Source of the DNA: Bacteroidia bacterium
Lineage (GTDB): Bacteria; Bacteroidota; Bacteroidia; Bacteroidales; UBA7960
Direction of reading: 5' to 3'
Length of the DNA stretch: 64,000 bases
Assembly: GCA_007695305.1 (NCBI GenBank)
Contig: REEA01000064.1
Coordinates: 1 to 64,000, forward strand
Shown: one piece after another, positions 1 to 64,000 of the stretch
How the letters are laid out: each line of letters opens with the position of its first letter
Numbering within the stretch: the first letter of the stretch is position 1
The notes under the pieces: model-generated
The model's input: the letters and a program-made list of their open reading frames with translations, nothing else
Databases searched by the model: none
What the model was told of the DNA's origin: nothing
Translations under genes and position numbers: made by a program

Positions 1-510
1 TCTGTTTCGAAAACATCAACCTGCCCTTTAATGCGTTGCGGTTACCTTCAGTAATCCGGTATTGTTATTTGCTGTTCTTCAAACATACGTATTTTTTAAA
101 AAGAAAAAAGCACTTGCCAGATTTTTTTACCTAAAAAGATACTTCATCCTTTTAGATAACCGATAAAAAAAAACAGCCCATTACGTCAAAATAAAAAGAT
201 CGAAGCTGAACTCCTTGCACTGCTTAAAGAGTAGTGCGGGGTGAATGGCCATACAGAGATGAGAGAAGGATTTTTGCAGTCAGAAATACAGATGCAGCAG
301 GAAAAAATATATGAGGTCATTCCGGTGGTGGCCGGAAAGCTTGCGATTGCAGGAGAGAAGAAAAAGAAAGGTATTGACAGAAAAAAAAGATGTGGTGAAT
401 CTTATGGTGGAAACGCTATTTGATTAACTTTACATAATGATTACACAGCCATCCATAATCAACTGATGATTATGACGTATTAATTTCTGTGGTGAATAAA
501 ACAAGAAAAT

Positions 511-1884
511 ATGGAAGGTCTCACCGGTGTATTTTTCAGTTTGTGTATTTTATTGCTCTTTCTGCTGGCAGGAAAAATCCTTCGGGCCAAAGTAGCATTA
601 TTCCAGCGGATATTCTTACCTGCCTCCATTATCGGCGGCTTCCTGGCTTTGCTGTTTGGTCCTTATCTTATAGACGTACTTCCCGATTTTTTGTATGACA
701 CCTGGTCGCAAATTCCCGGATTGCTGATCAACATTGTTTTCGCCACCCTTTTCCTGGGTGTGATGATCCCGGGGATAAAAACCATGTGGGCACAGGGTGG
801 CAGCCAGTTGTGTTTCGGGATGGTGGTGGGAAGCGGTCAATACCTGGTGGCCATGCTCATCACCGTTTTGCTGCTCATGCCGCTATTTGATGTACCCCCC
901 ATATTTGGAACCATCCTGGAGATTGGCTTTGCCGGCGGACATGGCACCGCAGCAGGCATGCAGCAGGTATTTACCGAACTGGGCTTCCCTGCAGGCTCGG
1001 CCCTGGCACAAATGTCGGCTACGGTGGGTATTATTACTGCTGTGGTTGGGGGTGTTTTTTATATCAATGTGGCGATCAGAAAAGGATATTGTGTAAACCT
1101 TGATGAGACCAAAGGAATCCCGAACTATAAAAAGGTAGGTCTGATACCTGAGCGTTACCGTTTCTCCTCTTCACGGGCTACTGTGGCCTCCGAATCGATC
1201 GAGCCCCTTGCCTTTCATTTTGCCATCGTTGCACTGGCTATTCTCATTGGCTGGATACTCCTGGCCGGTGTGCGGCAATTGCACCCGATGCTGGGCGGTT
1301 TCCCGCTATTCCCCTTGGCCATGATGGGAGGCATGATCGTACAGGCGATCTCGACACCTCTGAAAGTCAGTCAGTACTACGACAGGCTCACCTTTGAACG
1401 GATCCTGGGGTTTTCGCTGGATGTCCTGGTGGTGGCAGCCATCGCTTCCATAAGGCTTGATCTTTTCATAGAAAACTTATGGCCCTTCCTGATCCTGATG
1501 GCCGCAGGTATCGCATGGCTGTTCTTTTCACTCATTTTCCTTGCCCCGCGCATGTTTCCCTACAACTGGCTTGAAAGGGGTGTTACGGAGTATGGCATGC
1601 AAAGTGGCGTAACTGCCATGGGACTGTTGCTGCTTCGACTGGTTGACCCACACTACAAAACCGATACCGCGCAGGCTTTCGGGTTCAAACAAATGCTGTA
1701 CGAACCTTTCCTTGGCGGCGGTTTCATCACAGCCACCGCTCCCTTTATCGTGATAGGCCTGGGTGTGTGGCCGGCAATCTGGGCATCCGCGGCTGTGATC
1801 CTGCTGTTTATGCTGATTTCCTATTTCAGCGGATGGACCCGGCAAAATCCCACTAAAAAAGTAGGGAGGGTAACAAGGACATAA
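511..1884 (+). CDS. Sodium/glutamate symporter (GltS)-like membrane transporter
   Basis: 457-aa polytopic membrane protein; Gly-rich GGHGTAAG segment and overall layout resemble the GltS family. Confidence 0.75.
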   Translation: MEGLTGVFFSLCILLLFLLAGKILRAKVALFQRIFLPASIIGGFLALLFGPYLIDVLPDFLYDTWSQIPGLLINIVFATLFLGVMIPGIKTMWAQGGSQLCFGMVVGSGQYLVAMLITVLLLMPLFDVPPIFGTILEIGFAGGHGTAAGMQQVFTELGFPAGSALAQMSATVGIITAVVGGVFYINVAIRKGYCVNLDETKGIPNYKKVGLIPERYRFSSSRATVASESIEPLAFHFAIVALAILIGWILLAGVRQLHPMLGGFPLFPLAMMGGMIVQAISTPLKVSQYYDRLTFERILGFSLDVLVVAAIASIRLDLFIENLWPFLILMAAGIAWLFFSLIFLAPRMFPYNWLERGVTEYGMQSGVTAMGLLLLRLVDPHYKTDTAQAFGFKQMLYEPFLGGGFITATAPFIVIGLGVWPAIWASAAVILLFMLISYFSGWTRQNPTKKVGRVTRT

Positions 1885-1894
1885 GGGTCACACC

Positions 1895-2444
1895 ATGCAA
1901 CAAGTATCAGCACCAGACATCATCGGGCCCTCCAAGCCAGAGGCGTGCAGCTGTGGACACAGGTTTACAAATGAGTCTACGGTGTCGGCCGAAAAGCGAC
2001 AGGTGTTTGATCTGCTTCAGTTTAACGAGCCAACCATTACTCCTGCCAGCGAGAAATGTTACGAAAAGCTTCAAAAGAGCGAAAACATAATCAAGTCTGA
2101 AATCCTTTCCAGTAAAGTAGCCTATGCTGATGAAACAGGTGCTCGGGGTAGAAGATAAATAGCATTGGTCGCATGCCGCTGTCATGATTTTATATACTCA
2201 CCTGTTTGTTTACAAAAAACGATGAGCGGACGCAATACAGAGCAATGAATCCTTGCTGAAGGATTACGTTGGCTGGCTTGTCCATGAATGTTGTGCCAGC
2301 TATTTTAAGCTGCATAATCTGAAACATGCCATTTGTGGCGTCCACATTTTGAGGGAGCTCCAGGCTTTAGCGGATAGTGGGGACAAACAATCTTGCAGAA
2401 AGAGATGTAAGACCTTCAACTGTTTCAGGCTAATAAAACTTTAA
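1895..2444 (+). pseudogene. Degenerate IS66-family transposase fragment
   Basis: Frame 1 gives ...CSCGHRFTNESTVSAEKRQVFDLLQF...SSKVAYADETGARG; after a frameshift near 2150 another frame gives YTHLFVYKKR*ADAIQSNESLLKDYVGWLVHECCASYFKLHNLKHAICGVHILRELQALADSGD, which follows IS66 TnpC order; in-frame TGA at 2223-2225; both ends truncated. Confidence 0.85.
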
Positions 2445-2564
2445 TGTTATTCTAACCGGTTTCTAATAGCCGCCAGTTACTAATCGGCTTATTTTTGCCA
2501 CCGTTTTTAAAAGTGGAATCAAAAAAATCAAACTCATTTTAATAATCCTAAAAAAAATACAGTT

Positions 2565-4931
2565 ATGAAATTTACAATGAAAACGATTTTGAAAGCGAGC
2601 GGTTTTAAAACAAGCCTAGAAAGTGCGTGCTTCATCGCGTCAGTTTTAATAATGTCTCTACAATCCATTGCTTCTCAAAATGATCAGACCCTATACGAAA
2701 TAAGAGGAATGGTCATTGATGCGGGCAATGAACGTGATCCGATACCGGGAACCACCGTTTTTATTTCTGAGCTGGGATTGGGAGCAGCTGCCGATGCTGA
2801 CGGTGTGTTTAAACTCTCCGGATTGCCACGTGGCCGTTATGAAGTGCGCATTAGTTCGGTTGGTTATGCCACACAAAACATCCAGGTTACCGTTCCTGCA
2901 AGGGAAGAATTTATGCGCATTTTTTTACAATCCTCATTTGTTGATATGGATGAGGTTGTCATTACTGCGTCACCGAATCGCAGTTCCGCCAATTACATGT
3001 CATCACAAACATTCAACACCATGGAACTCATCAGGAGGTCATCCGTGTCATTGGGTGAGATGCTGGACGGAGAGCCCGGTCTGGCATCAAGGTCATTTGG
3101 TGGTGGTCCGGCTCGTCCGGTTATACGAGGTTTCGATGGTGAGAGGCTTGTTGTGTTGGAGAATGGTGAGCGGATGGGCGACATCCAGTCAACGGCGCCT
3201 GACCACGCCGTAACACTCGATCCGTTGGGCATGAGCAGGGTTGAGGTGGTCAGAGGTCCTGCCAGCTTGCTTTATGGCTCAAGTGCCCTGGGTGGTGTCA
3301 TCAACCTGTTCACAGAAGATGCTCCTTCAGATTGGGAACATGGTTTATCGGGAGGTGCCGCATTTCATGGTGCAACCAACAACAGCCTCTATACCAGCTC
3401 CGCAGGCTTTGTTCAGGGCGGCGAAAACCACGGCTTTGCTGCACGATTCATATACAGGACTGCAGGAGATTCTCAAACCCCCGAAGGCATCATGCCAAAC
3501 ACACAACTCAACAGTTATACCGCTTCCCTTGGTTGGGGGTACCGCAACAACAACTTCAGAAGCTCTCTTTCAGCAAGGTATTATCAGAATCATTTTGGTG
3601 TGCCTGAATTTGCATCAATGACAGATCCTGATAATGAGGATATGTTTATCGAAGAAGAACCCGAAATGGAGATCCGCATAAACCGTTTGAATATGCAGGC
3701 ACGTGCAAATCTTGAGCTTGACGGTTTTTTTGATGAGATTGAGGCAAGGGCCAGTTTTTCTCATTCTGTGCAGGAAGAGGGTGAGCAAGATGTTCCATAC
3801 GAGCTGCTTGAGCTTGAAATAACGACCACCACGGTTAGTTCATCTGTTTTGTTCATGCACCGGGAGTTTTCTGTGTTCGACCGCGGTGTTATCGGAACCA
3901 ACCTGCATCGCAGACTTCAGGAAGTGGATGGCCTGGAGGCATATCACCCGGGCGAAGACATCTATAACCTGGCATTGTTTACATTCCAGGAAATCCCGCT
4001 CAGCAGGTCGTTCAGGATGCAGTTTGGAGTTAGGTTGGAACACGAATGGCTATCATCGGTTTCCAACAGGTATTTCCTTCCGGAAGAAAGAACGGAGGAC
4101 AGGAACCTGAATGTAGTAGGTTCGATCGGTGTGAACTTCCGGTCCAACCAAAAATTTGAAAGTGGGTTACAGGTAGCTCGCGCACATCGCAACCCAACAA
4201 TACTGGAGCGCTATGCCGACGGATGGCATGCCGGTGCAACACGTGTTGAATTGGGAGATCCCACATTGAAGAGCGAATATGGCTATGGGATTGACCTGTT
4301 CACAAGATATACAACTTCTTTGTGGCATCTGGAAATATCAGGTTTTTATAACCGAATCGATAATTATGTTGCTTTGCTAACCCTCGATCCTGTTGAAGCG
4401 GTAAATATTCCATACCGTGTCAGACCCGACAGGGAGTTTCCTGCAACCGTTCAGTTTTTTGCAGCAGATGCCAGATTGTTTGGTTTTGAGCTTCGCAATT
4501 CTTTGCTTATCACTGAAAACCTTCGTGTTGAATTGGGTATGGATTTTGTGCAAGGCGATCGCAGGGATGCCGACAAGCCCCTGCCATTTATACCCCCTTT
4601 CCGCACAACAGTGGGTACCATGTATAACTATAACAACTTCAATGTTGGTGGCAGTGTGAGAATGGTTTCCGCTCAAAACCGGGTGCCGGAAGATGAACTG
4701 CCAACAGATGGATACACCCTTTTGCGGCTTGAGGCAGGATACCGTTTCCCATCCCTGTTTGGCGGTATGCACACCATCAACCTCCGGGTCGACAATGCCC
4801 TGGATGCAACCTACACCGACCACCTGTCGGTAGTACGCAGGTATAAGGATCCTTTCCTTGGGCCCAGCGCCCCCACCCGACATGCCATGCCTGGCAGAAA
4901 CATAAACCTGGTTTACCGAATCTTGTTTTAG
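2565..4931 (+). CDS. TonB-dependent receptor with N-terminal carboxypeptidase-regulatory-like domain
   Basis: 788 aa; signal peptide, IRGMVIDAGNERDPIPGTTVFI...GRYEVRISSVGY, plug motif RPVIRGFDGERLVVLENGERMGD...VEVVRGPASLLYGSSALGGVINL, C-terminal beta-barrel ending in F. Confidence 0.93.
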   Translation: MKFTMKTILKASGFKTSLESACFIASVLIMSLQSIASQNDQTLYEIRGMVIDAGNERDPIPGTTVFISELGLGAAADADGVFKLSGLPRGRYEVRISSVGYATQNIQVTVPAREEFMRIFLQSSFVDMDEVVITASPNRSSANYMSSQTFNTMELIRRSSVSLGEMLDGEPGLASRSFGGGPARPVIRGFDGERLVVLENGERMGDIQSTAPDHAVTLDPLGMSRVEVVRGPASLLYGSSALGGVINLFTEDAPSDWEHGLSGGAAFHGATNNSLYTSSAGFVQGGENHGFAARFIYRTAGDSQTPEGIMPNTQLNSYTASLGWGYRNNNFRSSLSARYYQNHFGVPEFASMTDPDNEDMFIEEEPEMEIRINRLNMQARANLELDGFFDEIEARASFSHSVQEEGEQDVPYELLELEITTTTVSSSVLFMHREFSVFDRGVIGTNLHRRLQEVDGLEAYHPGEDIYNLALFTFQEIPLSRSFRMQFGVRLEHEWLSSVSNRYFLPEERTEDRNLNVVGSIGVNFRSNQKFESGLQVARAHRNPTILERYADGWHAGATRVELGDPTLKSEYGYGIDLFTRYTTSLWHLEISGFYNRIDNYVALLTLDPVEAVNIPYRVRPDREFPATVQFFAADARLFGFELRNSLLITENLRVELGMDFVQGDRRDADKPLPFIPPFRTTVGTMYNYNNFNVGGSVRMVSAQNRVPEDELPTDGYTLLRLEAGYRFPSLFGGMHTINLRVDNALDATYTDHLSVVRRYKDPFLGPSAPTRHAMPGRNINLVYRILF

Positions 4932-4952
4932 GATTTCTGAATACAAAACACA

Positions 4953-4990
4953 CCCGCTGCACTATGTTTTAAATGTGCAGCGGGTTTTTT
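4953..4990 (+). terminator. Rho-independent terminator downstream of TonB receptor
   Basis: cccgctgcac-N12-gtgcagcggg followed by tttttt. Confidence 0.88.
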
Positions 4991-5315
4991 ATTATTATAT
5001 GACCTTTGTGGCTATTTGCAATGGTTTACTTTTCAATTTATCGTTATTGCATTCGACTTTCTAAATTTGGCAATGGTGAAATAAATGATTCTTTCTTGCA
5101 TTAATGAATAATCTCGCCGGTTTAATGGACAGGGCCTGACCTGTCCTTATTTTACGGCGGTTTAGTGGTAAACAAGGCCATCCTGTTTTTTCCTTTCTTC
5201 TTGATTAAAAGGAAAAATGTTTTGAGCGGCTAAAGAATCCAACCTAAGAACAAATCATGCAAATTATTACCACTCGGTTTTAAAAATGGATGTCCCGTCC
5301 GGAAAACACAACGAC

Positions 5316-8189
5316 CTACTGATGGCCCTTTATCCGCTGAACCGTTCTCATAACAACCCCTTTGGCAGTGTAAACCTGCATAATATAAAGCCCATCACGA
5401 AGGTTTTGTATGTTGACTTCAGCTTGTAATGCATCCACGGCCATATATTTTACCATCTGACCGCTGAGGTTAACCATACGGATTTTATCGATCATCTCAT
5501 TTGAAGAAACGGTTAACACATCATAGGCAGGATTGGGATATACCAGCAGGTCAACACCCGGGATTTCTGTTACCTGCTCTGGAAACTGAAACGTGGCTAC
5601 CAGCGTAACATCATGGGGTGGCATGGTGAATAAAAAACTGGGTTCTTCACTGATCACAACCCCATCAGCATCCGTCCAGTCAATAAAATCCCATCCTTCG
5701 GCAGCTTCTGCCGCAACCGTTACCCCGGCATCCTGGAGGTACTCTCCACCCCCAATAACAGAGCCACCGTCAACCGGATTTGCCTCCAGGGTGAGCGTAT
5801 AATAGATTGGCTCAAAATTGGCCGTAAGTGTAACATCTTCTGCCGGCATACTGATCGTTGTCTCGGCAGCAGCGGGATCATCCACATGTTCAACATCGCC
5901 TGTCCAATGGATAAATGACCATCCCTCTTCCGGTATTGCTGTAATGTTTACTTCCTGTCCCTCGCTATAGCTGCCATCCCCTGTAACAGTACCACCCTCT
6001 TCCGGGTTAACGAGCAATGTAAGGTTGTAAGAGGTCACAAAACCACCCTGGAATACAGAAACAAAGACGTCGTATCCGCCATTGTGTGTTTCGCTATATG
6101 CACCTTCTGTTGTCGGAAAATCAGCGGAAAATGTCCACCCTGTCAGATAAATATCTCCTGCCTCATCAAACAGAATCTTTGTGGCTTCTTCAAAAGAACT
6201 TCCGCCAAGAAAAGTGGAATAGGCAAGCTCACTTAAATCGGGTGTAAACACACTGATAATCACTTGTCTTGATCCACTGAAGGTTTCATTAAAGGCACCC
6301 GGCGTTACGGGATAATTGCTGGAAGAGGTAAATCCGGCAATATACACGTATCCATTGCTCGCAAGAGCAATATCATTGGCGTAATCCCAGGTATTGCCAC
6401 CAATGTATGTGGCATACAACAGATCACTCAGCTCAGGGTTAAAGATGCAGATAAACGCGTCTCTGTAGGCACTGAAAGATGTACTGTACGCACCGGGAGT
6501 TGCCGGAAAGTTGGCGGATCTGGTCATTCCTGAAATATAAACATTGTTTTCGTTGTCAAGGGTAATGCTAAGTCCATAGTCTTCATCGTTTCCACCGATA
6601 AAAGTGGAGTACAGGAGCTCGCTCAGGTCATGGCTCAAAATACTGACAAAGCCATCCCAGCTGCCCCCGTTGTGCGTTTCATTGTAAGCCCCCGGGGTAA
6701 CAGGGAAGTTGTTTGACCATGTTTCACCGGTGATGTAAACATTTCCGTCGGGATCAAAAGCAATGCTGCGCCCGCTTTCCCACATGGGAGACCCGCCGAG
6801 ATAAGTGGAATATACCAATTGACTGAGGTCCGGATTCAAAACGCTCACAATCACTGACCCGATGCCACTGTGGGTTGGCTGGAATGCGCCGGCAGTTGTT
6901 GGATAGTTGATCGAACCGGAATAACCGACAATATATATGTTTCCATCAGGATGCACGGCAATATCATAGCCAACGTCTGAAGCAGTTCCGCCAATAAAGG
7001 TTGAATACAAAAGCTGGCTCAGATCCGGGCTTAGGGCACTGACAAAGGCATCACCCGATCCATTGTGCACGGTATCAAATGCCCCCGGAGTGGTTGGAAA
7101 AAATTCCGAACCAGTTTGCCCGGTTATATACACAATGTCATTTTCATCCAATGCCAGCCCAAACACAATTTCTTCTTCCTCTGCTCCAAGAAAGCTGGAA
7201 TAAAGCAGCTCACTTAAGTCGGGACTTAGCACGCTCACAAAGATATCACGCTTATTGTTGAAGGTCTCATCATACGCCCCGGGAGTGGTCGGAAAGACAG
7301 GAGAGTTTGTCTGGCCCGCCACATATACATTACCTTGCGAGTCCAGTGCCATAGAATATGCCTGATCTGTTATGTTACCCCCCAAAAATGTGGAATAGAT
7401 CAATGGGTCGATAATCAGTGGGCGGGTTGCATCTTCCAACTGGATATGAAAGCCCACTTCACCCCTTTCATTCAGTTGAAAACTTCCCGGAACCTCTCTT
7501 TTTTCGCCGTTTATTTCCTGGTAAGCCAGTAATCCTTTATGGCGAATTTCTCCCAGGCTGGTCATAATGATCAGTTCGTCGTCATTCTTTACCAGCACTT
7601 CATCCGCCCCTTCAATAATAAAGGCAATATCATCCGCCCGTGCCCCCGGATGCACAATGAAGTCATACCTGAGGCCTTCGGGCTCATAATAGTAACGGAC
7701 ATCTATGCCGGCATCCTTACCAAAAGCACCTTCCAGAATGATTTCATCAAACAAGGGAACATGTTGTGCCCAATTGGTGGGATCGCTTCCCAGAAAATAG
7801 TTATAACGGGTGGTTTGCGGCTGATGGGTGCGAAATACCGGTTGCGATTCTGAAGATGTAACAAAGGTCATCATCAGCACATGGCCCGTGCGACGAACAG
7901 TTTCCCGCTCACCGGGTTTTTCACCGGGCATCAGAAGCGACCTTTGTCCGTTATCGGCGGTCATCCGGAAAAAATCAAAAACAACACCACGATCGGTAAA
8001 CCAGGCATTCATGTTGCCGTTCTGCGTAAAATACCTTACCTCTTCATCCCACTGGCCCTGGTTGGAAACAAAAGATGCTTTCCGGTTAAGCGTGGTTTCT
8101 ATCCTTTCCATTGATCCGGGCAGGTTGCCGGAATACAATGGTTGCAGAAAGGCAATAAGCAAAAAAAACAGTGAAATACGTAAGCTCAT
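5316..8189 (-). CDS. Exported SBBP-type beta-propeller protein with bacterial repeat domains and T9SS type A sorting domain
   Basis: 957 aa; seven tandem ~65-aa repeats (YSTFLGG...GNVYVAGxTxSxxFPTTPGAYxxTxNGxxDxFVSxLSPDLSELL); two YxLTLxxNPxxGGxVxGxGxY repeats; C-terminal VDLLVYPNPAYDVLTVSS...GLYIMQV sorting signal. Confidence 0.88.
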   Translation of the reverse strand: MSLRISLFFLLIAFLQPLYSGNLPGSMERIETTLNRKASFVSNQGQWDEEVRYFTQNGNMNAWFTDRGVVFDFFRMTADNGQRSLLMPGEKPGERETVRRTGHVLMMTFVTSSESQPVFRTHQPQTTRYNYFLGSDPTNWAQHVPLFDEIILEGAFGKDAGIDVRYYYEPEGLRYDFIVHPGARADDIAFIIEGADEVLVKNDDELIIMTSLGEIRHKGLLAYQEINGEKREVPGSFQLNERGEVGFHIQLEDATRPLIIDPLIYSTFLGGNITDQAYSMALDSQGNVYVAGQTNSPVFPTTPGAYDETFNNKRDIFVSVLSPDLSELLYSSFLGAEEEEIVFGLALDENDIVYITGQTGSEFFPTTPGAFDTVHNGSGDAFVSALSPDLSQLLYSTFIGGTASDVGYDIAVHPDGNIYIVGYSGSINYPTTAGAFQPTHSGIGSVIVSVLNPDLSQLVYSTYLGGSPMWESGRSIAFDPDGNVYITGETWSNNFPVTPGAYNETHNGGSWDGFVSILSHDLSELLYSTFIGGNDEDYGLSITLDNENNVYISGMTRSANFPATPGAYSTSFSAYRDAFICIFNPELSDLLYATYIGGNTWDYANDIALASNGYVYIAGFTSSSNYPVTPGAFNETFSGSRQVIISVFTPDLSELAYSTFLGGSSFEEATKILFDEAGDIYLTGWTFSADFPTTEGAYSETHNGGYDVFVSVFQGGFVTSYNLTLLVNPEEGGTVTGDGSYSEGQEVNITAIPEEGWSFIHWTGDVEHVDDPAAAETTISMPAEDVTLTANFEPIYYTLTLEANPVDGGSVIGGGEYLQDAGVTVAAEAAEGWDFIDWTDADGVVISEEPSFLFTMPPHDVTLVATFQFPEQVTEIPGVDLLVYPNPAYDVLTVSSNEMIDKIRMVNLSGQMVKYMAVDALQAEVNIQNLRDGLYIMQVYTAKGVVMRTVQRIKGHQ
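6060..7440 (-). repeat. Seven in-frame ~195-bp coding repeats (SBBP-type blades)
   Basis: Seven consecutive YS(T/S)F(L/I)GG-to-LSPDLSxLL units in the translation of the 5316-8189 ORF. Confidence 0.85.
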
Positions 8190-8372
8190 AATATGTTTTT
8201 TTGGTTGCTAAGAAGCAGGTTATTGATTATGAACAATACAATAGTATTGTTTCATGGGTGTTCATGTCTCCTGCGGGTACACAAAAACCTTCTTCCTAAA
8301 GATACAAAAAAAACAGCAATTTCTTATAAGGTGAAGGCCTGAAATGAACCACAACTCATTATTTCACCTGAA

Positions 8373-9395
8373 CTATTTACCAAGTATAAGATCAATAGCC
8401 GTCTCGAGTATCTCATCACGGCTAAGGTCATTTTCATTTCCGGGCTCAGGGATTTCAGCAACAATATGTGGAGGTACACCCGGCTCTATGCTCTCCCCTT
8501 CGGGATTCAGGAAGCGTGTGCTCGAAACCCGGAGCCGCCAGCCGTTTGCCAGATCACGAAATGCAGGCAATCCACCGCCCCCGCCGGTAGTATCCCCCAC
8601 CAGGGTCACATTCTCCAGGTTACGCATGTATTGAGCGAAATAAGTGGTGGCACTGTAGCTTTTGCGGTTGGTGAGCACTATAACAGGCCCCTGATAACGA
8701 ATGCCATCATGGGGCTCCAGGTACACCCTCTCTGAGCGAAAATCATCATGCCCGGGGCCGTTTTTGATGTAATTGGTTCCCACAAACACCCTTTCCTCCG
8801 TAAACCGCGACGCAATATTCCTGGCATTGGTGGGACTGCCTCCACCATTGTGACGTACATCAATGATTAAACCCGGGGAGTTACCCAAACTGTTGATGAT
8901 CAAATTTAAATTTCCCTCACTCACAGGATTGGCAAAGCTGCTGTAATAGACGTAACCGATATTGTTTTTAAGGAAAACAAATTGCAAAGGCCCCACATAC
9001 CTTTGATTTCCCTTGAAATAATGACGCTCTATTACAGAATAATAAAAATTCTCAGGCCTGTCCAGGTACCACTCCCAATAGCGCGACCGGTCGAAAGAAC
9101 TCAGCAGGTTCACATGTCCGTCGCGCAGGTGATACAACATGCCGGCACACACATCAAATAGCTCAATAGAGCCCATCTCATCCCTGATCAGAGGCCTGTA
9201 TGCATCATAAACAGCATCCCAGTCAATCCCTTTCTCTTCAAAAAATGAATAATTGCGATCCGTAAACGTCCAAACCTCCTCAAATATACTCACCGGATCT
9301 TTCTTTGCATCCGGATCCATAAATACTTTTTCACAGGATATCAACAAAACCATCAACCCCCCCAAAAACCAAATTATTTTTTTATTTGTTCTCAT
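8373..9395 (-). CDS. S41 family peptidase (C-terminal processing peptidase-like), probable lipoprotein
   Basis: 340 aa; lipobox LLISCEK; DGHVNLL, LIIDVRHNGGGSPTNA, VIVLTNRKSYSATTYFA motifs. Confidence 0.87.
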   Translation of the reverse strand: MRTNKKIIWFLGGLMVLLISCEKVFMDPDAKKDPVSIFEEVWTFTDRNYSFFEEKGIDWDAVYDAYRPLIRDEMGSIELFDVCAGMLYHLRDGHVNLLSSFDRSRYWEWYLDRPENFYYSVIERHYFKGNQRYVGPLQFVFLKNNIGYVYYSSFANPVSEGNLNLIINSLGNSPGLIIDVRHNGGGSPTNARNIASRFTEERVFVGTNYIKNGPGHDDFRSERVYLEPHDGIRYQGPVIVLTNRKSYSATTYFAQYMRNLENVTLVGDTTGGGGGLPAFRDLANGWRLRVSSTRFLNPEGESIEPGVPPHIVAEIPEPGNENDLSRDEILETAIDLILGK

Positions 9396-9417
9396 GCGTA
9401 TATGTTTTGTAAAAACG

Positions 9418-9694
9418 TTTAAATGTTGAATGTCAAAAGATCGAAATGTCTAAATGTCAAAATTTCTATTCTTTGCGGTTTTTGCGTGAAAAATTTTGCG
9501 GCCTCTGCGAGGAAAAAAGACCAATAGCAAATTGCGTTTGATATTTCACCGCAAAGACGCGAAGCACGCAAAGTTTTTATCTTCTTACTTTCTACTTTCT
9601 CTAAAGTCTCTAAAGTCCCTATGTCACTCATCACTCAGTTCCCAGTTCTCAGCTCCCAGCTCTCATCCCCCAGCTCCCAGCACTCAGTTCACCA
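9418..9694. repeat. Word-array island A (period-8 ACATTTNN, GCG-rich words, period-7 YTCYCAG array)
   Basis: 9419-9459 nnAAATGT octamers (ACATTTnn on minus); 9471-9573 ctttgcg/cgcaaag words; 9625-9694 ten heptamers cactcat|cactcag|ttcccag|ttctcag|ctcccag|ctctcat|cccccag|ctcccag|cactcag|ttcacca. Confidence 0.85.
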
Positions 9695-10577
9695 TAAAAT
9701 ACAACTCCAGCACCACCTGGTGGTTGGCATTAAAAAAGTTTCGGTCGTGATTTCCGCTAATCCGGTAATAATCCCAATAGTATCCGATTCTGAACCAGTT
9801 GGGGTTATACTGACCGCCAAACGATTCTTTAATATAGATACCGCTTGAGAGATGTGAAAAATTTGCCGGATGCAAAATGCGGTATTCCAGATCGGCATAG
9901 GCAGAGCCCCCGTCAGTCGCAAGCATGAAGCTGGTAGCATATTCCGGTAAACGGACCCCATATCCCAAAAGGGCAAATGAAAGGGAGAAATCAAAATGCC
10001 AGTCGCGGTTTAAAAAATAAGGCTGATATGTAACTTGCCCCATCGGTTGTATTTCTGCGATCAAATCTGCAAAAAGAAAAGAATTGCTGAGCGAAGGGGC
10101 CATTCTGATATTGGTCAGCACATCGGCCCGGCCACCCAGATGAAAAACGAATACGCTCCTGGTATTGACCCTGCGCAACTGCTGATAGCTCATCCCAAAG
10201 AATGGATTATAAACAAGGGTGCCTTCGTGTGCAGGCCGGGCATAATGAATGCCACCCCTGGCAAACACAATTTCCGATATACCCCTGCGGCTCTCCACAT
10301 ATCGGCTGAATGACAACACACCCCCCGGACCGCTATAGTGCAGGTTAGACATATGCTGATCCAACAACCGGCCAAATGAAAAACCCTGCCCGATTTTGAG
10401 AAACACCATCCTGTCAGGCAGATCGGAAAGGTAGGAAGCCCTCAGCATGCCACCATCGCGGCTGTAAAAACCCTGGAATCCGGAAAGTTCATCACCGGTA
10501 TCCTCAGGAATCCCGGATACAGGAATTGACCATCCCAAAAAAAAGAATAATAACAGAATACATTGCTTTTTTTTCAT
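9684..10577 (-). CDS. Hypothetical exported protein, probable outer-membrane beta-barrel
   Basis: 297 aa with signal peptide and alternating aromatic strands, ending LELYFMVN; no family recognised. Confidence 0.6.
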   Translation of the reverse strand: MKKKQCILLLFFFLGWSIPVSGIPEDTGDELSGFQGFYSRDGGMLRASYLSDLPDRMVFLKIGQGFSFGRLLDQHMSNLHYSGPGGVLSFSRYVESRRGISEIVFARGGIHYARPAHEGTLVYNPFFGMSYQQLRRVNTRSVFVFHLGGRADVLTNIRMAPSLSNSFLFADLIAEIQPMGQVTYQPYFLNRDWHFDFSLSFALLGYGVRLPEYATSFMLATDGGSAYADLEYRILHPANFSHLSSGIYIKESFGGQYNPNWFRIGYYWDYYRISGNHDRNFFNANHQVVLELYFMVN

Positions 10578-10825
10578 AACTCCTTTGTATTAAAAACCGG
10601 CCATAACTGCTTTGATATTCAACCACGATGACCGCTGATACCAATGGCAGGTATTCCCTTATCTTTTATCCGAAAACAATACACATCACTAATTGAAACG
10701 ACCGCCTTTTATGTGGAGAAAGGACATACAACGGTGCGCGTCTTCTGAAACAAAAGTAAAAAAAAGATGTTACATTGTTGTTGGCGGCATTGTTCTGGTA
10801 AGCGATATCACTACATTTTTTCGTT

Positions 10826-10833
10826 TACCTTTG
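10826..10833 (+). promoter_or_regulatory. Candidate Bacteroidota -7 box upstream of rlmN
   Basis: taccttTG matches TAnnTTTG; 57 nt 5' of the ATG; -33 element not clear. Confidence 0.45.
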
Positions 10834-10889
10834 TCTTGCCCGTAAAATGCTGAATAGCAACCGGCCAAATCTGAACAAAAACCTTTCAA

Positions 10890-11930
10890 ATGACAAACCC
10901 ACCGGTAAAAGAAAGATTGTTGGGAAAATCCCTTGACCAGCTTAATGATTTTGTTAAAAAACGGGGATGGCCTCTATTTACTGCCAGGCAAATTGCTAAC
11001 TGGCTTTACAAACACAGGGTGCAAACCATCGATGAGATGACCAACCTGTCAAAAGCTGTCAGGGCCGAATTGATGCAGATCGCTGAACCAGGGTTCACGC
11101 TGCCTTCAGAAGTTAAGGAATCGGTTGACGGTACGAAAAAATATCTTTTCCGGGCAGGTGAGGGTCAATTTATTGAAACAGTGTACATCCCCGAAGGCGA
11201 CAGGCATACTTTGTGTGTTTCCACCCAGATAGGTTGCCGCATGGGCTGCAGGTTTTGCATGACAGCGCGACAGGGATTAAAAGGTCAATTAACCGCGGGA
11301 GAGATCCTGAACCAGATAAGCAGTATCCCCGAGCATCATTTACTTACAAATATTGTGTATATGGGCATGGGTGAACCGCTTGACAACCTGCAGGAGGTGC
11401 TCGACAGTCTGGATATCATCACCGCGGATTATGGTTTTGCCATGAGCCCCAGGCGAATCACCATATCTACCATCGGAATATTGCCGGCCATGGAAACCTT
11501 CCTGGAAAAAAGCAACTGCCACCTGGCGTTAAGTTTGCATTCTCCTTTTGATGAAGAAAGAAAACGGCTGGTGCCGGCACAGCATAACACTCCCCTGGAA
11601 AGCATCCTGGAAGTTTTACGCAGGTCACCGCTTGACAAGCAACGGCGTGTTTCATTTGAATACATTGTATTTAAAGATCTGAATCATAGCATGCAGCACG
11701 TAAAAGCACTGGCACGCCGGCTTCAGGGCATTCGCTGCCGTATCAACCTGATAAGGTTCCATCCAATTCCCGGAAGCCACCTCGAAGCACCGGATGATCA
11801 GCAATTGACAGCCTTCAAAGAAGCATTGGAAAGCAAAGGGCTGACCACTACCATCCGACGTTCCCGCGGACAGGATATCGATGCCGCCTGTGGCCTGCTT
11901 TCCACCAGTAAACAAAACAGAAAGGCATAA
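10890..11930 (+). CDS. rlmN: 23S rRNA (adenine(2503)-C(2))-methyltransferase RlmN
   Basis: 346 aa radical SAM; CVSTQIGCRMGCRFCMTARQGLKGQLTAGEI, NIVYMGMGEPLDN, C-terminal TIRRSRGQDIDAACGLL. Confidence 0.97.
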   Translation: MTNPPVKERLLGKSLDQLNDFVKKRGWPLFTARQIANWLYKHRVQTIDEMTNLSKAVRAELMQIAEPGFTLPSEVKESVDGTKKYLFRAGEGQFIETVYIPEGDRHTLCVSTQIGCRMGCRFCMTARQGLKGQLTAGEILNQISSIPEHHLLTNIVYMGMGEPLDNLQEVLDSLDIITADYGFAMSPRRITISTIGILPAMETFLEKSNCHLALSLHSPFDEERKRLVPAQHNTPLESILEVLRRSPLDKQRRVSFEYIVFKDLNHSMQHVKALARRLQGIRCRINLIRFHPIPGSHLEAPDDQQLTAFKEALESKGLTTTIRRSRGQDIDAACGLLSTSKQNRKA

Positions 11931-11981
11931 AATGCGTTAGTTTATTGTAACCGAATGAAAAACTGATAAGCAATATAGTAT

Positions 11982-13505
11982 ATGGCCGTACTGGGAAATA
12001 TTATCAAAGCAGCCCTGGAGATTACCGACATGGTTTTACCCGATAACGATCATATCGAATCGCAGGCAAATATATTGAAAGACCTGCTGGAAAAAGCCGG
12101 CGACACCGGTTTTGGCCGTCACTATCACTTCAAAGAGATTGCTGCTGCTGATAATCCTGCTGAAGCTTTCGCAGAATCAATCCCCTATCATGATTATGAT
12201 GCCATGTTCTCCCAATGGTGGGAAAGGCAAATGCTGGAAGGATTACCGGATTTGAGCTGGCCGGGGAAAGTGGAATACTACGCCCTGAGCGCGGGGACGA
12301 CCGGAAAAGAGAGCAAACGGATTCCTGTGACCGAAGAGATGCTTGATGCGATAAGGAAGACCAGCTTGTTGCAGATATTGGCCACCACAAATTTTGATCT
12401 TCCTGCTGATTTTTTTGAAAAGGAAATCATGATGCTGGGCAGCAGTACGAAATTAACCAAGGCAGACAAACACATGGAGGGAGAAATTAGCGGGATAGCC
12501 GCCGGCAATATTCCCTCGTGGTTCGAAAGGTTTTACCGCCCCGGCAAGCAGATTGCAAATATTTCCAACTGGGACGACCGGGTTCTTGCCATCGCCCGGG
12601 AAGCAAAAAACTGGGACATTGGAGCAATGGCAGGTATTCCCTCATGGAATGAACTGATGCTTAAAAAAGTGATTGAATACAACCAGGCTGCGAATATCCA
12701 TGAAATATGGCCCAACCTGCGCGTATTTGCCAGTGGCGGGGTAGCATTCGATCCTTACCGCAAATCATTTGAGCAGCTCATGGGGAAACCTGTCACCTTC
12801 CTGGATACCTACCTCGCTTCTGAAGGTTTCCTGGCTTTTCAGGCCCGACCCAGTGAAAAAATGGCCATGCAACTATCTACCAATAGCGGAATATATTTCG
12901 AATTTGTCCCCTTCACCGCCGATAGCATAGATGAAAATGGCAGCGTCGTTGCCGGTGCAACGTCTATTCCCTTCTCCCAGGTTGAAAATGACCGTGATTA
13001 TGTGCTGATTATTTCGACAGTCGCAGGAACCTGGCGATATATGATCGGTGACACCATTCGCTTTACAGACAAAGACAGGGCCGAGATCATCATCACCGGT
13101 CGCACCAAACACTTTCTCAATGTGGTAGGATCGCAACTCTCCGTGATACAAATGAACAAGGCCATGAAACAACTGGAAGAAAGCTTTCAACTGCAAATTC
13201 CGGAATTTACCGTGGCCGCTGTTCGGGAAGGCGACGATTACGTGCACCAATGGATTATCGGAGCCGAAGGTACAACCGATGCCGAAAAAGTAAAAACTGT
13301 CCTGGATACTTTTCTCAAAGAAATGAACAAAGCCTATAAAATGGCCAGGAGTAAAGCACTGAAAGATATCAGGATCACAATTACAACACCCGCTGCATTT
13401 CATAACTGGATTGAAGAAAACAAATCAAAAGGCGGCCAGGTAAAGGTGCCCAGGGTGATGAAAGAACAAGAGTTCAAAAAGTTTAAGGCTTTTCTCGATA
13501 ACTAG
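11982..13505 (+). CDS. GH3 auxin-responsive promoter family protein (acyl-adenylate-forming)
   Basis: 507 aa; YYALSAGTTGKESKRIPVTEEM, LRVFASGGVAFDPYR, YMIGDTIRFTDKDRAEIIITGRTKHFLNVVGSQLS. Confidence 0.9.
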   Translation: MAVLGNIIKAALEITDMVLPDNDHIESQANILKDLLEKAGDTGFGRHYHFKEIAAADNPAEAFAESIPYHDYDAMFSQWWERQMLEGLPDLSWPGKVEYYALSAGTTGKESKRIPVTEEMLDAIRKTSLLQILATTNFDLPADFFEKEIMMLGSSTKLTKADKHMEGEISGIAAGNIPSWFERFYRPGKQIANISNWDDRVLAIAREAKNWDIGAMAGIPSWNELMLKKVIEYNQAANIHEIWPNLRVFASGGVAFDPYRKSFEQLMGKPVTFLDTYLASEGFLAFQARPSEKMAMQLSTNSGIYFEFVPFTADSIDENGSVVAGATSIPFSQVENDRDYVLIISTVAGTWRYMIGDTIRFTDKDRAEIIITGRTKHFLNVVGSQLSVIQMNKAMKQLEESFQLQIPEFTVAAVREGDDYVHQWIIGAEGTTDAEKVKTVLDTFLKEMNKAYKMARSKALKDIRITITTPAAFHNWIEENKSKGGQVKVPRVMKEQEFKKFKAFLDN

Positions 13506-13561
13506 CTGACTGCCTGCATTTTCAACACGCAAATCATTCCGTCTTTTATTTTTTCAGATTT

Positions 13562-13591
13562 TACCACTTAGGTAAAATATTCTACCATTGG
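13562..13591 (+). promoter_or_regulatory. Candidate LytTR direct-repeat operator
   Basis: taccactta (13562) and taccattgg (13583), start-to-start spacing 21 bp, upstream of the LytTR gene's promoter. Confidence 0.3.
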
Positions 13592-13611
13592 CATTTTTTT
13601 ACTCTTTTTTA

Positions 13612-13643
13612 TTTGTTTTTTTCTTTTTATCGTTTTAATTTTG
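13612..13643 (+). promoter_or_regulatory. Bacteroidota-type promoter of first LytTR gene
   Basis: TTTG (13612-13615), 20-nt spacer, TAATTTTG (13636-13643) = TAnnTTTG. Confidence 0.65.
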
Positions 13644-13660
13644 AGATATAAAAAATTATT

Positions 13661-14026
13661 ATGATGGACGAAAAGAATGAAAGGCCCATTGGCCTGATGA
13701 GAACCGGATTATGGGTTCGGGACAAGAAAAAGATACAGCTGGTAGAATTTGAATTGCTGACACACATCATTCACGGCGATGGGGTTTCAAAAATATATTC
13801 AACCAGGGAAGTGATCAAAAAGCTGCGCATTCCCTTATCAGAACTGGAAAAGATGCTGCCTCAGGAACAATTTATCCGCACCCACAGAAATTACCTGATC
13901 AATGGCAAATGGATAGATTTTTATGATGCACAGGAGGCATTGACATACATCGCAGGCGGTATAGCAGTGCCGGTTTCCCGTCGTAAAAAGAAAAAGCTGG
14001 AATGGTTCCTGGCAAACAGAACTTGA
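13661..14026 (+). CDS. Stand-alone LytTR DNA-binding domain protein
   Basis: 121 aa; LSELEKMLPQEQFIRTHRNYLINGKWID...VPVSRRKKKKL; no receiver domain. Confidence 0.88.
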   Translation: MMDEKNERPIGLMRTGLWVRDKKKIQLVEFELLTHIIHGDGVSKIYSTREVIKKLRIPLSELEKMLPQEQFIRTHRNYLINGKWIDFYDAQEALTYIAGGIAVPVSRRKKKKLEWFLANRT

Positions 14027-14064
14027 GAGCGGAAGCGAGGACTTTTACACTTTTCAACATAATC

Positions 14065-14204
14065 AGAATCTGTCAATAAATCAAGTGTCGGATCTGTAAT
14101 GTCGGGGTTCAAGGCTTGCGCAGTTTTGAAAATCAAACAGTATACTAATGTAAATGACTGTTTTCAAAACAAGCATAACGCAGAAATCGGGCATTATAGA
14201 CAGA
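14065..14204 (+). repeat. Copy 1 of ~140-bp dispersed inverted-repeat element
   Basis: agaatctgtcaataaatcaagtgtcggatctgtaatgtc...cataacgcagaaatcgggcattatagacaga; about 86% identical to the reverse complement of 23713-23853; internal gttttgaaaa (14123-14132)/ttttcaaaac (14161-14170). Confidence 0.92.
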
Positions 14205-14226
14205 CACGAATAAAAACACATAAAAC

Positions 14227-14547
14227 ATGGAAAACAGGTTAGTTATAGAAAAGGTGGTTGCACAGAGATGCAGCATCGATTACGTATTCGTGTTTAAGGG
14301 TTACACCATCGTCGTTTTCACAAGCGGCGCTAATGAGGTGATCGATTATCCGTTGGGAGCCCTGGAGGAATTGTTGAGAGATCAGCCTTTTTTCAGAATC
14401 CACCGTTCATTCCTGGTCAACCTAAAGCGACTTAAAGAATTAGAGATCAGGAATAACAAGTTACTGGTAAAAATTCGCGGTCACGAGTTGCCTGTTTCGC
14501 GGCGAAAGAAAAGGCAATTGCTGGACATCCTTGGCGCCGTGAATTAA
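14227..14547 (+). CDS. Stand-alone LytTR DNA-binding domain protein
   Basis: 106 aa; LEELLRDQPFFRIHRSFLVNLKRLKELEI...LPVSRRKKRQLLDIL. Confidence 0.9.
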   Translation: MENRLVIEKVVAQRCSIDYVFVFKGYTIVVFTSGANEVIDYPLGALEELLRDQPFFRIHRSFLVNLKRLKELEIRNNKLLVKIRGHELPVSRRKKRQLLDILGAVN

Positions 14548-14774
14548 CAATCCCGGGTTTGAATTGGTATATTTTGTGAATGACCATAAACCTTGCAGGT
14601 TTTGGCCATGGTTTTATGAACCGTTGCAGAACCGGTTCACGACCAAATAACGTTCACTCCGGGTTTTTACTGAACCAACGTTACGGCTGTTTCAGGATGG
14701 CACTGATATTCAACGGGATGCCTGTTTCATCCGGCGTCCTTTGGTGCAGTATTCCGTAAATAGTCATGCAGTGG

Positions 14775-16388
14775 TTAATCGTACGGAGGATATGACAATA
14801 TGATCCGCCATTCAGCTGAATGTAAGCTAAAGGTATCCCAGATGGCCATTTTGACCATGCGACTTTGTGTTTGCGGGTCAATAAAAATAAAATCTCCCTG
14901 GCCCGATTTGTTGTCTGAAATCTTATCTCCCAGCTCCAGCAAGGTCTGTTGCTCTTCATATCTGTAATCCAGGAACAACATCCTTCCTGTGCCATCCTGG
15001 GCTTTATCAAAAATGATCCTGCCTTCGGGTTCCATGATCCAGGGATCATAAATGGTTTCTGCGATATATGGGGTAACAAGCTCTTCGATCATCACATCAG
15101 GCCTGATCTGTAACTTGACAGCACCCTGAAAATTTCCCTGGCTATCGATAATAGGATGCGTGAGATTAACCGCGTCAAAATCATCCACCGAGAGATACGA
15201 ACTGCTCAAAACGGGGGCATTGGTTTTCTGTATCATGAAAAAACTCTCCTGATCAACCATATAAGTACCTTCATATCCAACATACTCGGAGGGCTCAACG
15301 TGCGTCATCATGCCTTGCCTGTTGATCAACGCCAGTTTAACGACAAACGGGTTTTCCCGGTATAGTTGTCTGAATGCGTTTCTGACGACATGTTCCGCAG
15401 GGAGTGATCCGCCAAAGGAAAGCACAACATTTTGAAGGCTCCTGTCCATTTCCTGTATTTGTTGCCTGACGGTAATGGTGATCCTGTCCAGGATATCATA
15501 AGCCTGCGGCATGTAAATATCTTCAACCGGCTCCCCGATTTTACCGAAAATCAAACGCCAGTTGTTGAACCCCAGGGAAGTGAACAGGATGTGTGTGTTT
15601 CTGCCCGCGAACACATAGGAAGTATAGCCCTCCCTTGCAGCCAGGATATCTTCGATGGCAAGACGCAATGAAGGACTGCCCTGTTCGGCAGGATTCATAA
15701 ACACGTAATCACTCCTGGGGTGAAGCACAGTACTCGCGTTCTCGTCAATGACATACCACAGGAAGCCCTCCGGCAGTGCCAAAGATTCGGAGATCTGTTG
15801 TTGAAAATCATCCAGAAAAATCGAAAGTGCAACAGCACCTGTTACTTCACCATCTTCTATAACAGGTACGGCCATCAGCACCGATTGCTTCCCGGTAGAA
15901 CGGCTGTATATGAGTGAACCGTGTATTTCCTTTCCGTTAAACAAATCCTCAAAATAATCCCTGTCAGAAAGATTCAGTCCGGTATATCCCCGTTCAACGC
16001 TATAATAGTTTCCGTCGGATTCAATATAAAGCGCAGCTCCGGGAATGGCCTGGCAAAGGGTTACCATGGCAGGTCTGATTTCAGGCCAAATACCACTTCT
16101 TGTGGTTGGTGCAGCAGCAATCAGTCGCAATGAAGTAAGCGCATGTTGCAGGTATTGCTCAATGAGAGATGCCGTAACACCCATGGCCGAATGGGCATCC
16201 AGATAAAAACCACCTGGTGTCTGATCTCCAAGGTTTGCAGGCAGCTCACGGTGATGATCCAACACGGGTTCGACATGACCCACAGAATAAGCGGGTGTCA
16301 AAAAAAAGCCCATTAAGATTGCTAACAGCAAAGAACACCAAAAAGCACTGGCTTTGGTGTGCATTGAATTGTGCAGTTTAGATTTCAT
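14775..16388 (-). CDS. Exported protein with tandem Cache/PDC-like sensor modules, no evident output domain
   Basis: 537 aa; N-terminal signal/TM; two modules with PDC-like features (GYTGLNLSDRDYFEDL...SLIYSRSTGKQSVLMAVPVIEDGEVTGAVALSI and YMVDQESFFMIQKTNAPVLSSSYLSVDDFDAVNLTHPIIDSQGNFQGAVKLQI). Confidence 0.68.
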   Translation of the reverse strand: MKSKLHNSMHTKASAFWCSLLLAILMGFFLTPAYSVGHVEPVLDHHRELPANLGDQTPGGFYLDAHSAMGVTASLIEQYLQHALTSLRLIAAAPTTRSGIWPEIRPAMVTLCQAIPGAALYIESDGNYYSVERGYTGLNLSDRDYFEDLFNGKEIHGSLIYSRSTGKQSVLMAVPVIEDGEVTGAVALSIFLDDFQQQISESLALPEGFLWYVIDENASTVLHPRSDYVFMNPAEQGSPSLRLAIEDILAAREGYTSYVFAGRNTHILFTSLGFNNWRLIFGKIGEPVEDIYMPQAYDILDRITITVRQQIQEMDRSLQNVVLSFGGSLPAEHVVRNAFRQLYRENPFVVKLALINRQGMMTHVEPSEYVGYEGTYMVDQESFFMIQKTNAPVLSSSYLSVDDFDAVNLTHPIIDSQGNFQGAVKLQIRPDVMIEELVTPYIAETIYDPWIMEPEGRIIFDKAQDGTGRMLFLDYRYEEQQTLLELGDKISDNKSGQGDFIFIDPQTQSRMVKMAIWDTFSLHSAEWRIILSYPPYD

Positions 16389-16647
16389 TTTTCACCCTCC
16401 TGTTGTTGTATAAGATTGGTTGTTGACTTATCATATCGCATTTCAATTGCAATATATTCAATTATTTGGAATTCTGCAAACACATCTTGCCGAAATCGAT
16501 TCATCCGCCGTCGGGCGGGAAAAAGCCTGATAATACAGGGGTAGTAAAAACTTTTCACCCGAAACAATCGTTAATTACATGTTATCCATTGACAGGATGT
16601 TCATAACTGCTGCCTGAAAAGTCATTTGTTTTGGCTATTTTTAGGAT

Positions 16648-17478
16648 GTGGATTGCGAAATAAAAATGGCCAAAAGGCGTAATTTGAATGTGAAAAAAAT
16701 GATGGTCCGGAAAAAAATATATTTTTTGCTGCTCATTATTTTGCCGGGACTAATAATGCTCTCCTGCAGAACCTGGTTTTTTCCGAGGCCCGATACCGGC
16801 CTTGCCAGTATGGTGCGGGCTGCCGACCCGGGCTTGTCGCACAATGAATATGTTTTTCGTTTGCTGGCAGACGGATGGCCCGTTGATACGCTCAATACCG
16901 CTGCCAATGCAGATTATCTGGCTGACCAGGAAAAAAGCCTCATCCTTGCACATAATATGGTGCGTTACAACCCCAGAAAGTTTGCCCGACTCTATGTAAA
17001 TGAATACATTAGCTATTTCATAGATAGAGAGTTTCATTATCCCGGGCTGGAAGCCATCCTGATTACTGAAGAGGGCGCATATGCCGCCCGGGAGTTGTAT
17101 GTCGAGCTGATGCAAACAAGACCCATGGGCCTGCTATACCCTGCAGAAGGTCTCTCCGGTGCCGCCGATTCACATTTACAGTACCTTATAGAAAGAAGGG
17201 CAAGAGGTCATGCAGGGCAGGGTGGCCTGCGTGCGCGCATTGAACGCTTTGGTACCTGGCAAAACCGGCTCGCCGAAAACATTGCCTATGGCAGTTTTTC
17301 ACCCCATGACGCGCTGCTTTATTTGTTGATCAATGACCAGGTAAGCGCACGAAGCCACCGAAGAATCATTCTTGACCCTGATTTCCATTATGTTGGAGTT
17401 GCACGTGGCACACACCCTGCATTCCCCACCGGAGACACCTATGTACTTAACTATGCATATTTTTTTCAGGATATGTAG
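16648..17478 (+). CDS. CAP (SCP/PR1-like) domain lipoprotein
   Basis: 276 aa; lipobox LIMLSCRT; LAHNMVRYNPRKFARLYV, ENIAYGSFSPHDALLYLLINDQVSARSHRRIILDPDFHYVGVARG. Confidence 0.85.
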   Translation: MDCEIKMAKRRNLNVKKMMVRKKIYFLLLIILPGLIMLSCRTWFFPRPDTGLASMVRAADPGLSHNEYVFRLLADGWPVDTLNTAANADYLADQEKSLILAHNMVRYNPRKFARLYVNEYISYFIDREFHYPGLEAILITEEGAYAARELYVELMQTRPMGLLYPAEGLSGAADSHLQYLIERRARGHAGQGGLRARIERFGTWQNRLAENIAYGSFSPHDALLYLLINDQVSARSHRRIILDPDFHYVGVARGTHPAFPTGDTYVLNYAYFFQDM

Positions 17479-17539
17479 TAAAATTCCTTATCCATGAATC
17501 CAATCATCACTATATTTGCCCTTGTAAAAAACAAAAGCC

Positions 17540-19582
17540 ATGCAAACACCCAAAACCCAAATCAAGCAATCTATTTTTATTTTCTTATCAATATTTTTCT
17601 TTTTAACAGCCTGCAATATGGAACGACCACCCCACGAAAAATGGAAAGATTATACTGTGTATGAAGGCAGTGACCTGGGTGTACACTACAATACTGAACA
17701 AACATTTGCGCGTATCTGGGCGCCACCGGCAGAGAGAGTTCTTTTTCATGTATATGAAAAAGGTCATGGTGGTGAAGTGATGAAAAGCCTGGAAATGGAA
17801 AAAGACATAGACGGTACCTGGATTCTCAATTTGCCCGGTGACTGGAAAAACCATTATTATACTTTTCAGGCCCGGATCGACGGACAGTGGAATAAGGAAG
17901 TTCCTGACCCCCAAGCAAGGGCAGTGGGTGTAAACGGCAACAGGGGCATGATTGTTGACCTGGCCGCGACAAATCCGGAAGGATGGGAAAACGATATCCG
18001 TCCACCCCTGGAAAGCCATGCCGATATCATTATCTGGGAAATCCATGTGCGCGATTTTTCCATACATCCCAGCTCCGGCTCTTCTTACCCGGGCAAATAC
18101 CTCGCGTTTACGGAAACCGGAACACGCAGTCCCGAAGGATTTGCCACAGGAATTGACCACCTGAAAGAACTGGGCATCACACATGTCCATTTGTTACCCG
18201 TTTATGATTTTTACACCATCGACGAAACCCGCCTGGATGAGCCCCAGTACAATTGGGGTTATGACCCGAAAAACTACAATGTACCGCAAGGTTCCTATGC
18301 GACAGATCCCTATGATGGGAATGTACGGATCCGCGAATTCAAAAAGATGGTACAGGCACTGCATCAAAATGGCATTCGTGTGATCATGGATGTGGTGTAT
18401 AACCATATGTATGATGCGGCAGGATCTCCTTTTGAACAACTGGCACCGGGCTATTTCTTTCGCCTGAACCCGGATGGCACCTACTCCGACGGTGCGGCCT
18501 GCGGCAATGAAACCGCTTCTGAACGCGAGATGATGCGCCGATTCATGATCGAATCCCTGGTGTACTGGGCAGAAGAATATCGCATTGACGGGTTCCGTTT
18601 CGACCTGATGGGACTCCATGACATCGAAACCATGAACCTGATCAGAAAAGAACTGGACAAAGTAAACCCGGATATATTTTTATATGGAGAGGGCTGGACG
18701 GCCGCAGACACTCCCCTGCCCTATGAAAAACGCGCATTGAAAGCACATGCCAAACAACTGGACCGGATCGCCGTGTTCAGCGACGATGTCAGGGATGGCA
18801 TCCGTGGCCATTGGATGCACAACGATGATCCGGGATTCATGGTGGGTGCCCCAAGCATGAAAGAAAGCATCAGATTCGGTGTAGTTGCATCCACGCAACA
18901 CCCCCAGATCGATTATGCACGGGTGAACTATTCCGATGCCCCATACGCTGACAACCCCCTGAAAACCATTACTTACGTCACATGTCACGACAACCCCTGC
19001 CTGTGGGACAAAATCGTTTATACCTGCCCCGACTGCAGCAAAGAGGAAAAACTGGCCATCCAGAAACTGGCCAACGCCATTGTACTTACATCCCAGGGTG
19101 TGGCATTTTTACACGCAGGTGAGGAAATCGTGCGCACAAAATTTGGTGAACACAATACCTATAACCTCCCCGACTCCATCAACCAACTGGTTTGGAACAA
19201 TAAAGCCGAATATTATGATGTGTTTGCCTTCTACCGCGACCTGATCCGCCTGCGCAGAAATCACCCGGCCTTCAGAATGGAAACCACCGAAATGGTGCAG
19301 GAACATCTCTATTTTCTGCACCACGACAATGACCTTGTTTTAGGATTCCGCCTCGGTGAACACGCCAATGGTGACAGCTGGAAAAATATCCTGGTATTTT
19401 ACAATGCCAATCCCCACAGGATAAAAACCGGCCTGCCCGAAGGCAAATGGCGCGCAGTGGCAACCAAATACGGGATCAATGAAAAGGGTGTGGATACCCC
19501 GGGGTTCAACCATATCTTCGAAAAAGAGGCTGAACTGCCTGCCCGTTCATTGTTTATCCTGGTCGACCAGGAAAGTATCTGA
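17540..19582 (+). CDS. pulA: Type I pullulanase (GH13 with CBM48), lipoprotein
   Basis: 680 aa; lipobox LTACN; YNWGYDPKNYNVPQGSYATDP, VIMDVVYNHMYD, IDGFRFDLMGLHD, LYGEGW, YVTCHDNPCLWDK. Confidence 0.93.
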   Translation: MQTPKTQIKQSIFIFLSIFFFLTACNMERPPHEKWKDYTVYEGSDLGVHYNTEQTFARIWAPPAERVLFHVYEKGHGGEVMKSLEMEKDIDGTWILNLPGDWKNHYYTFQARIDGQWNKEVPDPQARAVGVNGNRGMIVDLAATNPEGWENDIRPPLESHADIIIWEIHVRDFSIHPSSGSSYPGKYLAFTETGTRSPEGFATGIDHLKELGITHVHLLPVYDFYTIDETRLDEPQYNWGYDPKNYNVPQGSYATDPYDGNVRIREFKKMVQALHQNGIRVIMDVVYNHMYDAAGSPFEQLAPGYFFRLNPDGTYSDGAACGNETASEREMMRRFMIESLVYWAEEYRIDGFRFDLMGLHDIETMNLIRKELDKVNPDIFLYGEGWTAADTPLPYEKRALKAHAKQLDRIAVFSDDVRDGIRGHWMHNDDPGFMVGAPSMKESIRFGVVASTQHPQIDYARVNYSDAPYADNPLKTITYVTCHDNPCLWDKIVYTCPDCSKEEKLAIQKLANAIVLTSQGVAFLHAGEEIVRTKFGEHNTYNLPDSINQLVWNNKAEYYDVFAFYRDLIRLRRNHPAFRMETTEMVQEHLYFLHHDNDLVLGFRLGEHANGDSWKNILVFYNANPHRIKTGLPEGKWRAVATKYGINEKGVDTPGFNHIFEKEAELPARSLFILVDQESI

Positions 19583-19664
19583 CCGTTTTTAAAACACAAA
19601 ATAACTGTTTCTCCGGCGTGAGGTTCATTATAAACAAATCACTTTCACCGGAAAAGCCAATAAA

Positions 19665-19699
19665 AAACAGAGGGATACCGCTGCGGTATCCCTCTGTTT
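19665..19699. terminator. Bidirectional terminator between convergent pulA and hsp20
   Basis: Perfect 16-bp inverted repeat aaacagagggataccg-ctg-cggtatccctctgttt between convergent genes. Confidence 0.88.
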
Positions 19700-19719
19700 C
19701 TTGTGCCCAACAAAATCAA

Positions 19720-20157
19720 TTATGAAATGTCAATCTTTTTCGGTGGCTTACGCTTTGCCTCTTCACGCTTGGGAATGGTGATCAGCAAAATGCCATCCTT
19801 ATGCTTTGCCTTGATCTTTTCGGCATCCACCGCTTCAGGCAGCGTAAACGAACGACTGAATGAAGTATAGCTGAATTCTCTGCGCATGTAACGCCCTTCT
19901 TCCTTTTCCTCATCCTTAAACTCTTTCTCGGAAGAAATAGTAAGCACATTGCTGTCAAGATCAACCTTGAAATCATTTTTGTCCAAACCGGGAGCAGCAA
20001 CCTCAATCTGAAATTCATCATCTGACTCTCTCACATTAACAGCAGGTGTGCTGATTCCAGGCCTGTCACTGAATACACTGTCCATCCAGTCCTTGCCGAA
20101 AAATTCATCAATAAAGCTGGGCACATTGCCACGTGTTCTCCTTAACATCGGTAACAT
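19720..20157 (-). CDS. Hsp20/alpha-crystallin small heat-shock protein
   Basis: 145 aa; PAVNVRESDDEFQIEVAAPGLDKNDFKVDLDSNVLTISSEKE...FSRSFTLPEAVDAEKIKAKHKDGILLITIPK. Confidence 0.95.
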   Translation of the reverse strand: MLPMLRRTRGNVPSFIDEFFGKDWMDSVFSDRPGISTPAVNVRESDDEFQIEVAAPGLDKNDFKVDLDSNVLTISSEKEFKDEEKEEGRYMRREFSYTSFSRSFTLPEAVDAEKIKAKHKDGILLITIPKREEAKRKPPKKIDIS

Positions 20158-20280
20158 ATCGCAACCCTCCTTTCTTGATTAATAAATTGTTTTTTTTGTT
20201 CGCACAATTTTCTATCCAATCATTGTGCCAATACATATCACTGAAATATTTACCATGCATATCGCGCCATAATGACATGA

Positions 20281-20445
20281 AACGCCTATGACAGGATTTT
20301 TAACACAGGATTATGATTATGGGCGATGAGGGAACGAAGATGCGAAGATGCGAGGATGCGAAGATGCGCCAGCAAAAGATCGAACAAGCTCATAGCCAAT
20401 AATAAACCCGGACATTTCGACATTTCGACATTTCGACTTTTCGAC
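20281..20445. repeat. Word-array island B (GAAGATGC and ACATTTCG octamer arrays)
   Basis: 20336-20367 gaagatgc|gaagatgc|gaggatgc|gaagatgc; 20412-20443 acatttcg|acatttcg|acatttcg|acttttcg; also acaggatt...acaggatt at 20291-20312. Confidence 0.88.
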
Positions 20446-20586
20446 AAATTATAAACCCATGGAAAAGCAGGCAAATTTTGACAACAATGCGCCAAATTGG
20501 CAGTTTTTATTATTTGACACGTTTAAGGTCAGGCGGTATTACCTTTCGGAGAAAAGTTGTTTTTCGGTATACTGTGGAATTTTTCA

Positions 20587-21681
20587 TCAGTTTTTCTTCA
20601 GCACAAACAGTTCAACATGCTCATTTTGCCTGATATCGGCAATCCATGACTTATACTTTCCGGGTTGTTCAGAAACAGGTTTTTTATCATGTATGAGCAA
20701 ATGTACATCTTTGGAGAATTGTTGCAGGGCTTCCTCAATGGGATGGCGGCTTGTTATGCCCGCTACCCGGGCAAAGTCGGAAAAAAGGATGGCAATGGTT
20801 GTACCTTTGATGCAACGGGTCCTGATCTCGTTAAAAAACCGTTCAAAGAATCCATCAGGATAATAGGAAGCGCTGTCCAAGGCTGTTTCAGCCTTTCCGG
20901 GTATCCATGGTGGATTGAAAACCACCAGGTCGCCGGGCCCGGGAACGAAGCTCCCAAACAGGTCAGCCTGTTCAGGAAAGATGATATCGCCATGCATTAT
21001 ACCATGCCGGTGAAGCTCCTCCATTAACCCGAAAATCGCGTTGGGATTTGTATCGGTGGCATGAATAAAACTGACACCTTGCTTTCTCATGATGAAAGAC
21101 AGAATCCCACAACCCGTTCCGATATCTAAAGCCCGCCGGAAATCTTTTTCAGATGAAATCCATCGGTCAAAAAGGCAAAGATGATCAAAACGAGTGGGAA
21201 AATATACCCCATAAAAGGGGAACAACCGATGATTAACAACAGGATACTGAATCCCCCTTTCATACCATTGGCGGGCCCCGTTCATACCCAGGAAATCGGC
21301 AAACCCCATAAAAAAATCATCATATCCGGAAAAAAATTCAGACAGCCAGGGATTTTGCGGTGCTTTATGAATGTTTGGCCGCCCTTTTGAAATCTTTATC
21401 CAAACGCGCGATTGGTATTCATGCAATATTTGCTTGTGCTGCCTCCATGCAGCATAATCAACAATGGGAATTAATTTCAGACTTTCTTTTTTCAGCCAGG
21501 AATGAACACTCAAAGCAAACCCATAGGTTCCGGTAAGGTAACAATTATAACCGCTGTCTAATATTTTTTTGATTTGCCTGAATGGTGTGCCCGGTTTTAC
21601 CTCTCTCATACCATCAGCCGCGGTCCTGATAGCAGGTCTGATCAAATCACCGGGAATTTTGGCAGAAAAGGTGTGCATCAC
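20587..21681 (-). CDS. Class I SAM-dependent methyltransferase (HemK/PrmC-like fold, NPPW motif)
   Basis: 364 aa; ALDIGTGCGILSFIMRKQG, DLVVFNPPWIPG. Confidence 0.82.
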   Translation of the reverse strand: MMHTFSAKIPGDLIRPAIRTAADGMREVKPGTPFRQIKKILDSGYNCYLTGTYGFALSVHSWLKKESLKLIPIVDYAAWRQHKQILHEYQSRVWIKISKGRPNIHKAPQNPWLSEFFSGYDDFFMGFADFLGMNGARQWYERGIQYPVVNHRLFPFYGVYFPTRFDHLCLFDRWISSEKDFRRALDIGTGCGILSFIMRKQGVSFIHATDTNPNAIFGLMEELHRHGIMHGDIIFPEQADLFGSFVPGPGDLVVFNPPWIPGKAETALDSASYYPDGFFERFFNEIRTRCIKGTTIAILFSDFARVAGITSRHPIEEALQQFSKDVHLLIHDKKPVSEQPGKYKSWIADIRQNEHVELFVLKKN

Positions 21682-21686
21682 AAGCG

Positions 21687-22454
21687 CTATACTAGTTTTA
21701 TCCAGCTCACTTCCCTGTCGAAAAGGAAACCCAGCTTCTTAACCAGGTTAATGGATTGGTGGTTATGGGGTTCAATATTCACAAAAACGGGTTTCTTTCT
21801 CATTTGCTTTTCAACAATCAGACAGCGGAGGATGCTTTCGCCCAGCCCTTTTCCACGGTATTGCGGAATTACATGCAGAAATCCCAGTGATGCATCATCG
21901 TGGGTTAATCCCCACCCCACCAGCTCACCGTTTACCCAAACACCGGCCGAAACATCCTTGGCCAATCGATCCCTGATATACCCTTCTGATGTAAAGTCCC
22001 TGTAGGTAGAGTGTGAATAAACATATGCAGCCATGCTGGTTTCAAGAGGCTTAAACAGGTAATCAGGCGGTTCCAAAACCTTATCATCAGGCAAATAATA
22101 CCGGTGTGTGCTTAATTTCCACTCAATTTTTTTATTGTGGGTAAGTACCGGCAGCATCCACTCTTCCACATTGGCAAAATACAATGTCTCAAAATCAAAT
22201 TTTTCCAATACTGCCAGCAGATCTTCGGGATTTTCCCCGAGAAGATAGGCCCATAAATAATCACTGGTTCCGCAAATCAGCACGAAATCACCATGTTGCA
22301 ACCACTTTTTTACCGTGTAGTTGTCAAAAAAACCCTTCACCGGCAAGCTTTGCAGTGGTTTGTCATCCAGGATGCCCTTTAGTTTGTGATCCATGTCCCG
22401 ATGATTGAAATGCAAATATCCATAATGAACGGTTAAAGATAATAACAATCTCAA
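21687..22454 (-). CDS. GNAT-family N-acetyltransferase
   Basis: 255 aa; LGFLHVIPQYRGKGLGESILRCLIVEK...NHQSINLVKKLGF. Confidence 0.87.
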   Translation of the reverse strand: MRLLLSLTVHYGYLHFNHRDMDHKLKGILDDKPLQSLPVKGFFDNYTVKKWLQHGDFVLICGTSDYLWAYLLGENPEDLLAVLEKFDFETLYFANVEEWMLPVLTHNKKIEWKLSTHRYYLPDDKVLEPPDYLFKPLETSMAAYVYSHSTYRDFTSEGYIRDRLAKDVSAGVWVNGELVGWGLTHDDASLGFLHVIPQYRGKGLGESILRCLIVEKQMRKKPVFVNIEPHNHQSINLVKKLGFLFDREVSWIKLV

Positions 22455-22460
22455 TACAAA

Positions 22461-23648
22461 TCAACTGAAAATCTCTTTCACCGATTGCCCGATGATCTCG
22501 CAGGCTTTTCTGGTCTGTTCTGTGGTGATGATCAAGGGAGGTGCCAAACGCATACAGTTATCAGCAAAGAGGAACCAATCGGTAAGTAGTCCATTGTCAA
22601 TGCAACGGTCGATCACCATTTTGCAACGAACGGCATCCTCAAATTGAAGGGCCAGCAAGAGTCCTTTCCCCTTTATGGAGAGTATATGTTTACTATTTAG
22701 CCATTTGCGGATGTTTTTTTCCTGAACGGCTGCATTTTTCCATAAGCTATGCTGCAGGATGGTTTTCAGTGTTGCATGCGCTGCAGCCGCACAAACGGCA
22801 TTTCCACCAAAAGTGCTGATGTGGCCCAAAACGGGTCGGTATGTCAATGATTGCATCACTTCTTTGGATGCCACAAAAGCCCCGATGGGCATGCCACCTC
22901 CAAAACCTTTAGCCAGGACCAGCACATCGGGAACAATGTCGAAATGTTCAAATGCCCAGAGTTTTCCGGTTCTGCCCATGCCTGCCTGAATTTCATCCAG
23001 AACCAGCAATGCACCCGTTTCATTGCAACGCCTGCGCAGGGCTAACATAAAACCGGCATCGGGAACCACGGCTCCGGCTTCCCCCTGGATGGTCTCTGCC
23101 ACCACGCAGGCCGTACGCTCTGTGATGGCAGCCAAATCATGCTCACTATTAAAGGGTAGATGACGGATATCCGGTAATAAGGGCCGAAATGCCTGCTTGA
23201 GCGTTTCATTCCCTGTAACGCTCAAAGAACCGTGAGAGCTGCCGTGATAAGCATTGACAAAGCCAACGATCTCCGTTCTGCCGGTGAATCGTTTGGCCAG
23301 TTTTACAGCACCTTCAATGGCTTCGCTGCCGGAGTTCACAAAATAAACATTATCCAGACTCTCGGGGAGGGAGCCGACCAGCAACTCGGCGAGCATTACT
23401 TGCGGCGACTGAATGAATTCACCGTAAACCATCAGATGCATATACTTGTCGACCTGGTTTTTTACAGCTTCTGTTACGGCAGGATGCCGGTGTCCCAGTG
23501 CACTCACCGAAATGCCGCTGATCATGTCCATATAGGATTTTCCTCCGGGTCCAAACATGTACAGGCCCTCTGCCCGCTCAATCTCCAGCGACAATGGAAA
23601 GGGGGATGTTTGCGCCACGTAACGGTAAAAAAGATCGCGATGATTCAT
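22461..23648 (-). CDS. Class III PLP-dependent aminotransferase
   Basis: GMNHRDLFYRYVAQTSPFPLSLEIERAEGLYMFGPGGKSYMDMISGISVSALGHRHP; LVLDEIQAGMGRTGKLWAFEHFDIVPDVLVLAKGFGGGMPIGAF; start moved from 23699 to the internal Met at 23648. Confidence 0.92.
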   Translation of the reverse strand: MNHRDLFYRYVAQTSPFPLSLEIERAEGLYMFGPGGKSYMDMISGISVSALGHRHPAVTEAVKNQVDKYMHLMVYGEFIQSPQVMLAELLVGSLPESLDNVYFVNSGSEAIEGAVKLAKRFTGRTEIVGFVNAYHGSSHGSLSVTGNETLKQAFRPLLPDIRHLPFNSEHDLAAITERTACVVAETIQGEAGAVVPDAGFMLALRRRCNETGALLVLDEIQAGMGRTGKLWAFEHFDIVPDVLVLAKGFGGGMPIGAFVASKEVMQSLTYRPVLGHISTFGGNAVCAAAAHATLKTILQHSLWKNAAVQEKNIRKWLNSKHILSIKGKGLLLALQFEDAVRCKMVIDRCIDNGLLTDWFLFADNCMRLAPPLIITTEQTRKACEIIGQSVKEIFS

Positions 23649-23712
23649 GCCTTTGCTATTTCGGTTTGCTTTGCTGATGTTCATCAAAACCTTTGGCAAT
23701 GATTAACTAATT

Positions 23713-23853
23713 TCTGTCTATAATGTCAGGTTTCTGCGTTATTTTTGTTTTGAAAACAGTCATTTTCATTAGTAAACTCCTTGATTTTCAAAACTGCACA
23801 AGTCTTGAACCTGAAAGTTACAGATCAGACACTTGACTTTATTGACAGACTCT
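23713..23853 (-). repeat. Copy 2 of ~140-bp dispersed inverted-repeat element
   Basis: Reverse complement agagtctgtcaataaagtcaagtgtctgatctgtaac...aataacgcagaaacctgacattatagacaga; nested inverted repeats tcaggtt (23726-23732)/aacctga (23808-23814) and gttttgaaaa (23747-23756)/ttttcaaaac (23785-23794). Confidence 0.92.
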
Positions 23854-23917
23854 AACTATACTTTTGCCGGCCCATGCCGGACATTAAAACGCTTCGCAGG
23901 CAACTCCGGCGGGTCTT

Positions 23918-25192
23918 TCAGTACCCGTATTTTTCTTTCCAAAGTGATTTCAGCCGAGCACGCATTTCTTTCTCCCTGGCATTTTCGCCCGGCTGATACA
24001 GTGTTGTGCCGGTAAGCGCATCCGGTAAAAACTCCTGGATCGCGAAATGGTTTTCATAACTGTGCGAATATTTGTAATCCTTACCATAGCCCGTTTCCTT
24101 CATGAGCCTGGTGGGTGCATTTCTGAGCGATAGCGGTACCGGCTGATCGCCGGTTTTTCTCACCAGGTCCTGTGCCTGGTTAATGGCCAGATAGGCCGTA
24201 TTGCTTTTGGGTGATGCTGCCAGGTAAATGGCCGTTTGTGACAAAATGATGCGGCTTTCAGGCATACCTATCATATTCACAGCCTGAAAACAGGAGGCAG
24301 CCAGCAACAGGGCATTGGGATTGGCATTGCCGATATCTTCAGAGGCCAATATCACCAGGCGGCGGGCTATAAATTTGGGGTCTTCACCACCTTCAATCAT
24401 TCTGGCAAGGTAATAAACTGCAGCATTGGGATCGCTGCCCCTTATTGATTTAATGAATGCAGAGATCACATCATAGTGCATCTCTCCGGCTTTGTCATAA
24501 AGAGCCAGATTTTGCTGGATCACTGAAAGGACAAGGTCGTTGGTGACAACAACCTTCTTGCCCGCGGTGGCATACACAGAAAGTTCCAGGGCATTGAGCA
24601 GTTTTCGTGCATCGCCACCGCTTATCCGGAACAGCGCCTCCGTTTCACTGATGACTACTTTTTTACCGGTATCTTTTCCCAATTCCTCCCGGCCTCTTTC
24701 AAGCAAGACCATCATCTGTTTCTCATCAAGTGGCTTCAGAATATACACCTGGCAACGCGACAACAAAGGTGAGATTACCTCGAAAGACGGGTTTTCGGTG
24801 GTGGCACCAATCAATGTGATGATTCCTTTCTCGACCGCTCCAAGGAGGCTGTCCTGCTGTGACTTGCTGAAGCGGTGAATCTCATCGATAAACAATATGG
24901 CATTGCCACCCGACTCCCTGGCCTTCTGTATCACAGACCTTACATCTTTCACGCCGGAGCTTACCGCACTGAGGGTATAAAAAGGCTTCACCAGTGTATG
25001 GGATATCAGCGACGCCAGCGTTGTTTTTCCCACACCAGGCGGCCCCCAAAGGATCATAGAGGGCACCTGGCCTCCTTCGATGGATTTGCGCAGAATAGCA
25101 CCCTCCCCCACCAGGTGGTCCTGCCCCAGGTAACCATCCAGATTATAGGGTCGGAGCTTCTCAGCCAATGGTATGGAAGCTTGTTGCATCAT
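23918..25192 (-). CDS. rarA: Replication-associated recombination protein A (AAA+ ATPase)
   Basis: 424 aa; LRPYNLDGYLGQDHLVGEGAILRKSIEGGQVPSMILWGPPGVGKTTLA, ILFIDEIHRFSKSQQDSLLGAVEKG, GSDPNAAVYYLARMIEGGEDPKFIARRLV. Confidence 0.97.
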   Translation of the reverse strand: MMQQASIPLAEKLRPYNLDGYLGQDHLVGEGAILRKSIEGGQVPSMILWGPPGVGKTTLASLISHTLVKPFYTLSAVSSGVKDVRSVIQKARESGGNAILFIDEIHRFSKSQQDSLLGAVEKGIITLIGATTENPSFEVISPLLSRCQVYILKPLDEKQMMVLLERGREELGKDTGKKVVISETEALFRISGGDARKLLNALELSVYATAGKKVVVTNDLVLSVIQQNLALYDKAGEMHYDVISAFIKSIRGSDPNAAVYYLARMIEGGEDPKFIARRLVILASEDIGNANPNALLLAASCFQAVNMIGMPESRIILSQTAIYLAASPKSNTAYLAINQAQDLVRKTGDQPVPLSLRNAPTRLMKETGYGKDYKYSHSYENHFAIQEFLPDALTGTTLYQPGENAREKEMRARLKSLWKEKYGY

Positions 25193-25231
25193 CGTTTGCC
25201 TGCGTTGATGTTTATATTGTGCAGATACAGA

Positions 25232-26476
25232 TCATTCATCAGACCTGAACCTGTCAAGGTGTTCCAGGCGCTTCAACAAAGGGGGGTGCGAATAATGCAC
25301 ATATACATAAGCCGGGTGAGGCCTCAGATTGCTGAGGTGATTCACCGACAGCTTTTTCAAGGCATCCTGCAATGGTTTTGCAGCATATTTGACCGCTGCA
25401 AACGCATCCGCCTCGTATTCATGACGGCGGCTCATCCGGTTTCCAAGTATCCCCAGAATAAGGGAAACAGGCGAATATAAAAGGCCAAAAGCCAGAATTC
25501 CCATGTGAAAACTTGCTTCTTCGGCACCCAGAGCCTGTGACAGTTCCGGACGGTTGATAAACAAGCCCAGCAAAAATAACATGATGCCGGTATGCAATAT
25601 GGACAACACCATCCCTTTTGCCGTATGCTTCTTCTTGTAATGACCGATCTCATGGGCCAGCACAGCCACCAGCTCCTCCGTTGTATGTTCCTTTATGAGC
25701 GTGTCAAACAACACAATCCGCTTCTTTGGTCCGATACCGCTGAAATAGGCATTCGCCTTTGAACTTCGTTTGGAGCCGTCAATCACAAAAATGTTGTCCA
25801 GTTTGAAGCCTGACTCACGGGCAAACTTCTCTATTTCTTCGCGCAACGGGCCTTCCTCCAGTGGTTTTTGCTTGTTGAAGAGGGGCACAATAAGCGTGCT
25901 GTAGAACATCATCATAAAGAGACTGAAAGCCGTAAAAACAATCCATGCATACAACCAGAAAAGATTGCCGGAGACATTATAAAACCATACAAAAACAGCC
26001 AGTAAGCCGCCCCCGAGGACCAGGGCCAGAAACCATCCTTTGAGTTTATCCAGAACATAGGTTCCGGGCGTTGTACGGTTAAAACCGAAGCGCTCTTCAA
26101 TCACAAATGTACCGTAAATATCAAATGGCGTGGACAATATATCGGAAGCCAGGCCTATGATACCAAAAAACAGCAGTGCCATCCAAACCGGGTGCACGGT
26201 AAAACTCCGCACCAAGCCGTCGATGTATCCAAAACCGCCAAAAACCAGCATCAATATGATAAAAACAAAGGACAGGCTACTGGTTAATATTCCGAATTTC
26301 ATGTTTACCCGCGAATATTCCTGTGATTTGCGGTACTTTTCCTCTTCATAGATACCTTTTAGCTCAGGCGGCAGGGTTTTGCTCCAACGGCTCGCATTCA
26401 GATAGTCCATCACCCGGTCGAATACATAGTCCAGCAAGATGATGGCAATGATAATATACAATAGTGTTTGTTCCAT
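25232..26476 (-). CDS. M48 family metallopeptidase (Ste24/CAAX prenyl protease 1-like)
   Basis: 414 aa; polytopic; VAVLAHEIGHYKKKH zinc motif; HEYEADAFA. Confidence 0.94.
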   Translation of the reverse strand: MEQTLLYIIIAIILLDYVFDRVMDYLNASRWSKTLPPELKGIYEEEKYRKSQEYSRVNMKFGILTSSLSFVFIILMLVFGGFGYIDGLVRSFTVHPVWMALLFFGIIGLASDILSTPFDIYGTFVIEERFGFNRTTPGTYVLDKLKGWFLALVLGGGLLAVFVWFYNVSGNLFWLYAWIVFTAFSLFMMMFYSTLIVPLFNKQKPLEEGPLREEIEKFARESGFKLDNIFVIDGSKRSSKANAYFSGIGPKKRIVLFDTLIKEHTTEELVAVLAHEIGHYKKKHTAKGMVLSILHTGIMLFLLGLFINRPELSQALGAEEASFHMGILAFGLLYSPVSLILGILGNRMSRRHEYEADAFAAVKYAAKPLQDALKKLSVNHLSNLRPHPAYVYVHYSHPPLLKRLEHLDRFRSDE

Positions 26477-26495
26477 CTTATCAATTGGATATTGA

Positions 26496-28580
26496 TTAAT
26501 AGGACCCGCTTCTTTTTCTCACAAACCATTCGACGGTTAAAAGCAGCAGCATGATAAAGAAAAGGGCTTTTACATTGATGATCTCTGAAAACTCTTTCTG
26601 GTCATAAAGTCTTGGGCGGATATCGGCCCTTTCGCTGATATGGTTTTGCAATGCTTCCCATTGTCCGGGGTAAAACATGGCAGCATTTGTTCCGGCAGCC
26701 ATTTGAAACAACAGGCTATGGTCGGCGATTGTGCGCAGGCCTTCCAGATCCAGCTCAGCTACGTTAAAGATACCCTGATCGGTAAACGTTTCCTCACCGA
26801 CGTTGACGCGCGCCTGCCAGGTATATTCACCCGGCGGGAAGTTTCCTGCATTCAGACGGTATGCGTTGGCTGTTCGCCCCATGATATAGGGATATTCCAC
26901 GCCCTCCTTATCGCTGACAAAGAGTTGCACTTCCGGCTCATTGATCAATTCAAAACTCCGGTTATACAATTCGGCCTCGAAAACAACGGCTTCATTTTCA
27001 TAAACAATATGTTCTGTGCTTACGCGGAATAACCTCCTGTCTTCCTGGATGGACAGGTATTGTATCATCCTTGATATCAATTCATCCACAGGTCGATGAT
27101 CGTTCCTGCGCATGAAGCTGTGCAACCTCCACCGCCAGATTCCCTCCCCTGTAATGACCCCGGTTCTGTGGCCACCAATATCGGCAAACATGATCAGAGG
27201 CTGTTCGGTTGGTACAGCACCAATTTTTTGGTACAACAATACGTGCCCTGCTCCTGAAATATTATAATTGCCAAATGGGGAATACAGGGGCGGTAAGATA
27301 TCCAGCAGGGTTGTGGACATTTCGGGCAGCGAAAACAATACAAAGGCCTGGTTAAAGAGAGGCAGTGTTTCTGTCAGCTCGCCGGTGCGCGGTTGTATTT
27401 CCAGTCCTGTGGCAATGCGGTTAAACGCCGTCAGATTGGTCTGTTTGCCGATGACAAACATAAAAGCGGTGGATGCCCGGTCAGCCTGTTCAAGCACCGC
27501 AAGCCGGGGATGCTGATCAGAGGGTAACTGATGCATGATCACCAGGTCATAGGCTTCTATACTCCCGGAGAAATCAGCCATGAGCGATACCTCGGCCTCA
27601 AAATGGTCGTTGTTTGTAATGGCTGACTTCAGGGCGCCCACATCGGGATGGGGGCTGTTGGCCAGAATAAGCACCTTTTGCCTGCCGTCAATTACATCAA
27701 TAAAGAAATCACGATGGTTATTTTCCAGGCTTACCTCTTCCGGGAGGGGTGAAAGCTCTGCACGGTATTGTTGCATGCCCGGTTCATCTGCTTCCAGGTG
27801 CAGGGAAATGATCTGAATGTGCTGATCCGATTCAAATGTGATATTCTCGCCAAAGAGTTCTTCACCGTTACGGCTAACGGTCAAACGGCTTGTCATACCC
27901 CGGCTTTCCACGGCTTCAATCTCGATTTCCAGAGGAAAGCGGTTCCCCAGGTATGTGATTTGGTTGTGATTGACCCCTTTCAGTATCAGATCCCTGCGTG
28001 GAACAGTGTCGCCGAGAGCCAGCGTATAAAGTGGGTAATTCACATTGGCGGCTGCATACAAGGGGTTTATACCGCGGTTAAAGATACCGTCCCCGGCCAG
28101 GATCACCGCACCGATATTGCGGTTGCTATAGCGTACTTCCATTTCCCCAAACACTTCCGACATGTTGGTAACACGGTCGGTAAAGTCGATGGGACCATCC
28201 TGGGTCACAGATTCGCCAAAGGTGTATAAACGTGTTTGAAACCTGTCTGACATATCATTCATAAATTCATTCAATGCCGGCAGATAATGGTCTTGATAAA
28301 AGATGGAATCTTCTGCCATCAAAAGGGAGGACGAATTGTCCTGTAAAAAAATCAACAGTGGTTGTTCCACATGCTGTGTGCGTCTTTCAATGAGGGGTGC
28401 CAGCAGCAGAAATGCAAGAACAGTGACCACTATAAATCGGAAGACTGCCAGGATACGCCGGAGCAGCGGATGAAATTCCGTTTTGCTCCTGTAATAGAGC
28501 AAGCCGCTATAGAGAAGACCACACAAGATGCAGAGAATGATCATCCAGGAGGGGTAATCAAATAGAATATTCACATTCAT
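26496..28580 (-). CDS. Large membrane-anchored hypothetical protein (VWA/BatA-like architecture)
   Basis: About 695 aa; two N-terminal TM helices, PLLIFLQDNSSSLL, VLILANSPHPDVGALKSAI, C-terminal TM; start moved to 28580 because of a TAnnTTTG box at 28633-28640. Confidence 0.6.
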   Translation of the reverse strand: MNVNILFDYPSWMIILCILCGLLYSGLLYYRSKTEFHPLLRRILAVFRFIVVTVLAFLLLAPLIERRTQHVEQPLLIFLQDNSSSLLMAEDSIFYQDHYLPALNEFMNDMSDRFQTRLYTFGESVTQDGPIDFTDRVTNMSEVFGEMEVRYSNRNIGAVILAGDGIFNRGINPLYAAANVNYPLYTLALGDTVPRRDLILKGVNHNQITYLGNRFPLEIEIEAVESRGMTSRLTVSRNGEELFGENITFESDQHIQIISLHLEADEPGMQQYRAELSPLPEEVSLENNHRDFFIDVIDGRQKVLILANSPHPDVGALKSAITNNDHFEAEVSLMADFSGSIEAYDLVIMHQLPSDQHPRLAVLEQADRASTAFMFVIGKQTNLTAFNRIATGLEIQPRTGELTETLPLFNQAFVLFSLPEMSTTLLDILPPLYSPFGNYNISGAGHVLLYQKIGAVPTEQPLIMFADIGGHRTGVITGEGIWRWRLHSFMRRNDHRPVDELISRMIQYLSIQEDRRLFRVSTEHIVYENEAVVFEAELYNRSFELINEPEVQLFVSDKEGVEYPYIMGRTANAYRLNAGNFPPGEYTWQARVNVGEETFTDQGIFNVAELDLEGLRTIADHSLLFQMAAGTNAAMFYPGQWEALQNHISERADIRPRLYDQKEFSEIINVKALFFIMLLLLTVEWFVRKRSGSY

Positions 28581-28632
28581 AATAAAATCAATATCAGAAA
28601 CATTAACACTTGCAAGCATTTGCAAATATGTG

Positions 28633-28640
28633 CAAAGATA
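28633..28640 (-). promoter_or_regulatory. Candidate -7 box for 26496-28580 gene
   Basis: caaagata (TATCTTTG on minus); would lie only 8 nt from the longer ORF start at 28625. Confidence 0.45.
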
Positions 28641-28752
28641 CTGCTTATTGAGCAGTGTACAAACCGGGATGAATGCACGCCGGGCGTTGATCTGTTATCC
28701 GGGAGACAGGATCATGCGGCATGCAGCACTTTAGTCCGGTCACAATATAAAA

Positions 28753-28784
28753 AACCATCTGCCTGTAATAACGGGCAGATGGTT
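28753..28784 (-). terminator. Terminator downstream of floA operon
   Basis: Minus strand aaccatctgcc-loop-ggcagatggtt followed by ttttta. Confidence 0.8.
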
Positions 28785-28806
28785 GGTTTTCATATATCCC
28801 CAGCTA

Positions 28807-29817
28807 TTATTTGGATGTGCTGTCGGGGGATTTACCCTTGCTGGTGGATTGTCCGCCGGGACGTCCGATCTGGTCTCTCATGGAGGTATCGGCTTTGATG
28901 TTTTCCATACGATAGTAGTCCATGATACCCAGGTTTCCGCTTCTGAACGATTCTGAGATTGCTTTTGGAATTTCTGCCTCGGCCTGAATCACGTTGGCTC
29001 TTGCTTCCTGGGCTTTGGCTTTCATCTCCTGTTCTGCGGCAACGGCCATGGCGCGGCGTTCTTCGGCCTTGGCCTGCGCGATATTTTTATCGGCATTGGC
29101 CTGGTCGATCTGCAGCATGGCGCCGATGTTCTTACCTACATCGATATCGGCGATGTCGATGGAGAGAATTTCGTAGGCAGTACCAGAGTCAAGTCCTTTG
29201 GAAAGAACCACCTTGGAAATGCTGTCAGGGTTTTCAAGTACTTGCTTGTGGTGTTGTGCCGAACCAATGGAGGTAACGATACCTTCACCAACCCTTGCCA
29301 GGATTGTTTCTTCGCCGGCACCACCGACCAGCTGTTTGATATTGGCGCGCAGTGTTACCCTGGCTTTGGCAATCAGCTGGATACCGTCTTTGGCCACGGC
29401 AGCCACAGGAGGGGTGTTGATCACTTTCGGTTTTACCGACATCTGCACCGCTTCCAAAACGTCACGGCCGGCAAGGTCAATGGCTGTGGCTGTTTTAAAA
29501 TCAAGCGGAATATTCGCTTTATCGGCACTAATGAGAGCATTGACAACGGCTTTTACCCGTCCTCCTGCCAGGTAGTGTGCTTCCAGATCATTACGGTTTA
29601 AGGTAAGACCTGCTTTGGTTGCCGAAATGAGGTTGTTCACAATGACCGCCGGCGGAATTTTACGCCAACGCATCAAAACAAGCTGAAGGAGACTGATTCG
29701 CACACCCGAAACCAGTGCTGAGAACCAGAGACCCACAGGTATAAAGTAAAAAATAACCCATAACGCCACAATACTCACGAGGGCTATGGCAATGATGACT
29801 CCAATGTTTTGCTCCAT
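28807..29817 (-). CDS. floA: Flotillin-like protein FloA
   Basis: 336 aa; [104 protein letters not shown]. Confidence 0.96.
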
Positions 29818-29819
29818 GT

Positions 29820-30290
29820 TTATACTTCTTTAGATTTGACAATAATTTTATTTCCTTCTACTTTGATGACCACGATGGGTGAGTTTTCCGGGATAAGGTT
29901 ATCATTTGACTTCACCTCATAATACTCATCCTTAATGAGTGCTTTCCCCATGGGGTTTAAACGGGTGATGGCAATACCTTCGTCGCCTTTGATCACTTTA
30001 TCGGCTTCAACAACATTTACCCTGCTATCAATGGCTGAGCTGTGCATGGCCTTTTTCCATGTATTGGAACGCAAGGCAATGGTCAGGGCGACTACACTGA
30101 CCACCAGTGTTCCAATCAGGGTCATGATACCGATTTCTGTACCGTATTGGTTAAACGAAACCACAACACCGGCTATTACCAGACCAACTCCAAAAAGGCC
30201 AACAACTGTTGCGCCCGGCACCACCAATATCTCAAGAAGCAGGAAAACAATTCCCACCACTATTAAACTCAAAACAATCAACCACACCAT
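29820..30290 (-). CDS. NfeD family protein
   Basis: 156 aa; N-terminal TM helices and C-terminal OB-like [27 protein letters not shown]; adjacent to floA. Confidence 0.9.
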
Positions 30291-30363
30291 TTGTTTGCTT
30301 TTTTGGTTCTTTTACAGTATTCTGCAGGTAATTGCTGATGATCATCATCGCCTGCCGGCTTCA

Positions 30364-31221
30364 TTATGGATTGTAATAATTCATTGCTGTTGGTAAAAAT
30401 TCCCTGGCTGCATTTACCCTTGCCTGGTTGGATGGGTGCGTACTCAAAAACTGGGGAATATCGGGCCCGCTGGAGTAAGCCATCATCCGCTCCCAGAATG
30501 TGATGGTATGATTTGGGTTGTATCCTGCCATGGCCATGAAAATCATCCCCAGTGCATCGGCTTCATATTCATGCTGACGACTGTAGGCAAGGGATCCTAG
30601 CGTTCCTCCCACTCCGAATGCCAGCATAAAGATATCTCTTGTTTCCTGGGGTCTTTCACGGAGTGCTACATCCAGACTGATGGCTCCCATGGTCAGCAGC
30701 AGTTGCTGGCTCATGCGTTCGTTACCATGACGGGCAATGACGTGAGCGATTTCATGCGCCATAACCACAGCCAGTCCGTTTTCGTCCTGGGTAAGGTCCA
30801 GGATTCCTGTATAAATGGCTATTTTTCCCCCGGGCATTGCCCAGGCATTGACCTGTTCACTATCCACCAGGTTAAACTGCCAGTCAAAATCCTGTACACG
30901 ACGTGCCTCGCCGGACTCCCGTAAATACTGCACCACGGCATTGGATATTTTTTCGCCGGATCGCTGAACCATTTGCGCCCGTGGGTCACTAGAGGGAACA
31001 ACCTGATGTTGATCCATAAAGCCCTGATAATTTGCTGCAGCCATCTCGCTCAGCAAACCCTCGGGAAGCATCCTCACCTGCCGCCTGCCTGTCAGGGGAA
31101 CACTGCCACATGCAGTCCAGAGAAGAGCTGTCACCAATAAAAAAACCATTCGGGATGTTCTCACTTCCAAAAAATTTAATGAATGATTGTAGTTCAAATT
31201 ATTTTTAACAAAAATAACCAA
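30364..31221 (-). CDS. M48 family metallopeptidase lipoprotein (LoiP/HtpX-like)
   Basis: 285 aa; lipobox LLWTACGS, VPLTGRRQ, VVMAHEIAHVIARHGNERMSQQ, SRQHEYEADALG. Confidence 0.93.
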   Translation of the reverse strand: MVIFVKNNLNYNHSLNFLEVRTSRMVFLLVTALLWTACGSVPLTGRRQVRMLPEGLLSEMAAANYQGFMDQHQVVPSSDPRAQMVQRSGEKISNAVVQYLRESGEARRVQDFDWQFNLVDSEQVNAWAMPGGKIAIYTGILDLTQDENGLAVVMAHEIAHVIARHGNERMSQQLLLTMGAISLDVALRERPQETRDIFMLAFGVGGTLGSLAYSRQHEYEADALGMIFMAMAGYNPNHTITFWERMMAYSSGPDIPQFLSTHPSNQARVNAAREFLPTAMNYYNP

Positions 31222-31291
31222 AAATTTGAATAAATTTTCAGAAACTTTTCATGCCATGAACGGTCTCTTACAGATTTACTTCCCTGATCCG

Positions 31292-31942
31292 TTATTTTTT
31301 TTTGCTGAATGATATCCTGTTTTCGGCACCCTTCATCAAACGTCTGATGTTATTGATATGCGTGATGGGAACAAAAATCGCGATGGCGATGGCAAAAATC
31401 ACTTTTGGAAGGATGGTGACATCCTTTACCCAGATGACGATGACCGGTAATGCAATGGCTGCGGAGAGGGATCCCAGGGATACATACCTGGTTGTAAGAA
31501 ATAACAGGAGAAAGATGGCCAGACAAATGAGAAAAGCTTCAGGAAACAGGATGAAGGTGATTCCCACCAGGGTAGCGATTCCTTTCCCGCCTTTAAATCC
31601 GGCAAAAACAGGAAAGACATGCCCCACGATGGCCATGGCGCCCAGAAACATCTGAAAAATGATAAACCATTCTACCGTTTTAAAGGATTCGTCAGGTAAA
31701 ACGGAGGCCAGGCTAACAGCAGCTATTCCTTTCATTGCATCGATGACCAGTACGATAATGGCAATTTTGGTTCCCAGTACACGCATGGCGTTGGTTGCAC
31801 CGGCATTACCACTGCCGTGTTCACGAACATCCAGCCCCCGAAACCATTTGCCAATCCACACGGCCGTGGGAAGCGACCCGAGCAAATAGGCCAATATGAC
31901 CAGCATAATCATTGTCAGATAAATGTTCAGTGTTTGCTCCAT
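31292..31942 (-). CDS. plsY: Glycerol-3-phosphate acyltransferase PlsY
   Basis: 216 aa; AYLLGSLPTAVWIGKWFRGLDVREHGSGNAGATNAMRVLG, GHVFPVFAGFKGGKGIAT. Confidence 0.96.
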   Translation of the reverse strand: MEQTLNIYLTMIMLVILAYLLGSLPTAVWIGKWFRGLDVREHGSGNAGATNAMRVLGTKIAIIVLVIDAMKGIAAVSLASVLPDESFKTVEWFIIFQMFLGAMAIVGHVFPVFAGFKGGKGIATLVGITFILFPEAFLICLAIFLLLFLTTRYVSLGSLSAAIALPVIVIWVKDVTILPKVIFAIAIAIFVPITHINNIRRLMKGAENRISFSKKK

Positions 31943-31945
31943 CTC

Positions 31946-32785
31946 CTATGGTTTTAAAAATTTCAGGGAAACCCAGTCATTACTCCTTTTCTCACCACCG
32001 GGCATCAACCCAAGTTTCGTTGCCCCGTCAAAGATATGGTCTTTATCGAAAGAAAGAAAGCCACTCAACAACAACACACCTCCGCGATTCAATACCTTGT
32101 TGTAAGCCGGCATATCGTCAAGTAAAACATTGCGTGTGATGTTGGCAATAATCACATCATAATGATCATCCACAAGCAAATCGGCATCTCCATGCAGGAT
32201 AAGCATGTTCTCAATGCCATTCCGCGCAACATTTTCCATGGTATTCTCCCATGCATAGAGATAATTATCAATGGCTGTAACCCTTTTGGCTCCCATTTTT
32301 GCCGCCAGTATCGCCAGCACACCCGTACCACAGCCCATATCCAGCACGGTTTTGTTTTCGAATTCAGATTCCAGCATCCACTCAACAACGAGGGTAGTTG
32401 TTTCATGATGTCCGGTTCCAAACGACATTTTGGGTTCAATGATTATCTCATACTCTATGTCATCCATTGCAGAATGGAAAGGAGCTCTGATGAGGCAGCG
32501 ACCGGCTATGAGCACCGGTTCGAAATTACTTTCCCAAACCGCGTTCCAGTTTTGCCCTCCCAATTGCTGAACCCCATACGTGCATTGCACGTGTCCACCA
32601 CTCTGCAACTCATTGATGCACTCAATCAGTGCATCCTCTTCAAAGTCAGCAGCAGGGATATATGCCCTGAAACCATCAGGTTCTTCAGCAAAGCTTTCAA
32701 AACCCAATTCTGCAAATTCTGCAATAAAAATATCTCTCCATGGTTCCGGAGGCTCCAGCCTGCAACGAATCTCCACATATTCCAT
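31946..32785 (-). CDS. prmA: Ribosomal protein L11 methyltransferase
   Basis: 279 aa; FGTGHHETT, VLDMGCGTGVLAILAAKMGAKRVTAID, DVIIANITRNVLL. Confidence 0.95.
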   Translation of the reverse strand: MEYVEIRCRLEPPEPWRDIFIAEFAELGFESFAEEPDGFRAYIPAADFEEDALIECINELQSGGHVQCTYGVQQLGGQNWNAVWESNFEPVLIAGRCLIRAPFHSAMDDIEYEIIIEPKMSFGTGHHETTTLVVEWMLESEFENKTVLDMGCGTGVLAILAAKMGAKRVTAIDNYLYAWENTMENVARNGIENMLILHGDADLLVDDHYDVIIANITRNVLLDDMPAYNKVLNRGGVLLLSGFLSFDKDHIFDGATKLGLMPGGEKRSNDWVSLKFLKP

Positions 32786-32824
32786 AACTTCCTTCCAAAA
32801 TGGTGTTTATTGCAAAGGATTGGG

Positions 32825-33607
32825 TCAAAATGACTGAATGATCCGGAAAAAATCATCGGCCTTCAAAGAGGCTCCTCCGATCAACCCGCCGTCCACATCG
32901 GGCTGCGAAAACAATTCAGCAGCATTCTTCGCATTACAGCTGCCACCGTATAACAACGATGTCTGTTGGGCTATTGCTTCGCCATAAGTGTCTGACAACA
33001 GTTGCCGGATGTATGCATGCATCTCCTGCGCCTGTGCCGGCGTTGCAGTCACCCCTGTACCTATTGCCCATACCGGTTCATAGGCGACCACCACGCGGCC
33101 CAGCTGTGCCTTATCGAGCCAGAAAAGCCCCTTCTGAAGTTGATCTGCCACCACTTGAAAGTGATTGCCATTTTCACGCTCCGGAAGCATCTCACCACAA
33201 CAAAAAACGGGCGTTAAACCATGTTTAAGAGCCTGTTTTACTTTTTCAGCCAGCAAAAGGTCAACCTCCCCGAACTGACTGCGTCTTTCCGAATGGCCTA
33301 TAATTACATGGGTGGCGCCCACAGAGCGGATCATATGTGCAGATACCTCTCCCGTAAATGCCCCATGGTCTTCATGATGGCAGTTTTGTGCCCCCACTGA
33401 TAATCCCTGATAGTTTGGAAAAAGATCCAGAATCCGCGTGACATACACGTAAGGGGGAAAAAGGATTACTTCCGGAATTGACCTGTTATCGCCCACAAGT
33501 CCGGTTTTCAGCTGGTCAAGCTTCGCTTTCAATTCACCCGCAAGGCTCTTTGCCTCTTCCAGATTGAGATTCATTTTCCAGTTTCCGGCCACAATATTCT
33601 TTCTCAT
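32825..33607 (-). CDS. tpiA: Triose-phosphate isomerase
   Basis: 260 aa; MRKNIVAGNWKMN, VIIGHSERR, VVAYEPVWAIGTG, LLYGGSCNAKN. Confidence 0.98.
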   Translation of the reverse strand: MRKNIVAGNWKMNLNLEEAKSLAGELKAKLDQLKTGLVGDNRSIPEVILFPPYVYVTRILDLFPNYQGLSVGAQNCHHEDHGAFTGEVSAHMIRSVGATHVIIGHSERRSQFGEVDLLLAEKVKQALKHGLTPVFCCGEMLPERENGNHFQVVADQLQKGLFWLDKAQLGRVVVAYEPVWAIGTGVTATPAQAQEMHAYIRQLLSDTYGEAIAQQTSLLYGGSCNAKNAAELFSQPDVDGGLIGGASLKADDFFRIIQSF

Positions 33608-33905
33608 TTATGCAAATTTTTATGAATGAAACAAAAAAAAATGATACGGATTTTGCAGGAACATCAACAAATGATCTCCATATTTGCCACGGCCAATTAC
33701 ACCTTTTTCTCAATATGTATGGCTTTGAGCCGTTGTAAGCATGGTGGGGTCACTTTCTTGCATTCCTGCACCAAATAAGTTGGATTTCTTTACAAATATA
33801 GGAAAACCTGCAGTTGTTATTGGTATAAAAACCTTAATTATCTGTTTTTGGGGACATCCTTTTTATTGACTGCTCCCGTGTATGGCCTGTAAACATGCAC
33901 CATGA

Positions 33906-34982
33906 TTAACTTAGCCGGACCCGGGGATCGAGAATTGCATAGATGATATCTACTGCGATATTCACAAACACAAGCATGACGGATATTACCAGCAAGGCTC
34001 CCATTAACACCGGAAAATCGTAGTACTCAAGGGCATCCACGATCACAACTCCAATTCCTTTCCAATCGAAGACATACTCCACGAAAACAGCACCGGCCAG
34101 CAGGGAGGCGAACCAACCCGAAACAGCTGTTATTACCGGATTCAGGGCATTTTTTAGGGCATGGCGGGTGATCACCAAGTATTCAGGCAGTCCTTTTGCC
34201 CTTGCCGTACGGATATAATCCTGTGTCATAATATTGTTCAACGAGCTCCTGGTAAGTTCGGTGACAATAGCAAGGGGTCTGATGCCGAGGGTTAGTGCCG
34301 GCAGAATCAGATTCTTCCAGGCAATATATTCTCCCCTCCCAAAATCATCCACTTCAAGTATGGAACCTGACATGTTTAAACCGGTATAGTCGCCAAGAAG
34401 GTATGCGAACACCCATGCGATGATGATGGCCGCAAAAAATGACGGCAGGGACATCCCCAGCACTGAAAAGATAAGTGTGCCGCGGCTAAGCCATGGCTTA
34501 CGCTTCAATGCGATAAAAGTACCCAGGAAAACGCCCAGCAGCATGGCAAAGAGAATAGAGGTGCTTGCCAGCAGCAGAGTGTTGGGAAAGGCAGACCACA
34601 GGATGTCGTTTACGGAGCGGTCGCTTTGGTATGACCTGCGCAGGTAGGGTTTTTTCAATACAATACTGTATTCACCGGTACGCAGAAGCGGCATATAAGC
34701 GTATGCCCGTGGATCAAGATAGATAAGACTCTCTTCGGCAGCGTGTTTATGCAAACTCAGTGGAGAAATATCGTTGAGATAATGCAGGTATTGTTGATGT
34801 ACAGGCCGATCAAGGCCGAGGTCTCTTCTGATGGCTTCCACAGAGCTTATATCAGCCCGCTGACCAAGCATCATACGTGCAGGATCACCCGGTAAAACGG
34901 TAAATAAAAGAAAAACGAGGGTAAGTACTCCGAAAAGCACCCAGATTCCATACCATAACCGTTTTACAAGGAAGGTAAACAT
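33906..34982 (-). CDS. ABC transporter permease (DppB/OppB-like)
   Basis: MFTFLVKRLWYGIWVLFGVLTLVFLLFTVLPGDPARMMLGQRAD; EAA-type loop TRSSLNNIMTQDYIRTARAKGLPEYLVITRHALKNALNPVIT; start moved to internal Met. Confidence 0.93.
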   Translation of the reverse strand: MFTFLVKRLWYGIWVLFGVLTLVFLLFTVLPGDPARMMLGQRADISSVEAIRRDLGLDRPVHQQYLHYLNDISPLSLHKHAAEESLIYLDPRAYAYMPLLRTGEYSIVLKKPYLRRSYQSDRSVNDILWSAFPNTLLLASTSILFAMLLGVFLGTFIALKRKPWLSRGTLIFSVLGMSLPSFFAAIIIAWVFAYLLGDYTGLNMSGSILEVDDFGRGEYIAWKNLILPALTLGIRPLAIVTELTRSSLNNIMTQDYIRTARAKGLPEYLVITRHALKNALNPVITAVSGWFASLLAGAVFVEYVFDWKGIGVVIVDALEYYDFPVLMGALLVISVMLVFVNIAVDIIYAILDPRVRLS

Positions 34983-35033
34983 GATAGTATTTGTTAGCAA
35001 TTGTATTACAGGAATAACAGCAGGTTTTTCCTG

Positions 35034-35597
35034 CTATTTCTCTGCTCCTTCCAGTTCCAGTTTAATCAGGGCAAACACCGCGTAATTCACGATGTCGAAA
35101 TAATTGGCATCAATTCCCTCAGAGTGTACAGCCTGCCCTTCGTTGTCTTCTATTTGCTTGATCCGAAGCAACTTCATGAGTATGATATCCACCAGCGACG
35201 ACACGCGCATATCACGCCAGGCTTCTCCGTAATCGTGATTTTTGTCGTGCATCAGCCTGCGTGCCCTTTCAAAATAGTCGTTGTAATACCTGGTGGCTTC
35301 CGTCTGATCAAGGTCAATTACGTCACTTGGCCCCAGTTCCAATTGTATAAGTCCGATGATGGCATAATTAACAATACCGATGAATTCCGGTGTAATGCCT
35401 TCAAGTATTTTTTGCGTACCTTTGCGCTGCAGGGAACGGATTCGCTGGGCTTTGATGTAAATCTGGTCGGTCAGTGACGATGGTCTCAAAATGCGCCATG
35501 CGCTGCCATAATCCTGCATCTTTTTTTGAAAAACATCCCGGCATATCTCAACGATTTGGGAATATTGCTGATCTGTGTTGCTTTCTTGGCCCATCAT
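35034..35597 (-). CDS. DUF1599 domain-containing protein
   Basis: 187 aa; duplicated half FQKKMQDYGSAWRILRPSSLTDQIYIKAQRIRSLQ / DKNHDYGEAWRDMRVSSLVDIILMKLLRIKQIE. Confidence 0.85.
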   Translation of the reverse strand: MMGQESNTDQQYSQIVEICRDVFQKKMQDYGSAWRILRPSSLTDQIYIKAQRIRSLQRKGTQKILEGITPEFIGIVNYAIIGLIQLELGPSDVIDLDQTEATRYYNDYFERARRLMHDKNHDYGEAWRDMRVSSLVDIILMKLLRIKQIEDNEGQAVHSEGIDANYFDIVNYAVFALIKLELEGAEK

Positions 35598-35608
35598 TTG
35601 TAATGTTT

Positions 35609-36496
35609 ATGACTGATAATACCACTGGATCCCCCATTCGGAAAGAAACATTTTTTTGCCGGAAACGGACCCTTAACTGCCGTGGCAAAATTATAAATTT
35701 ATCTTCACCTGTGGTGATGGGGATCATGAATATTACACCAGACTCATTTTATGACGGCGGGCGCCACACGCGTCCATGGGATGCCATCAAGCTGGCAGAG
35801 AAGTTGTTAGATGATGGGGCACATATTCTGGACATGGGTGCGGCATCCAGCCGGCCCGGAGCGGCTATGATCGATCCCGCCGAAGAGCAGGAACGATTGA
35901 TGCCGGCCCTCAAGGCCGTATTAAAACAGTTTCCGGAAGCCATCATCTCCGTTGACACCTATCACGCAAGCACCGCAAGAATAGCCATAGATTCGGGAGC
36001 CCATATGATCAACGACATCTCCGCGGGAAGTATGGATGATAACATGTTTCACACCGTTGCCCGGCTGCAGGTTCCCTATGTGATCATGCACATGCAGGGC
36101 AGGCCTGACAATATGCAAAAAAATCCGCGCTATAACCACCTGGTCAAAGAGGTAGCCGGCTTTTTCTCCGAAAGAATTAACAAACTCCGCGACCTGGGAG
36201 TTCATGATATCGTGATTGATCCGGGATTTGGGTTTGGAAAAACCCTCGAACATAACTACCAACTGCTTGCAAACCTGGATTACTTTGCCATATTCGACCT
36301 CCCCGTTCTTGTGGGGTTTTCGCGCAAATCGATGATCAACAAAGTGTTGAACACCAGTCCGGACAAGGCGCTTAACGGTACCACAGTATTGAATACCATC
36401 GCGCTTCAGAAGGGAGCGGATATCTTGCGTGTGCATGATGCAAAAGAAGCACTGGAAGCAATAAAAATTTCCGGTTTTTTAAAAAAACAGCAATAA
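35609..36496 (+). CDS. folP: Dihydropteroate synthase
   Basis: VVMGIMNITPDSFYDGG, LDMGAASSRPGA, DIVIDPGFGFGKTLEHNYQLL; start moved from 35474 to the internal Met, since the longer ORF runs antisense into the DUF1599 gene. Confidence 0.93.
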   Translation: MTDNTTGSPIRKETFFCRKRTLNCRGKIINLSSPVVMGIMNITPDSFYDGGRHTRPWDAIKLAEKLLDDGAHILDMGAASSRPGAAMIDPAEEQERLMPALKAVLKQFPEAIISVDTYHASTARIAIDSGAHMINDISAGSMDDNMFHTVARLQVPYVIMHMQGRPDNMQKNPRYNHLVKEVAGFFSERINKLRDLGVHDIVIDPGFGFGKTLEHNYQLLANLDYFAIFDLPVLVGFSRKSMINKVLNTSPDKALNGTTVLNTIALQKGADILRVHDAKEALEAIKISGFLKKQQ

Positions 36497-36531
36497 AGTA
36501 ATTATTTTTACCCTGCCGAAAATATCGTCTT

Positions 36532-37344
36532 ATGCATAATCTGTTCATAACAGGCTTTATTCAAATCCGGTTGCTGGATATTCTTGACATTGTCCTGGTG
36601 GCGATATTGCTATATCAGTTATATATTTTGATCCGGGGCACAGGTGCCATCAACATCTTTCTCGGCATTTTATCCATTTATATCATTTGGTGGCTGGTAC
36701 GCATATTTGAAATGGAAATGCTTACGGCCATACTTGGCCAGTTCATATCTGTTGGTGTATTGGCGCTGATCATCGTTTTCCAGCCGGAAATCAGGAAGTT
36801 CCTGTTAATCATAGGGAAAAAAAGCTTCCTGCACCGGCAGTCGCGGAGCAAATGGTTCAAGGGAATATGGCAGATAGAGAAGGACAAGGAATTAAATATC
36901 CCTGCCATTGTAAACTCCCTTGAAGCCCTTGCCGAACAAAAAACCGGAGCCCTCATTGTGATTACACAAAAGAATGAACTTGAATCCTTTATAGAGACAG
37001 GACAACGCATCGATGCCGAAATTACAGAGCAACTCCTGGGATCCATCTTTTACAAAAACAGCCCATTGCACGACGGTGCAGTAATCATTTCTGATAATCG
37101 TATCCGTGCCGCACGCTGTGTGTTGCCTGTTTCGGAAATCCGCCGGATACCTTCCTCCCTGGGACTCCGGCACAGGGCAGCCATCGGAATCACTGAACAA
37201 TCGGATGCCATCGCACTGGTAGTCAGTGAGCAAACAGGCAAAATATCCTGGTCAAAAGGCGGTGAAATAAAAAGATTTATCAAACCACTACAGCTCAAAG
37301 AATTACTTGCCAAAGAATACCTCGCTGCAGACAATGTAAAGTAA
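36532..37344 (+). CDS. cdaA: Diadenylate cyclase CdaA
   Basis: 270 aa; three N-terminal TM helices; NSPLHDGAVII and LGLRHRAAIGITE DAC motifs; downstream of folP. Confidence 0.96.
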   Translation: MHNLFITGFIQIRLLDILDIVLVAILLYQLYILIRGTGAINIFLGILSIYIIWWLVRIFEMEMLTAILGQFISVGVLALIIVFQPEIRKFLLIIGKKSFLHRQSRSKWFKGIWQIEKDKELNIPAIVNSLEALAEQKTGALIVITQKNELESFIETGQRIDAEITEQLLGSIFYKNSPLHDGAVIISDNRIRAARCVLPVSEIRRIPSSLGLRHRAAIGITEQSDAIALVVSEQTGKISWSKGGEIKRFIKPLQLKELLAKEYLAADNVK

Positions 37345-37402
37345 GCGCACGTAAGGGAGTCTGTCATCTTCATTTCAATGTATCATCAAAACAAAAAAAT
37401 AC

Positions 37403-38269
37403 ATGATCATTCTTGCAGATAGCGGAAGCACTAAAACCGACTGGGTAATACTGGATGGAAACCACACCATTGGAAATATCCAATCAGTAGGCCTAAACCC
37501 CTATTTTGTCAGCACTCCGGTGGTGGCACAGGTGGTGAGTGAAACGCTTTCCGAAAAAGTGGACAAGAAACTCATTGAAGCGGTTTATTTCTATGGAGCA
37601 GGTTGCTCGTCGCCAGGCAAGCAAAAAGTGATCAATGATGCGTTACAAATGGTGTTTCCGGAAAAACACACCGTAGTAGAGCATGATCTGTTGGCTGCCG
37701 CACGGGCATTATTCGGTAAATCACCGGGAGTTGCATGCATACTTGGAACAGGATCCAATTCCTGCTTATATAACGGTGCCCAGGTCACAGAGAGCCTGTT
37801 CTCCCTTGGATATATGTTTGGTGACGAAGGCAGCGGTGCACACCTTGGGAAAACCTTTATTGCAGACCATCTGAAGAACAGGGTGCCCCCTGAAATCACT
37901 GCAGCTTTCAAAGAACAATACAAGCTCAGCCATGAAGACATTCTTACCAACATCTATAAGAAAGCGAACCCCAACCGTTTCCTGGCATCTTTCACCCATT
38001 TTTTACGGATACACATCAGTCACCCCTATGTCAACCGGCTGGTCGTATCATGCTTTGACGCCTTTTTTGAAGAGCAGATTTCCAGGTATTCTGACTACCA
38101 GTCGGTGCCATTGGGTTGTATTGGTTCGGTGGCTTATCATTTCCGGGAAGTTTTTGAAATATCGGCACATAAAATGGGTATTAAACCAACGAAGTATATG
38201 TCGTCGCCCATGGAGGGTCTGGTTCGTTACCATTTGGGTGACATAGGAGAGCTTAGGGGAAGTGAGTAG
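37403..38269 (+). CDS. BadF/BadG-type ATPase / N-acetylglucosamine kinase-like protein
   Basis: 288 aa; MIILADSGSTKTDWVIL, ACILGTGSNSC, LGYMFGDEGSGAHLGK. Confidence 0.9.
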   Translation: MIILADSGSTKTDWVILDGNHTIGNIQSVGLNPYFVSTPVVAQVVSETLSEKVDKKLIEAVYFYGAGCSSPGKQKVINDALQMVFPEKHTVVEHDLLAAARALFGKSPGVACILGTGSNSCLYNGAQVTESLFSLGYMFGDEGSGAHLGKTFIADHLKNRVPPEITAAFKEQYKLSHEDILTNIYKKANPNRFLASFTHFLRIHISHPYVNRLVVSCFDAFFEEQISRYSDYQSVPLGCIGSVAYHFREVFEISAHKMGIKPTKYMSSPMEGLVRYHLGDIGELRGSE

Positions 38270-38380
38270 CTGTGGGGAGCAGGTAGTAAGTAAGAAGTAT
38301 GCAGTAAATAGCAGGTAGAAGGTAGTAGGTTAGCAGGTAGTATTGTCCTGAAACACATTTCCACATTTCCACATTTACAC
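38261..38380. repeat. Word-array island C (period-7 nnnAGTA and period-8 ACATTTCC arrays)
   Basis: 38279-38342 gcaggta|gtaagta|agaagta|tgcagta|aatagca|ggtagaa|ggtagta|ggttagca|ggtagta; 38355-38378 acatttcc|acatttcc|acatttac. Confidence 0.86.
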
Positions 38381-38398
38381 GTTTTGTTGGAACCACTG

Positions 38399-39301
38399 TT
38401 ATCGCTGAAGAATATGGTTCAAGATACCAGATCTGTCTTCCGGGTGAAACCATGTGGCATCATCATACCTTTTAAACCAGGTAAGTTGCCGTTTGGCATA
38501 TCTGCGGGTGTTTGTTTTTATTTTTTCGATGGCCAATTCCAGGTTCCAGCGGTTAGCGAGCCAGTCAAAGAGTTCCTTATACCCCAGGGTATTCAGGGCG
38601 TTGTGATGACGCATGGGGTACATGCCGATTGCTTCTTCGATGAGCCCCCGCCGGATCATTTCATCCGTTCGATTGTTGATTCGTTGGAAGAGTTCCACCC
38701 TGGGTCTGTTGATAATGACGCGTTTTATGCGGAAAGGTCTATGCTGCGGCTGTTTTTTCCTGAGTGTTGAAAACGGTTGTCCGGATGAAAAATATACTTC
38801 CAGGGCGCGCATCATTCTTTTGGGGTTTGCGCGGTCAACTTCGTTATAAAAGGAGGGATCAATTTTTCTGAGCCAGTTGCGCAATCCTGTGATACCTTCG
38901 TTGGCGAATATTTGTTTAACCTTTTGCCGTTGGGCCGGATCGGGGTCAGGGAGATCATCAATTCCGCCGTATATGGTATCCAGGTACAAGCCTGATCCAC
39001 CTGTCAGGATTACATGATCCTTTAGCCGGAACAAGTTGTTGATAATCTCCAGGGCTTGTGTTTCATAGATGGCCACGTTGTAATAATCGCGGATGGAAAG
39101 ATGTCCGATGAGGTGATGGGGTATTTGCTGTCTTTCTTCTTTTGTGGGGCTGGCTGATCCGATCTGTAATTCACGGTAAAACTGGCGTGCATCGGCGGAT
39201 ACGATCTCTGTTTTGATTTCACGGGCAAGGTCGATACACAGCGATGTTTTCCCTACAGCCGTTGGGCCGGCTATCATCACCAGTGTTTTATCTTTCTTCA
39301 T
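38399..39301 (-). CDS. miaA: tRNA dimethylallyltransferase
   Basis: MKKDKTLVMIAGPTAVGKTSLCIDLAREIKTEIVSADARQFYRELQIGSA; RRYAKRQLTWFKR; start moved to Met before KKDKTLV. Confidence 0.95.
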   Translation of the reverse strand: MKKDKTLVMIAGPTAVGKTSLCIDLAREIKTEIVSADARQFYRELQIGSASPTKEERQQIPHHLIGHLSIRDYYNVAIYETQALEIINNLFRLKDHVILTGGSGLYLDTIYGGIDDLPDPDPAQRQKVKQIFANEGITGLRNWLRKIDPSFYNEVDRANPKRMMRALEVYFSSGQPFSTLRKKQPQHRPFRIKRVIINRPRVELFQRINNRTDEMIRRGLIEEAIGMYPMRHHNALNTLGYKELFDWLANRWNLELAIEKIKTNTRRYAKRQLTWFKRYDDATWFHPEDRSGILNHILQR

Positions 39302-39908
39302 CAAACTCATCAGGTTCCGATGGTCCGTTCTCATCAAAAAAATCGTCTTCACCCTCAATCTGATCAAAGTGTGACAAGTCCTCAAGAGAGGGTTGACCGT
39401 CATCGAAGGCAAAGTCCATGGATGTTTCCACCCCTGGTATTTGTTTCGGGGTGGCAGCCAATTCGCGTGGCACGGGCCCCACAACCTTGCTGAAATGCGG
39501 ATATCCCTGATCAGGTTTGGCCGGTGTAATTTTTATCAACTCAATATAAAAGGTCCACTGGTTCAGATTATCATATACAAACAGCAGTCGTTGATGCGGG
39601 TCGTCAATATAGTCCTTCAGGATGCATTCATGCATCAGGAGGGATTTTTTTGTTGATTCCGAAGGTTCTTCCACCAAATCGTCTTCACCGGGGGGTGCAA
39701 TGGGATCCATATCAATAAGCTGTATTTCCGTTTTTTTCCTGAAGCGGTGGTCGCAAATGAAGAAGGATGCCAGCATACCGGGATCCAGACCCAGGTTGCC
39801 AAGAATAGCCTGGTGAAAATCCTCAAATGTTTGGTCAGCACGAAGTTCGATTTCACGCAAAAAATCGTCCTGCTCTTCGAATCTGGTTTTAAACTTGTAA
39901 ATCAGCAT
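39288..39908 (-). CDS. pRiA4b ORF-3-like domain protein
   Basis: 206 aa; MLIYKFKTRFEEQDDFLREIELRADQTFEDFHQAILGNLGLDPGMLASFFICDHRFRKKTEI. Confidence 0.8.
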   Translation of the reverse strand: MLIYKFKTRFEEQDDFLREIELRADQTFEDFHQAILGNLGLDPGMLASFFICDHRFRKKTEIQLIDMDPIAPPGEDDLVEEPSESTKKSLLMHECILKDYIDDPHQRLLFVYDNLNQWTFYIELIKITPAKPDQGYPHFSKVVGPVPRELAATPKQIPGVETSMDFAFDDGQPSLEDLSHFDQIEGEDDFFDENGPSEPDEFDEER

Positions 39909-39965
39909 ACATGACCTGTTCTGTAACCGGTTTTTTCAGTTACATTGATAACACAAAAGTAAGGA

Positions 39966-41417
39966 TTAATTTTTTGAATTTTCTTTTGTCAGACCTAATT
40001 TTTCTCCTTCACTGATCATTAGTTTCAAAGCTTCTTCCCTGTTATTGGGGATTATGCCGTCGAGAATGGCTTCGCGGATTGCTGTTTTGATGATTCCAAC
40101 CTCCGGAGAAGGAGACATGCCAAACGCTTCCATGATATCTTCACCCGACACGGGAGGTTGCCAGTTTCGCAGGCGGTCTTTTTCTTCAATTTCTTTGAGT
40201 TTTTTTCTGACGATCCGGAAGTTTTCCAGGTAGCGGGTTACTTTGTCCCGGTTTCCTGAGGTAATGTCAGCCTCGCAAAGGAGCATCAGGTCGTCGATAT
40301 CATCGCCTGCATCAAAAAGCAATCGACGTATAGCCGAGTCGGAGACAATACTTTCGGTGAGTGCGATGGGACGTAAGTGCAGCAATACCAGTTTTTGCAC
40401 GTACCTCATTTTTTCGTTCAACGGTAACTTGAGGCGCTTAAATATTTTGTACACCATTTTTTTTCCGAGCATTTCATGCCCGTAAAAAGTCCAGCCAATT
40501 TTTTCGTCGTAGCGTTTGGTGGCAGGTTTGGCGATATCGTGCAGCAATGCGGCCCAGCGGAGCCATAAATCCGACGTTTCCTGCGCCAGGTTATCCAGCA
40601 CTTGCATGGTGTGGTAAAAATTGTCCTTATGTGCATTTCCATCCACAACATCAACGCCATACATATCATCCAATTCAGGAAAAAAGTGTTTCAGCAGTCC
40701 GGAGGCCCGTAGCATTTTGATCCCTTTTCCCGGTACCGGACACATCATGATCTTGTTAAACTCATCCATTACCCGTTCGATGGATACAATACTTATCCGT
40801 TCGGCATTTTTTTTAATGGATTCAAAGGAAGCGGTATCAACTTCAAAGTCCAGCTGGGCAGCAAACCTGATGGCACGCATCATCCGGAGGGGGTCATCCG
40901 AATAGGTCACATCCGGATCCAGGGGGGTACGAATCAAACGGTTTTCAATGTCCCGAACCCCTCCAAACGGATCAAGCAAATTGCCATAATCTTTTTTGTT
41001 CAAACTGATTGCCAATGTATTGATGGTAAAATCGCGCCGGCTTATATCGTCTGCCAATGTACCATCTTCAACCACTGGTTTTCGTGAATCAGCCCGGTAA
41101 GATTCCTTTCGGGCACCCACAAATTCTATTTCCCAGTTACGGTACTTTAACATTGCCGTGCCGAAGTTCTTAAACGTCTTCATGTGACCTTTCCGGTTCA
41201 GCTTGTCTGCAACCTTGGCTGCCAGTTCAATACCGCTTCCCACAATCACAATATCGATATCTTTAGAAGGCCTTTCCAGGATGATATCTCTCACCCATCC
41301 CCCTATCACATAGACAGGTTTTTTCATCTCAGCGGCTGCTTCTGCAACCACTTCAAAGATTCTCCTGTTGGTGTATTCTGAAAAATTTCTCACTCTGTTC
41401 AGTTTAATAAAGATCAT
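39966..41417 (-). CDS. CCA tRNA nucleotidyltransferase/poly(A) polymerase family with HD domain
   Basis: 483 aa; [56 protein letters not shown]. Confidence 0.95.
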
Positions 41418-41509
41418 GTAACAGGACAGGCATTTTTTGCAGCATTAAATTGCTGCCGCCAATGCGGGCAGACCATCTTTACATGCAGCCAAAGCCGGTA
41501 TCATCCGAT

Positions 41510-42079
41510 TTAATTGCGAATCACCCTGATTTCACCAGCGGGGTCCAGTTTAACAATTGTGGAAGGCTTCGGACGCGGAATCGTCTGATGCTTTAAGGGT
41601 ACAATATAGTCAACGGCATCTTTAATGGGTTGCACAATGGTACTGAATACAAAAGGATTGGCAGCCCCCGAAACATTGGCTGATGTTGAGGTGATGGGCT
41701 TCCCGAATGCATCCAGCAACTTCTGACAAAATTCATGATTGGGTATGCGTATAGCAATGGACCCGTCGGGAGCAAGCAGGTTCCTTGGCAATCTGCGCGC
41801 TTCCGGGTAAATAATCGTCAAAGGATCCTTTATACTGTTAATCAGCTCTTCCGCAGTTTCCGGAACTTCCTTTACATAATTCCTTAACATCTCCAGATCC
41901 TTTACAAGGATAATCAGCGATTTTTCTTGCATCCGCTCCTTGATATGGTAAACTCTTTCAATGGCCTTGCCATTTGTGGCATCACAACCGATACCCCATA
42001 TGGTATCAGTAGGATATAGTATGGTACCCCCATTTCTCAGGACATCCAAAGCTTCCTTCACATCAGAATCCAGCGACAT
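41510..42079 (-). CDS. L-threonylcarbamoyladenylate synthase (TsaC/Sua5 family)
   Basis: GGTILYPTDTIWGIGCDATN; SLIILVKDLEMLRNYV; ITSTSANVSGAANP; start moved to internal Met. Confidence 0.95.
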   Translation of the reverse strand: MSLDSDVKEALDVLRNGGTILYPTDTIWGIGCDATNGKAIERVYHIKERMQEKSLIILVKDLEMLRNYVKEVPETAEELINSIKDPLTIIYPEARRLPRNLLAPDGSIAIRIPNHEFCQKLLDAFGKPITSTSANVSGAANPFVFSTIVQPIKDAVDYIVPLKHQTIPRPKPSTIVKLDPAGEIRVIRN

Positions 42080-42140
42080 ACAGAAAACTACATTAATTGT
42101 TAATAATATCAATAACTATACATTCAACTCCCATGCCAGA

Positions 42141-42989
42141 TTATCGACTCATTTGTTTTACTTTTTTTGGTTCGGATTTACCCGAGGTTTTTATCATATG
42201 CCTCAGTTTTACATACTTTTGAAAGCACAGAAATGCATCCTGATAACTTACGACAAAGCCCATATAGCCCATTAGGAAACCACGTTTAACCACAAAATGT
42301 TGAATAAACCGCCAAAAAGTTTTATAAACCACCTTCCAGGCCGAACACGATACCCCTTTCCTGAAGGCTTCGGCAGCAGCTATGGTACTGAATCTGTTGA
42401 TGGTATCAACATGTTCTTCATAAGAATCACACATCCAATGCAATAAATCCCCCTTAAGCCTGGTAACACGTGCATCCGCATCCATAACCACTTTGTCGTG
42501 AGGATTTACTCCACCCCATTTCCCTTTACGACGATCCCAAAGCCTTAATTTCCTGTCGGGATAATGATTTGTATAACGCAACCATTTACCGCAAAATCGA
42601 TTGAGGCGGTTAAAACGATACCCGTCGTGGCTCCAGTTATCCTTTACCCGGATGATTTCCTTTGTCAGCTCTTCCGATAAAGCCTCATCGGCATCCAGCG
42701 ACAGCACGTGATCATGGGTTGCTTTGTCAAGCGCATAGTTTTTTTGCTCGATGTATCCGAGAAATGGCTGTGTATAAAATGCCACACCCAATGATCTGCA
42801 TATCTCTGGTGTACGGTCAGTTGATCCGGAATCGACCACGACCACCTCTTCCGCCACTTTTTGTAAAGAGCGGATGCATTGTCCGATATATTTTTCTTCA
42901 TTCAGCGCAATAATAACTGCGGATATGGGAGGCATGGGTTTACTGTTTGTGGGCAAATGTAAACGATTTTTTAATTCGATGCTGCACAA
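42141..42989 (-). CDS. Family 2 glycosyltransferase (WaaE/KdtX-like)
   Basis: 282 aa; PPISAVIIALNEEKYIGQCIRSLQKVAEEVVVVDSGSTDRTPEICRSLG, LSLDADEAL. Confidence 0.92.
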   Translation of the reverse strand: MCSIELKNRLHLPTNSKPMPPISAVIIALNEEKYIGQCIRSLQKVAEEVVVVDSGSTDRTPEICRSLGVAFYTQPFLGYIEQKNYALDKATHDHVLSLDADEALSEELTKEIIRVKDNWSHDGYRFNRLNRFCGKWLRYTNHYPDRKLRLWDRRKGKWGGVNPHDKVVMDADARVTRLKGDLLHWMCDSYEEHVDTINRFSTIAAAEAFRKGVSCSAWKVVYKTFWRFIQHFVVKRGFLMGYMGFVVSYQDAFLCFQKYVKLRHMIKTSGKSEPKKVKQMSR

Positions 42990-43140
42990 TTACGAATAAT
43001 TCAACGTACCATGGAATCTTGTCAGGGGTTAAACTTTTTTGTCATTTCCATAAAAAGAATGGATAACCCGGACGTTGTCGGTCACAGGTCGCCATATACT
43101 GTTATTGTTTGCAAATTTTGGAAATTTGCGGGAGTGTGAT

Positions 43141-43956
43141 TTATACAGCCACCTGGTGCTGCCGCAAGGCTTCATTCAGACTGGTTTTGCGGTCAGTGCT
43201 TTCTTTTCTCTTACCGATAATAAAGGCGCATGGTACATTGTATGTACCTGCGGGAAATTGTTTTGCCATGCTTCCCGGAATAACTACTGAACGGGCAGGC
43301 ACCCTCCCCTGGTATTCGATGGGTTCGGGGCCGCTTACATCAATAATTTTTGTGGATGCTGTCAGAACCACATTGGCACCAAGCACGGCTTCCTTCTCCA
43401 CATGCACCCCTTCCACCACGATACAACGTGAACCGATGAAGCTATGGTCTTCGATGATAACGGGGGCTGCCTGAACCGGTTCCAGCACGCCGCCAATACC
43501 AACCCCTCCGCTCAAATGCACATGTTTCCCGATTTGTGCGCAGCTGCCCACGGTAGCCCAGGTATCTACCATGGTGCCTGTATCCACATAAGCACCAATA
43601 TTTACATAAGACGGCATCATTACCACATCAGTGGCAAGATAAGCCCCATACCTGGCAATGGCATGAGGCACAACCCTTACACCAAGTTGCTGGTAGCCTC
43701 GTTTCAGAGGAATTTTATCATGAAACTCAAATGGCCCCAGCTCAATACGTTCCATTTCGCGAATGGGGAAATAGAGAATAACCGCTTTCTTCACCCAGTC
43801 ATTTACCATCCAGCCGTTATCCGTTGGTTCAGCCACACGAATTCTGCCGGCATCAAGCAGGGCAATTACCTCGTCGATGGTCTTTCGCACCCAGCCGTCT
43901 GACAATAATGATCGTTCCTCCCACGCAGCTTCAATGGTTTCCTTTAGTTTTTCCAT
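43141..43956 (-). CDS. dapD: 2,3,4,5-tetrahydropyridine-2,6-dicarboxylate N-succinyltransferase
   Basis: 271 aa; left-handed beta-helix; VMMPSYVNIGAYVDTGTMVDTWATVGSCAQIGKHVHLSGGVGIGGVLEP. Confidence 0.96.
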   Translation of the reverse strand: MEKLKETIEAAWEERSLLSDGWVRKTIDEVIALLDAGRIRVAEPTDNGWMVNDWVKKAVILYFPIREMERIELGPFEFHDKIPLKRGYQQLGVRVVPHAIARYGAYLATDVVMMPSYVNIGAYVDTGTMVDTWATVGSCAQIGKHVHLSGGVGIGGVLEPVQAAPVIIEDHSFIGSRCIVVEGVHVEKEAVLGANVVLTASTKIIDVSGPEPIEYQGRVPARSVVIPGSMAKQFPAGTYNVPCAFIIGKRKESTDRKTSLNEALRQHQVAV

Positions 43957-44044
43957 TATTCAAACATTTTTTATCATCCTGAACCTTCCGGAAACACCTT
44001 TTTTATTGTTTCCAATGGTCTTTCCCGGTATGAAATTGTATATA

Positions 44045-44052
44045 CAAATATA
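44045..44052 (-). promoter_or_regulatory. Candidate -7 box for dapD
   Basis: caaatata (TATATTTG on minus). Confidence 0.4.
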
Positions 44053-44105
44053 AGATTATTTCCCGGCACGGAACGTCAAACCTTCTGCTACCCGGTCTGA
44101 ATGTG

Positions 44106-44113
44106 TATCTTTG
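44106..44113 (+). promoter_or_regulatory. Candidate -7 box for ruvX
   Basis: TATCTTTG lies inside the longest ORF (44101), supporting translation from 44128. Confidence 0.5.
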
Positions 44114-44127
44114 CAGAAAAAGCATTC

Positions 44128-44556
44128 ATGGGCAGGATATTAGCCATCGATTATGGTCAAAAACGTGCGGGTATCGCCGTAACGGATGGACTAAAAATGA
44201 TTGCAGGCGGTCTGTGTACATTGCATGTTAAGGATGTAATGCCTTTTTTGAAAGAATACATTACCAGGGAAAATGTGGAGTGCATTGTGGTGGGAGAACC
44301 ATTTGACATGAAAAACCGTGCTTCTGATGCAACAAGATTTATTGATCCTTTTGTGAAACACTTACGCAAACAATTTCCGCACATTCCTGTTGAAAGAATA
44401 GATGAGCGATTTACTTCGCAAATGGCTATGCAAACAATGATTGATGCCGGGTTAAGGAAGAAAGCGAGACAAAACAAAGCCCTGGTTGATACCATCAGTG
44501 CCACCATTATTCTACAATATTATTTGGAAAAACGGTCAAGAGAGAACAGTTTATGA
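44128..44556 (+). CDS. ruvX: Putative Holliday junction resolvase (YqgF family)
   Basis: MGRILAIDYGQKRAGIAVTD, IVVGEPFDMKN, DERFTSQMA. Confidence 0.94.
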   Translation: MGRILAIDYGQKRAGIAVTDGLKMIAGGLCTLHVKDVMPFLKEYITRENVECIVVGEPFDMKNRASDATRFIDPFVKHLRKQFPHIPVERIDERFTSQMAMQTMIDAGLRKKARQNKALVDTISATIILQYYLEKRSRENSL

Positions 44557-45116
44557 AGATCTTACCCATTCGCGCATATGGCGACCCGGTGCTCAGGCAG
44601 CGGGCAAAATTTATAGATAAGGATCATCCGGGCTTACAGGAGTTGATTGACAACATGTGGACCACCATGTACCGGGCCCAGGGTGTAGGTCTGGCCGCTC
44701 CCCAGGTGGGCGAAAGTATCAGGTTGTTTGTGATAGATGCCACACCCTATGCGGAAGAAGACCCCTTACTGGACGGGTTCAAAAAAGTGTTCATCAATGC
44801 AGAAATTCTTGAGGAAACAGGCAAAGAGTGGCTTTTTAATGAGGGATGTCTCAGTTTCCCGGAGCTGCGTGAAGACATCAAACGTCAACCGGTTATCAGG
44901 ATGCGTTTCCAGGATGAGGCATTCAACACTTATGAAGAGACTTTTGAGGGACTTGCTGCCAGAATAATCCAACATGAATATGATCATATCGAAGGCGTTC
45001 TCATGGTGGATCATTTCTCACCGCTGAAGAAGCGTCTACTTAAGAAAAAGCTCCACAACATATCCGCAGGGCGACTAGCCACCTCTTATCCGATGAAATT
45101 TCCAATAAGAAAGTAG
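44553..45116 (+). CDS. def: Peptide deformylase
   Basis: 187 aa; GVGLAAPQVG, EGCLSFP, QHEYDHIEG. Confidence 0.98.
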   Translation: MKILPIRAYGDPVLRQRAKFIDKDHPGLQELIDNMWTTMYRAQGVGLAAPQVGESIRLFVIDATPYAEEDPLLDGFKKVFINAEILEETGKEWLFNEGCLSFPELREDIKRQPVIRMRFQDEAFNTYEETFEGLAARIIQHEYDHIEGVLMVDHFSPLKKRLLKKKLHNISAGRLATSYPMKFPIRK

Positions 45117-45118
45117 TC

Positions 45119-46345
45119 ATGTACCACCGATACAGACTTTCCAATGGTATCCGGCTGATACACCGTGACACATCCTCGCCCGTGGCTCACTGCGGACTGT
45201 TTATCAACACCGGTTCGCGCGATGAAACCGATGATGAACAAGGGGTGGCTCATTTTATTGAACACGTTATCTTTAAAGGAACAAACAAGCGCAAAGCCTT
45301 TCATATCCTAAGCCACATGGAAAACGTGGGCGGCGAGATCAATGCTTTCACATCCAAAGAAGAGACCTGTATTTACGGCTCATTTATGCATTCATTCTAT
45401 GACAGGTGGTTCGACATCGTGGCAGATATTATCTTTCACTCCTCCTTTCCTGAAAAAGAAATAAAAAAAGAAAAAGACATTGTTATTGATGAGATCAATT
45501 CCTACAAAGACAGTCCCTCTGAGCAAATCCTGGATGATTTTGATGAGGTTGTTTTCGACGGTCATCCGTTGGGCAGGAATATTTTGGGAACGCCGGCACA
45601 TATAAAGAAATATGACCGGGCCATGATCAAGGCATTTATGGATAGAAATTACGTGACCGGCGAAATGGTCATTTGCTCCGTTGGCCGTATTGATTTCCAA
45701 AAGCTTATACGTCTTGCTGAAACGTTTTTCGGGGGAGCGTATATGAGCATCAGGCAACAAAAGCGGTACGCCCATACGAACTACCTGCCCATGCAAAAAA
45801 CCATTACCAGGCAAAATCACCAGGCGCATTGCGTTACCGGTAACAAAGCATACAGTATCCTGCACGGGAAAAAAACAGCATTGTATTTGCTGAATAATCT
45901 GCTCGGCGGGCCGGGACTGACCTCAAGATTAAACATGGCCGTAAGGGAGAAGCACGGTTTCTGTTATCACATTGAAAGCATTTACCAGCCTTATTCCGAT
46001 TCCGGCATCTTTAGTATCTATTTTGGCACCGACCCTGAATACGTGGAAAAAACCTTCTTGCTCATTAACAGGGAGTTGACACGCTTGCGTGGTCAAAAGC
46101 TTGGTAATCTGCAGATGAAAAGGGCAAAAAATCAGCTTTGTGGACAAGTGAACATCGCACACGAGTCGGCGCTGAACGAAATGTTGTTTATCGGGAAACA
46201 GATTCTTCATTATGACCGTACTGATACGCTTGAAGACATCAACAGGCGCATAGATGCAGTATCGGCAGAGGATATGTTGCATGTAGCAAACGAGGTCTTT
46301 GATCCGGGGCAAATGAGTCTGCTTACTTATAAACCGGGTGAATAA
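45119..46345 (+). CDS. M16 family metallopeptidase
   Basis: 408 aa; VAHFIEHVIFKGT (HxxEH) and GGEINAFTSKEETCIY. Confidence 0.95.
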   Translation: MYHRYRLSNGIRLIHRDTSSPVAHCGLFINTGSRDETDDEQGVAHFIEHVIFKGTNKRKAFHILSHMENVGGEINAFTSKEETCIYGSFMHSFYDRWFDIVADIIFHSSFPEKEIKKEKDIVIDEINSYKDSPSEQILDDFDEVVFDGHPLGRNILGTPAHIKKYDRAMIKAFMDRNYVTGEMVICSVGRIDFQKLIRLAETFFGGAYMSIRQQKRYAHTNYLPMQKTITRQNHQAHCVTGNKAYSILHGKKTALYLLNNLLGGPGLTSRLNMAVREKHGFCYHIESIYQPYSDSGIFSIYFGTDPEYVEKTFLLINRELTRLRGQKLGNLQMKRAKNQLCGQVNIAHESALNEMLFIGKQILHYDRTDTLEDINRRIDAVSAEDMLHVANEVFDPGQMSLLTYKPGE

Positions 46346-46392
46346 ATGATTGCGGGTCTTTACGTGACTTATTAAAAATTAGAATATTTACA

Positions 46393-47046
46393 ATGGATTT
46401 CGTTAACCCTGACATAGAGAAATATGCAATGGCTTTCAGTAGTCCGGAGCCTGAAGTGCTGCAGCGGTTGAGCCGTGATACCCAGGCAAAGATTTTAAAG
46501 CCACGGATGCTGTCGGGTCATTTACAAGGCCGCTTTCTCTCTTTTGTAAGTCGCATGCTGAAACCGCGGCGCATTCTCGAAATCGGCACCTATACCGGCT
46601 ATTCTGCCATTTGTCTGGCAGAGGGTCTGACCGGGGACGGTATTCTTCACACCATTGATCACAACGCGGAGCTGGAAGATTTTGCCCGGGTCTATTTTAA
46701 AATGGCCGGGGTGGATCATCAGGTGAAACAGCATATTGGTGAAGCGCTGGATATTTTGCCGCTGTTGGATGATACCTTTGACCTGGTTTTCATTGATGCG
46801 GATAAACCCAACTATATACGTTATTTCGAGATTCTTTATCCCCGTTTGCGGGAAGGGGCTATTGTGCTGGCCGACAATGCTCTTTGGAGCGGAAAGGTAC
46901 TGGATTCAGAAGAAAGCATGGACGATGACACGGCAGGTATCGCACGTTTTAACAGGTATATCAGAGAACACCCGGGTGTTTATCATGTATTACTGCCATT
47001 TCGTGATGGTGTAATGCTCATTGAGAAAACCGGCAAGCATCAATAA
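46393..47046 (+). CDS. O-methyltransferase (caffeoyl-CoA/catechol OMT-like)
   Basis: 217 aa; ILEIGTYTGYSAICLAEGL, FDLVFIDADKPNY, VLADNALWSGKV. Confidence 0.95.
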   Translation: MDFVNPDIEKYAMAFSSPEPEVLQRLSRDTQAKILKPRMLSGHLQGRFLSFVSRMLKPRRILEIGTYTGYSAICLAEGLTGDGILHTIDHNAELEDFARVYFKMAGVDHQVKQHIGEALDILPLLDDTFDLVFIDADKPNYIRYFEILYPRLREGAIVLADNALWSGKVLDSEESMDDDTAGIARFNRYIREHPGVYHVLLPFRDGVMLIEKTGKHQ

Positions 47047-47744
47047 GGATGCAGCCCAAACTCCAGGCCCGCACTCCAGCGGGGCAACTCGGGCAAATCA
47101 GCACTGCCGGCAAATAAATCGGAAACACGGTAATTTCCTTTCAGGACGATGTTGTTGAAGCCTAACCTGGCCATAATTCCATATTCAAAAGTAGCCGGAT
47201 AATCCATCCTTGTTCGCCTGGTACGGACGCGCTCACCATTATCGGTCACATCATGGGTCACCTGCCGAACATGGAAATTCCAGGCACCATAGGCTCCAAT
47301 GTCTGCAAAACGGCCAATATAATCTCCCCGTTGCGCGAAATTTACACGTTGATAAAGGCCTGCGCCTCCCTGGAGAAATATCAGTTTTTCTTTGTCGTGA
47401 ATGATGGTATCAGGAACTTCTTTGCCCATGTGCTGTCGGATATGAAAGGCAGATCGCCTGAATACCCATTCACTGCCTGCCGAAAAAACGTCTGAGAAAC
47501 GTCTTTTATACCGGTATCCAAATTCAAGAGACCGGGATCGTCCATACAGAACCTCAGCGGCCTCTGTTTCAGGAGGTCCTATCAGAAAATGAAGACCCAC
47601 CCACGTATGGGTGTAATGCTTGCGATTCATGCCGAATTCCCTTTCCGGCTCATCCCTGAGGTCTTCCGCGATAACAATGCTTTGTGTAAATGCGGTGTTA
47701 TAGGCAAGAAGGATGTACAATAAAAAGACCAGTCGTATCATCAA
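47040..47744 (-). CDS. Hypothetical exported protein, probable outer-membrane beta-barrel
   Basis: 234 aa; signal peptide MMIRLVFLLYILLAYNTAFTQ; beta-rich body. Confidence 0.65.
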   Translation of the reverse strand: MMIRLVFLLYILLAYNTAFTQSIVIAEDLRDEPEREFGMNRKHYTHTWVGLHFLIGPPETEAAEVLYGRSRSLEFGYRYKRRFSDVFSAGSEWVFRRSAFHIRQHMGKEVPDTIIHDKEKLIFLQGGAGLYQRVNFAQRGDYIGRFADIGAYGAWNFHVRQVTHDVTDNGERVRTRRTRMDYPATFEYGIMARLGFNNIVLKGNYRVSDLFAGSADLPELPRWSAGLEFGLHPY

Positions 47745-47882
47745 ATCGTCTGTAACATCAATTATTTTTTTGACAGAACCAAATGGCCGGGTCGCAATTT
47801 TACACCATTACCGGGTCTGTTAACCGTTCAAGGCCGGTGATGATTATGAAAGAGCAGTCGGCTGCTGAATGGAATATTTTGA

Positions 47883-49526
47883 TCACAGCCTGATCCCCGA
47901 TGTATATCCCCTGAAGTGCACCAGTATTTCTTTGCCCGGCTCAAATCCTTCAATGCTAAGAATTACTTTATCGGCATTTTGCAGGTCTATTACAAAATAT
48001 TTTTCTATTCTGCCATTCTCATTTTTTAGCTGGTAGTAAAGATATTCATTTTCTGTTTTCTTTTGATCTTTCGTATCCTGATTCAGCTGAATAAAATCTC
48101 GCAGCTGGATGTGCAGTGAATCATTTTTATAGTATAGGTCAAATGTTGGCCTAGCAATAGCAATTTGATCATCAAAAAAGTAGGCTGCTCTTGGTACACC
48201 ATGGCCATGAGCATAATCATAATAGGGATGCAGGCTTGCACTTCTCTCTATTGCGCGAAAGAGGTCCATGTTTGACATAGAGGGAAAGTTTTGCCACAGG
48301 CAGGCTGCGAAAGCGGTCACCTGCGGGCCGGCAAAAGATGTACCTGATACGGTGGTCAATCTTCGCCGGTTGGCGGCAATTACTGTTCCCAGGGCACTCA
48401 CATTTGGTTTTCGGCGGCCATCGGCAGCAGGTCCAACAGAGCTGTATGATGCCCTCAACATGGATGGGAACTCCAGGGCTCCAACGGTGAGGACACTGTC
48501 GGCATCTGCCGGAGTTACAATGATCCTCCATTGATCGTTATTTCCCATATTGCCTGCTGCATTCACTACCAGTATCCCTTTTTGTGCAGCAATGGTAGCG
48601 GCCCGTGCAACCAGGGAAGTACGGCCGTCCATCTCTTCCGGGAAATAGCGATGGAATATATAACCGAGCGATGAGTTGATGATGTCTGCACCCTTTTTGT
48701 CTGCCCATTCAACGGCAGCCAGCCAGTATTGTTCCTCGGCCATTGGTTCTCGGAATATCTCTGTACGTGCCAGCAAGAATTCTGCACCGGTTGCCATGCC
48801 AAGCGAGCCCTCATCCAGGATACCGGCAATGGCCGACAGCACCATGGTGCCGTGTGCGCTGGATACATACACATTCTCTCTTTGCCTGTGAAAGTCCCAG
48901 GTGGCAATGATCTGATCATTTTCAAACAGATGTCTGAACGCAGCGTGTGTCTTTACTCCGCGAAAACCGGCATCAAAGACGGCGATTCTAATACCGGTGC
49001 CATCAAGTCCACGGTCTCCGAAATAATCGGCATACATATGTGACTTCTGGGCATGAAACAACTTCTCATGTTCTTTCCCGATGGCGGAAAATCCAACAAA
49101 AGGGAAACCGGCAGCAGCAGGAACAAGACGCATGGTTGCCGGACGCACTTCCCTGACAAAATCAAGTTCCTCCAATGCCATGGCCTCAAACCGGCAAAGT
49201 GTAAGATGAACTGCATTGAACCAGCGTGAAGCAACAACCGGCCCATCAGTCAGCTTTTCCATTTCCCGGATATATTCCTCTTTCACGGGGAAATTGAGGG
49301 GATCGTACAGGCAAACGTCAAGCGCTTTACGCCTCGTGATGGCTTTTTCATCAAAATAAGCATAAGGATCAAATGCTACACCTTCCTTATCCGTGAAAAA
49401 TACCCAGAATGATTCCTGTGATGCAGTTGCAGAATAGCCATCGGCAGGCAATATGGAAACGGTGGTGACAGGATTTACAGTCAGCAAAAACAGGAAAGCT
49501 GCAAGTGGTAAACTATATTTCATCAC
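47883..49526 (-). CDS. S8 family (subtilisin-like) serine peptidase
   Basis: 547 aa; IRIAVFDAGFRGV, SSAHGTMVLSAIAG, VSGTSFAGPQVTAFAA. Confidence 0.95.
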   Translation of the reverse strand: MMKYSLPLAAFLFLLTVNPVTTVSILPADGYSATASQESFWVFFTDKEGVAFDPYAYFDEKAITRRKALDVCLYDPLNFPVKEEYIREMEKLTDGPVVASRWFNAVHLTLCRFEAMALEELDFVREVRPATMRLVPAAAGFPFVGFSAIGKEHEKLFHAQKSHMYADYFGDRGLDGTGIRIAVFDAGFRGVKTHAAFRHLFENDQIIATWDFHRQRENVYVSSAHGTMVLSAIAGILDEGSLGMATGAEFLLARTEIFREPMAEEQYWLAAVEWADKKGADIINSSLGYIFHRYFPEEMDGRTSLVARAATIAAQKGILVVNAAGNMGNNDQWRIIVTPADADSVLTVGALEFPSMLRASYSSVGPAADGRRKPNVSALGTVIAANRRRLTTVSGTSFAGPQVTAFAACLWQNFPSMSNMDLFRAIERSASLHPYYDYAHGHGVPRAAYFFDDQIAIARPTFDLYYKNDSLHIQLRDFIQLNQDTKDQKKTENEYLYYQLKNENGRIEKYFVIDLQNADKVILSIEGFEPGKEILVHFRGYTSGIRL

Positions 49527-50653
49527 TCCGTTATTTGCTGCCGCTGGTTATTATCGGAGCGCTGAAAAAGTTCCTGGATGCTGGTGCTGATAGATATGTG
49601 GTTGGGTGCGCCAGCCAGGTGATAATTAGACCGGCCATAATTAAGGTGGAAGCGGGAAATACGGACACCGAAGCCCCATGAAAAACCAACGGTTGAAAGC
49701 CTTGACTCAACCTTCATCTCCTGCCGCCTTCTGTAGTTGTAACCCGCGCGGAAGCTAAAGCTTTGTGTGGGCAAAAACTCCAGCCCTATTGTTACGTGAC
49801 GCATCAGGTTGTCGGCAAAGTCGCTTGCCTTGTCCTGAAAGCCCTGGTCTTCGCGGTCATCGCTGAAGCGGTCGGGCAACAAAATGGGCGAATCATAGGT
49901 AAGATCGTAATTATGCAGGTTGTTTGCCACCAATGAAAACTGAAATGGTGCGTTTGCGAGCCGCTTTGTTACGCCCAGGATAAGGTCAAAGGGCAGTGGT
50001 TCGCGGTTCCCGTCATGGTAATAGGTGATTTGCCGGCCTATGTTGCGGGCAACCACCGAAGCGGCGATCAGGCTTTCCTGGTTGACATAGGCAAAAGATA
50101 CATCAGTGGCAAACCCGAAAGAGTCATATTCATAAAAAGAGGAATAGATCAGCTTGAGATTGCTGCCTATTGAGAAGCGGTTATTGAGTGCTCTACCCCA
50201 CCCTATTTGAAAACTATATTCACCGGAAGTAAATTCGCCCAGGATCTGCCCGGTTTCATTGGCCTCAATAAACCTGCCATAATCAATATACTGTAAAACA
50301 CCGCTGAAGTGTCCCAGGCGATTAAAGTAATGGGTGAAGCCAACTGTGCCGTAATTTATATCATCAAAATAATCCACAAAATTAAGTGTAAGATGATTGT
50401 TATGGTCCTGGCTGAGCAGAGCAGGATAAATAAAAGCCATACCAGGATCCGCTTCGAAACCGGGGAAGCCGAATCCGCCCATGGCGGTAATACGGGCGGT
50501 ATAGGGCAGGTTTAAAAATTCATAAACACGGCCGCTTTGTTGCTGTGCATGAATATCCAAACTCTGGATAAACAGGATCAATAGCGTAATTAACGGAAGT
50601 CTTACAGGCAAAATGCAGTTTATTATTGAATTGTACTTTATCTGTATTTTCAA
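49523..50653 (-). CDS. porQ: Type IX secretion system protein PorQ
   Basis: 376 aa; signal peptide then QQSGRVYEFLNLPYTARITAMGGFGF...DPGMAFIYPALLSQDHNNHLTLNFVDYFDDINYGTVGF. Confidence 0.92.
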   Translation of the reverse strand: MKIQIKYNSIINCILPVRLPLITLLILFIQSLDIHAQQQSGRVYEFLNLPYTARITAMGGFGFPGFEADPGMAFIYPALLSQDHNNHLTLNFVDYFDDINYGTVGFTHYFNRLGHFSGVLQYIDYGRFIEANETGQILGEFTSGEYSFQIGWGRALNNRFSIGSNLKLIYSSFYEYDSFGFATDVSFAYVNQESLIAASVVARNIGRQITYYHDGNREPLPFDLILGVTKRLANAPFQFSLVANNLHNYDLTYDSPILLPDRFSDDREDQGFQDKASDFADNLMRHVTIGLEFLPTQSFSFRAGYNYRRRQEMKVESRLSTVGFSWGFGVRISRFHLNYGRSNYHLAGAPNHISISTSIQELFQRSDNNQRQQITE

Positions 50654-50658
50654 ACGAA

Positions 50659-50666
50659 CAAAAATA
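50659..50666 (-). promoter_or_regulatory. Candidate -7 box for porQ
   Basis: caaaaata (TATTTTTG on minus), just 5' of porQ. Confidence 0.4.
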
Positions 50667-50681
50667 CAAGCTTATTTTATT

Positions 50682-51290
50682 TTACAAGGCGTTTTGATCA
50701 TTTTTAAGCGGGGGCTTCAGTTCTTCATGAATTTTGAGAACCTGTGGCAAAAGTGGTTCAACACCATCATTGCAGATCACATAATCGGCATGTTTCGTTT
50801 TATACCCATCGGGCAGCTGATGGGCAGCTCTTTTCCGAACATGGGCTTCATCCACGCCGTCTCTTTCGCATACCCGCCGGATGCGCAATTCTTCGGGGGC
50901 TGTCACCGTAATGATTTTATCAAAATGATCGGCGTGGCCTGTCTCAAAAAGGATGGCAGCCTCCTGGATCACGTATTCAGCATCTTTATGAAGGCCGGCC
51001 CAGTTTCGGAAGTCTTCCCTGACCAGCGGATGTATGATGCTGTTGAGCATTTCCAGTTTTTCAGCATCATCGAAAACCAGTGCGGCAAGTGCAGCCCTGT
51101 CGGGCTCTCCTTCATCGTTGAAAACTTGCGGGCCGAACAAGCTGGCAATTTTGGTCTTCACAACGGGTTTTGTCAAAAATGATTTTCCCCTGGCATCGGC
51201 ATAATAGACAGGAATCCTGAGTTGCTCAAAGATGCGGCAAACCGTTGTTTTGCCGCTTCCAATACTGCCTGTAAGTCCAACGAGTATCAT
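50682..51290 (-). CDS. coaE: Dephospho-CoA kinase
   Basis: 202 aa; MILVGLTGSIGSGKTTVCRIFEQLRIPVYYADARGK. Confidence 0.97.
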   Translation of the reverse strand: MILVGLTGSIGSGKTTVCRIFEQLRIPVYYADARGKSFLTKPVVKTKIASLFGPQVFNDEGEPDRAALAALVFDDAEKLEMLNSIIHPLVREDFRNWAGLHKDAEYVIQEAAILFETGHADHFDKIITVTAPEELRIRRVCERDGVDEAHVRKRAAHQLPDGYKTKHADYVICNDGVEPLLPQVLKIHEELKPPLKNDQNAL

Positions 51291-51339
51291 TGTTTATAGT
51301 GTCTAATCAAGATGGCAGGCCGCGGAAATTGTCCTGAAA

Positions 51340-52347
51340 TTACTCCAGGATAATATATTCTACGTGCCGGGGGCGATGGTACAATATCTCCACAAAGGAA
51401 GGATAGTTTTCAAGAAGCACTTCCAGTCTGCCGTCGCTATTTTCCATGGCTTGGGGACAATAGGCTACAGCCCTGAACATTTCCTCTGAAACCGCCTGGT
51501 AATCGCGCAACGCAACCAGGTAATGCACGGTGACCCGGCTGGGGAATATTCTTACATTCATGTGGGCATACTGCTCCGGGCAAATCATATGCACCCGAAG
51601 GTCTTTTGTTGCCTCTGTAAACTCCTCAACGGGGATGCTTACCGTTATCCGGGGCTTTTCTGCTTCCCGGGGTGCGGTGCGTGCAGGCAGAATCAACTCC
51701 AGGTTTTCCTGTGTGGTTCTTCTGAGGTTGTGTGCTTTCCATAGTTCAGTTTCGACATATTTTATTTCATCCATTACCGTTTTGGGACCTTTCAAGGTGA
51801 TGCTGTCGGGATCGAGGGTAATGTTGCCATACAGGCCGAATCTTCTTTCGAATGATATATCCGCATTGAGTATCACCGGAAGAGTTCTGGTAACAGAGGG
51901 GGCCAATTCCATAAGCAGGGTATCCGGCCGGGCTTTTAGAATTCTGACACGTCCTTCAGTGATATTTTCAAAAGCCTGTATGAGCATGGCATCTGACAGA
52001 AAACGGTAGATAGTTCCATCTCTGTTTATTTGTGGTACTGATTCTGCATCCAGAAGCAAGCTGTCTTTGGGAAGAAATAATTGTTCACGAATCAATCTCA
52101 GGCCTTTTGATTGGAGGGTAAACGAAACGATGGTGTCGCTTTGCATCACAACCGACTGGTCTTCAGGGATATTATAAAAAGCCACGGGGCGATGAAAAAC
52201 GGCCTGACTCTCCTGGGTCAGCTTGGAAAAAAGCCAAAAGACGGCACTGCAAACAAGGCATAACAGAAAAATATATACCTTTCGCTTGCTTGCCGCCTCC
52301 CCGGGCGTTAAGACATCTTTTTTACGCCATAATATATTCCAGTTCAT
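51340..52347 (-). CDS. YbbR-like domain-containing protein
   Basis: 335 aa; N-terminal TM; tandem YbbR-like segments (LPVILNADISFERRFGLYGNITLDPDSITLKGPKTVMDEIKYVET). Confidence 0.82.
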   Translation of the reverse strand: MNWNILWRKKDVLTPGEAASKRKVYIFLLCLVCSAVFWLFSKLTQESQAVFHRPVAFYNIPEDQSVVMQSDTIVSFTLQSKGLRLIREQLFLPKDSLLLDAESVPQINRDGTIYRFLSDAMLIQAFENITEGRVRILKARPDTLLMELAPSVTRTLPVILNADISFERRFGLYGNITLDPDSITLKGPKTVMDEIKYVETELWKAHNLRRTTQENLELILPARTAPREAEKPRITVSIPVEEFTEATKDLRVHMICPEQYAHMNVRIFPSRVTVHYLVALRDYQAVSEEMFRAVAYCPQAMENSDGRLEVLLENYPSFVEILYHRPRHVEYIILE

Positions 52348-52683
52348 TTACCGTTTGTCACCGAGCTGTTCTGATGCACCGCCCATGGAAACGGCAGACT
52401 TTTCTATACGCAATCTGTTGCCTCCTTCTACCTCAATAGTAAATGTTTGTTCCTGTTCTTCAACTATTTTACCGTGAATACCCCCAATGGTGATGATCTT
52501 ATCACCTTTCTTCAAAGCTTCACGGTATTGACGCAGCTGCTTTTGTTTTCGCATTTGCGGCCTGATAAAAAACATGTAGAACACAAGAATAATAAGTATC
52601 AGAGGCAAGAAAGCACCCAAACCACCTCCACCGTTCTCAGAGGGAACCATTAAAAACATATACATCAAATTCATGGGTTTCAA
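52348..52683 (-). CDS. yajC: Preprotein translocase subunit YajC
   Basis: 111 aa; LILIILVFYMFFIRPQMRKQKQLRQYREALKKGDKIITIGGIHGKIVE. Confidence 0.97.
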   Translation of the reverse strand: MKPMNLMYMFLMVPSENGGGGLGAFLPLILIILVFYMFFIRPQMRKQKQLRQYREALKKGDKIITIGGIHGKIVEEQEQTFTIEVEGGNRLRIEKSAVSMGGASEQLGDKR

Positions 52684-52724
52684 TTTTTTTCAATTTAACA
52701 ATAGGAAAATACAAAGTTAATAAA

Positions 52725-53678
52725 TCATTGCAAAGATTTGTCATCAAGACCGGAAACAGCCGGACTAATCAGCTTGTCCCTGATAAACTCCTCAACCAGT
52801 TTGTCGAGCACGCCGTTGACAAATATCTTGCTTTTGGGTGTACTGTAGATTTTTGATAGTTCGATATATTCATTGAGGCTGACTTTGACGGGAATTTCCG
52901 GAAACTTCAGGATCTCAGTCAGTGCCATTTCCATAATGATCATGTCCATGAGCGCTATCCGTTCCACGTCCCAGTTTTTGGTTTTAGCCGAAATGATGGT
53001 ATGAAACTCCCTATGATTCAGAATGCATTTTCTGAACAGTTCAACCGCAAACTTCTTGTCGGCAGGGTCTTTATACAAATCCATCAATACCAGTTTACCG
53101 TCTGCTTCCCGGATGTTCTTTAAAGTTTTGATGATCATCTTGTTAACCAGCTCCCAGTCATCCAGCCAATAAATGCTTTTTTCTTCGTAAAATGAATACA
53201 AAGCATCACCGGGAAGGATATCCTTATTGATCATTTTCAGCACAAACCGCAGATCGGCTTCTTCATCAACTGTTTCTTCGGACATATAGGCTTTATAGTA
53301 CGCTTGCTTTTTGATCTGCTGAATCAGTTTGCGCACAAGTTCTCTCTCTCCCTGCCAGTTTACACCCTTGTTCCGTGCCTTTTTCTGCAGTATAGGGTCA
53401 TCGGCAATCAGACGCAGAGTCTTATTCTCAACCATACGCCTGTTGGGATCCCTTTCCTCGTCTGTTGGCAAATACTTCGACATGTTTTCACCCATCAACT
53501 GATCTTCCTGATACACCAACTCCGCCAGAAGCATCAATTGAAAGAGATAGAGCTCGTATATCTTGTCTATGCTGTACAACAATTCTTTTTCACCGGAAGA
53601 AAGATCCTCATTGTTGGATTGCATGAATGCATACAGGCTCTGAAGTACCTTTACACGCAGATGTCGTCGGTTCAGCAT
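52725..53678 (-). CDS. nusB: Transcription antitermination factor NusB
   Basis: 317 aa; MLNRRHLRVKVLQSLYAFMQS; WDVERIALMDMIIMEMALTEILKFPEIPVKVSLNEYIELSKIYSTPKSKIFVNGVLDKL. Confidence 0.95.
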   Translation of the reverse strand: MLNRRHLRVKVLQSLYAFMQSNNEDLSSGEKELLYSIDKIYELYLFQLMLLAELVYQEDQLMGENMSKYLPTDEERDPNRRMVENKTLRLIADDPILQKKARNKGVNWQGERELVRKLIQQIKKQAYYKAYMSEETVDEEADLRFVLKMINKDILPGDALYSFYEEKSIYWLDDWELVNKMIIKTLKNIREADGKLVLMDLYKDPADKKFAVELFRKCILNHREFHTIISAKTKNWDVERIALMDMIIMEMALTEILKFPEIPVKVSLNEYIELSKIYSTPKSKIFVNGVLDKLVEEFIRDKLISPAVSGLDDKSLQ

Positions 53679-53878
53679 ATAGCTTTACTCATTATAATGA
53701 CACAAAAACGGGATATTGCCACTGCCAAGGTTAAATCCCAATAAAAAACACTGCAAAAGTAACTTAAATTTTTTCTGCTTTGAATTGAATTTATTAAATT
53801 TGTTGTTGGCTATGCAGCCAATGTGGTTTTATAGAATGCCAAAATTTATTGAATAAGTAAGAAAACAGGAGTATTATT

Positions 53879-54313
53879 ATGGAAGAATTTGGCACCGATG
53901 TTCCCAGGGACGATGTTTATTCAAAAGCGGTAAGGGCGGGAAAAAGAACCTACTTTTTTGATGTAAAATCCACACGTTCCAACGAATTGTATCTTACCAT
54001 AACGGAGAGTAAGAGGCGGTTTAACCAGCAGACAGGAAAGTTTTTTTTCGAAAAACACAAGCTGTTTCTTTACAGGGAAGATTTTGAGAAGTTTCAGGAA
54101 GCGCTGGAAGAAGTGTTTAAAGCCATTGATGATCTGCAGGGAGAAATCATAAAAGAAGACAAACCCTCTGTGGAACCGTCCGGATCATTTGGTCGGGGAT
54201 CGGATGTTTCCTTTGAAGATCTTGACAAGGAAGCTGAAGAAACGGAAGATCAAAAACCTGAAGAACCAGGTGATGATGATGCCGGCCCTGAAGGAGAAAA
54301 AGAAGAATCATAG
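53879..54313 (+). CDS. PUR-alpha-like (DUF3276) nucleic-acid-binding protein
   Basis: 144 aa; VRAGKRTYFFDVKSTRSNELYLTITESKRRF...KHKLFLYREDFEKFQEALEEV; acidic C-terminal tail. Confidence 0.9.
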   Translation: MEEFGTDVPRDDVYSKAVRAGKRTYFFDVKSTRSNELYLTITESKRRFNQQTGKFFFEKHKLFLYREDFEKFQEALEEVFKAIDDLQGEIIKEDKPSVEPSGSFGRGSDVSFEDLDKEAEETEDQKPEEPGDDDAGPEGEKEES

Positions 54314-54317
54314 GCTT

Positions 54318-55109
54318 TCACTGCTTGTATTTTCCCAGTTGGTTGCTGATTTTCTTTTTTCGTTTGCGTCTGCGCTGGTGTTTCAGTGTATAAAGTCGCA
54401 TGGTGCGGAAAATTTGCTCCTGATCAATATTGGTCAGTAAAGCATATTCCTCGCTCATCAACTTTAGCATATCCTCTGTTGCCGATAATCGCGCGAAATT
54501 CTTCATGCGTGTTTGAAAACCCATGCTGCGGTTTAACTTCATCCGGTTCAAATCCACCAGGAAAAACGAGTATTCGCCGGTTTTTTGCTTGATGATCAGT
54601 GTATTGCCCGGCGAATGATCTAAAAAAAGGATACCTTTTTCGTGTAAACGGTATGTAAAACGGGTAAACTGCCTCACGATTTCTTCCCTGTCGGCATATC
54701 CCGGGTGATCAATGAGGGTTCTGAGGGTCAGGTCTTCCCGGATATGTAAGCTGACGTAAAAACTTTTCCCCAGCAACAAGGCTTTTTTTTGCTCGAAATA
54801 GGCAACCGGTGGAGGCGTTCCGATGTTTTGCTGCAAAAGAAAATGTGCATATTCGTAAGACCTTCTGGCTTTTGATTTCCTGACTGAATGGTATATGAAC
54901 CGGTTGAAAAGGTTTGGTACTTTGAAGGATTTCACATTCAGGTGAACATTGTCCACAACAATATGCTTTACCATATTTCTTTTTCCCTTGCCCACCTTTG
55001 TGCCCAGATTATCAAAATCTTCGATGGCATGAAGAACCTGTTTCCGGATGTTTTCGTGGTATGGAGAAAACACTGTATTGGCAAACTTTTCTGACAACCT
55101 GCTCTGCAT
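54318..55109 (-). CDS. Lipopolysaccharide/Kdo kinase (InaA-like) family protein
   Basis: 263 aa; SYEYAHFLLQQNIGTPPPVAYFEQKK; LHEKGILFLDHSPGNTLI; FFLVDLNRM. Confidence 0.85.
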   Translation of the reverse strand: MQSRLSEKFANTVFSPYHENIRKQVLHAIEDFDNLGTKVGKGKRNMVKHIVVDNVHLNVKSFKVPNLFNRFIYHSVRKSKARRSYEYAHFLLQQNIGTPPPVAYFEQKKALLLGKSFYVSLHIREDLTLRTLIDHPGYADREEIVRQFTRFTYRLHEKGILFLDHSPGNTLIIKQKTGEYSFFLVDLNRMKLNRSMGFQTRMKNFARLSATEDMLKLMSEEYALLTNIDQEQIFRTMRLYTLKHQRRRKRKKKISNQLGKYKQ

Positions 55110-55181
55110 TCCTTTTTAAATGATTGTTATTTTGGGAAATTGAATGGGGTTAATGTGAGAATTGATTGTGGCAAACATGAA

Positions 55182-56435
55182 TCAACGGGTTTTTGGGCGG
55201 GATGTTTTCTTTTTGTATGGTGCACCGCCTTGCTTTTTTCTTCCTGAAAACTTCCTGTGTCTTTTCCATTTTTCCTCATCCGCACCCGGGTGATATTCCG
55301 GCACCTCACCCAGTTCATCAGGAACCTTTGATTTATCTACCGCTTTCCCAAGCAGGCGTTCGATGGAGGCAAATTTGCGCTGCTCTTCCGGGTTTATGAA
55401 TGTGCACGCCTTGCCATGGGCGCCGGCCCTTGCAGTCCTGCCGATGCGATGCACATAATCCTCCGCATCATGTGGCACATCATAATTGATGACCATGTCA
55501 ATATCCTCCACATCAATGCCTCTGGAGATAATGTCTGTAGCTACCAGGATTCTGATCTGCCGGCTTTTAAACCTGTTCATCACTGCTTCACGTTCAGCCT
55601 GGAGGAGGTCAGAATGAATTTCTTCCACTGACAAAAACTTCTTTTTAAGGTTTCTGCTCAACTGCTTTACGCCTACCTTGGTATCACTGAATATCAGTAT
55701 ACTTTTCATCCTTTCATCCCCTACGAGCATGTTTACCAGGGGCATTTTCTGATCTTCAAACACAACATAAGCCTCCTGGCGTATCTGTTCAGGCGGTGTG
55801 GACAGACCAATATTGACCTCTGCGGGACGACGAAGTATTTTACGTGCCAGATCCCTTATTTTGAGTGGCATGGTAGCGGAAAACAACAGGCTTTGTCTTT
55901 TCTTTGGCAGGAAAGATATGATTTTCATGATGTCGTCGTGGAAGCCCATGTCCAGCATCCTGTCGGCTTCATCCAATATTAGAAAATCAAGGTCGCTGAA
56001 GTCAACATATCCCAGGTTCAGGTGGCTGATCATCCGGCCCGGGGTACACACCACCATATCTGCACCACTGGTAAGTGCCCGTTTTTCATTGGAAAACACC
56101 TCCCCTGTGCCGCCGCCATAGATGGCCTGTGAGCTGACAGGGGCAAAATAACCAAAACCTTCCATTTGCTGTGAGATCTGCACGGCAAGTTCCCTGGTTG
56201 GCACAATCACCAGGGCCTTCGTTTTCTCGCTGCGCTCACCGGTGATGATCTTGTGGATAACGGGCAATAAAAAAGCAGCCGTTTTCCCGGTTCCGGTCTG
56301 AGCACAGGCAATTACATCACGCTCCTTCAATATTTCAGGAATAACCTGCTCCTGAACCGGCGTGGCCTGTTCAAAACGCATGGCTTCTATTCCTTCCAAC
56401 AAACGCTTATCCAATCCAAATGAAGAAAAGTCCAA
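55182..56435 (-). CDS. DEAD/DEAH box RNA helicase
   Basis: 417 aa; ACAQTGTGKTAAFLLP, LDEADRMLDMGF, LLFSATM, HRIGRTARAG. Confidence 0.98.
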   Translation of the reverse strand: MDFSSFGLDKRLLEGIEAMRFEQATPVQEQVIPEILKERDVIACAQTGTGKTAAFLLPVIHKIITGERSEKTKALVIVPTRELAVQISQQMEGFGYFAPVSSQAIYGGGTGEVFSNEKRALTSGADMVVCTPGRMISHLNLGYVDFSDLDFLILDEADRMLDMGFHDDIMKIISFLPKKRQSLLFSATMPLKIRDLARKILRRPAEVNIGLSTPPEQIRQEAYVVFEDQKMPLVNMLVGDERMKSILIFSDTKVGVKQLSRNLKKKFLSVEEIHSDLLQAEREAVMNRFKSRQIRILVATDIISRGIDVEDIDMVINYDVPHDAEDYVHRIGRTARAGAHGKACTFINPEEQRKFASIERLLGKAVDKSKVPDELGEVPEYHPGADEEKWKRHRKFSGRKKQGGAPYKKKTSRPKTR

Positions 56436-56648
56436 AATAAAATATATTTATGTTATATCTGCAAAGATACACAAAGCAATCAGAGTAAACTATAAAACCA
56501 ATGCATACGTCAATATAAAACGCCTTTATTTATATTTTTGCGGTAAGGTTTTTTTTTGCCGGAGTGGAGTATTTCCAATGCAGCCCGGCCAAAGAATCCA
56601 AACAAAACGGAGAGCCAATATTGGTCAGCTAAACGAATAATCAGGGTT

Positions 56649-57239
56649 ATGGGAGTGATCATTAAAACAGTATCGGGCAATGCCATTCAGCCATATATTC
56701 CGGACCTTGCCAGGTTACGAATGGATATATTCAGGGACTTCCCCTATCTGTATGAGGGAAGCGCTGCATACGAAGAAGGATACCTGGCCACTTATCTGCG
56801 TTCGGAAGAAACCGTAATGGTGCTGGTCATTGACGGAAGCCGCGTGGTGGGTGCTTCATCGGGGATGCCTATGGAAATGGAGACAAATGCGGTAACAAGG
56901 CCATTTTTGGAGGCCGGCATGTCAACCGCAAATATTTTTTATTTCGGCGAGTCCCTGTTATACAGCCCTTACCGTGGGAAGGGCATTGGTCATAAGTTTT
57001 TTGACGAACGGGAAAAACACGCCAGAGCATCGGGCACATTTATCATCACTGCATTTTGCGCGGTTCAGCGCCCCACCACCCATCCTTTACGACCCAAAGG
57101 ATATCAACCCCTGGATGCCTTTTGGGAAAAAAGAGGATATACCCGGCGGCCGGATCTCATGACCACATTTCAGTGGCAGGATATCGGGGAAAAAGAAGAA
57201 ACGGAAAAACCCATGATGTTCTGGATCAGAAAATGGTGA
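56649..57239 (+). CDS. GNAT family N-acetyltransferase
   Basis: MGVIIKTVSGNAIQPYIPDLARLRMDIFRDFPYLYEG...ESLLYSPYRGKGIGHKFFDEREKHAR; start moved to internal Met. Confidence 0.85.
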   Translation: MGVIIKTVSGNAIQPYIPDLARLRMDIFRDFPYLYEGSAAYEEGYLATYLRSEETVMVLVIDGSRVVGASSGMPMEMETNAVTRPFLEAGMSTANIFYFGESLLYSPYRGKGIGHKFFDEREKHARASGTFIITAFCAVQRPTTHPLRPKGYQPLDAFWEKRGYTRRPDLMTTFQWQDIGEKEETEKPMMFWIRKW

Positions 57240-58269
57240 CTCCAAAATAGGCAAGAACCATGTGTACAATTAACCCCAGCATAAACATCCCGCCAAACTT
57301 ACGGTTATGGACAAAAGCATAGGAAGAGTACCAGAGTGGCCATGCATCTTTTGGATAATCTGATGGGCATTCTTCAGGTGTTGGCTTGGTAAACACCCGC
57401 CTGATGGTTCCCAGGTAATAAGGCAATGCCACCAAAACCAGCAACAGTGCCACGGAGAAGAAACCGGTAGCAATGAGATAGAAAACAACCAGGTACTGCA
57501 GTGCAAATAAAAGCATGGTCGTTCGCCGGGCTGCCAGATGTCCGATGATTACCGGGAATGTTCGCACTTTTCTGGGTTTGTCCCACGGTATCTTGTCAAT
57601 ATGTTTCCCAAACAATACCGCTGTCGGACCCAGAGCATATGGTAAACTTGCGATGGCCACATCCCACGACCAAAAACCTGTGATGGCAAGAAAACCTCCA
57701 CCGATCATCATGGGTCCCCACACAACTACCACGAGGGGTTCGCCCAAACCGATGTGTTTAAGCGGCCAATTGTAAGCAAAAAGGAGCACAATGCCCACCA
57801 GGAAAAACCATAGAACGGTTGTACCTGAGGCGAGCACCAGCCAGATTCCCGCGAGGGCTCCGATCAATGCGGTGAGGAAAGCCATCCGGCGTGATTGCCC
57901 AACGGACATGAACCCCTGCTCAACAGGCTGAGTGCCATATTGTGTACGAAACGCGTTGTTTTTGTCAATGCCCCTCCGGTGATCGGTGAGATCATTGAGG
58001 ATATTGTTGGCTGCATGTGCCATCAGCAGCCCCACAAGCAATACAACAAACCTTAACCAGTCAAAATGGCCTGCCATCTGCGCATACATGCCGGCTATGA
58101 TGCCTGCAAACAGGGTCATTAACAGGACAGCGGCCCTGGTGGATATCAACCAGCGACTCAAGGGGTCAAGAGCATCCCATTGTGACTTGTCTTTCACACG
58201 GGGTATGCCTGCAAGCGCTTTGCGCCACATAGCTGTATCGGGTCTGAGCAATGTATGCTTCTGTTGCAT
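57226..58269 (-). CDS. UbiA-family prenyltransferase (MenA-like)
   Basis: 347 aa; polytopic; NILNDLTDHRRGIDKNNAFRTQYGTQPVEQGFMSVGQ. Confidence 0.85.
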   Translation of the reverse strand: MQQKHTLLRPDTAMWRKALAGIPRVKDKSQWDALDPLSRWLISTRAAVLLMTLFAGIIAGMYAQMAGHFDWLRFVVLLVGLLMAHAANNILNDLTDHRRGIDKNNAFRTQYGTQPVEQGFMSVGQSRRMAFLTALIGALAGIWLVLASGTTVLWFFLVGIVLLFAYNWPLKHIGLGEPLVVVVWGPMMIGGGFLAITGFWSWDVAIASLPYALGPTAVLFGKHIDKIPWDKPRKVRTFPVIIGHLAARRTTMLLFALQYLVVFYLIATGFFSVALLLVLVALPYYLGTIRRVFTKPTPEECPSDYPKDAWPLWYSSYAFVHNRKFGGMFMLGLIVHMVLAYFGVTIF

Positions 58270-58356
58270 TTATTGAATGTTTTGATATTTACCAGCCTTA
58301 TTAAAACACCAAAAGAACAATAAAATCAACAAAAGGTTTGAAAAGATGAATCAGAA

Positions 58357-59238
58357 TTATACAGGATAGTTTTTGGCCGTAAGAATTTCCTGCATCTGCT
58401 GCTGGTAATGCATGGCCACACCCTTTGCTTTTTCAGAGAAGTCTTCATTTTTTGAGGCATATAAAATAGCCCTGGAAACATTTACCAGGATTCCGGCATC
58501 CTTTGTGAGTGTTTTTTCGGCAATTTGATGCAAGTCGCCGCCCTGTGTACCCACTCCGGGTATAAGCAGGAAGTGGTCGGGAATGATTTCGCGCACCTGG
58601 TCCAGCATATCAGGATGTGTAGCTCCGACTACAAACATGGTGTTCTCAGGATTACCCCACTTGCAGCTTTCTTCGATCACCAGTTCAAATAACTTTTTCC
58701 AGTAGCAGGTTTTAATGCCCAGTTTTTCAAGCAATGTGGGCAATTGTGGTTGCAAAACCTGGAAGTCGCTGGACCCGGGGTTTGAGGTAAGCGCCAGGAT
58801 GATTGCCCATTTCCCTTTATAAGCGAGAAAGGGTTTCACGGCATCATGACCCAGGTAGGGATTTACTGTAACTGCATCAAAGCCCAGATGTTCGAAAAAA
58901 GCGCGGGCATACTGTAGGGAAGTATTACCTATATCAGCGCGTTTGGCGTCGGCAATGGTAAAAACAGGTCCTTCGGGGTGCTCTGCCAGGTATGCCATGG
59001 TTTTCTCCAGACTTATCCACCCTTTGCTTCCTCCGGCTTCATAAAAGGCAAGGTTTGGTTTATACGCTACCGCTGCACCAATTGTGGCATCAATGATCAT
59101 ACGATTGAATGCAAAGACCGGATCATCGGGATATTTTTTTTGGATATGGACAGGAATACGTTTCGGGTCTGTATCTAACCCGACACACAGAAAAGACTTC
59201 TTTTCTTTGATCAATTGGATCAGTTGCTGCCTGTTCAT
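58357..59238 (-). CDS. pyrF: Orotidine-5'-phosphate decarboxylase
   Basis: 293 aa; LCVGLDTDPKRIP, FTIADAKRADIGNTS, FLLIPGVGTQGGDL. Confidence 0.97.
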   Translation of the reverse strand: MNRQQLIQLIKEKKSFLCVGLDTDPKRIPVHIQKKYPDDPVFAFNRMIIDATIGAAVAYKPNLAFYEAGGSKGWISLEKTMAYLAEHPEGPVFTIADAKRADIGNTSLQYARAFFEHLGFDAVTVNPYLGHDAVKPFLAYKGKWAIILALTSNPGSSDFQVLQPQLPTLLEKLGIKTCYWKKLFELVIEESCKWGNPENTMFVVGATHPDMLDQVREIIPDHFLLIPGVGTQGGDLHQIAEKTLTKDAGILVNVSRAILYASKNEDFSEKAKGVAMHYQQQMQEILTAKNYPV

Positions 59239-59249
59239 GTTTTTGGTTT

Positions 59250-60323
59250 TCAGGAAACACCTTCTTTCAGTTTTTCTGCATTCTCGGCTACCTGCAGGGC
59301 ATCGATGATATTCATGATGTCACCGTCTATGATGGCCGATAAGTTATAAAGTGTTAGTCCGATACGATGATCGGTAACCCTGCCCTGCGGGAAATTATAG
59401 GTTCTGATCTTTGCTGACCTGTCTCCGGTTGAGACCATTGTTTTTCTTTTGGATGCAATCTCATCAAGGTATTTTTTGTATTCCATATCAAAAAGCCTCG
59501 ACCGAAGCACCTTCATGGCCTTCTCCAAATTTTTGATCTGGGATTTTTGGTCCTGGCAAGATACTACGATACTTGTTGGGATATGGGTTAGGCGCACCGC
59601 AGAGTAGGTGGTATTGACAGACTGTCCTCCGGGACCGGATGCACAGAAAGTCTCCTTCTTGATATCACTGGTCTTCAGTTCAACATCAAACTCATCTGCT
59701 TCGGGCAAAACAGCCACGGTAGCAGCAGATGTATGCACCCTGCCCTGCGTTTCGGTCTGTGGCACCCTTTGCACACGGTGCACTCCCGATTCATACTTCA
59801 GGATACCATATACACCATCGCCTGTAACATTGAAGATCACTTCCTTAAATCCTCCGGATGTACCTTCGTTCATATCCACCAGTTCTGTACTCCAGCCCTG
59901 CGATTCGCAAAACTTTAAGTACATCCTGTAAAGATCTCCGGCAAAAATCGCGGCTTCATCACCACCAGTACCGGCCCTTATTTCCACGATGGCATTCTTG
60001 TCATCCTGGGGATCAGAAGGAATCAGCAGAATTCGGATCTGCTCCTCAAACTCTTCCTGTTTTTGAAGCAATGCATCCACTTCTGCTTTGGCCATTTCTC
60101 TGAATTCAGCATCTTTTTCACTGGCGAGCATCTCTTTGGCTGATGCAATATTATCAATCACATTTTTATATTCCAGGTAGGCATCCACAATAGGTTGCAG
60201 GTCTTTGTATTCCTTACTCAAACGGATATAGCGCTTCATGTCGTTCATCACATCCGGATCAGCGATAAGTTCTGCTACCTCTTCATGTCTCTGCTTGATA
60301 GCCTGTAGTTTTTCTAATAACAT
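59250..60323 (-). CDS. prfA: Peptide chain release factor 1
   Basis: [59 protein letters not shown]; start set at [16 protein letters not shown]. Confidence 0.97.
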
Positions 60324-60343
60324 GTACAACGATTTTTGACATG

Positions 60344-60351
60344 CAAAGTTA
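60344..60351 (-). promoter_or_regulatory. Candidate -7 box for prfA
   Basis: caaagtta (TAACTTTG on minus), 20 nt 5' of the corrected prfA start. Confidence 0.45.
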
Positions 60352-60375
60352 CAAAAAAAGAGGGCTGCAATTACA

Positions 60376-61545
60376 TCAGGAATATTCGATGCTTCCCTCA
60401 GGTCTGTAAATGGTAAGTTTTTTATTTTCAGCGGGCAGCACTTTCCCGACCTGTTTGGCATCCAGGTGGAAATCGGCACACAATGCAATCAGTTCATCAG
60501 CGGCCACCGGGTCATCAAGATATACTTCAAAGCGATGCCCCATGTTGAACACCTGGTACATCTCGCGCCATGGAGCACCCGATTCTTTTTGAATATGAAG
60601 AAACAGCGGGGGAGGTTCAAACAGATCATCCTTTACTACATGCAATGAATCAATAAAGTGCAACACTTTTGTTTGCCCGCCACCACTGCAATGTATCATG
60701 CCCTTAACATGATTTCTGAAGGTTTTCAGCATTTTTGACACCACCGGGGCATAGGTTCTGGTGGGACTCAAAAGCAGCTGTCCGAGGTTGAGTGGTAATC
60801 CGCCTATGGAGTCAGTCACTGATCCTGAACCGGCATAGACAATGCTTTCCTCCAAAGAGGCGTCAAAGGTTTCGGGATAGGACCGGGCGTAGTTTTTGTT
60901 TAAAACATCGTGCCTTGCTGCGGTGAGTCCATTGCTGCCAATGCCGCTGTTGTAGTGGTTTTCGTATATGGTTTGCCCGAAGGATGCCAGGCCGACAATC
61001 AGGTTACCGGCCGAAATCTGGTCGTTGGAAATGACTTCTTCTCTTGGGATGCGGGCAATAACGGTAGAATCCACAATTACTGTTTTCACAAGGTCGCCTA
61101 CATCTGCCGTTTCACCGCCGGTGAGTACCATATGGATACCCAGGTCACGCATTTTTTGCAGGAAGTTTTCTGTACCGTTGATGAGTGCTGTTAATACATT
61201 ACCGGGGATATTTTTTTTGTTTCGGCCAATGGTTGAAGAGACCAGGATGTTATTTGTGGCGCCCACACAGATGAGGTCGTCCAGGTTCATCACAACGGCA
61301 TCCTGCGCTATTCCCTCCCAAACGGAAATGTCACCTGTTTCTTTCCAGTAGAGGTAAGCAAGTGATGATTTGGTACCGGCACCATCGGCGTGCATCACAT
61401 TACAAAAGCGGGGGTCTCCACCCAGGTAATCGGGTACTATTTTGCAAAATGCTTTGGGATACAATCCTTTCCGGAGGTTCTGAATGGCTTTGTGAACATC
61501 CTCTTTTGCTGCAGACACTCCTCTTTGCTGATATCTTTCCATCAT
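60376..61545 (-). CDS. Phosphoribosylformylglycinamidine cyclo-ligase / AIR synthase-related protein
   Basis: 389 aa; [54 protein letters not shown]. Confidence 0.9.
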
Positions 61546-63605
61546 TCACGTCGGGGTTCTGTTGACGGTTGCCTGCCGGGTTCATCGCCCGGATCAGGCG
61601 GTTCATAATCCTCACGGATCACTCTGAATTCGGTTCGGCGGTTCAGCTGGTGAGCCACATCCTGATGTTCCTCGCCGGGCAGGTTTTCAATGAATTCTTC
61701 TGTTAGCACTGTGCCTGCTTCAAACAAGAAACCGTCTCTTTCAAAATCCCTGTCAACAATGCGTGGTCGTCTTTTACCATATCCGGCAGCTTCCAGTCTG
61801 TCGCCCTCAATACCCTGTTGCATGAGGTAGTCAACCACGGCCCGTGCACGACGGAATGACAGCGTGTCGTTGTACTCGTGGGTACCCCGGCTGTCGGTAT
61901 GAGATGCCAGTTCGATCACGATATTTGGATTATCATGCATGATCTCTATTAAGCCATTGAGGGAGTCTTTGAATTGTGGTTGAAGAGCCCAGCTGTCAAA
62001 TTCATACAGGATTTCCGGAAGTTCAACAGCAGTAATAGGAATGGGTGCAATGGCAATTTCGAGTTCAAACTCCCTGCTCCTGTCAAGTCCCATGGTGGAT
62101 ACTGCATCTCTTCCGGAAAAATACCCTGATTTATTCACCAGGATATCGTAGGTTGTATTTTCCTTCACAATATTTTCATCAAACAAGAACAGACCATCCC
62201 TGCCGGTTTCCATTTGTTCCAGTGTGCCGTCCGATCCGACCAGTTGCACGGTTGCACCTTGTACCACGGTTTTTGTACTGTCGTCGAGAACGATACCGCT
62301 GATATTGAAAATCACCGGTGCCAGGTAGAAGGAGAAAATGTCGTAGGCTCCGGTACGGCCGCGGTTGGAGGTAAAAAAGCCCTGTTCCAGTCCCGGCTTG
62401 AATATGATGCCAAAGTCATCGGCCGAACTGTTGATTGGCACACCAAGGTTTACGGGTTCCGACCACCCGTCGGTTGTCAGTGTTGCCCTGAATATATCCA
62501 AACCTCCCATGCCCGGATGGCCATCCGAAGCGAAGAGCAGGCTGCCGTCCTCGTGCACATAGGGGAACATTTCATTACCTTTTGTGTTTATGGTTTCTCC
62601 AAGGTTTTCGGGTGGCCCGAAATCACCATTGGGGGAGTTGCGGCGTACTACCCAGATATCTTTTGTACCAATGCTTCCCGGCATATCGGAAACAAAATAG
62701 AGCGTAAGATCATCGGGGCTGATGGCCGGATGCCCTACCGTTACGAGGCTGTCGTTGGTCAGGGGCACCAGCTGTGGATTTGTCCAATTGGGGCCTTCCC
62801 TGGTGGCCCGGTATATACGGCAGCCCATGTCGACATCTTCGGCTCTGACACACCGGGTAAAGAACATTTCCGTAGCCGACCTGTTGACTGAGGGGGCACC
62901 TTCATTGAACTCGGTATTGACAGGGCCTTCGTCAAGCAGGCTGGGTCTGCTCCAGGCTCCGGTTCTGTCCTGAAAGGTGATAAAGAAGGAGGTATGCTTG
63001 TTGCCTGTCCAGGGATCTGTATCCCTGCCGAGGGCATCATCCCTTGAAGAAGCGTAAATCATGCTCCTTCCCCTGTGATCAGTGAAGGCCGGTGTGAGGT
63101 CATCGGCACGGGAGTTAAAAAGGCGGATAAATTCTACTTCATATTCTTCGGGTTTTTCCTTTAATTGGAGAGCCAGATCAACAGAGGCAACACCTCTTGG
63201 CCCTCTCCAGTCATCGGGTGCCTTTTCCGAATAACGCAGATACTGTGCCCTGGCTTCCTCATATTTACCGTTAAACATCATGGCGTCGGCGAGGTACAAA
63301 ATCGCTACCGGATCGGGATAGTTAGCCCTTACCGCCCGGTTAAACCAACCCTCAGCCATGCGATGGTTATTGGTATATCGGTAACAAAGGGCGATCTGAA
63401 AAATGAGACGCGTGGCTTCTGTGCGGTCACGACGTCTTATGCGGTTGTAAGCCCTGCGATACAAATCTGCAGCTTCATCGTACTGCTTTAACTCAAAAGC
63501 ACGTTCAGCGCGCTCCAAACGGCGGTTCTGGGAAAAAGCCTCATCCGGAACAAGCAACAAAAAAATAAAACAAGTTAACGATAGAAGCCTGAGAAGCCTA
63601 TGCAT
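61542..63605 (-). CDS. OmpA-family protein with TPR-like N-terminus and PD40/WD40-like repeats
   Basis: AFELKQYDEAADLYRRAYN; PAISPDDLTLYFVSDMPGSIGTKDIWVV; C-terminal IVIELASHTDSRGTHEYNDTLSFRRARAVVDYLMQQGIEGDRLEAAGYGKRRP; start moved to MHRLLRLLSL. Confidence 0.93.
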   Translation of the reverse strand: MHRLLRLLSLTCFIFLLLVPDEAFSQNRRLERAERAFELKQYDEAADLYRRAYNRIRRRDRTEATRLIFQIALCYRYTNNHRMAEGWFNRAVRANYPDPVAILYLADAMMFNGKYEEARAQYLRYSEKAPDDWRGPRGVASVDLALQLKEKPEEYEVEFIRLFNSRADDLTPAFTDHRGRSMIYASSRDDALGRDTDPWTGNKHTSFFITFQDRTGAWSRPSLLDEGPVNTEFNEGAPSVNRSATEMFFTRCVRAEDVDMGCRIYRATREGPNWTNPQLVPLTNDSLVTVGHPAISPDDLTLYFVSDMPGSIGTKDIWVVRRNSPNGDFGPPENLGETINTKGNEMFPYVHEDGSLLFASDGHPGMGGLDIFRATLTTDGWSEPVNLGVPINSSADDFGIIFKPGLEQGFFTSNRGRTGAYDIFSFYLAPVIFNISGIVLDDSTKTVVQGATVQLVGSDGTLEQMETGRDGLFLFDENIVKENTTYDILVNKSGYFSGRDAVSTMGLDRSREFELEIAIAPIPITAVELPEILYEFDSWALQPQFKDSLNGLIEIMHDNPNIVIELASHTDSRGTHEYNDTLSFRRARAVVDYLMQQGIEGDRLEAAGYGKRRPRIVDRDFERDGFLFEAGTVLTEEFIENLPGEEHQDVAHQLNRRTEFRVIREDYEPPDPGDEPGRQPSTEPRRE

Positions 63606-63720
63606 AAATGTATTCTGTTTCTGTTTACAATATTGATGACAATACCAGATTTTCAGATTCCGGATATACATTCATCGATTCAATAACGACGAAGAAAAAA
63701 AATAATTGCAAGGAAGGCAA

Positions 63721-64000
63721 TCAAGTCTGCTCATCCTTTTTCTCATCATGATCACTTCTTCTGTACGGATAAGGGATCTCGTCCCCGGTACTGTCTTCAC
63801 TTTCTTTTTCATCGGGTTTATCCGAAACCATTTCACCTTCATCTTCTTTATTTTCAGTCATTTTCTGAGCCTTTCCTGCCGGGCTTTTGTCTGCTTCGGG
63901 ATCCATCTCCTTAACCTCGTTCTCAATGGTGGATGAATATCGGTGGATTTCCGAATTGATCTCCCTCTGCACCTTTTTTACTTCATTCATGCCCCGGCCT
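63721..64000 (-). CDS. TatA/TatB-family protein C-terminal part (truncated by window edge)
   Basis: Reading into the edge gives GRGMNEVKKVQREINSEIHRYSS, matching the TatA/B amphipathic-helix pattern, followed by an acidic tail. Confidence 0.65.
   Translation of the reverse strand, partial: GRGMNEVKKVQREINSEIHRYSSTIENEVKEMDPEADKSPAGKAQKMTENKEDEGEMVSDKPDEKESEDSTGDEIPYPYRRSDHDEKKDEQT

Follow-up and report, generated by a model that had tools for sequence, protein, structure and literature searches.

The two copies of a short sequence that lie in opposite orientation within the 64 kb stretch of Bacteroidia DNA analysed here (the window) raise the question of what kind of element they represent, and what its interior is kept for. 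The original prediction, made from sequence alone, described a full-length inverted pair of about 86% identity with one 1-nt indel, containing a perfect 10-bp internal inverted repeat, GTTTTGAAAA/TTTTCAAAAC, around a 28-nt loop; both claims held on pairwise alignment (86% identity, one 1-nt indel). The predicted borders, 14065-14204 and 23713-23853, were corrected to 14066-14207 and 23710-23852 because the ends extend 3 nt past the TCTGTC/GACAGA that had been quoted, and the string given as the opening, tctgtcaataaa, starts at 14069 rather than 14065. Two proposals had been made, a small mobile element that is non-autonomous and a structured RNA present in dispersed copies. The first is supported by copy number, common ends, exact 6-bp duplications and an empty site, and the second is supported too, by helix covariation and an excess of G-U pairs. 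No named family had been recognised, and the relation of the core to ERIC/IRU was missed. Our overall reading, which we consider likely, is that of MITE ends enclosing an ERIC-homologous hairpin module, which is carried on several transposon ends and acts as folded nucleic acid. The features of the two copies are listed in Table 1.

Table 1. Features of the element copies, and of a second repeat found inserted in other copies. Positions refer to the window unless a locus is named.
Feature	Position	Strand	Remarks
Copy 1, 142 bp	14066..14207	+	GAATCTGTC to GACAGACAC; aligned to copy 2 and to 9 further copies in the genome
Copy 2, 143 bp	23710..23852	-	
Copy 1, left target hexamer, TAATCA, decayed	14060..14065		Placed by analogy with the 6-bp TANNTA of other copies
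Copy 1, right hexamer, GAATAA	14208..14213		Now mismatches the left hexamer
Copy 2, target duplication TAACTA, perfect	23704..23709 and 23853..23858		Orthologous site empty in G020
Copy 1, folded ERIC-like core	14104..14192	+	Model R2, 72.4 bits, E = 5e-16
Copy 2, folded core	23725..23812	-	Model R2, 72.9 bits, E = 4e-16
Copy 1, internal loop J2/3, 5' strand CAAGGC	14110..14115	+	C.AGGC letters kept in 52-58 of 58 sequences
Copy 1, internal loop J2/3, 3' strand AACGCAG	14177..14183	+	
Copy 1, helix P4, 5' arm GTTTTGAAAA	14123..14132	+	Covarying helix; the 10-bp inverted repeat first predicted
Copy 1, helix P4, 3' arm TTTTCAAAAC	14161..14170	+	Covarying helix
Copy 1, apical GA/GA internal loop, 3' strand TGACTG	14155..14160	+	
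CCTG..CAGG repeat	L012 (G000:C24:8566-8621), L013 (G000:C122:1-67), start of L016		At contig ends

The window element is a genuine MITE, being short and without a transposase, with inverted ends, a fixed 6-bp target duplication and an empty site. Similarity between the two copies ceases at the element borders and their flanks are unrelated, which rules out a segmental duplication; the runner-up inverted pair across the window is only a 33-nt match at 76%. Chance resemblance was likewise ruled out by other genomic copies, with E values of 3e-49 to 1e-40. The original prediction would have been refuted by a lack of further copies or by a longer segmental duplication, and since neither was the case the claim of a mobile element stands. 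The source draft genome (2.93 Mb, 189 contigs) holds about 10 full copies of 86-90% identity and several partial ones. Set in one orientation, and allowing for some decay, these start TANNTA-GWGTCTGTC and finish GACAGACAC-TANNTA, so that GWGTCTGTC..GACAGACAC form the terminal inverted repeats, both of which change in concert between groups. At 142-143 bp the element is too short for a transposase gene, and there is no gene-sized ORF inside it. The target duplication was exactly 6 bp (TANNTA) in 62 of the 96 copies in which both ends were recognised, against 14.9 after shuffling, and where TANNTA stood on both sides its two free bases agreed in 62/70 copies (15.5 when shuffled). In a congener (G020), the orthologous spacer aligns collinearly with the two flanks of copy 2 joined together; the element is missing there, along with one of the two hexamers. 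It should be noted that the target hexamer itself has diverged at this empty site.

Distribution of the element is patchy. It is numerous in 2 of the 21 genomes surveyed in the genus, with few or no copies in most congeners; at least 14 copies each were found in genomes G012 and G026, and scattered carriers also occur in the family and order. A pattern scan with one genome per species returned at least 120 stretches, mostly from Bacteroidota. Carriers available in culture include Marinilabilia rubra and M. salmonicolor, and Draconibacterium is another carrier. No similar DNA was found in plasmids with two queries. The MAG Bacteroidetes GWA2_32_17 contains about 250 copies (251 and 263 ends, by strand), including head-to-tail arrays with 148-149-bp spacing in which neighbouring units have one CTAATTAG/CTATTTAG in common, as expected if an incoming copy inserts into the target duplication of a resident one. 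Two or three elements in head-to-tail array, with one target hexamer between units, were also observed at L118:2400-2960, L097:1850-2250 and L132:1450-1850. Using a crude gene finder, we placed 108 of 116 scored copies between predicted genes. Orientation was near random (23 sense versus 33 antisense between co-directional genes), and convergent spacers were used more than divergent ones. A second repeat, ending CCTG..CAGG with TTCAGGTCAGATGCGAGGCGTCGAAAGCCGCCG inside, was found inserted in two element copies at the same CTAA site, and also adjoins CTAA on contig C127 of the source genome; it is probably an insertion sequence that targets CTAA.

The inside of the element is better conserved than its ends. 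A core of about 89 nt folds into one long interrupted hairpin, in which the helices covary strongly and the letters of the internal loops are fixed (C.AGGC/AACG.AG and GA/GA). In other genera both ends switch together, for example to GTGTTTGCAAGAAAAC, yet AGGAGTTTAC-n-GTAAATGACTGTTTT remains unchanged. The helices beside the fixed letters have been rewritten with pairing kept (GTTTTGAAAA/TTTTCAAAAC, GTATTAAAA/TTTTAATAC, GTCATAAAA/TTTTATGAC), and in two Marinilabilia copies (L215 and L217) the apical stem has been swapped for TCCCGA..TCGGGA between GGAG and TGACTG. Within the window, AGGAG, the 5' partner in the apical GA/GA loop, is mutated to ACAGT in copy 1 and is intact in copy 2.

Covariation was quantified with a covariance model, R1, built from 14 Bacteroidota cores (89 nt, 28 pairs). 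In the R1 alignment of 124 matches, 90.1% of cells pair compared with 74.4% after shuffling, both partners have changed in every one of the 28 pairs, and covariation scored 0.400, against 0.132 for shuffled and no more than 0.103 for slid alignments. This alignment was fitted to the structure, includes about 10 antisense matches and so leans towards the structure, for which reason the slide control carries most weight. A wider set of 58 sequences gave a covariation score of 0.550 versus 0.155 shuffled, with the unpaired letters C.AGGC, AACG.AG, G.A and GA retained in 47-58 of the 58. Neither the two window copies nor the ERIC or gammaproteobacterial copies matched Rfam above the curated threshold, and a known Rfam RNA was therefore rejected. 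Some copies carry extra hairpins or foreign palindromes within the loops of the core, with the helices intact (L057, L083, L090, L096, L133, L155, L156 and L170), one example being CCTGCCTTGCCGGTAGGCAGG at CAAG^GCTT.

The motif AGGAG.TTAC....GTAA.TGACT is that of the ERIC core, where the primers commonly used for ERIC PCR are located. A 44-nt query taken from the ERIC core had matches in 5,401 of 5,426 Escherichia coli genomes, and two E. coli ERIC loci were used for comparison. The ERIC fold has an apical helix, a GA/GA loop and a long outer stem, as in the core of the window element, and ERIC transcripts have been described as folding into a long stem-loop (PMC2229807). The order of helices and internal loops is the same, as are the letters AAGGC / AACGCAG and AGGAG / TGACT. 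The pattern AAGGC-AGGAGNTTACNNNNGTAANTGACTG-AACG is common to ERIC and one of the source-genome copies (L003), and occurred in none of 200 shuffles of each. A second model, R2, was built from Bacteroidota and gammaproteobacterial cores with ERIC left out, and aligns with E. coli ERIC in the correct register, scoring 27 bits (E = 6e-5); the same search returned one other stretch, L220:355-422, at 23 bits. R1 scored ERIC at 20-21.5 bits, not above its antisense palindromic self-matches (21-25 bits), and a sequence-only profile gave E. coli ERIC only a weak score of 10 bits (E about 0.2). Because the R1 and sequence-only scores are weak, the link rests on structure and on the fixed loop letters. 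On that footing, homology of the core to the centre of ERIC/IRU is well supported and, in our judgement, likely.

Like ERIC, IRU and RU-1, the window element is a transposase-less, dispersed, intergenic imperfect palindrome. ERIC is 127 bp long, ends in TATA and duplicates TA (PMC2759123), and its reported range is the Enterobacteriaceae and Vibrionaceae (PMC10969869), whereas the window element measures 142-143 bp, has GWGTCTGTC..GACAGACAC ends without TATA termini, duplicates exactly 6 bp (TANNTA) and resides in Bacteroidota. Since length, ends, duplication and hosts all differ, the window elements are not ERIC proper but a MITE with an ERIC core on non-ERIC ends. The open-access literature that we searched contained no description of an ERIC-like core from Bacteroidota.

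The core is not confined to one phylum. With hits accepted at E up to 1e-3 for each genome, R1, trained on Bacteroidota only, detected it in 48 of 369 gammaproteobacterial genomes and in 20 of 398 Bacteroidota genomes; of these 20, 18 belong to one family with ends unlike those of the window element. Some of the gammaproteobacterial records are MAGs, though with 48 genomes contamination is unlikely. The copies found carry ends of several types (GAGACCTTTGCACGA, GTAACTGTTCAG, GGGAGGCTCTGATT and GGGCAYCTCTA), and gammaproteobacterial intermediates between ERIC and the Bacteroidota cores score 37-54 bits. We are inclined to regard the ERIC hairpin as a widespread mobile module and not an enterobacterial peculiarity, although the evidence is only suggestive. 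A bolder reading would make the ERIC core a structured RNA module of ancient origin that is mobile in its own right, spread on several end systems (such as those with IS5-type 5-bp, Bacteroidota TANNTA and enterobacterial TA duplications) over at least two phyla and selected as RNA for the element's own function; this could as easily prove wrong as right. Ends of the form GGGCAYCTCTA..TAGAGGTGCCC surround the core in three Bacteroidota loci of family f43 (L350, L356 and L357) and in one gammaproteobacterial locus (L359), and may represent a cross-phylum end type. Core copies also lie directly upstream of tRNA-like sequences (e.g. GGGTCTGTAGCTCAGTTGG) at the gammaproteobacterial loci L361, L368 and L373.

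The clearest case of a mobilizing enzyme comes from the Gammaproteobacteria, where core-bearing MITEs (L122, L227 and others) with GAGACCTTTGCACGA ends score 42-46 bits against the Bacteroidota model. These GAGACC-type MITEs have the same folded core as the window element and differ in their ends, in a duplication of exactly 5 bp (15 of 19 copies; 1.0 when shuffled) and in having a matching transposase in the same genome. That genome (G066) contains a 1.2-kb IS (L254) that shares the ends of the GAGACC-type MITEs, is flanked by an AATGG duplication, encodes an IS5-family transposase and itself lacks the core. From the common ends and the duplication length we infer that this enzyme mobilizes the MITEs. 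The search for a transposase with matching ends, which the original prediction had proposed, found none in Bacteroidota: the genomes searched, mostly drafts whose contigs are interrupted at multi-copy IS, contained no autonomous element bounded by GTGTCTGTC or GTGCCAGCAAGAAAAC ends. Nor were DDE_Tnp_1 proteins found in the assembled contigs of the source genome and G012, and none of the loci examined had a gene enclosed by facing MITE ends. The ends expected of an autonomous Bacteroidota element are TAGTGTCTGTCCATAA. IS1634 was rejected as the Bacteroidota partner, as the IS1634 elements of these genomes bear other ends, e.g. CCTGACTTC. Separately, pieces of IS1634 lie near MITE-like AGTTTGTCTATAAAG ends at two contig-end loci of genome G061 (L279 on C80 and L284 on C11). 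Here the AGTTTGTCTATAAAG ends stand outside a longer unit that has an IS1634-family transposase and its own ends, and the contigs break within the gene.

The two strands of the core are not equivalent. With the invariant G-U closing pair left out, the R1 alignment contains 111 G-U pairs versus 22 A-C pairs; the wider set gave 51 versus 18, or 29 versus 5 by rows. This excess is inflated by relatedness, as it is partly inherited between related copies. The fold of copy 1 had a z-score of -4.45 on the plus strand and -1.60 on the minus strand. An excess of G-U pairs points to selection on one strand, because selection on double-stranded DNA only would give parity. We infer that the core is probably selected as a single strand, more likely RNA than single-stranded DNA; no transcript has been observed. 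The near-random orientation to neighbouring genes is evidence against the element having a fixed cis-regulatory function in the host, and makes it more likely that the strand-specific structure serves the element than a host gene.

The mechanism that we propose is as follows. A DDE-type transposase would recognize the short ends in trans, and insertion yields 6-bp TANNTA duplications with a preference for AT-rich spacers. The hairpin module of about 89 nt rides between various transposon ends in Bacteroidota and Gammaproteobacteria, and we infer that it acts as a single-stranded nucleic acid, most likely RNA. In a transcribed spacer the transcript of the element would fold, and the fixed internal loops would serve either to bind a host factor that is widely conserved, for example an RNase, or to keep it away. 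Insertions would thus be rendered tolerable, or neighbouring mRNA would be modulated, as for ERIC in Yersinia. There, ERIC sequences within transcripts change mRNA stability in an orientation-dependent manner, and an RNase E site has been proposed (PMC2229807). By analogy, Yersinia ERIC is the nearest tested precedent for the proposed function.

The alternative that survives best, and remains possible, is that the core is kept as DNA, a single-strand hairpin (for example on the lagging-strand template) read by a recombinase or replication protein, as in REP/RAYT or attC/integrase systems. In its favour, a strand-specific fold is predicted with DNA energies too (z = -6.6), and in broad outline the apical GGAG tag with its hairpin recalls the architecture of REPs; the GTAG- and CGTC-tagged REP palindromes associated with RAYT (PMC3733652) are likewise dispersed, tagged, strand-specific hairpins. 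However, REPs are 20-40 bp long, and in the twelve genomes searched the core bordered a Y1-transposase gene at 0 of 30 loci, on which basis membership of REP/RAYT was rejected; one Y1 locus (L335) has merely two ordinary MITE copies. Clean 5-6-bp duplications and terminal inverted repeats suit a DDE transposase, and frequent G-U pairs are of more consequence for RNA than for DNA.

It is less probable that the likeness to ERIC is convergent, arising by accident or from a common protein-binding site in transposon-spread imperfect palindromes. Convergence would fit the weak sequence-only scores, the differing ends and duplications, and the antisense self-matches that about equal ERIC under R1. 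Against it, the loops on both sides agree in position and in letters, and the gammaproteobacterial intermediates bridge the two groups. Less likely again, and in our view very unlikely and already largely refuted, is an ordinary MITE whose interior is decaying and without function, its conservation reflecting only recent spread and horizontal transfer. Patchiness within the genus (2/21 genomes) and neutral orientation to genes would agree with such an element, but the internal loops stay constant across groups whose ends are entirely different, each helix shows compensatory changes, and the apical stem was swapped in L215 and L217 with GGAG/TGACTG retained. Finally, a host cis-regulatory leader or terminator duplicated to many genes, as the position of copy 1 just before a LytTR gene and the intergenic location of most copies might suggest, is all but excluded. 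The balanced sense and antisense placement counts against it, and it is refuted as the primary explanation by the target duplications and empty site, which demonstrate insertion.

Under the reading that we prefer, a mobile ERIC-homologous hairpin acting as folded nucleic acid, these elements bear on an old problem. ERIC, known since 1990-91, is the namesake of a standard typing PCR; its origin, mobilizing enzyme and function are open. The occurrence of its core in Bacteroidota and many Gammaproteobacteria, on varied ends, turns this into a comparative problem. With variable helices and constant loops, the functional residues become visible and testable, and the IS5-family element with identical ends is a concrete case that names a candidate mobilizing transposase. 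For annotation, the element accounts for palindromic spacer repeats that had lacked an explanation and that, in some environmental Bacteroidota, number in the hundreds in a single genome. Among previously described elements of this phylum, BrickBuilt of Porphyromonas gingivalis (PMC4596501) is also a MITE confined to spacers; it differs from the window element in containing a minisatellite, and the sequences were not directly compared.

Two further observations concern the genes of the window. Copy 1 sits between genes for two stand-alone LytTR-domain proteins without a receiver domain (13661-14026 and 14227-14547), with 19 nt separating its end from the start codon of the second. Elsewhere, a minus-strand ORF of 957 aa (5316-8189) contains six repeats of about 55 nt at 195-201-bp spacing (6205-7240), from which we infer that its product perhaps carries tandem repeats of about 65 aa.
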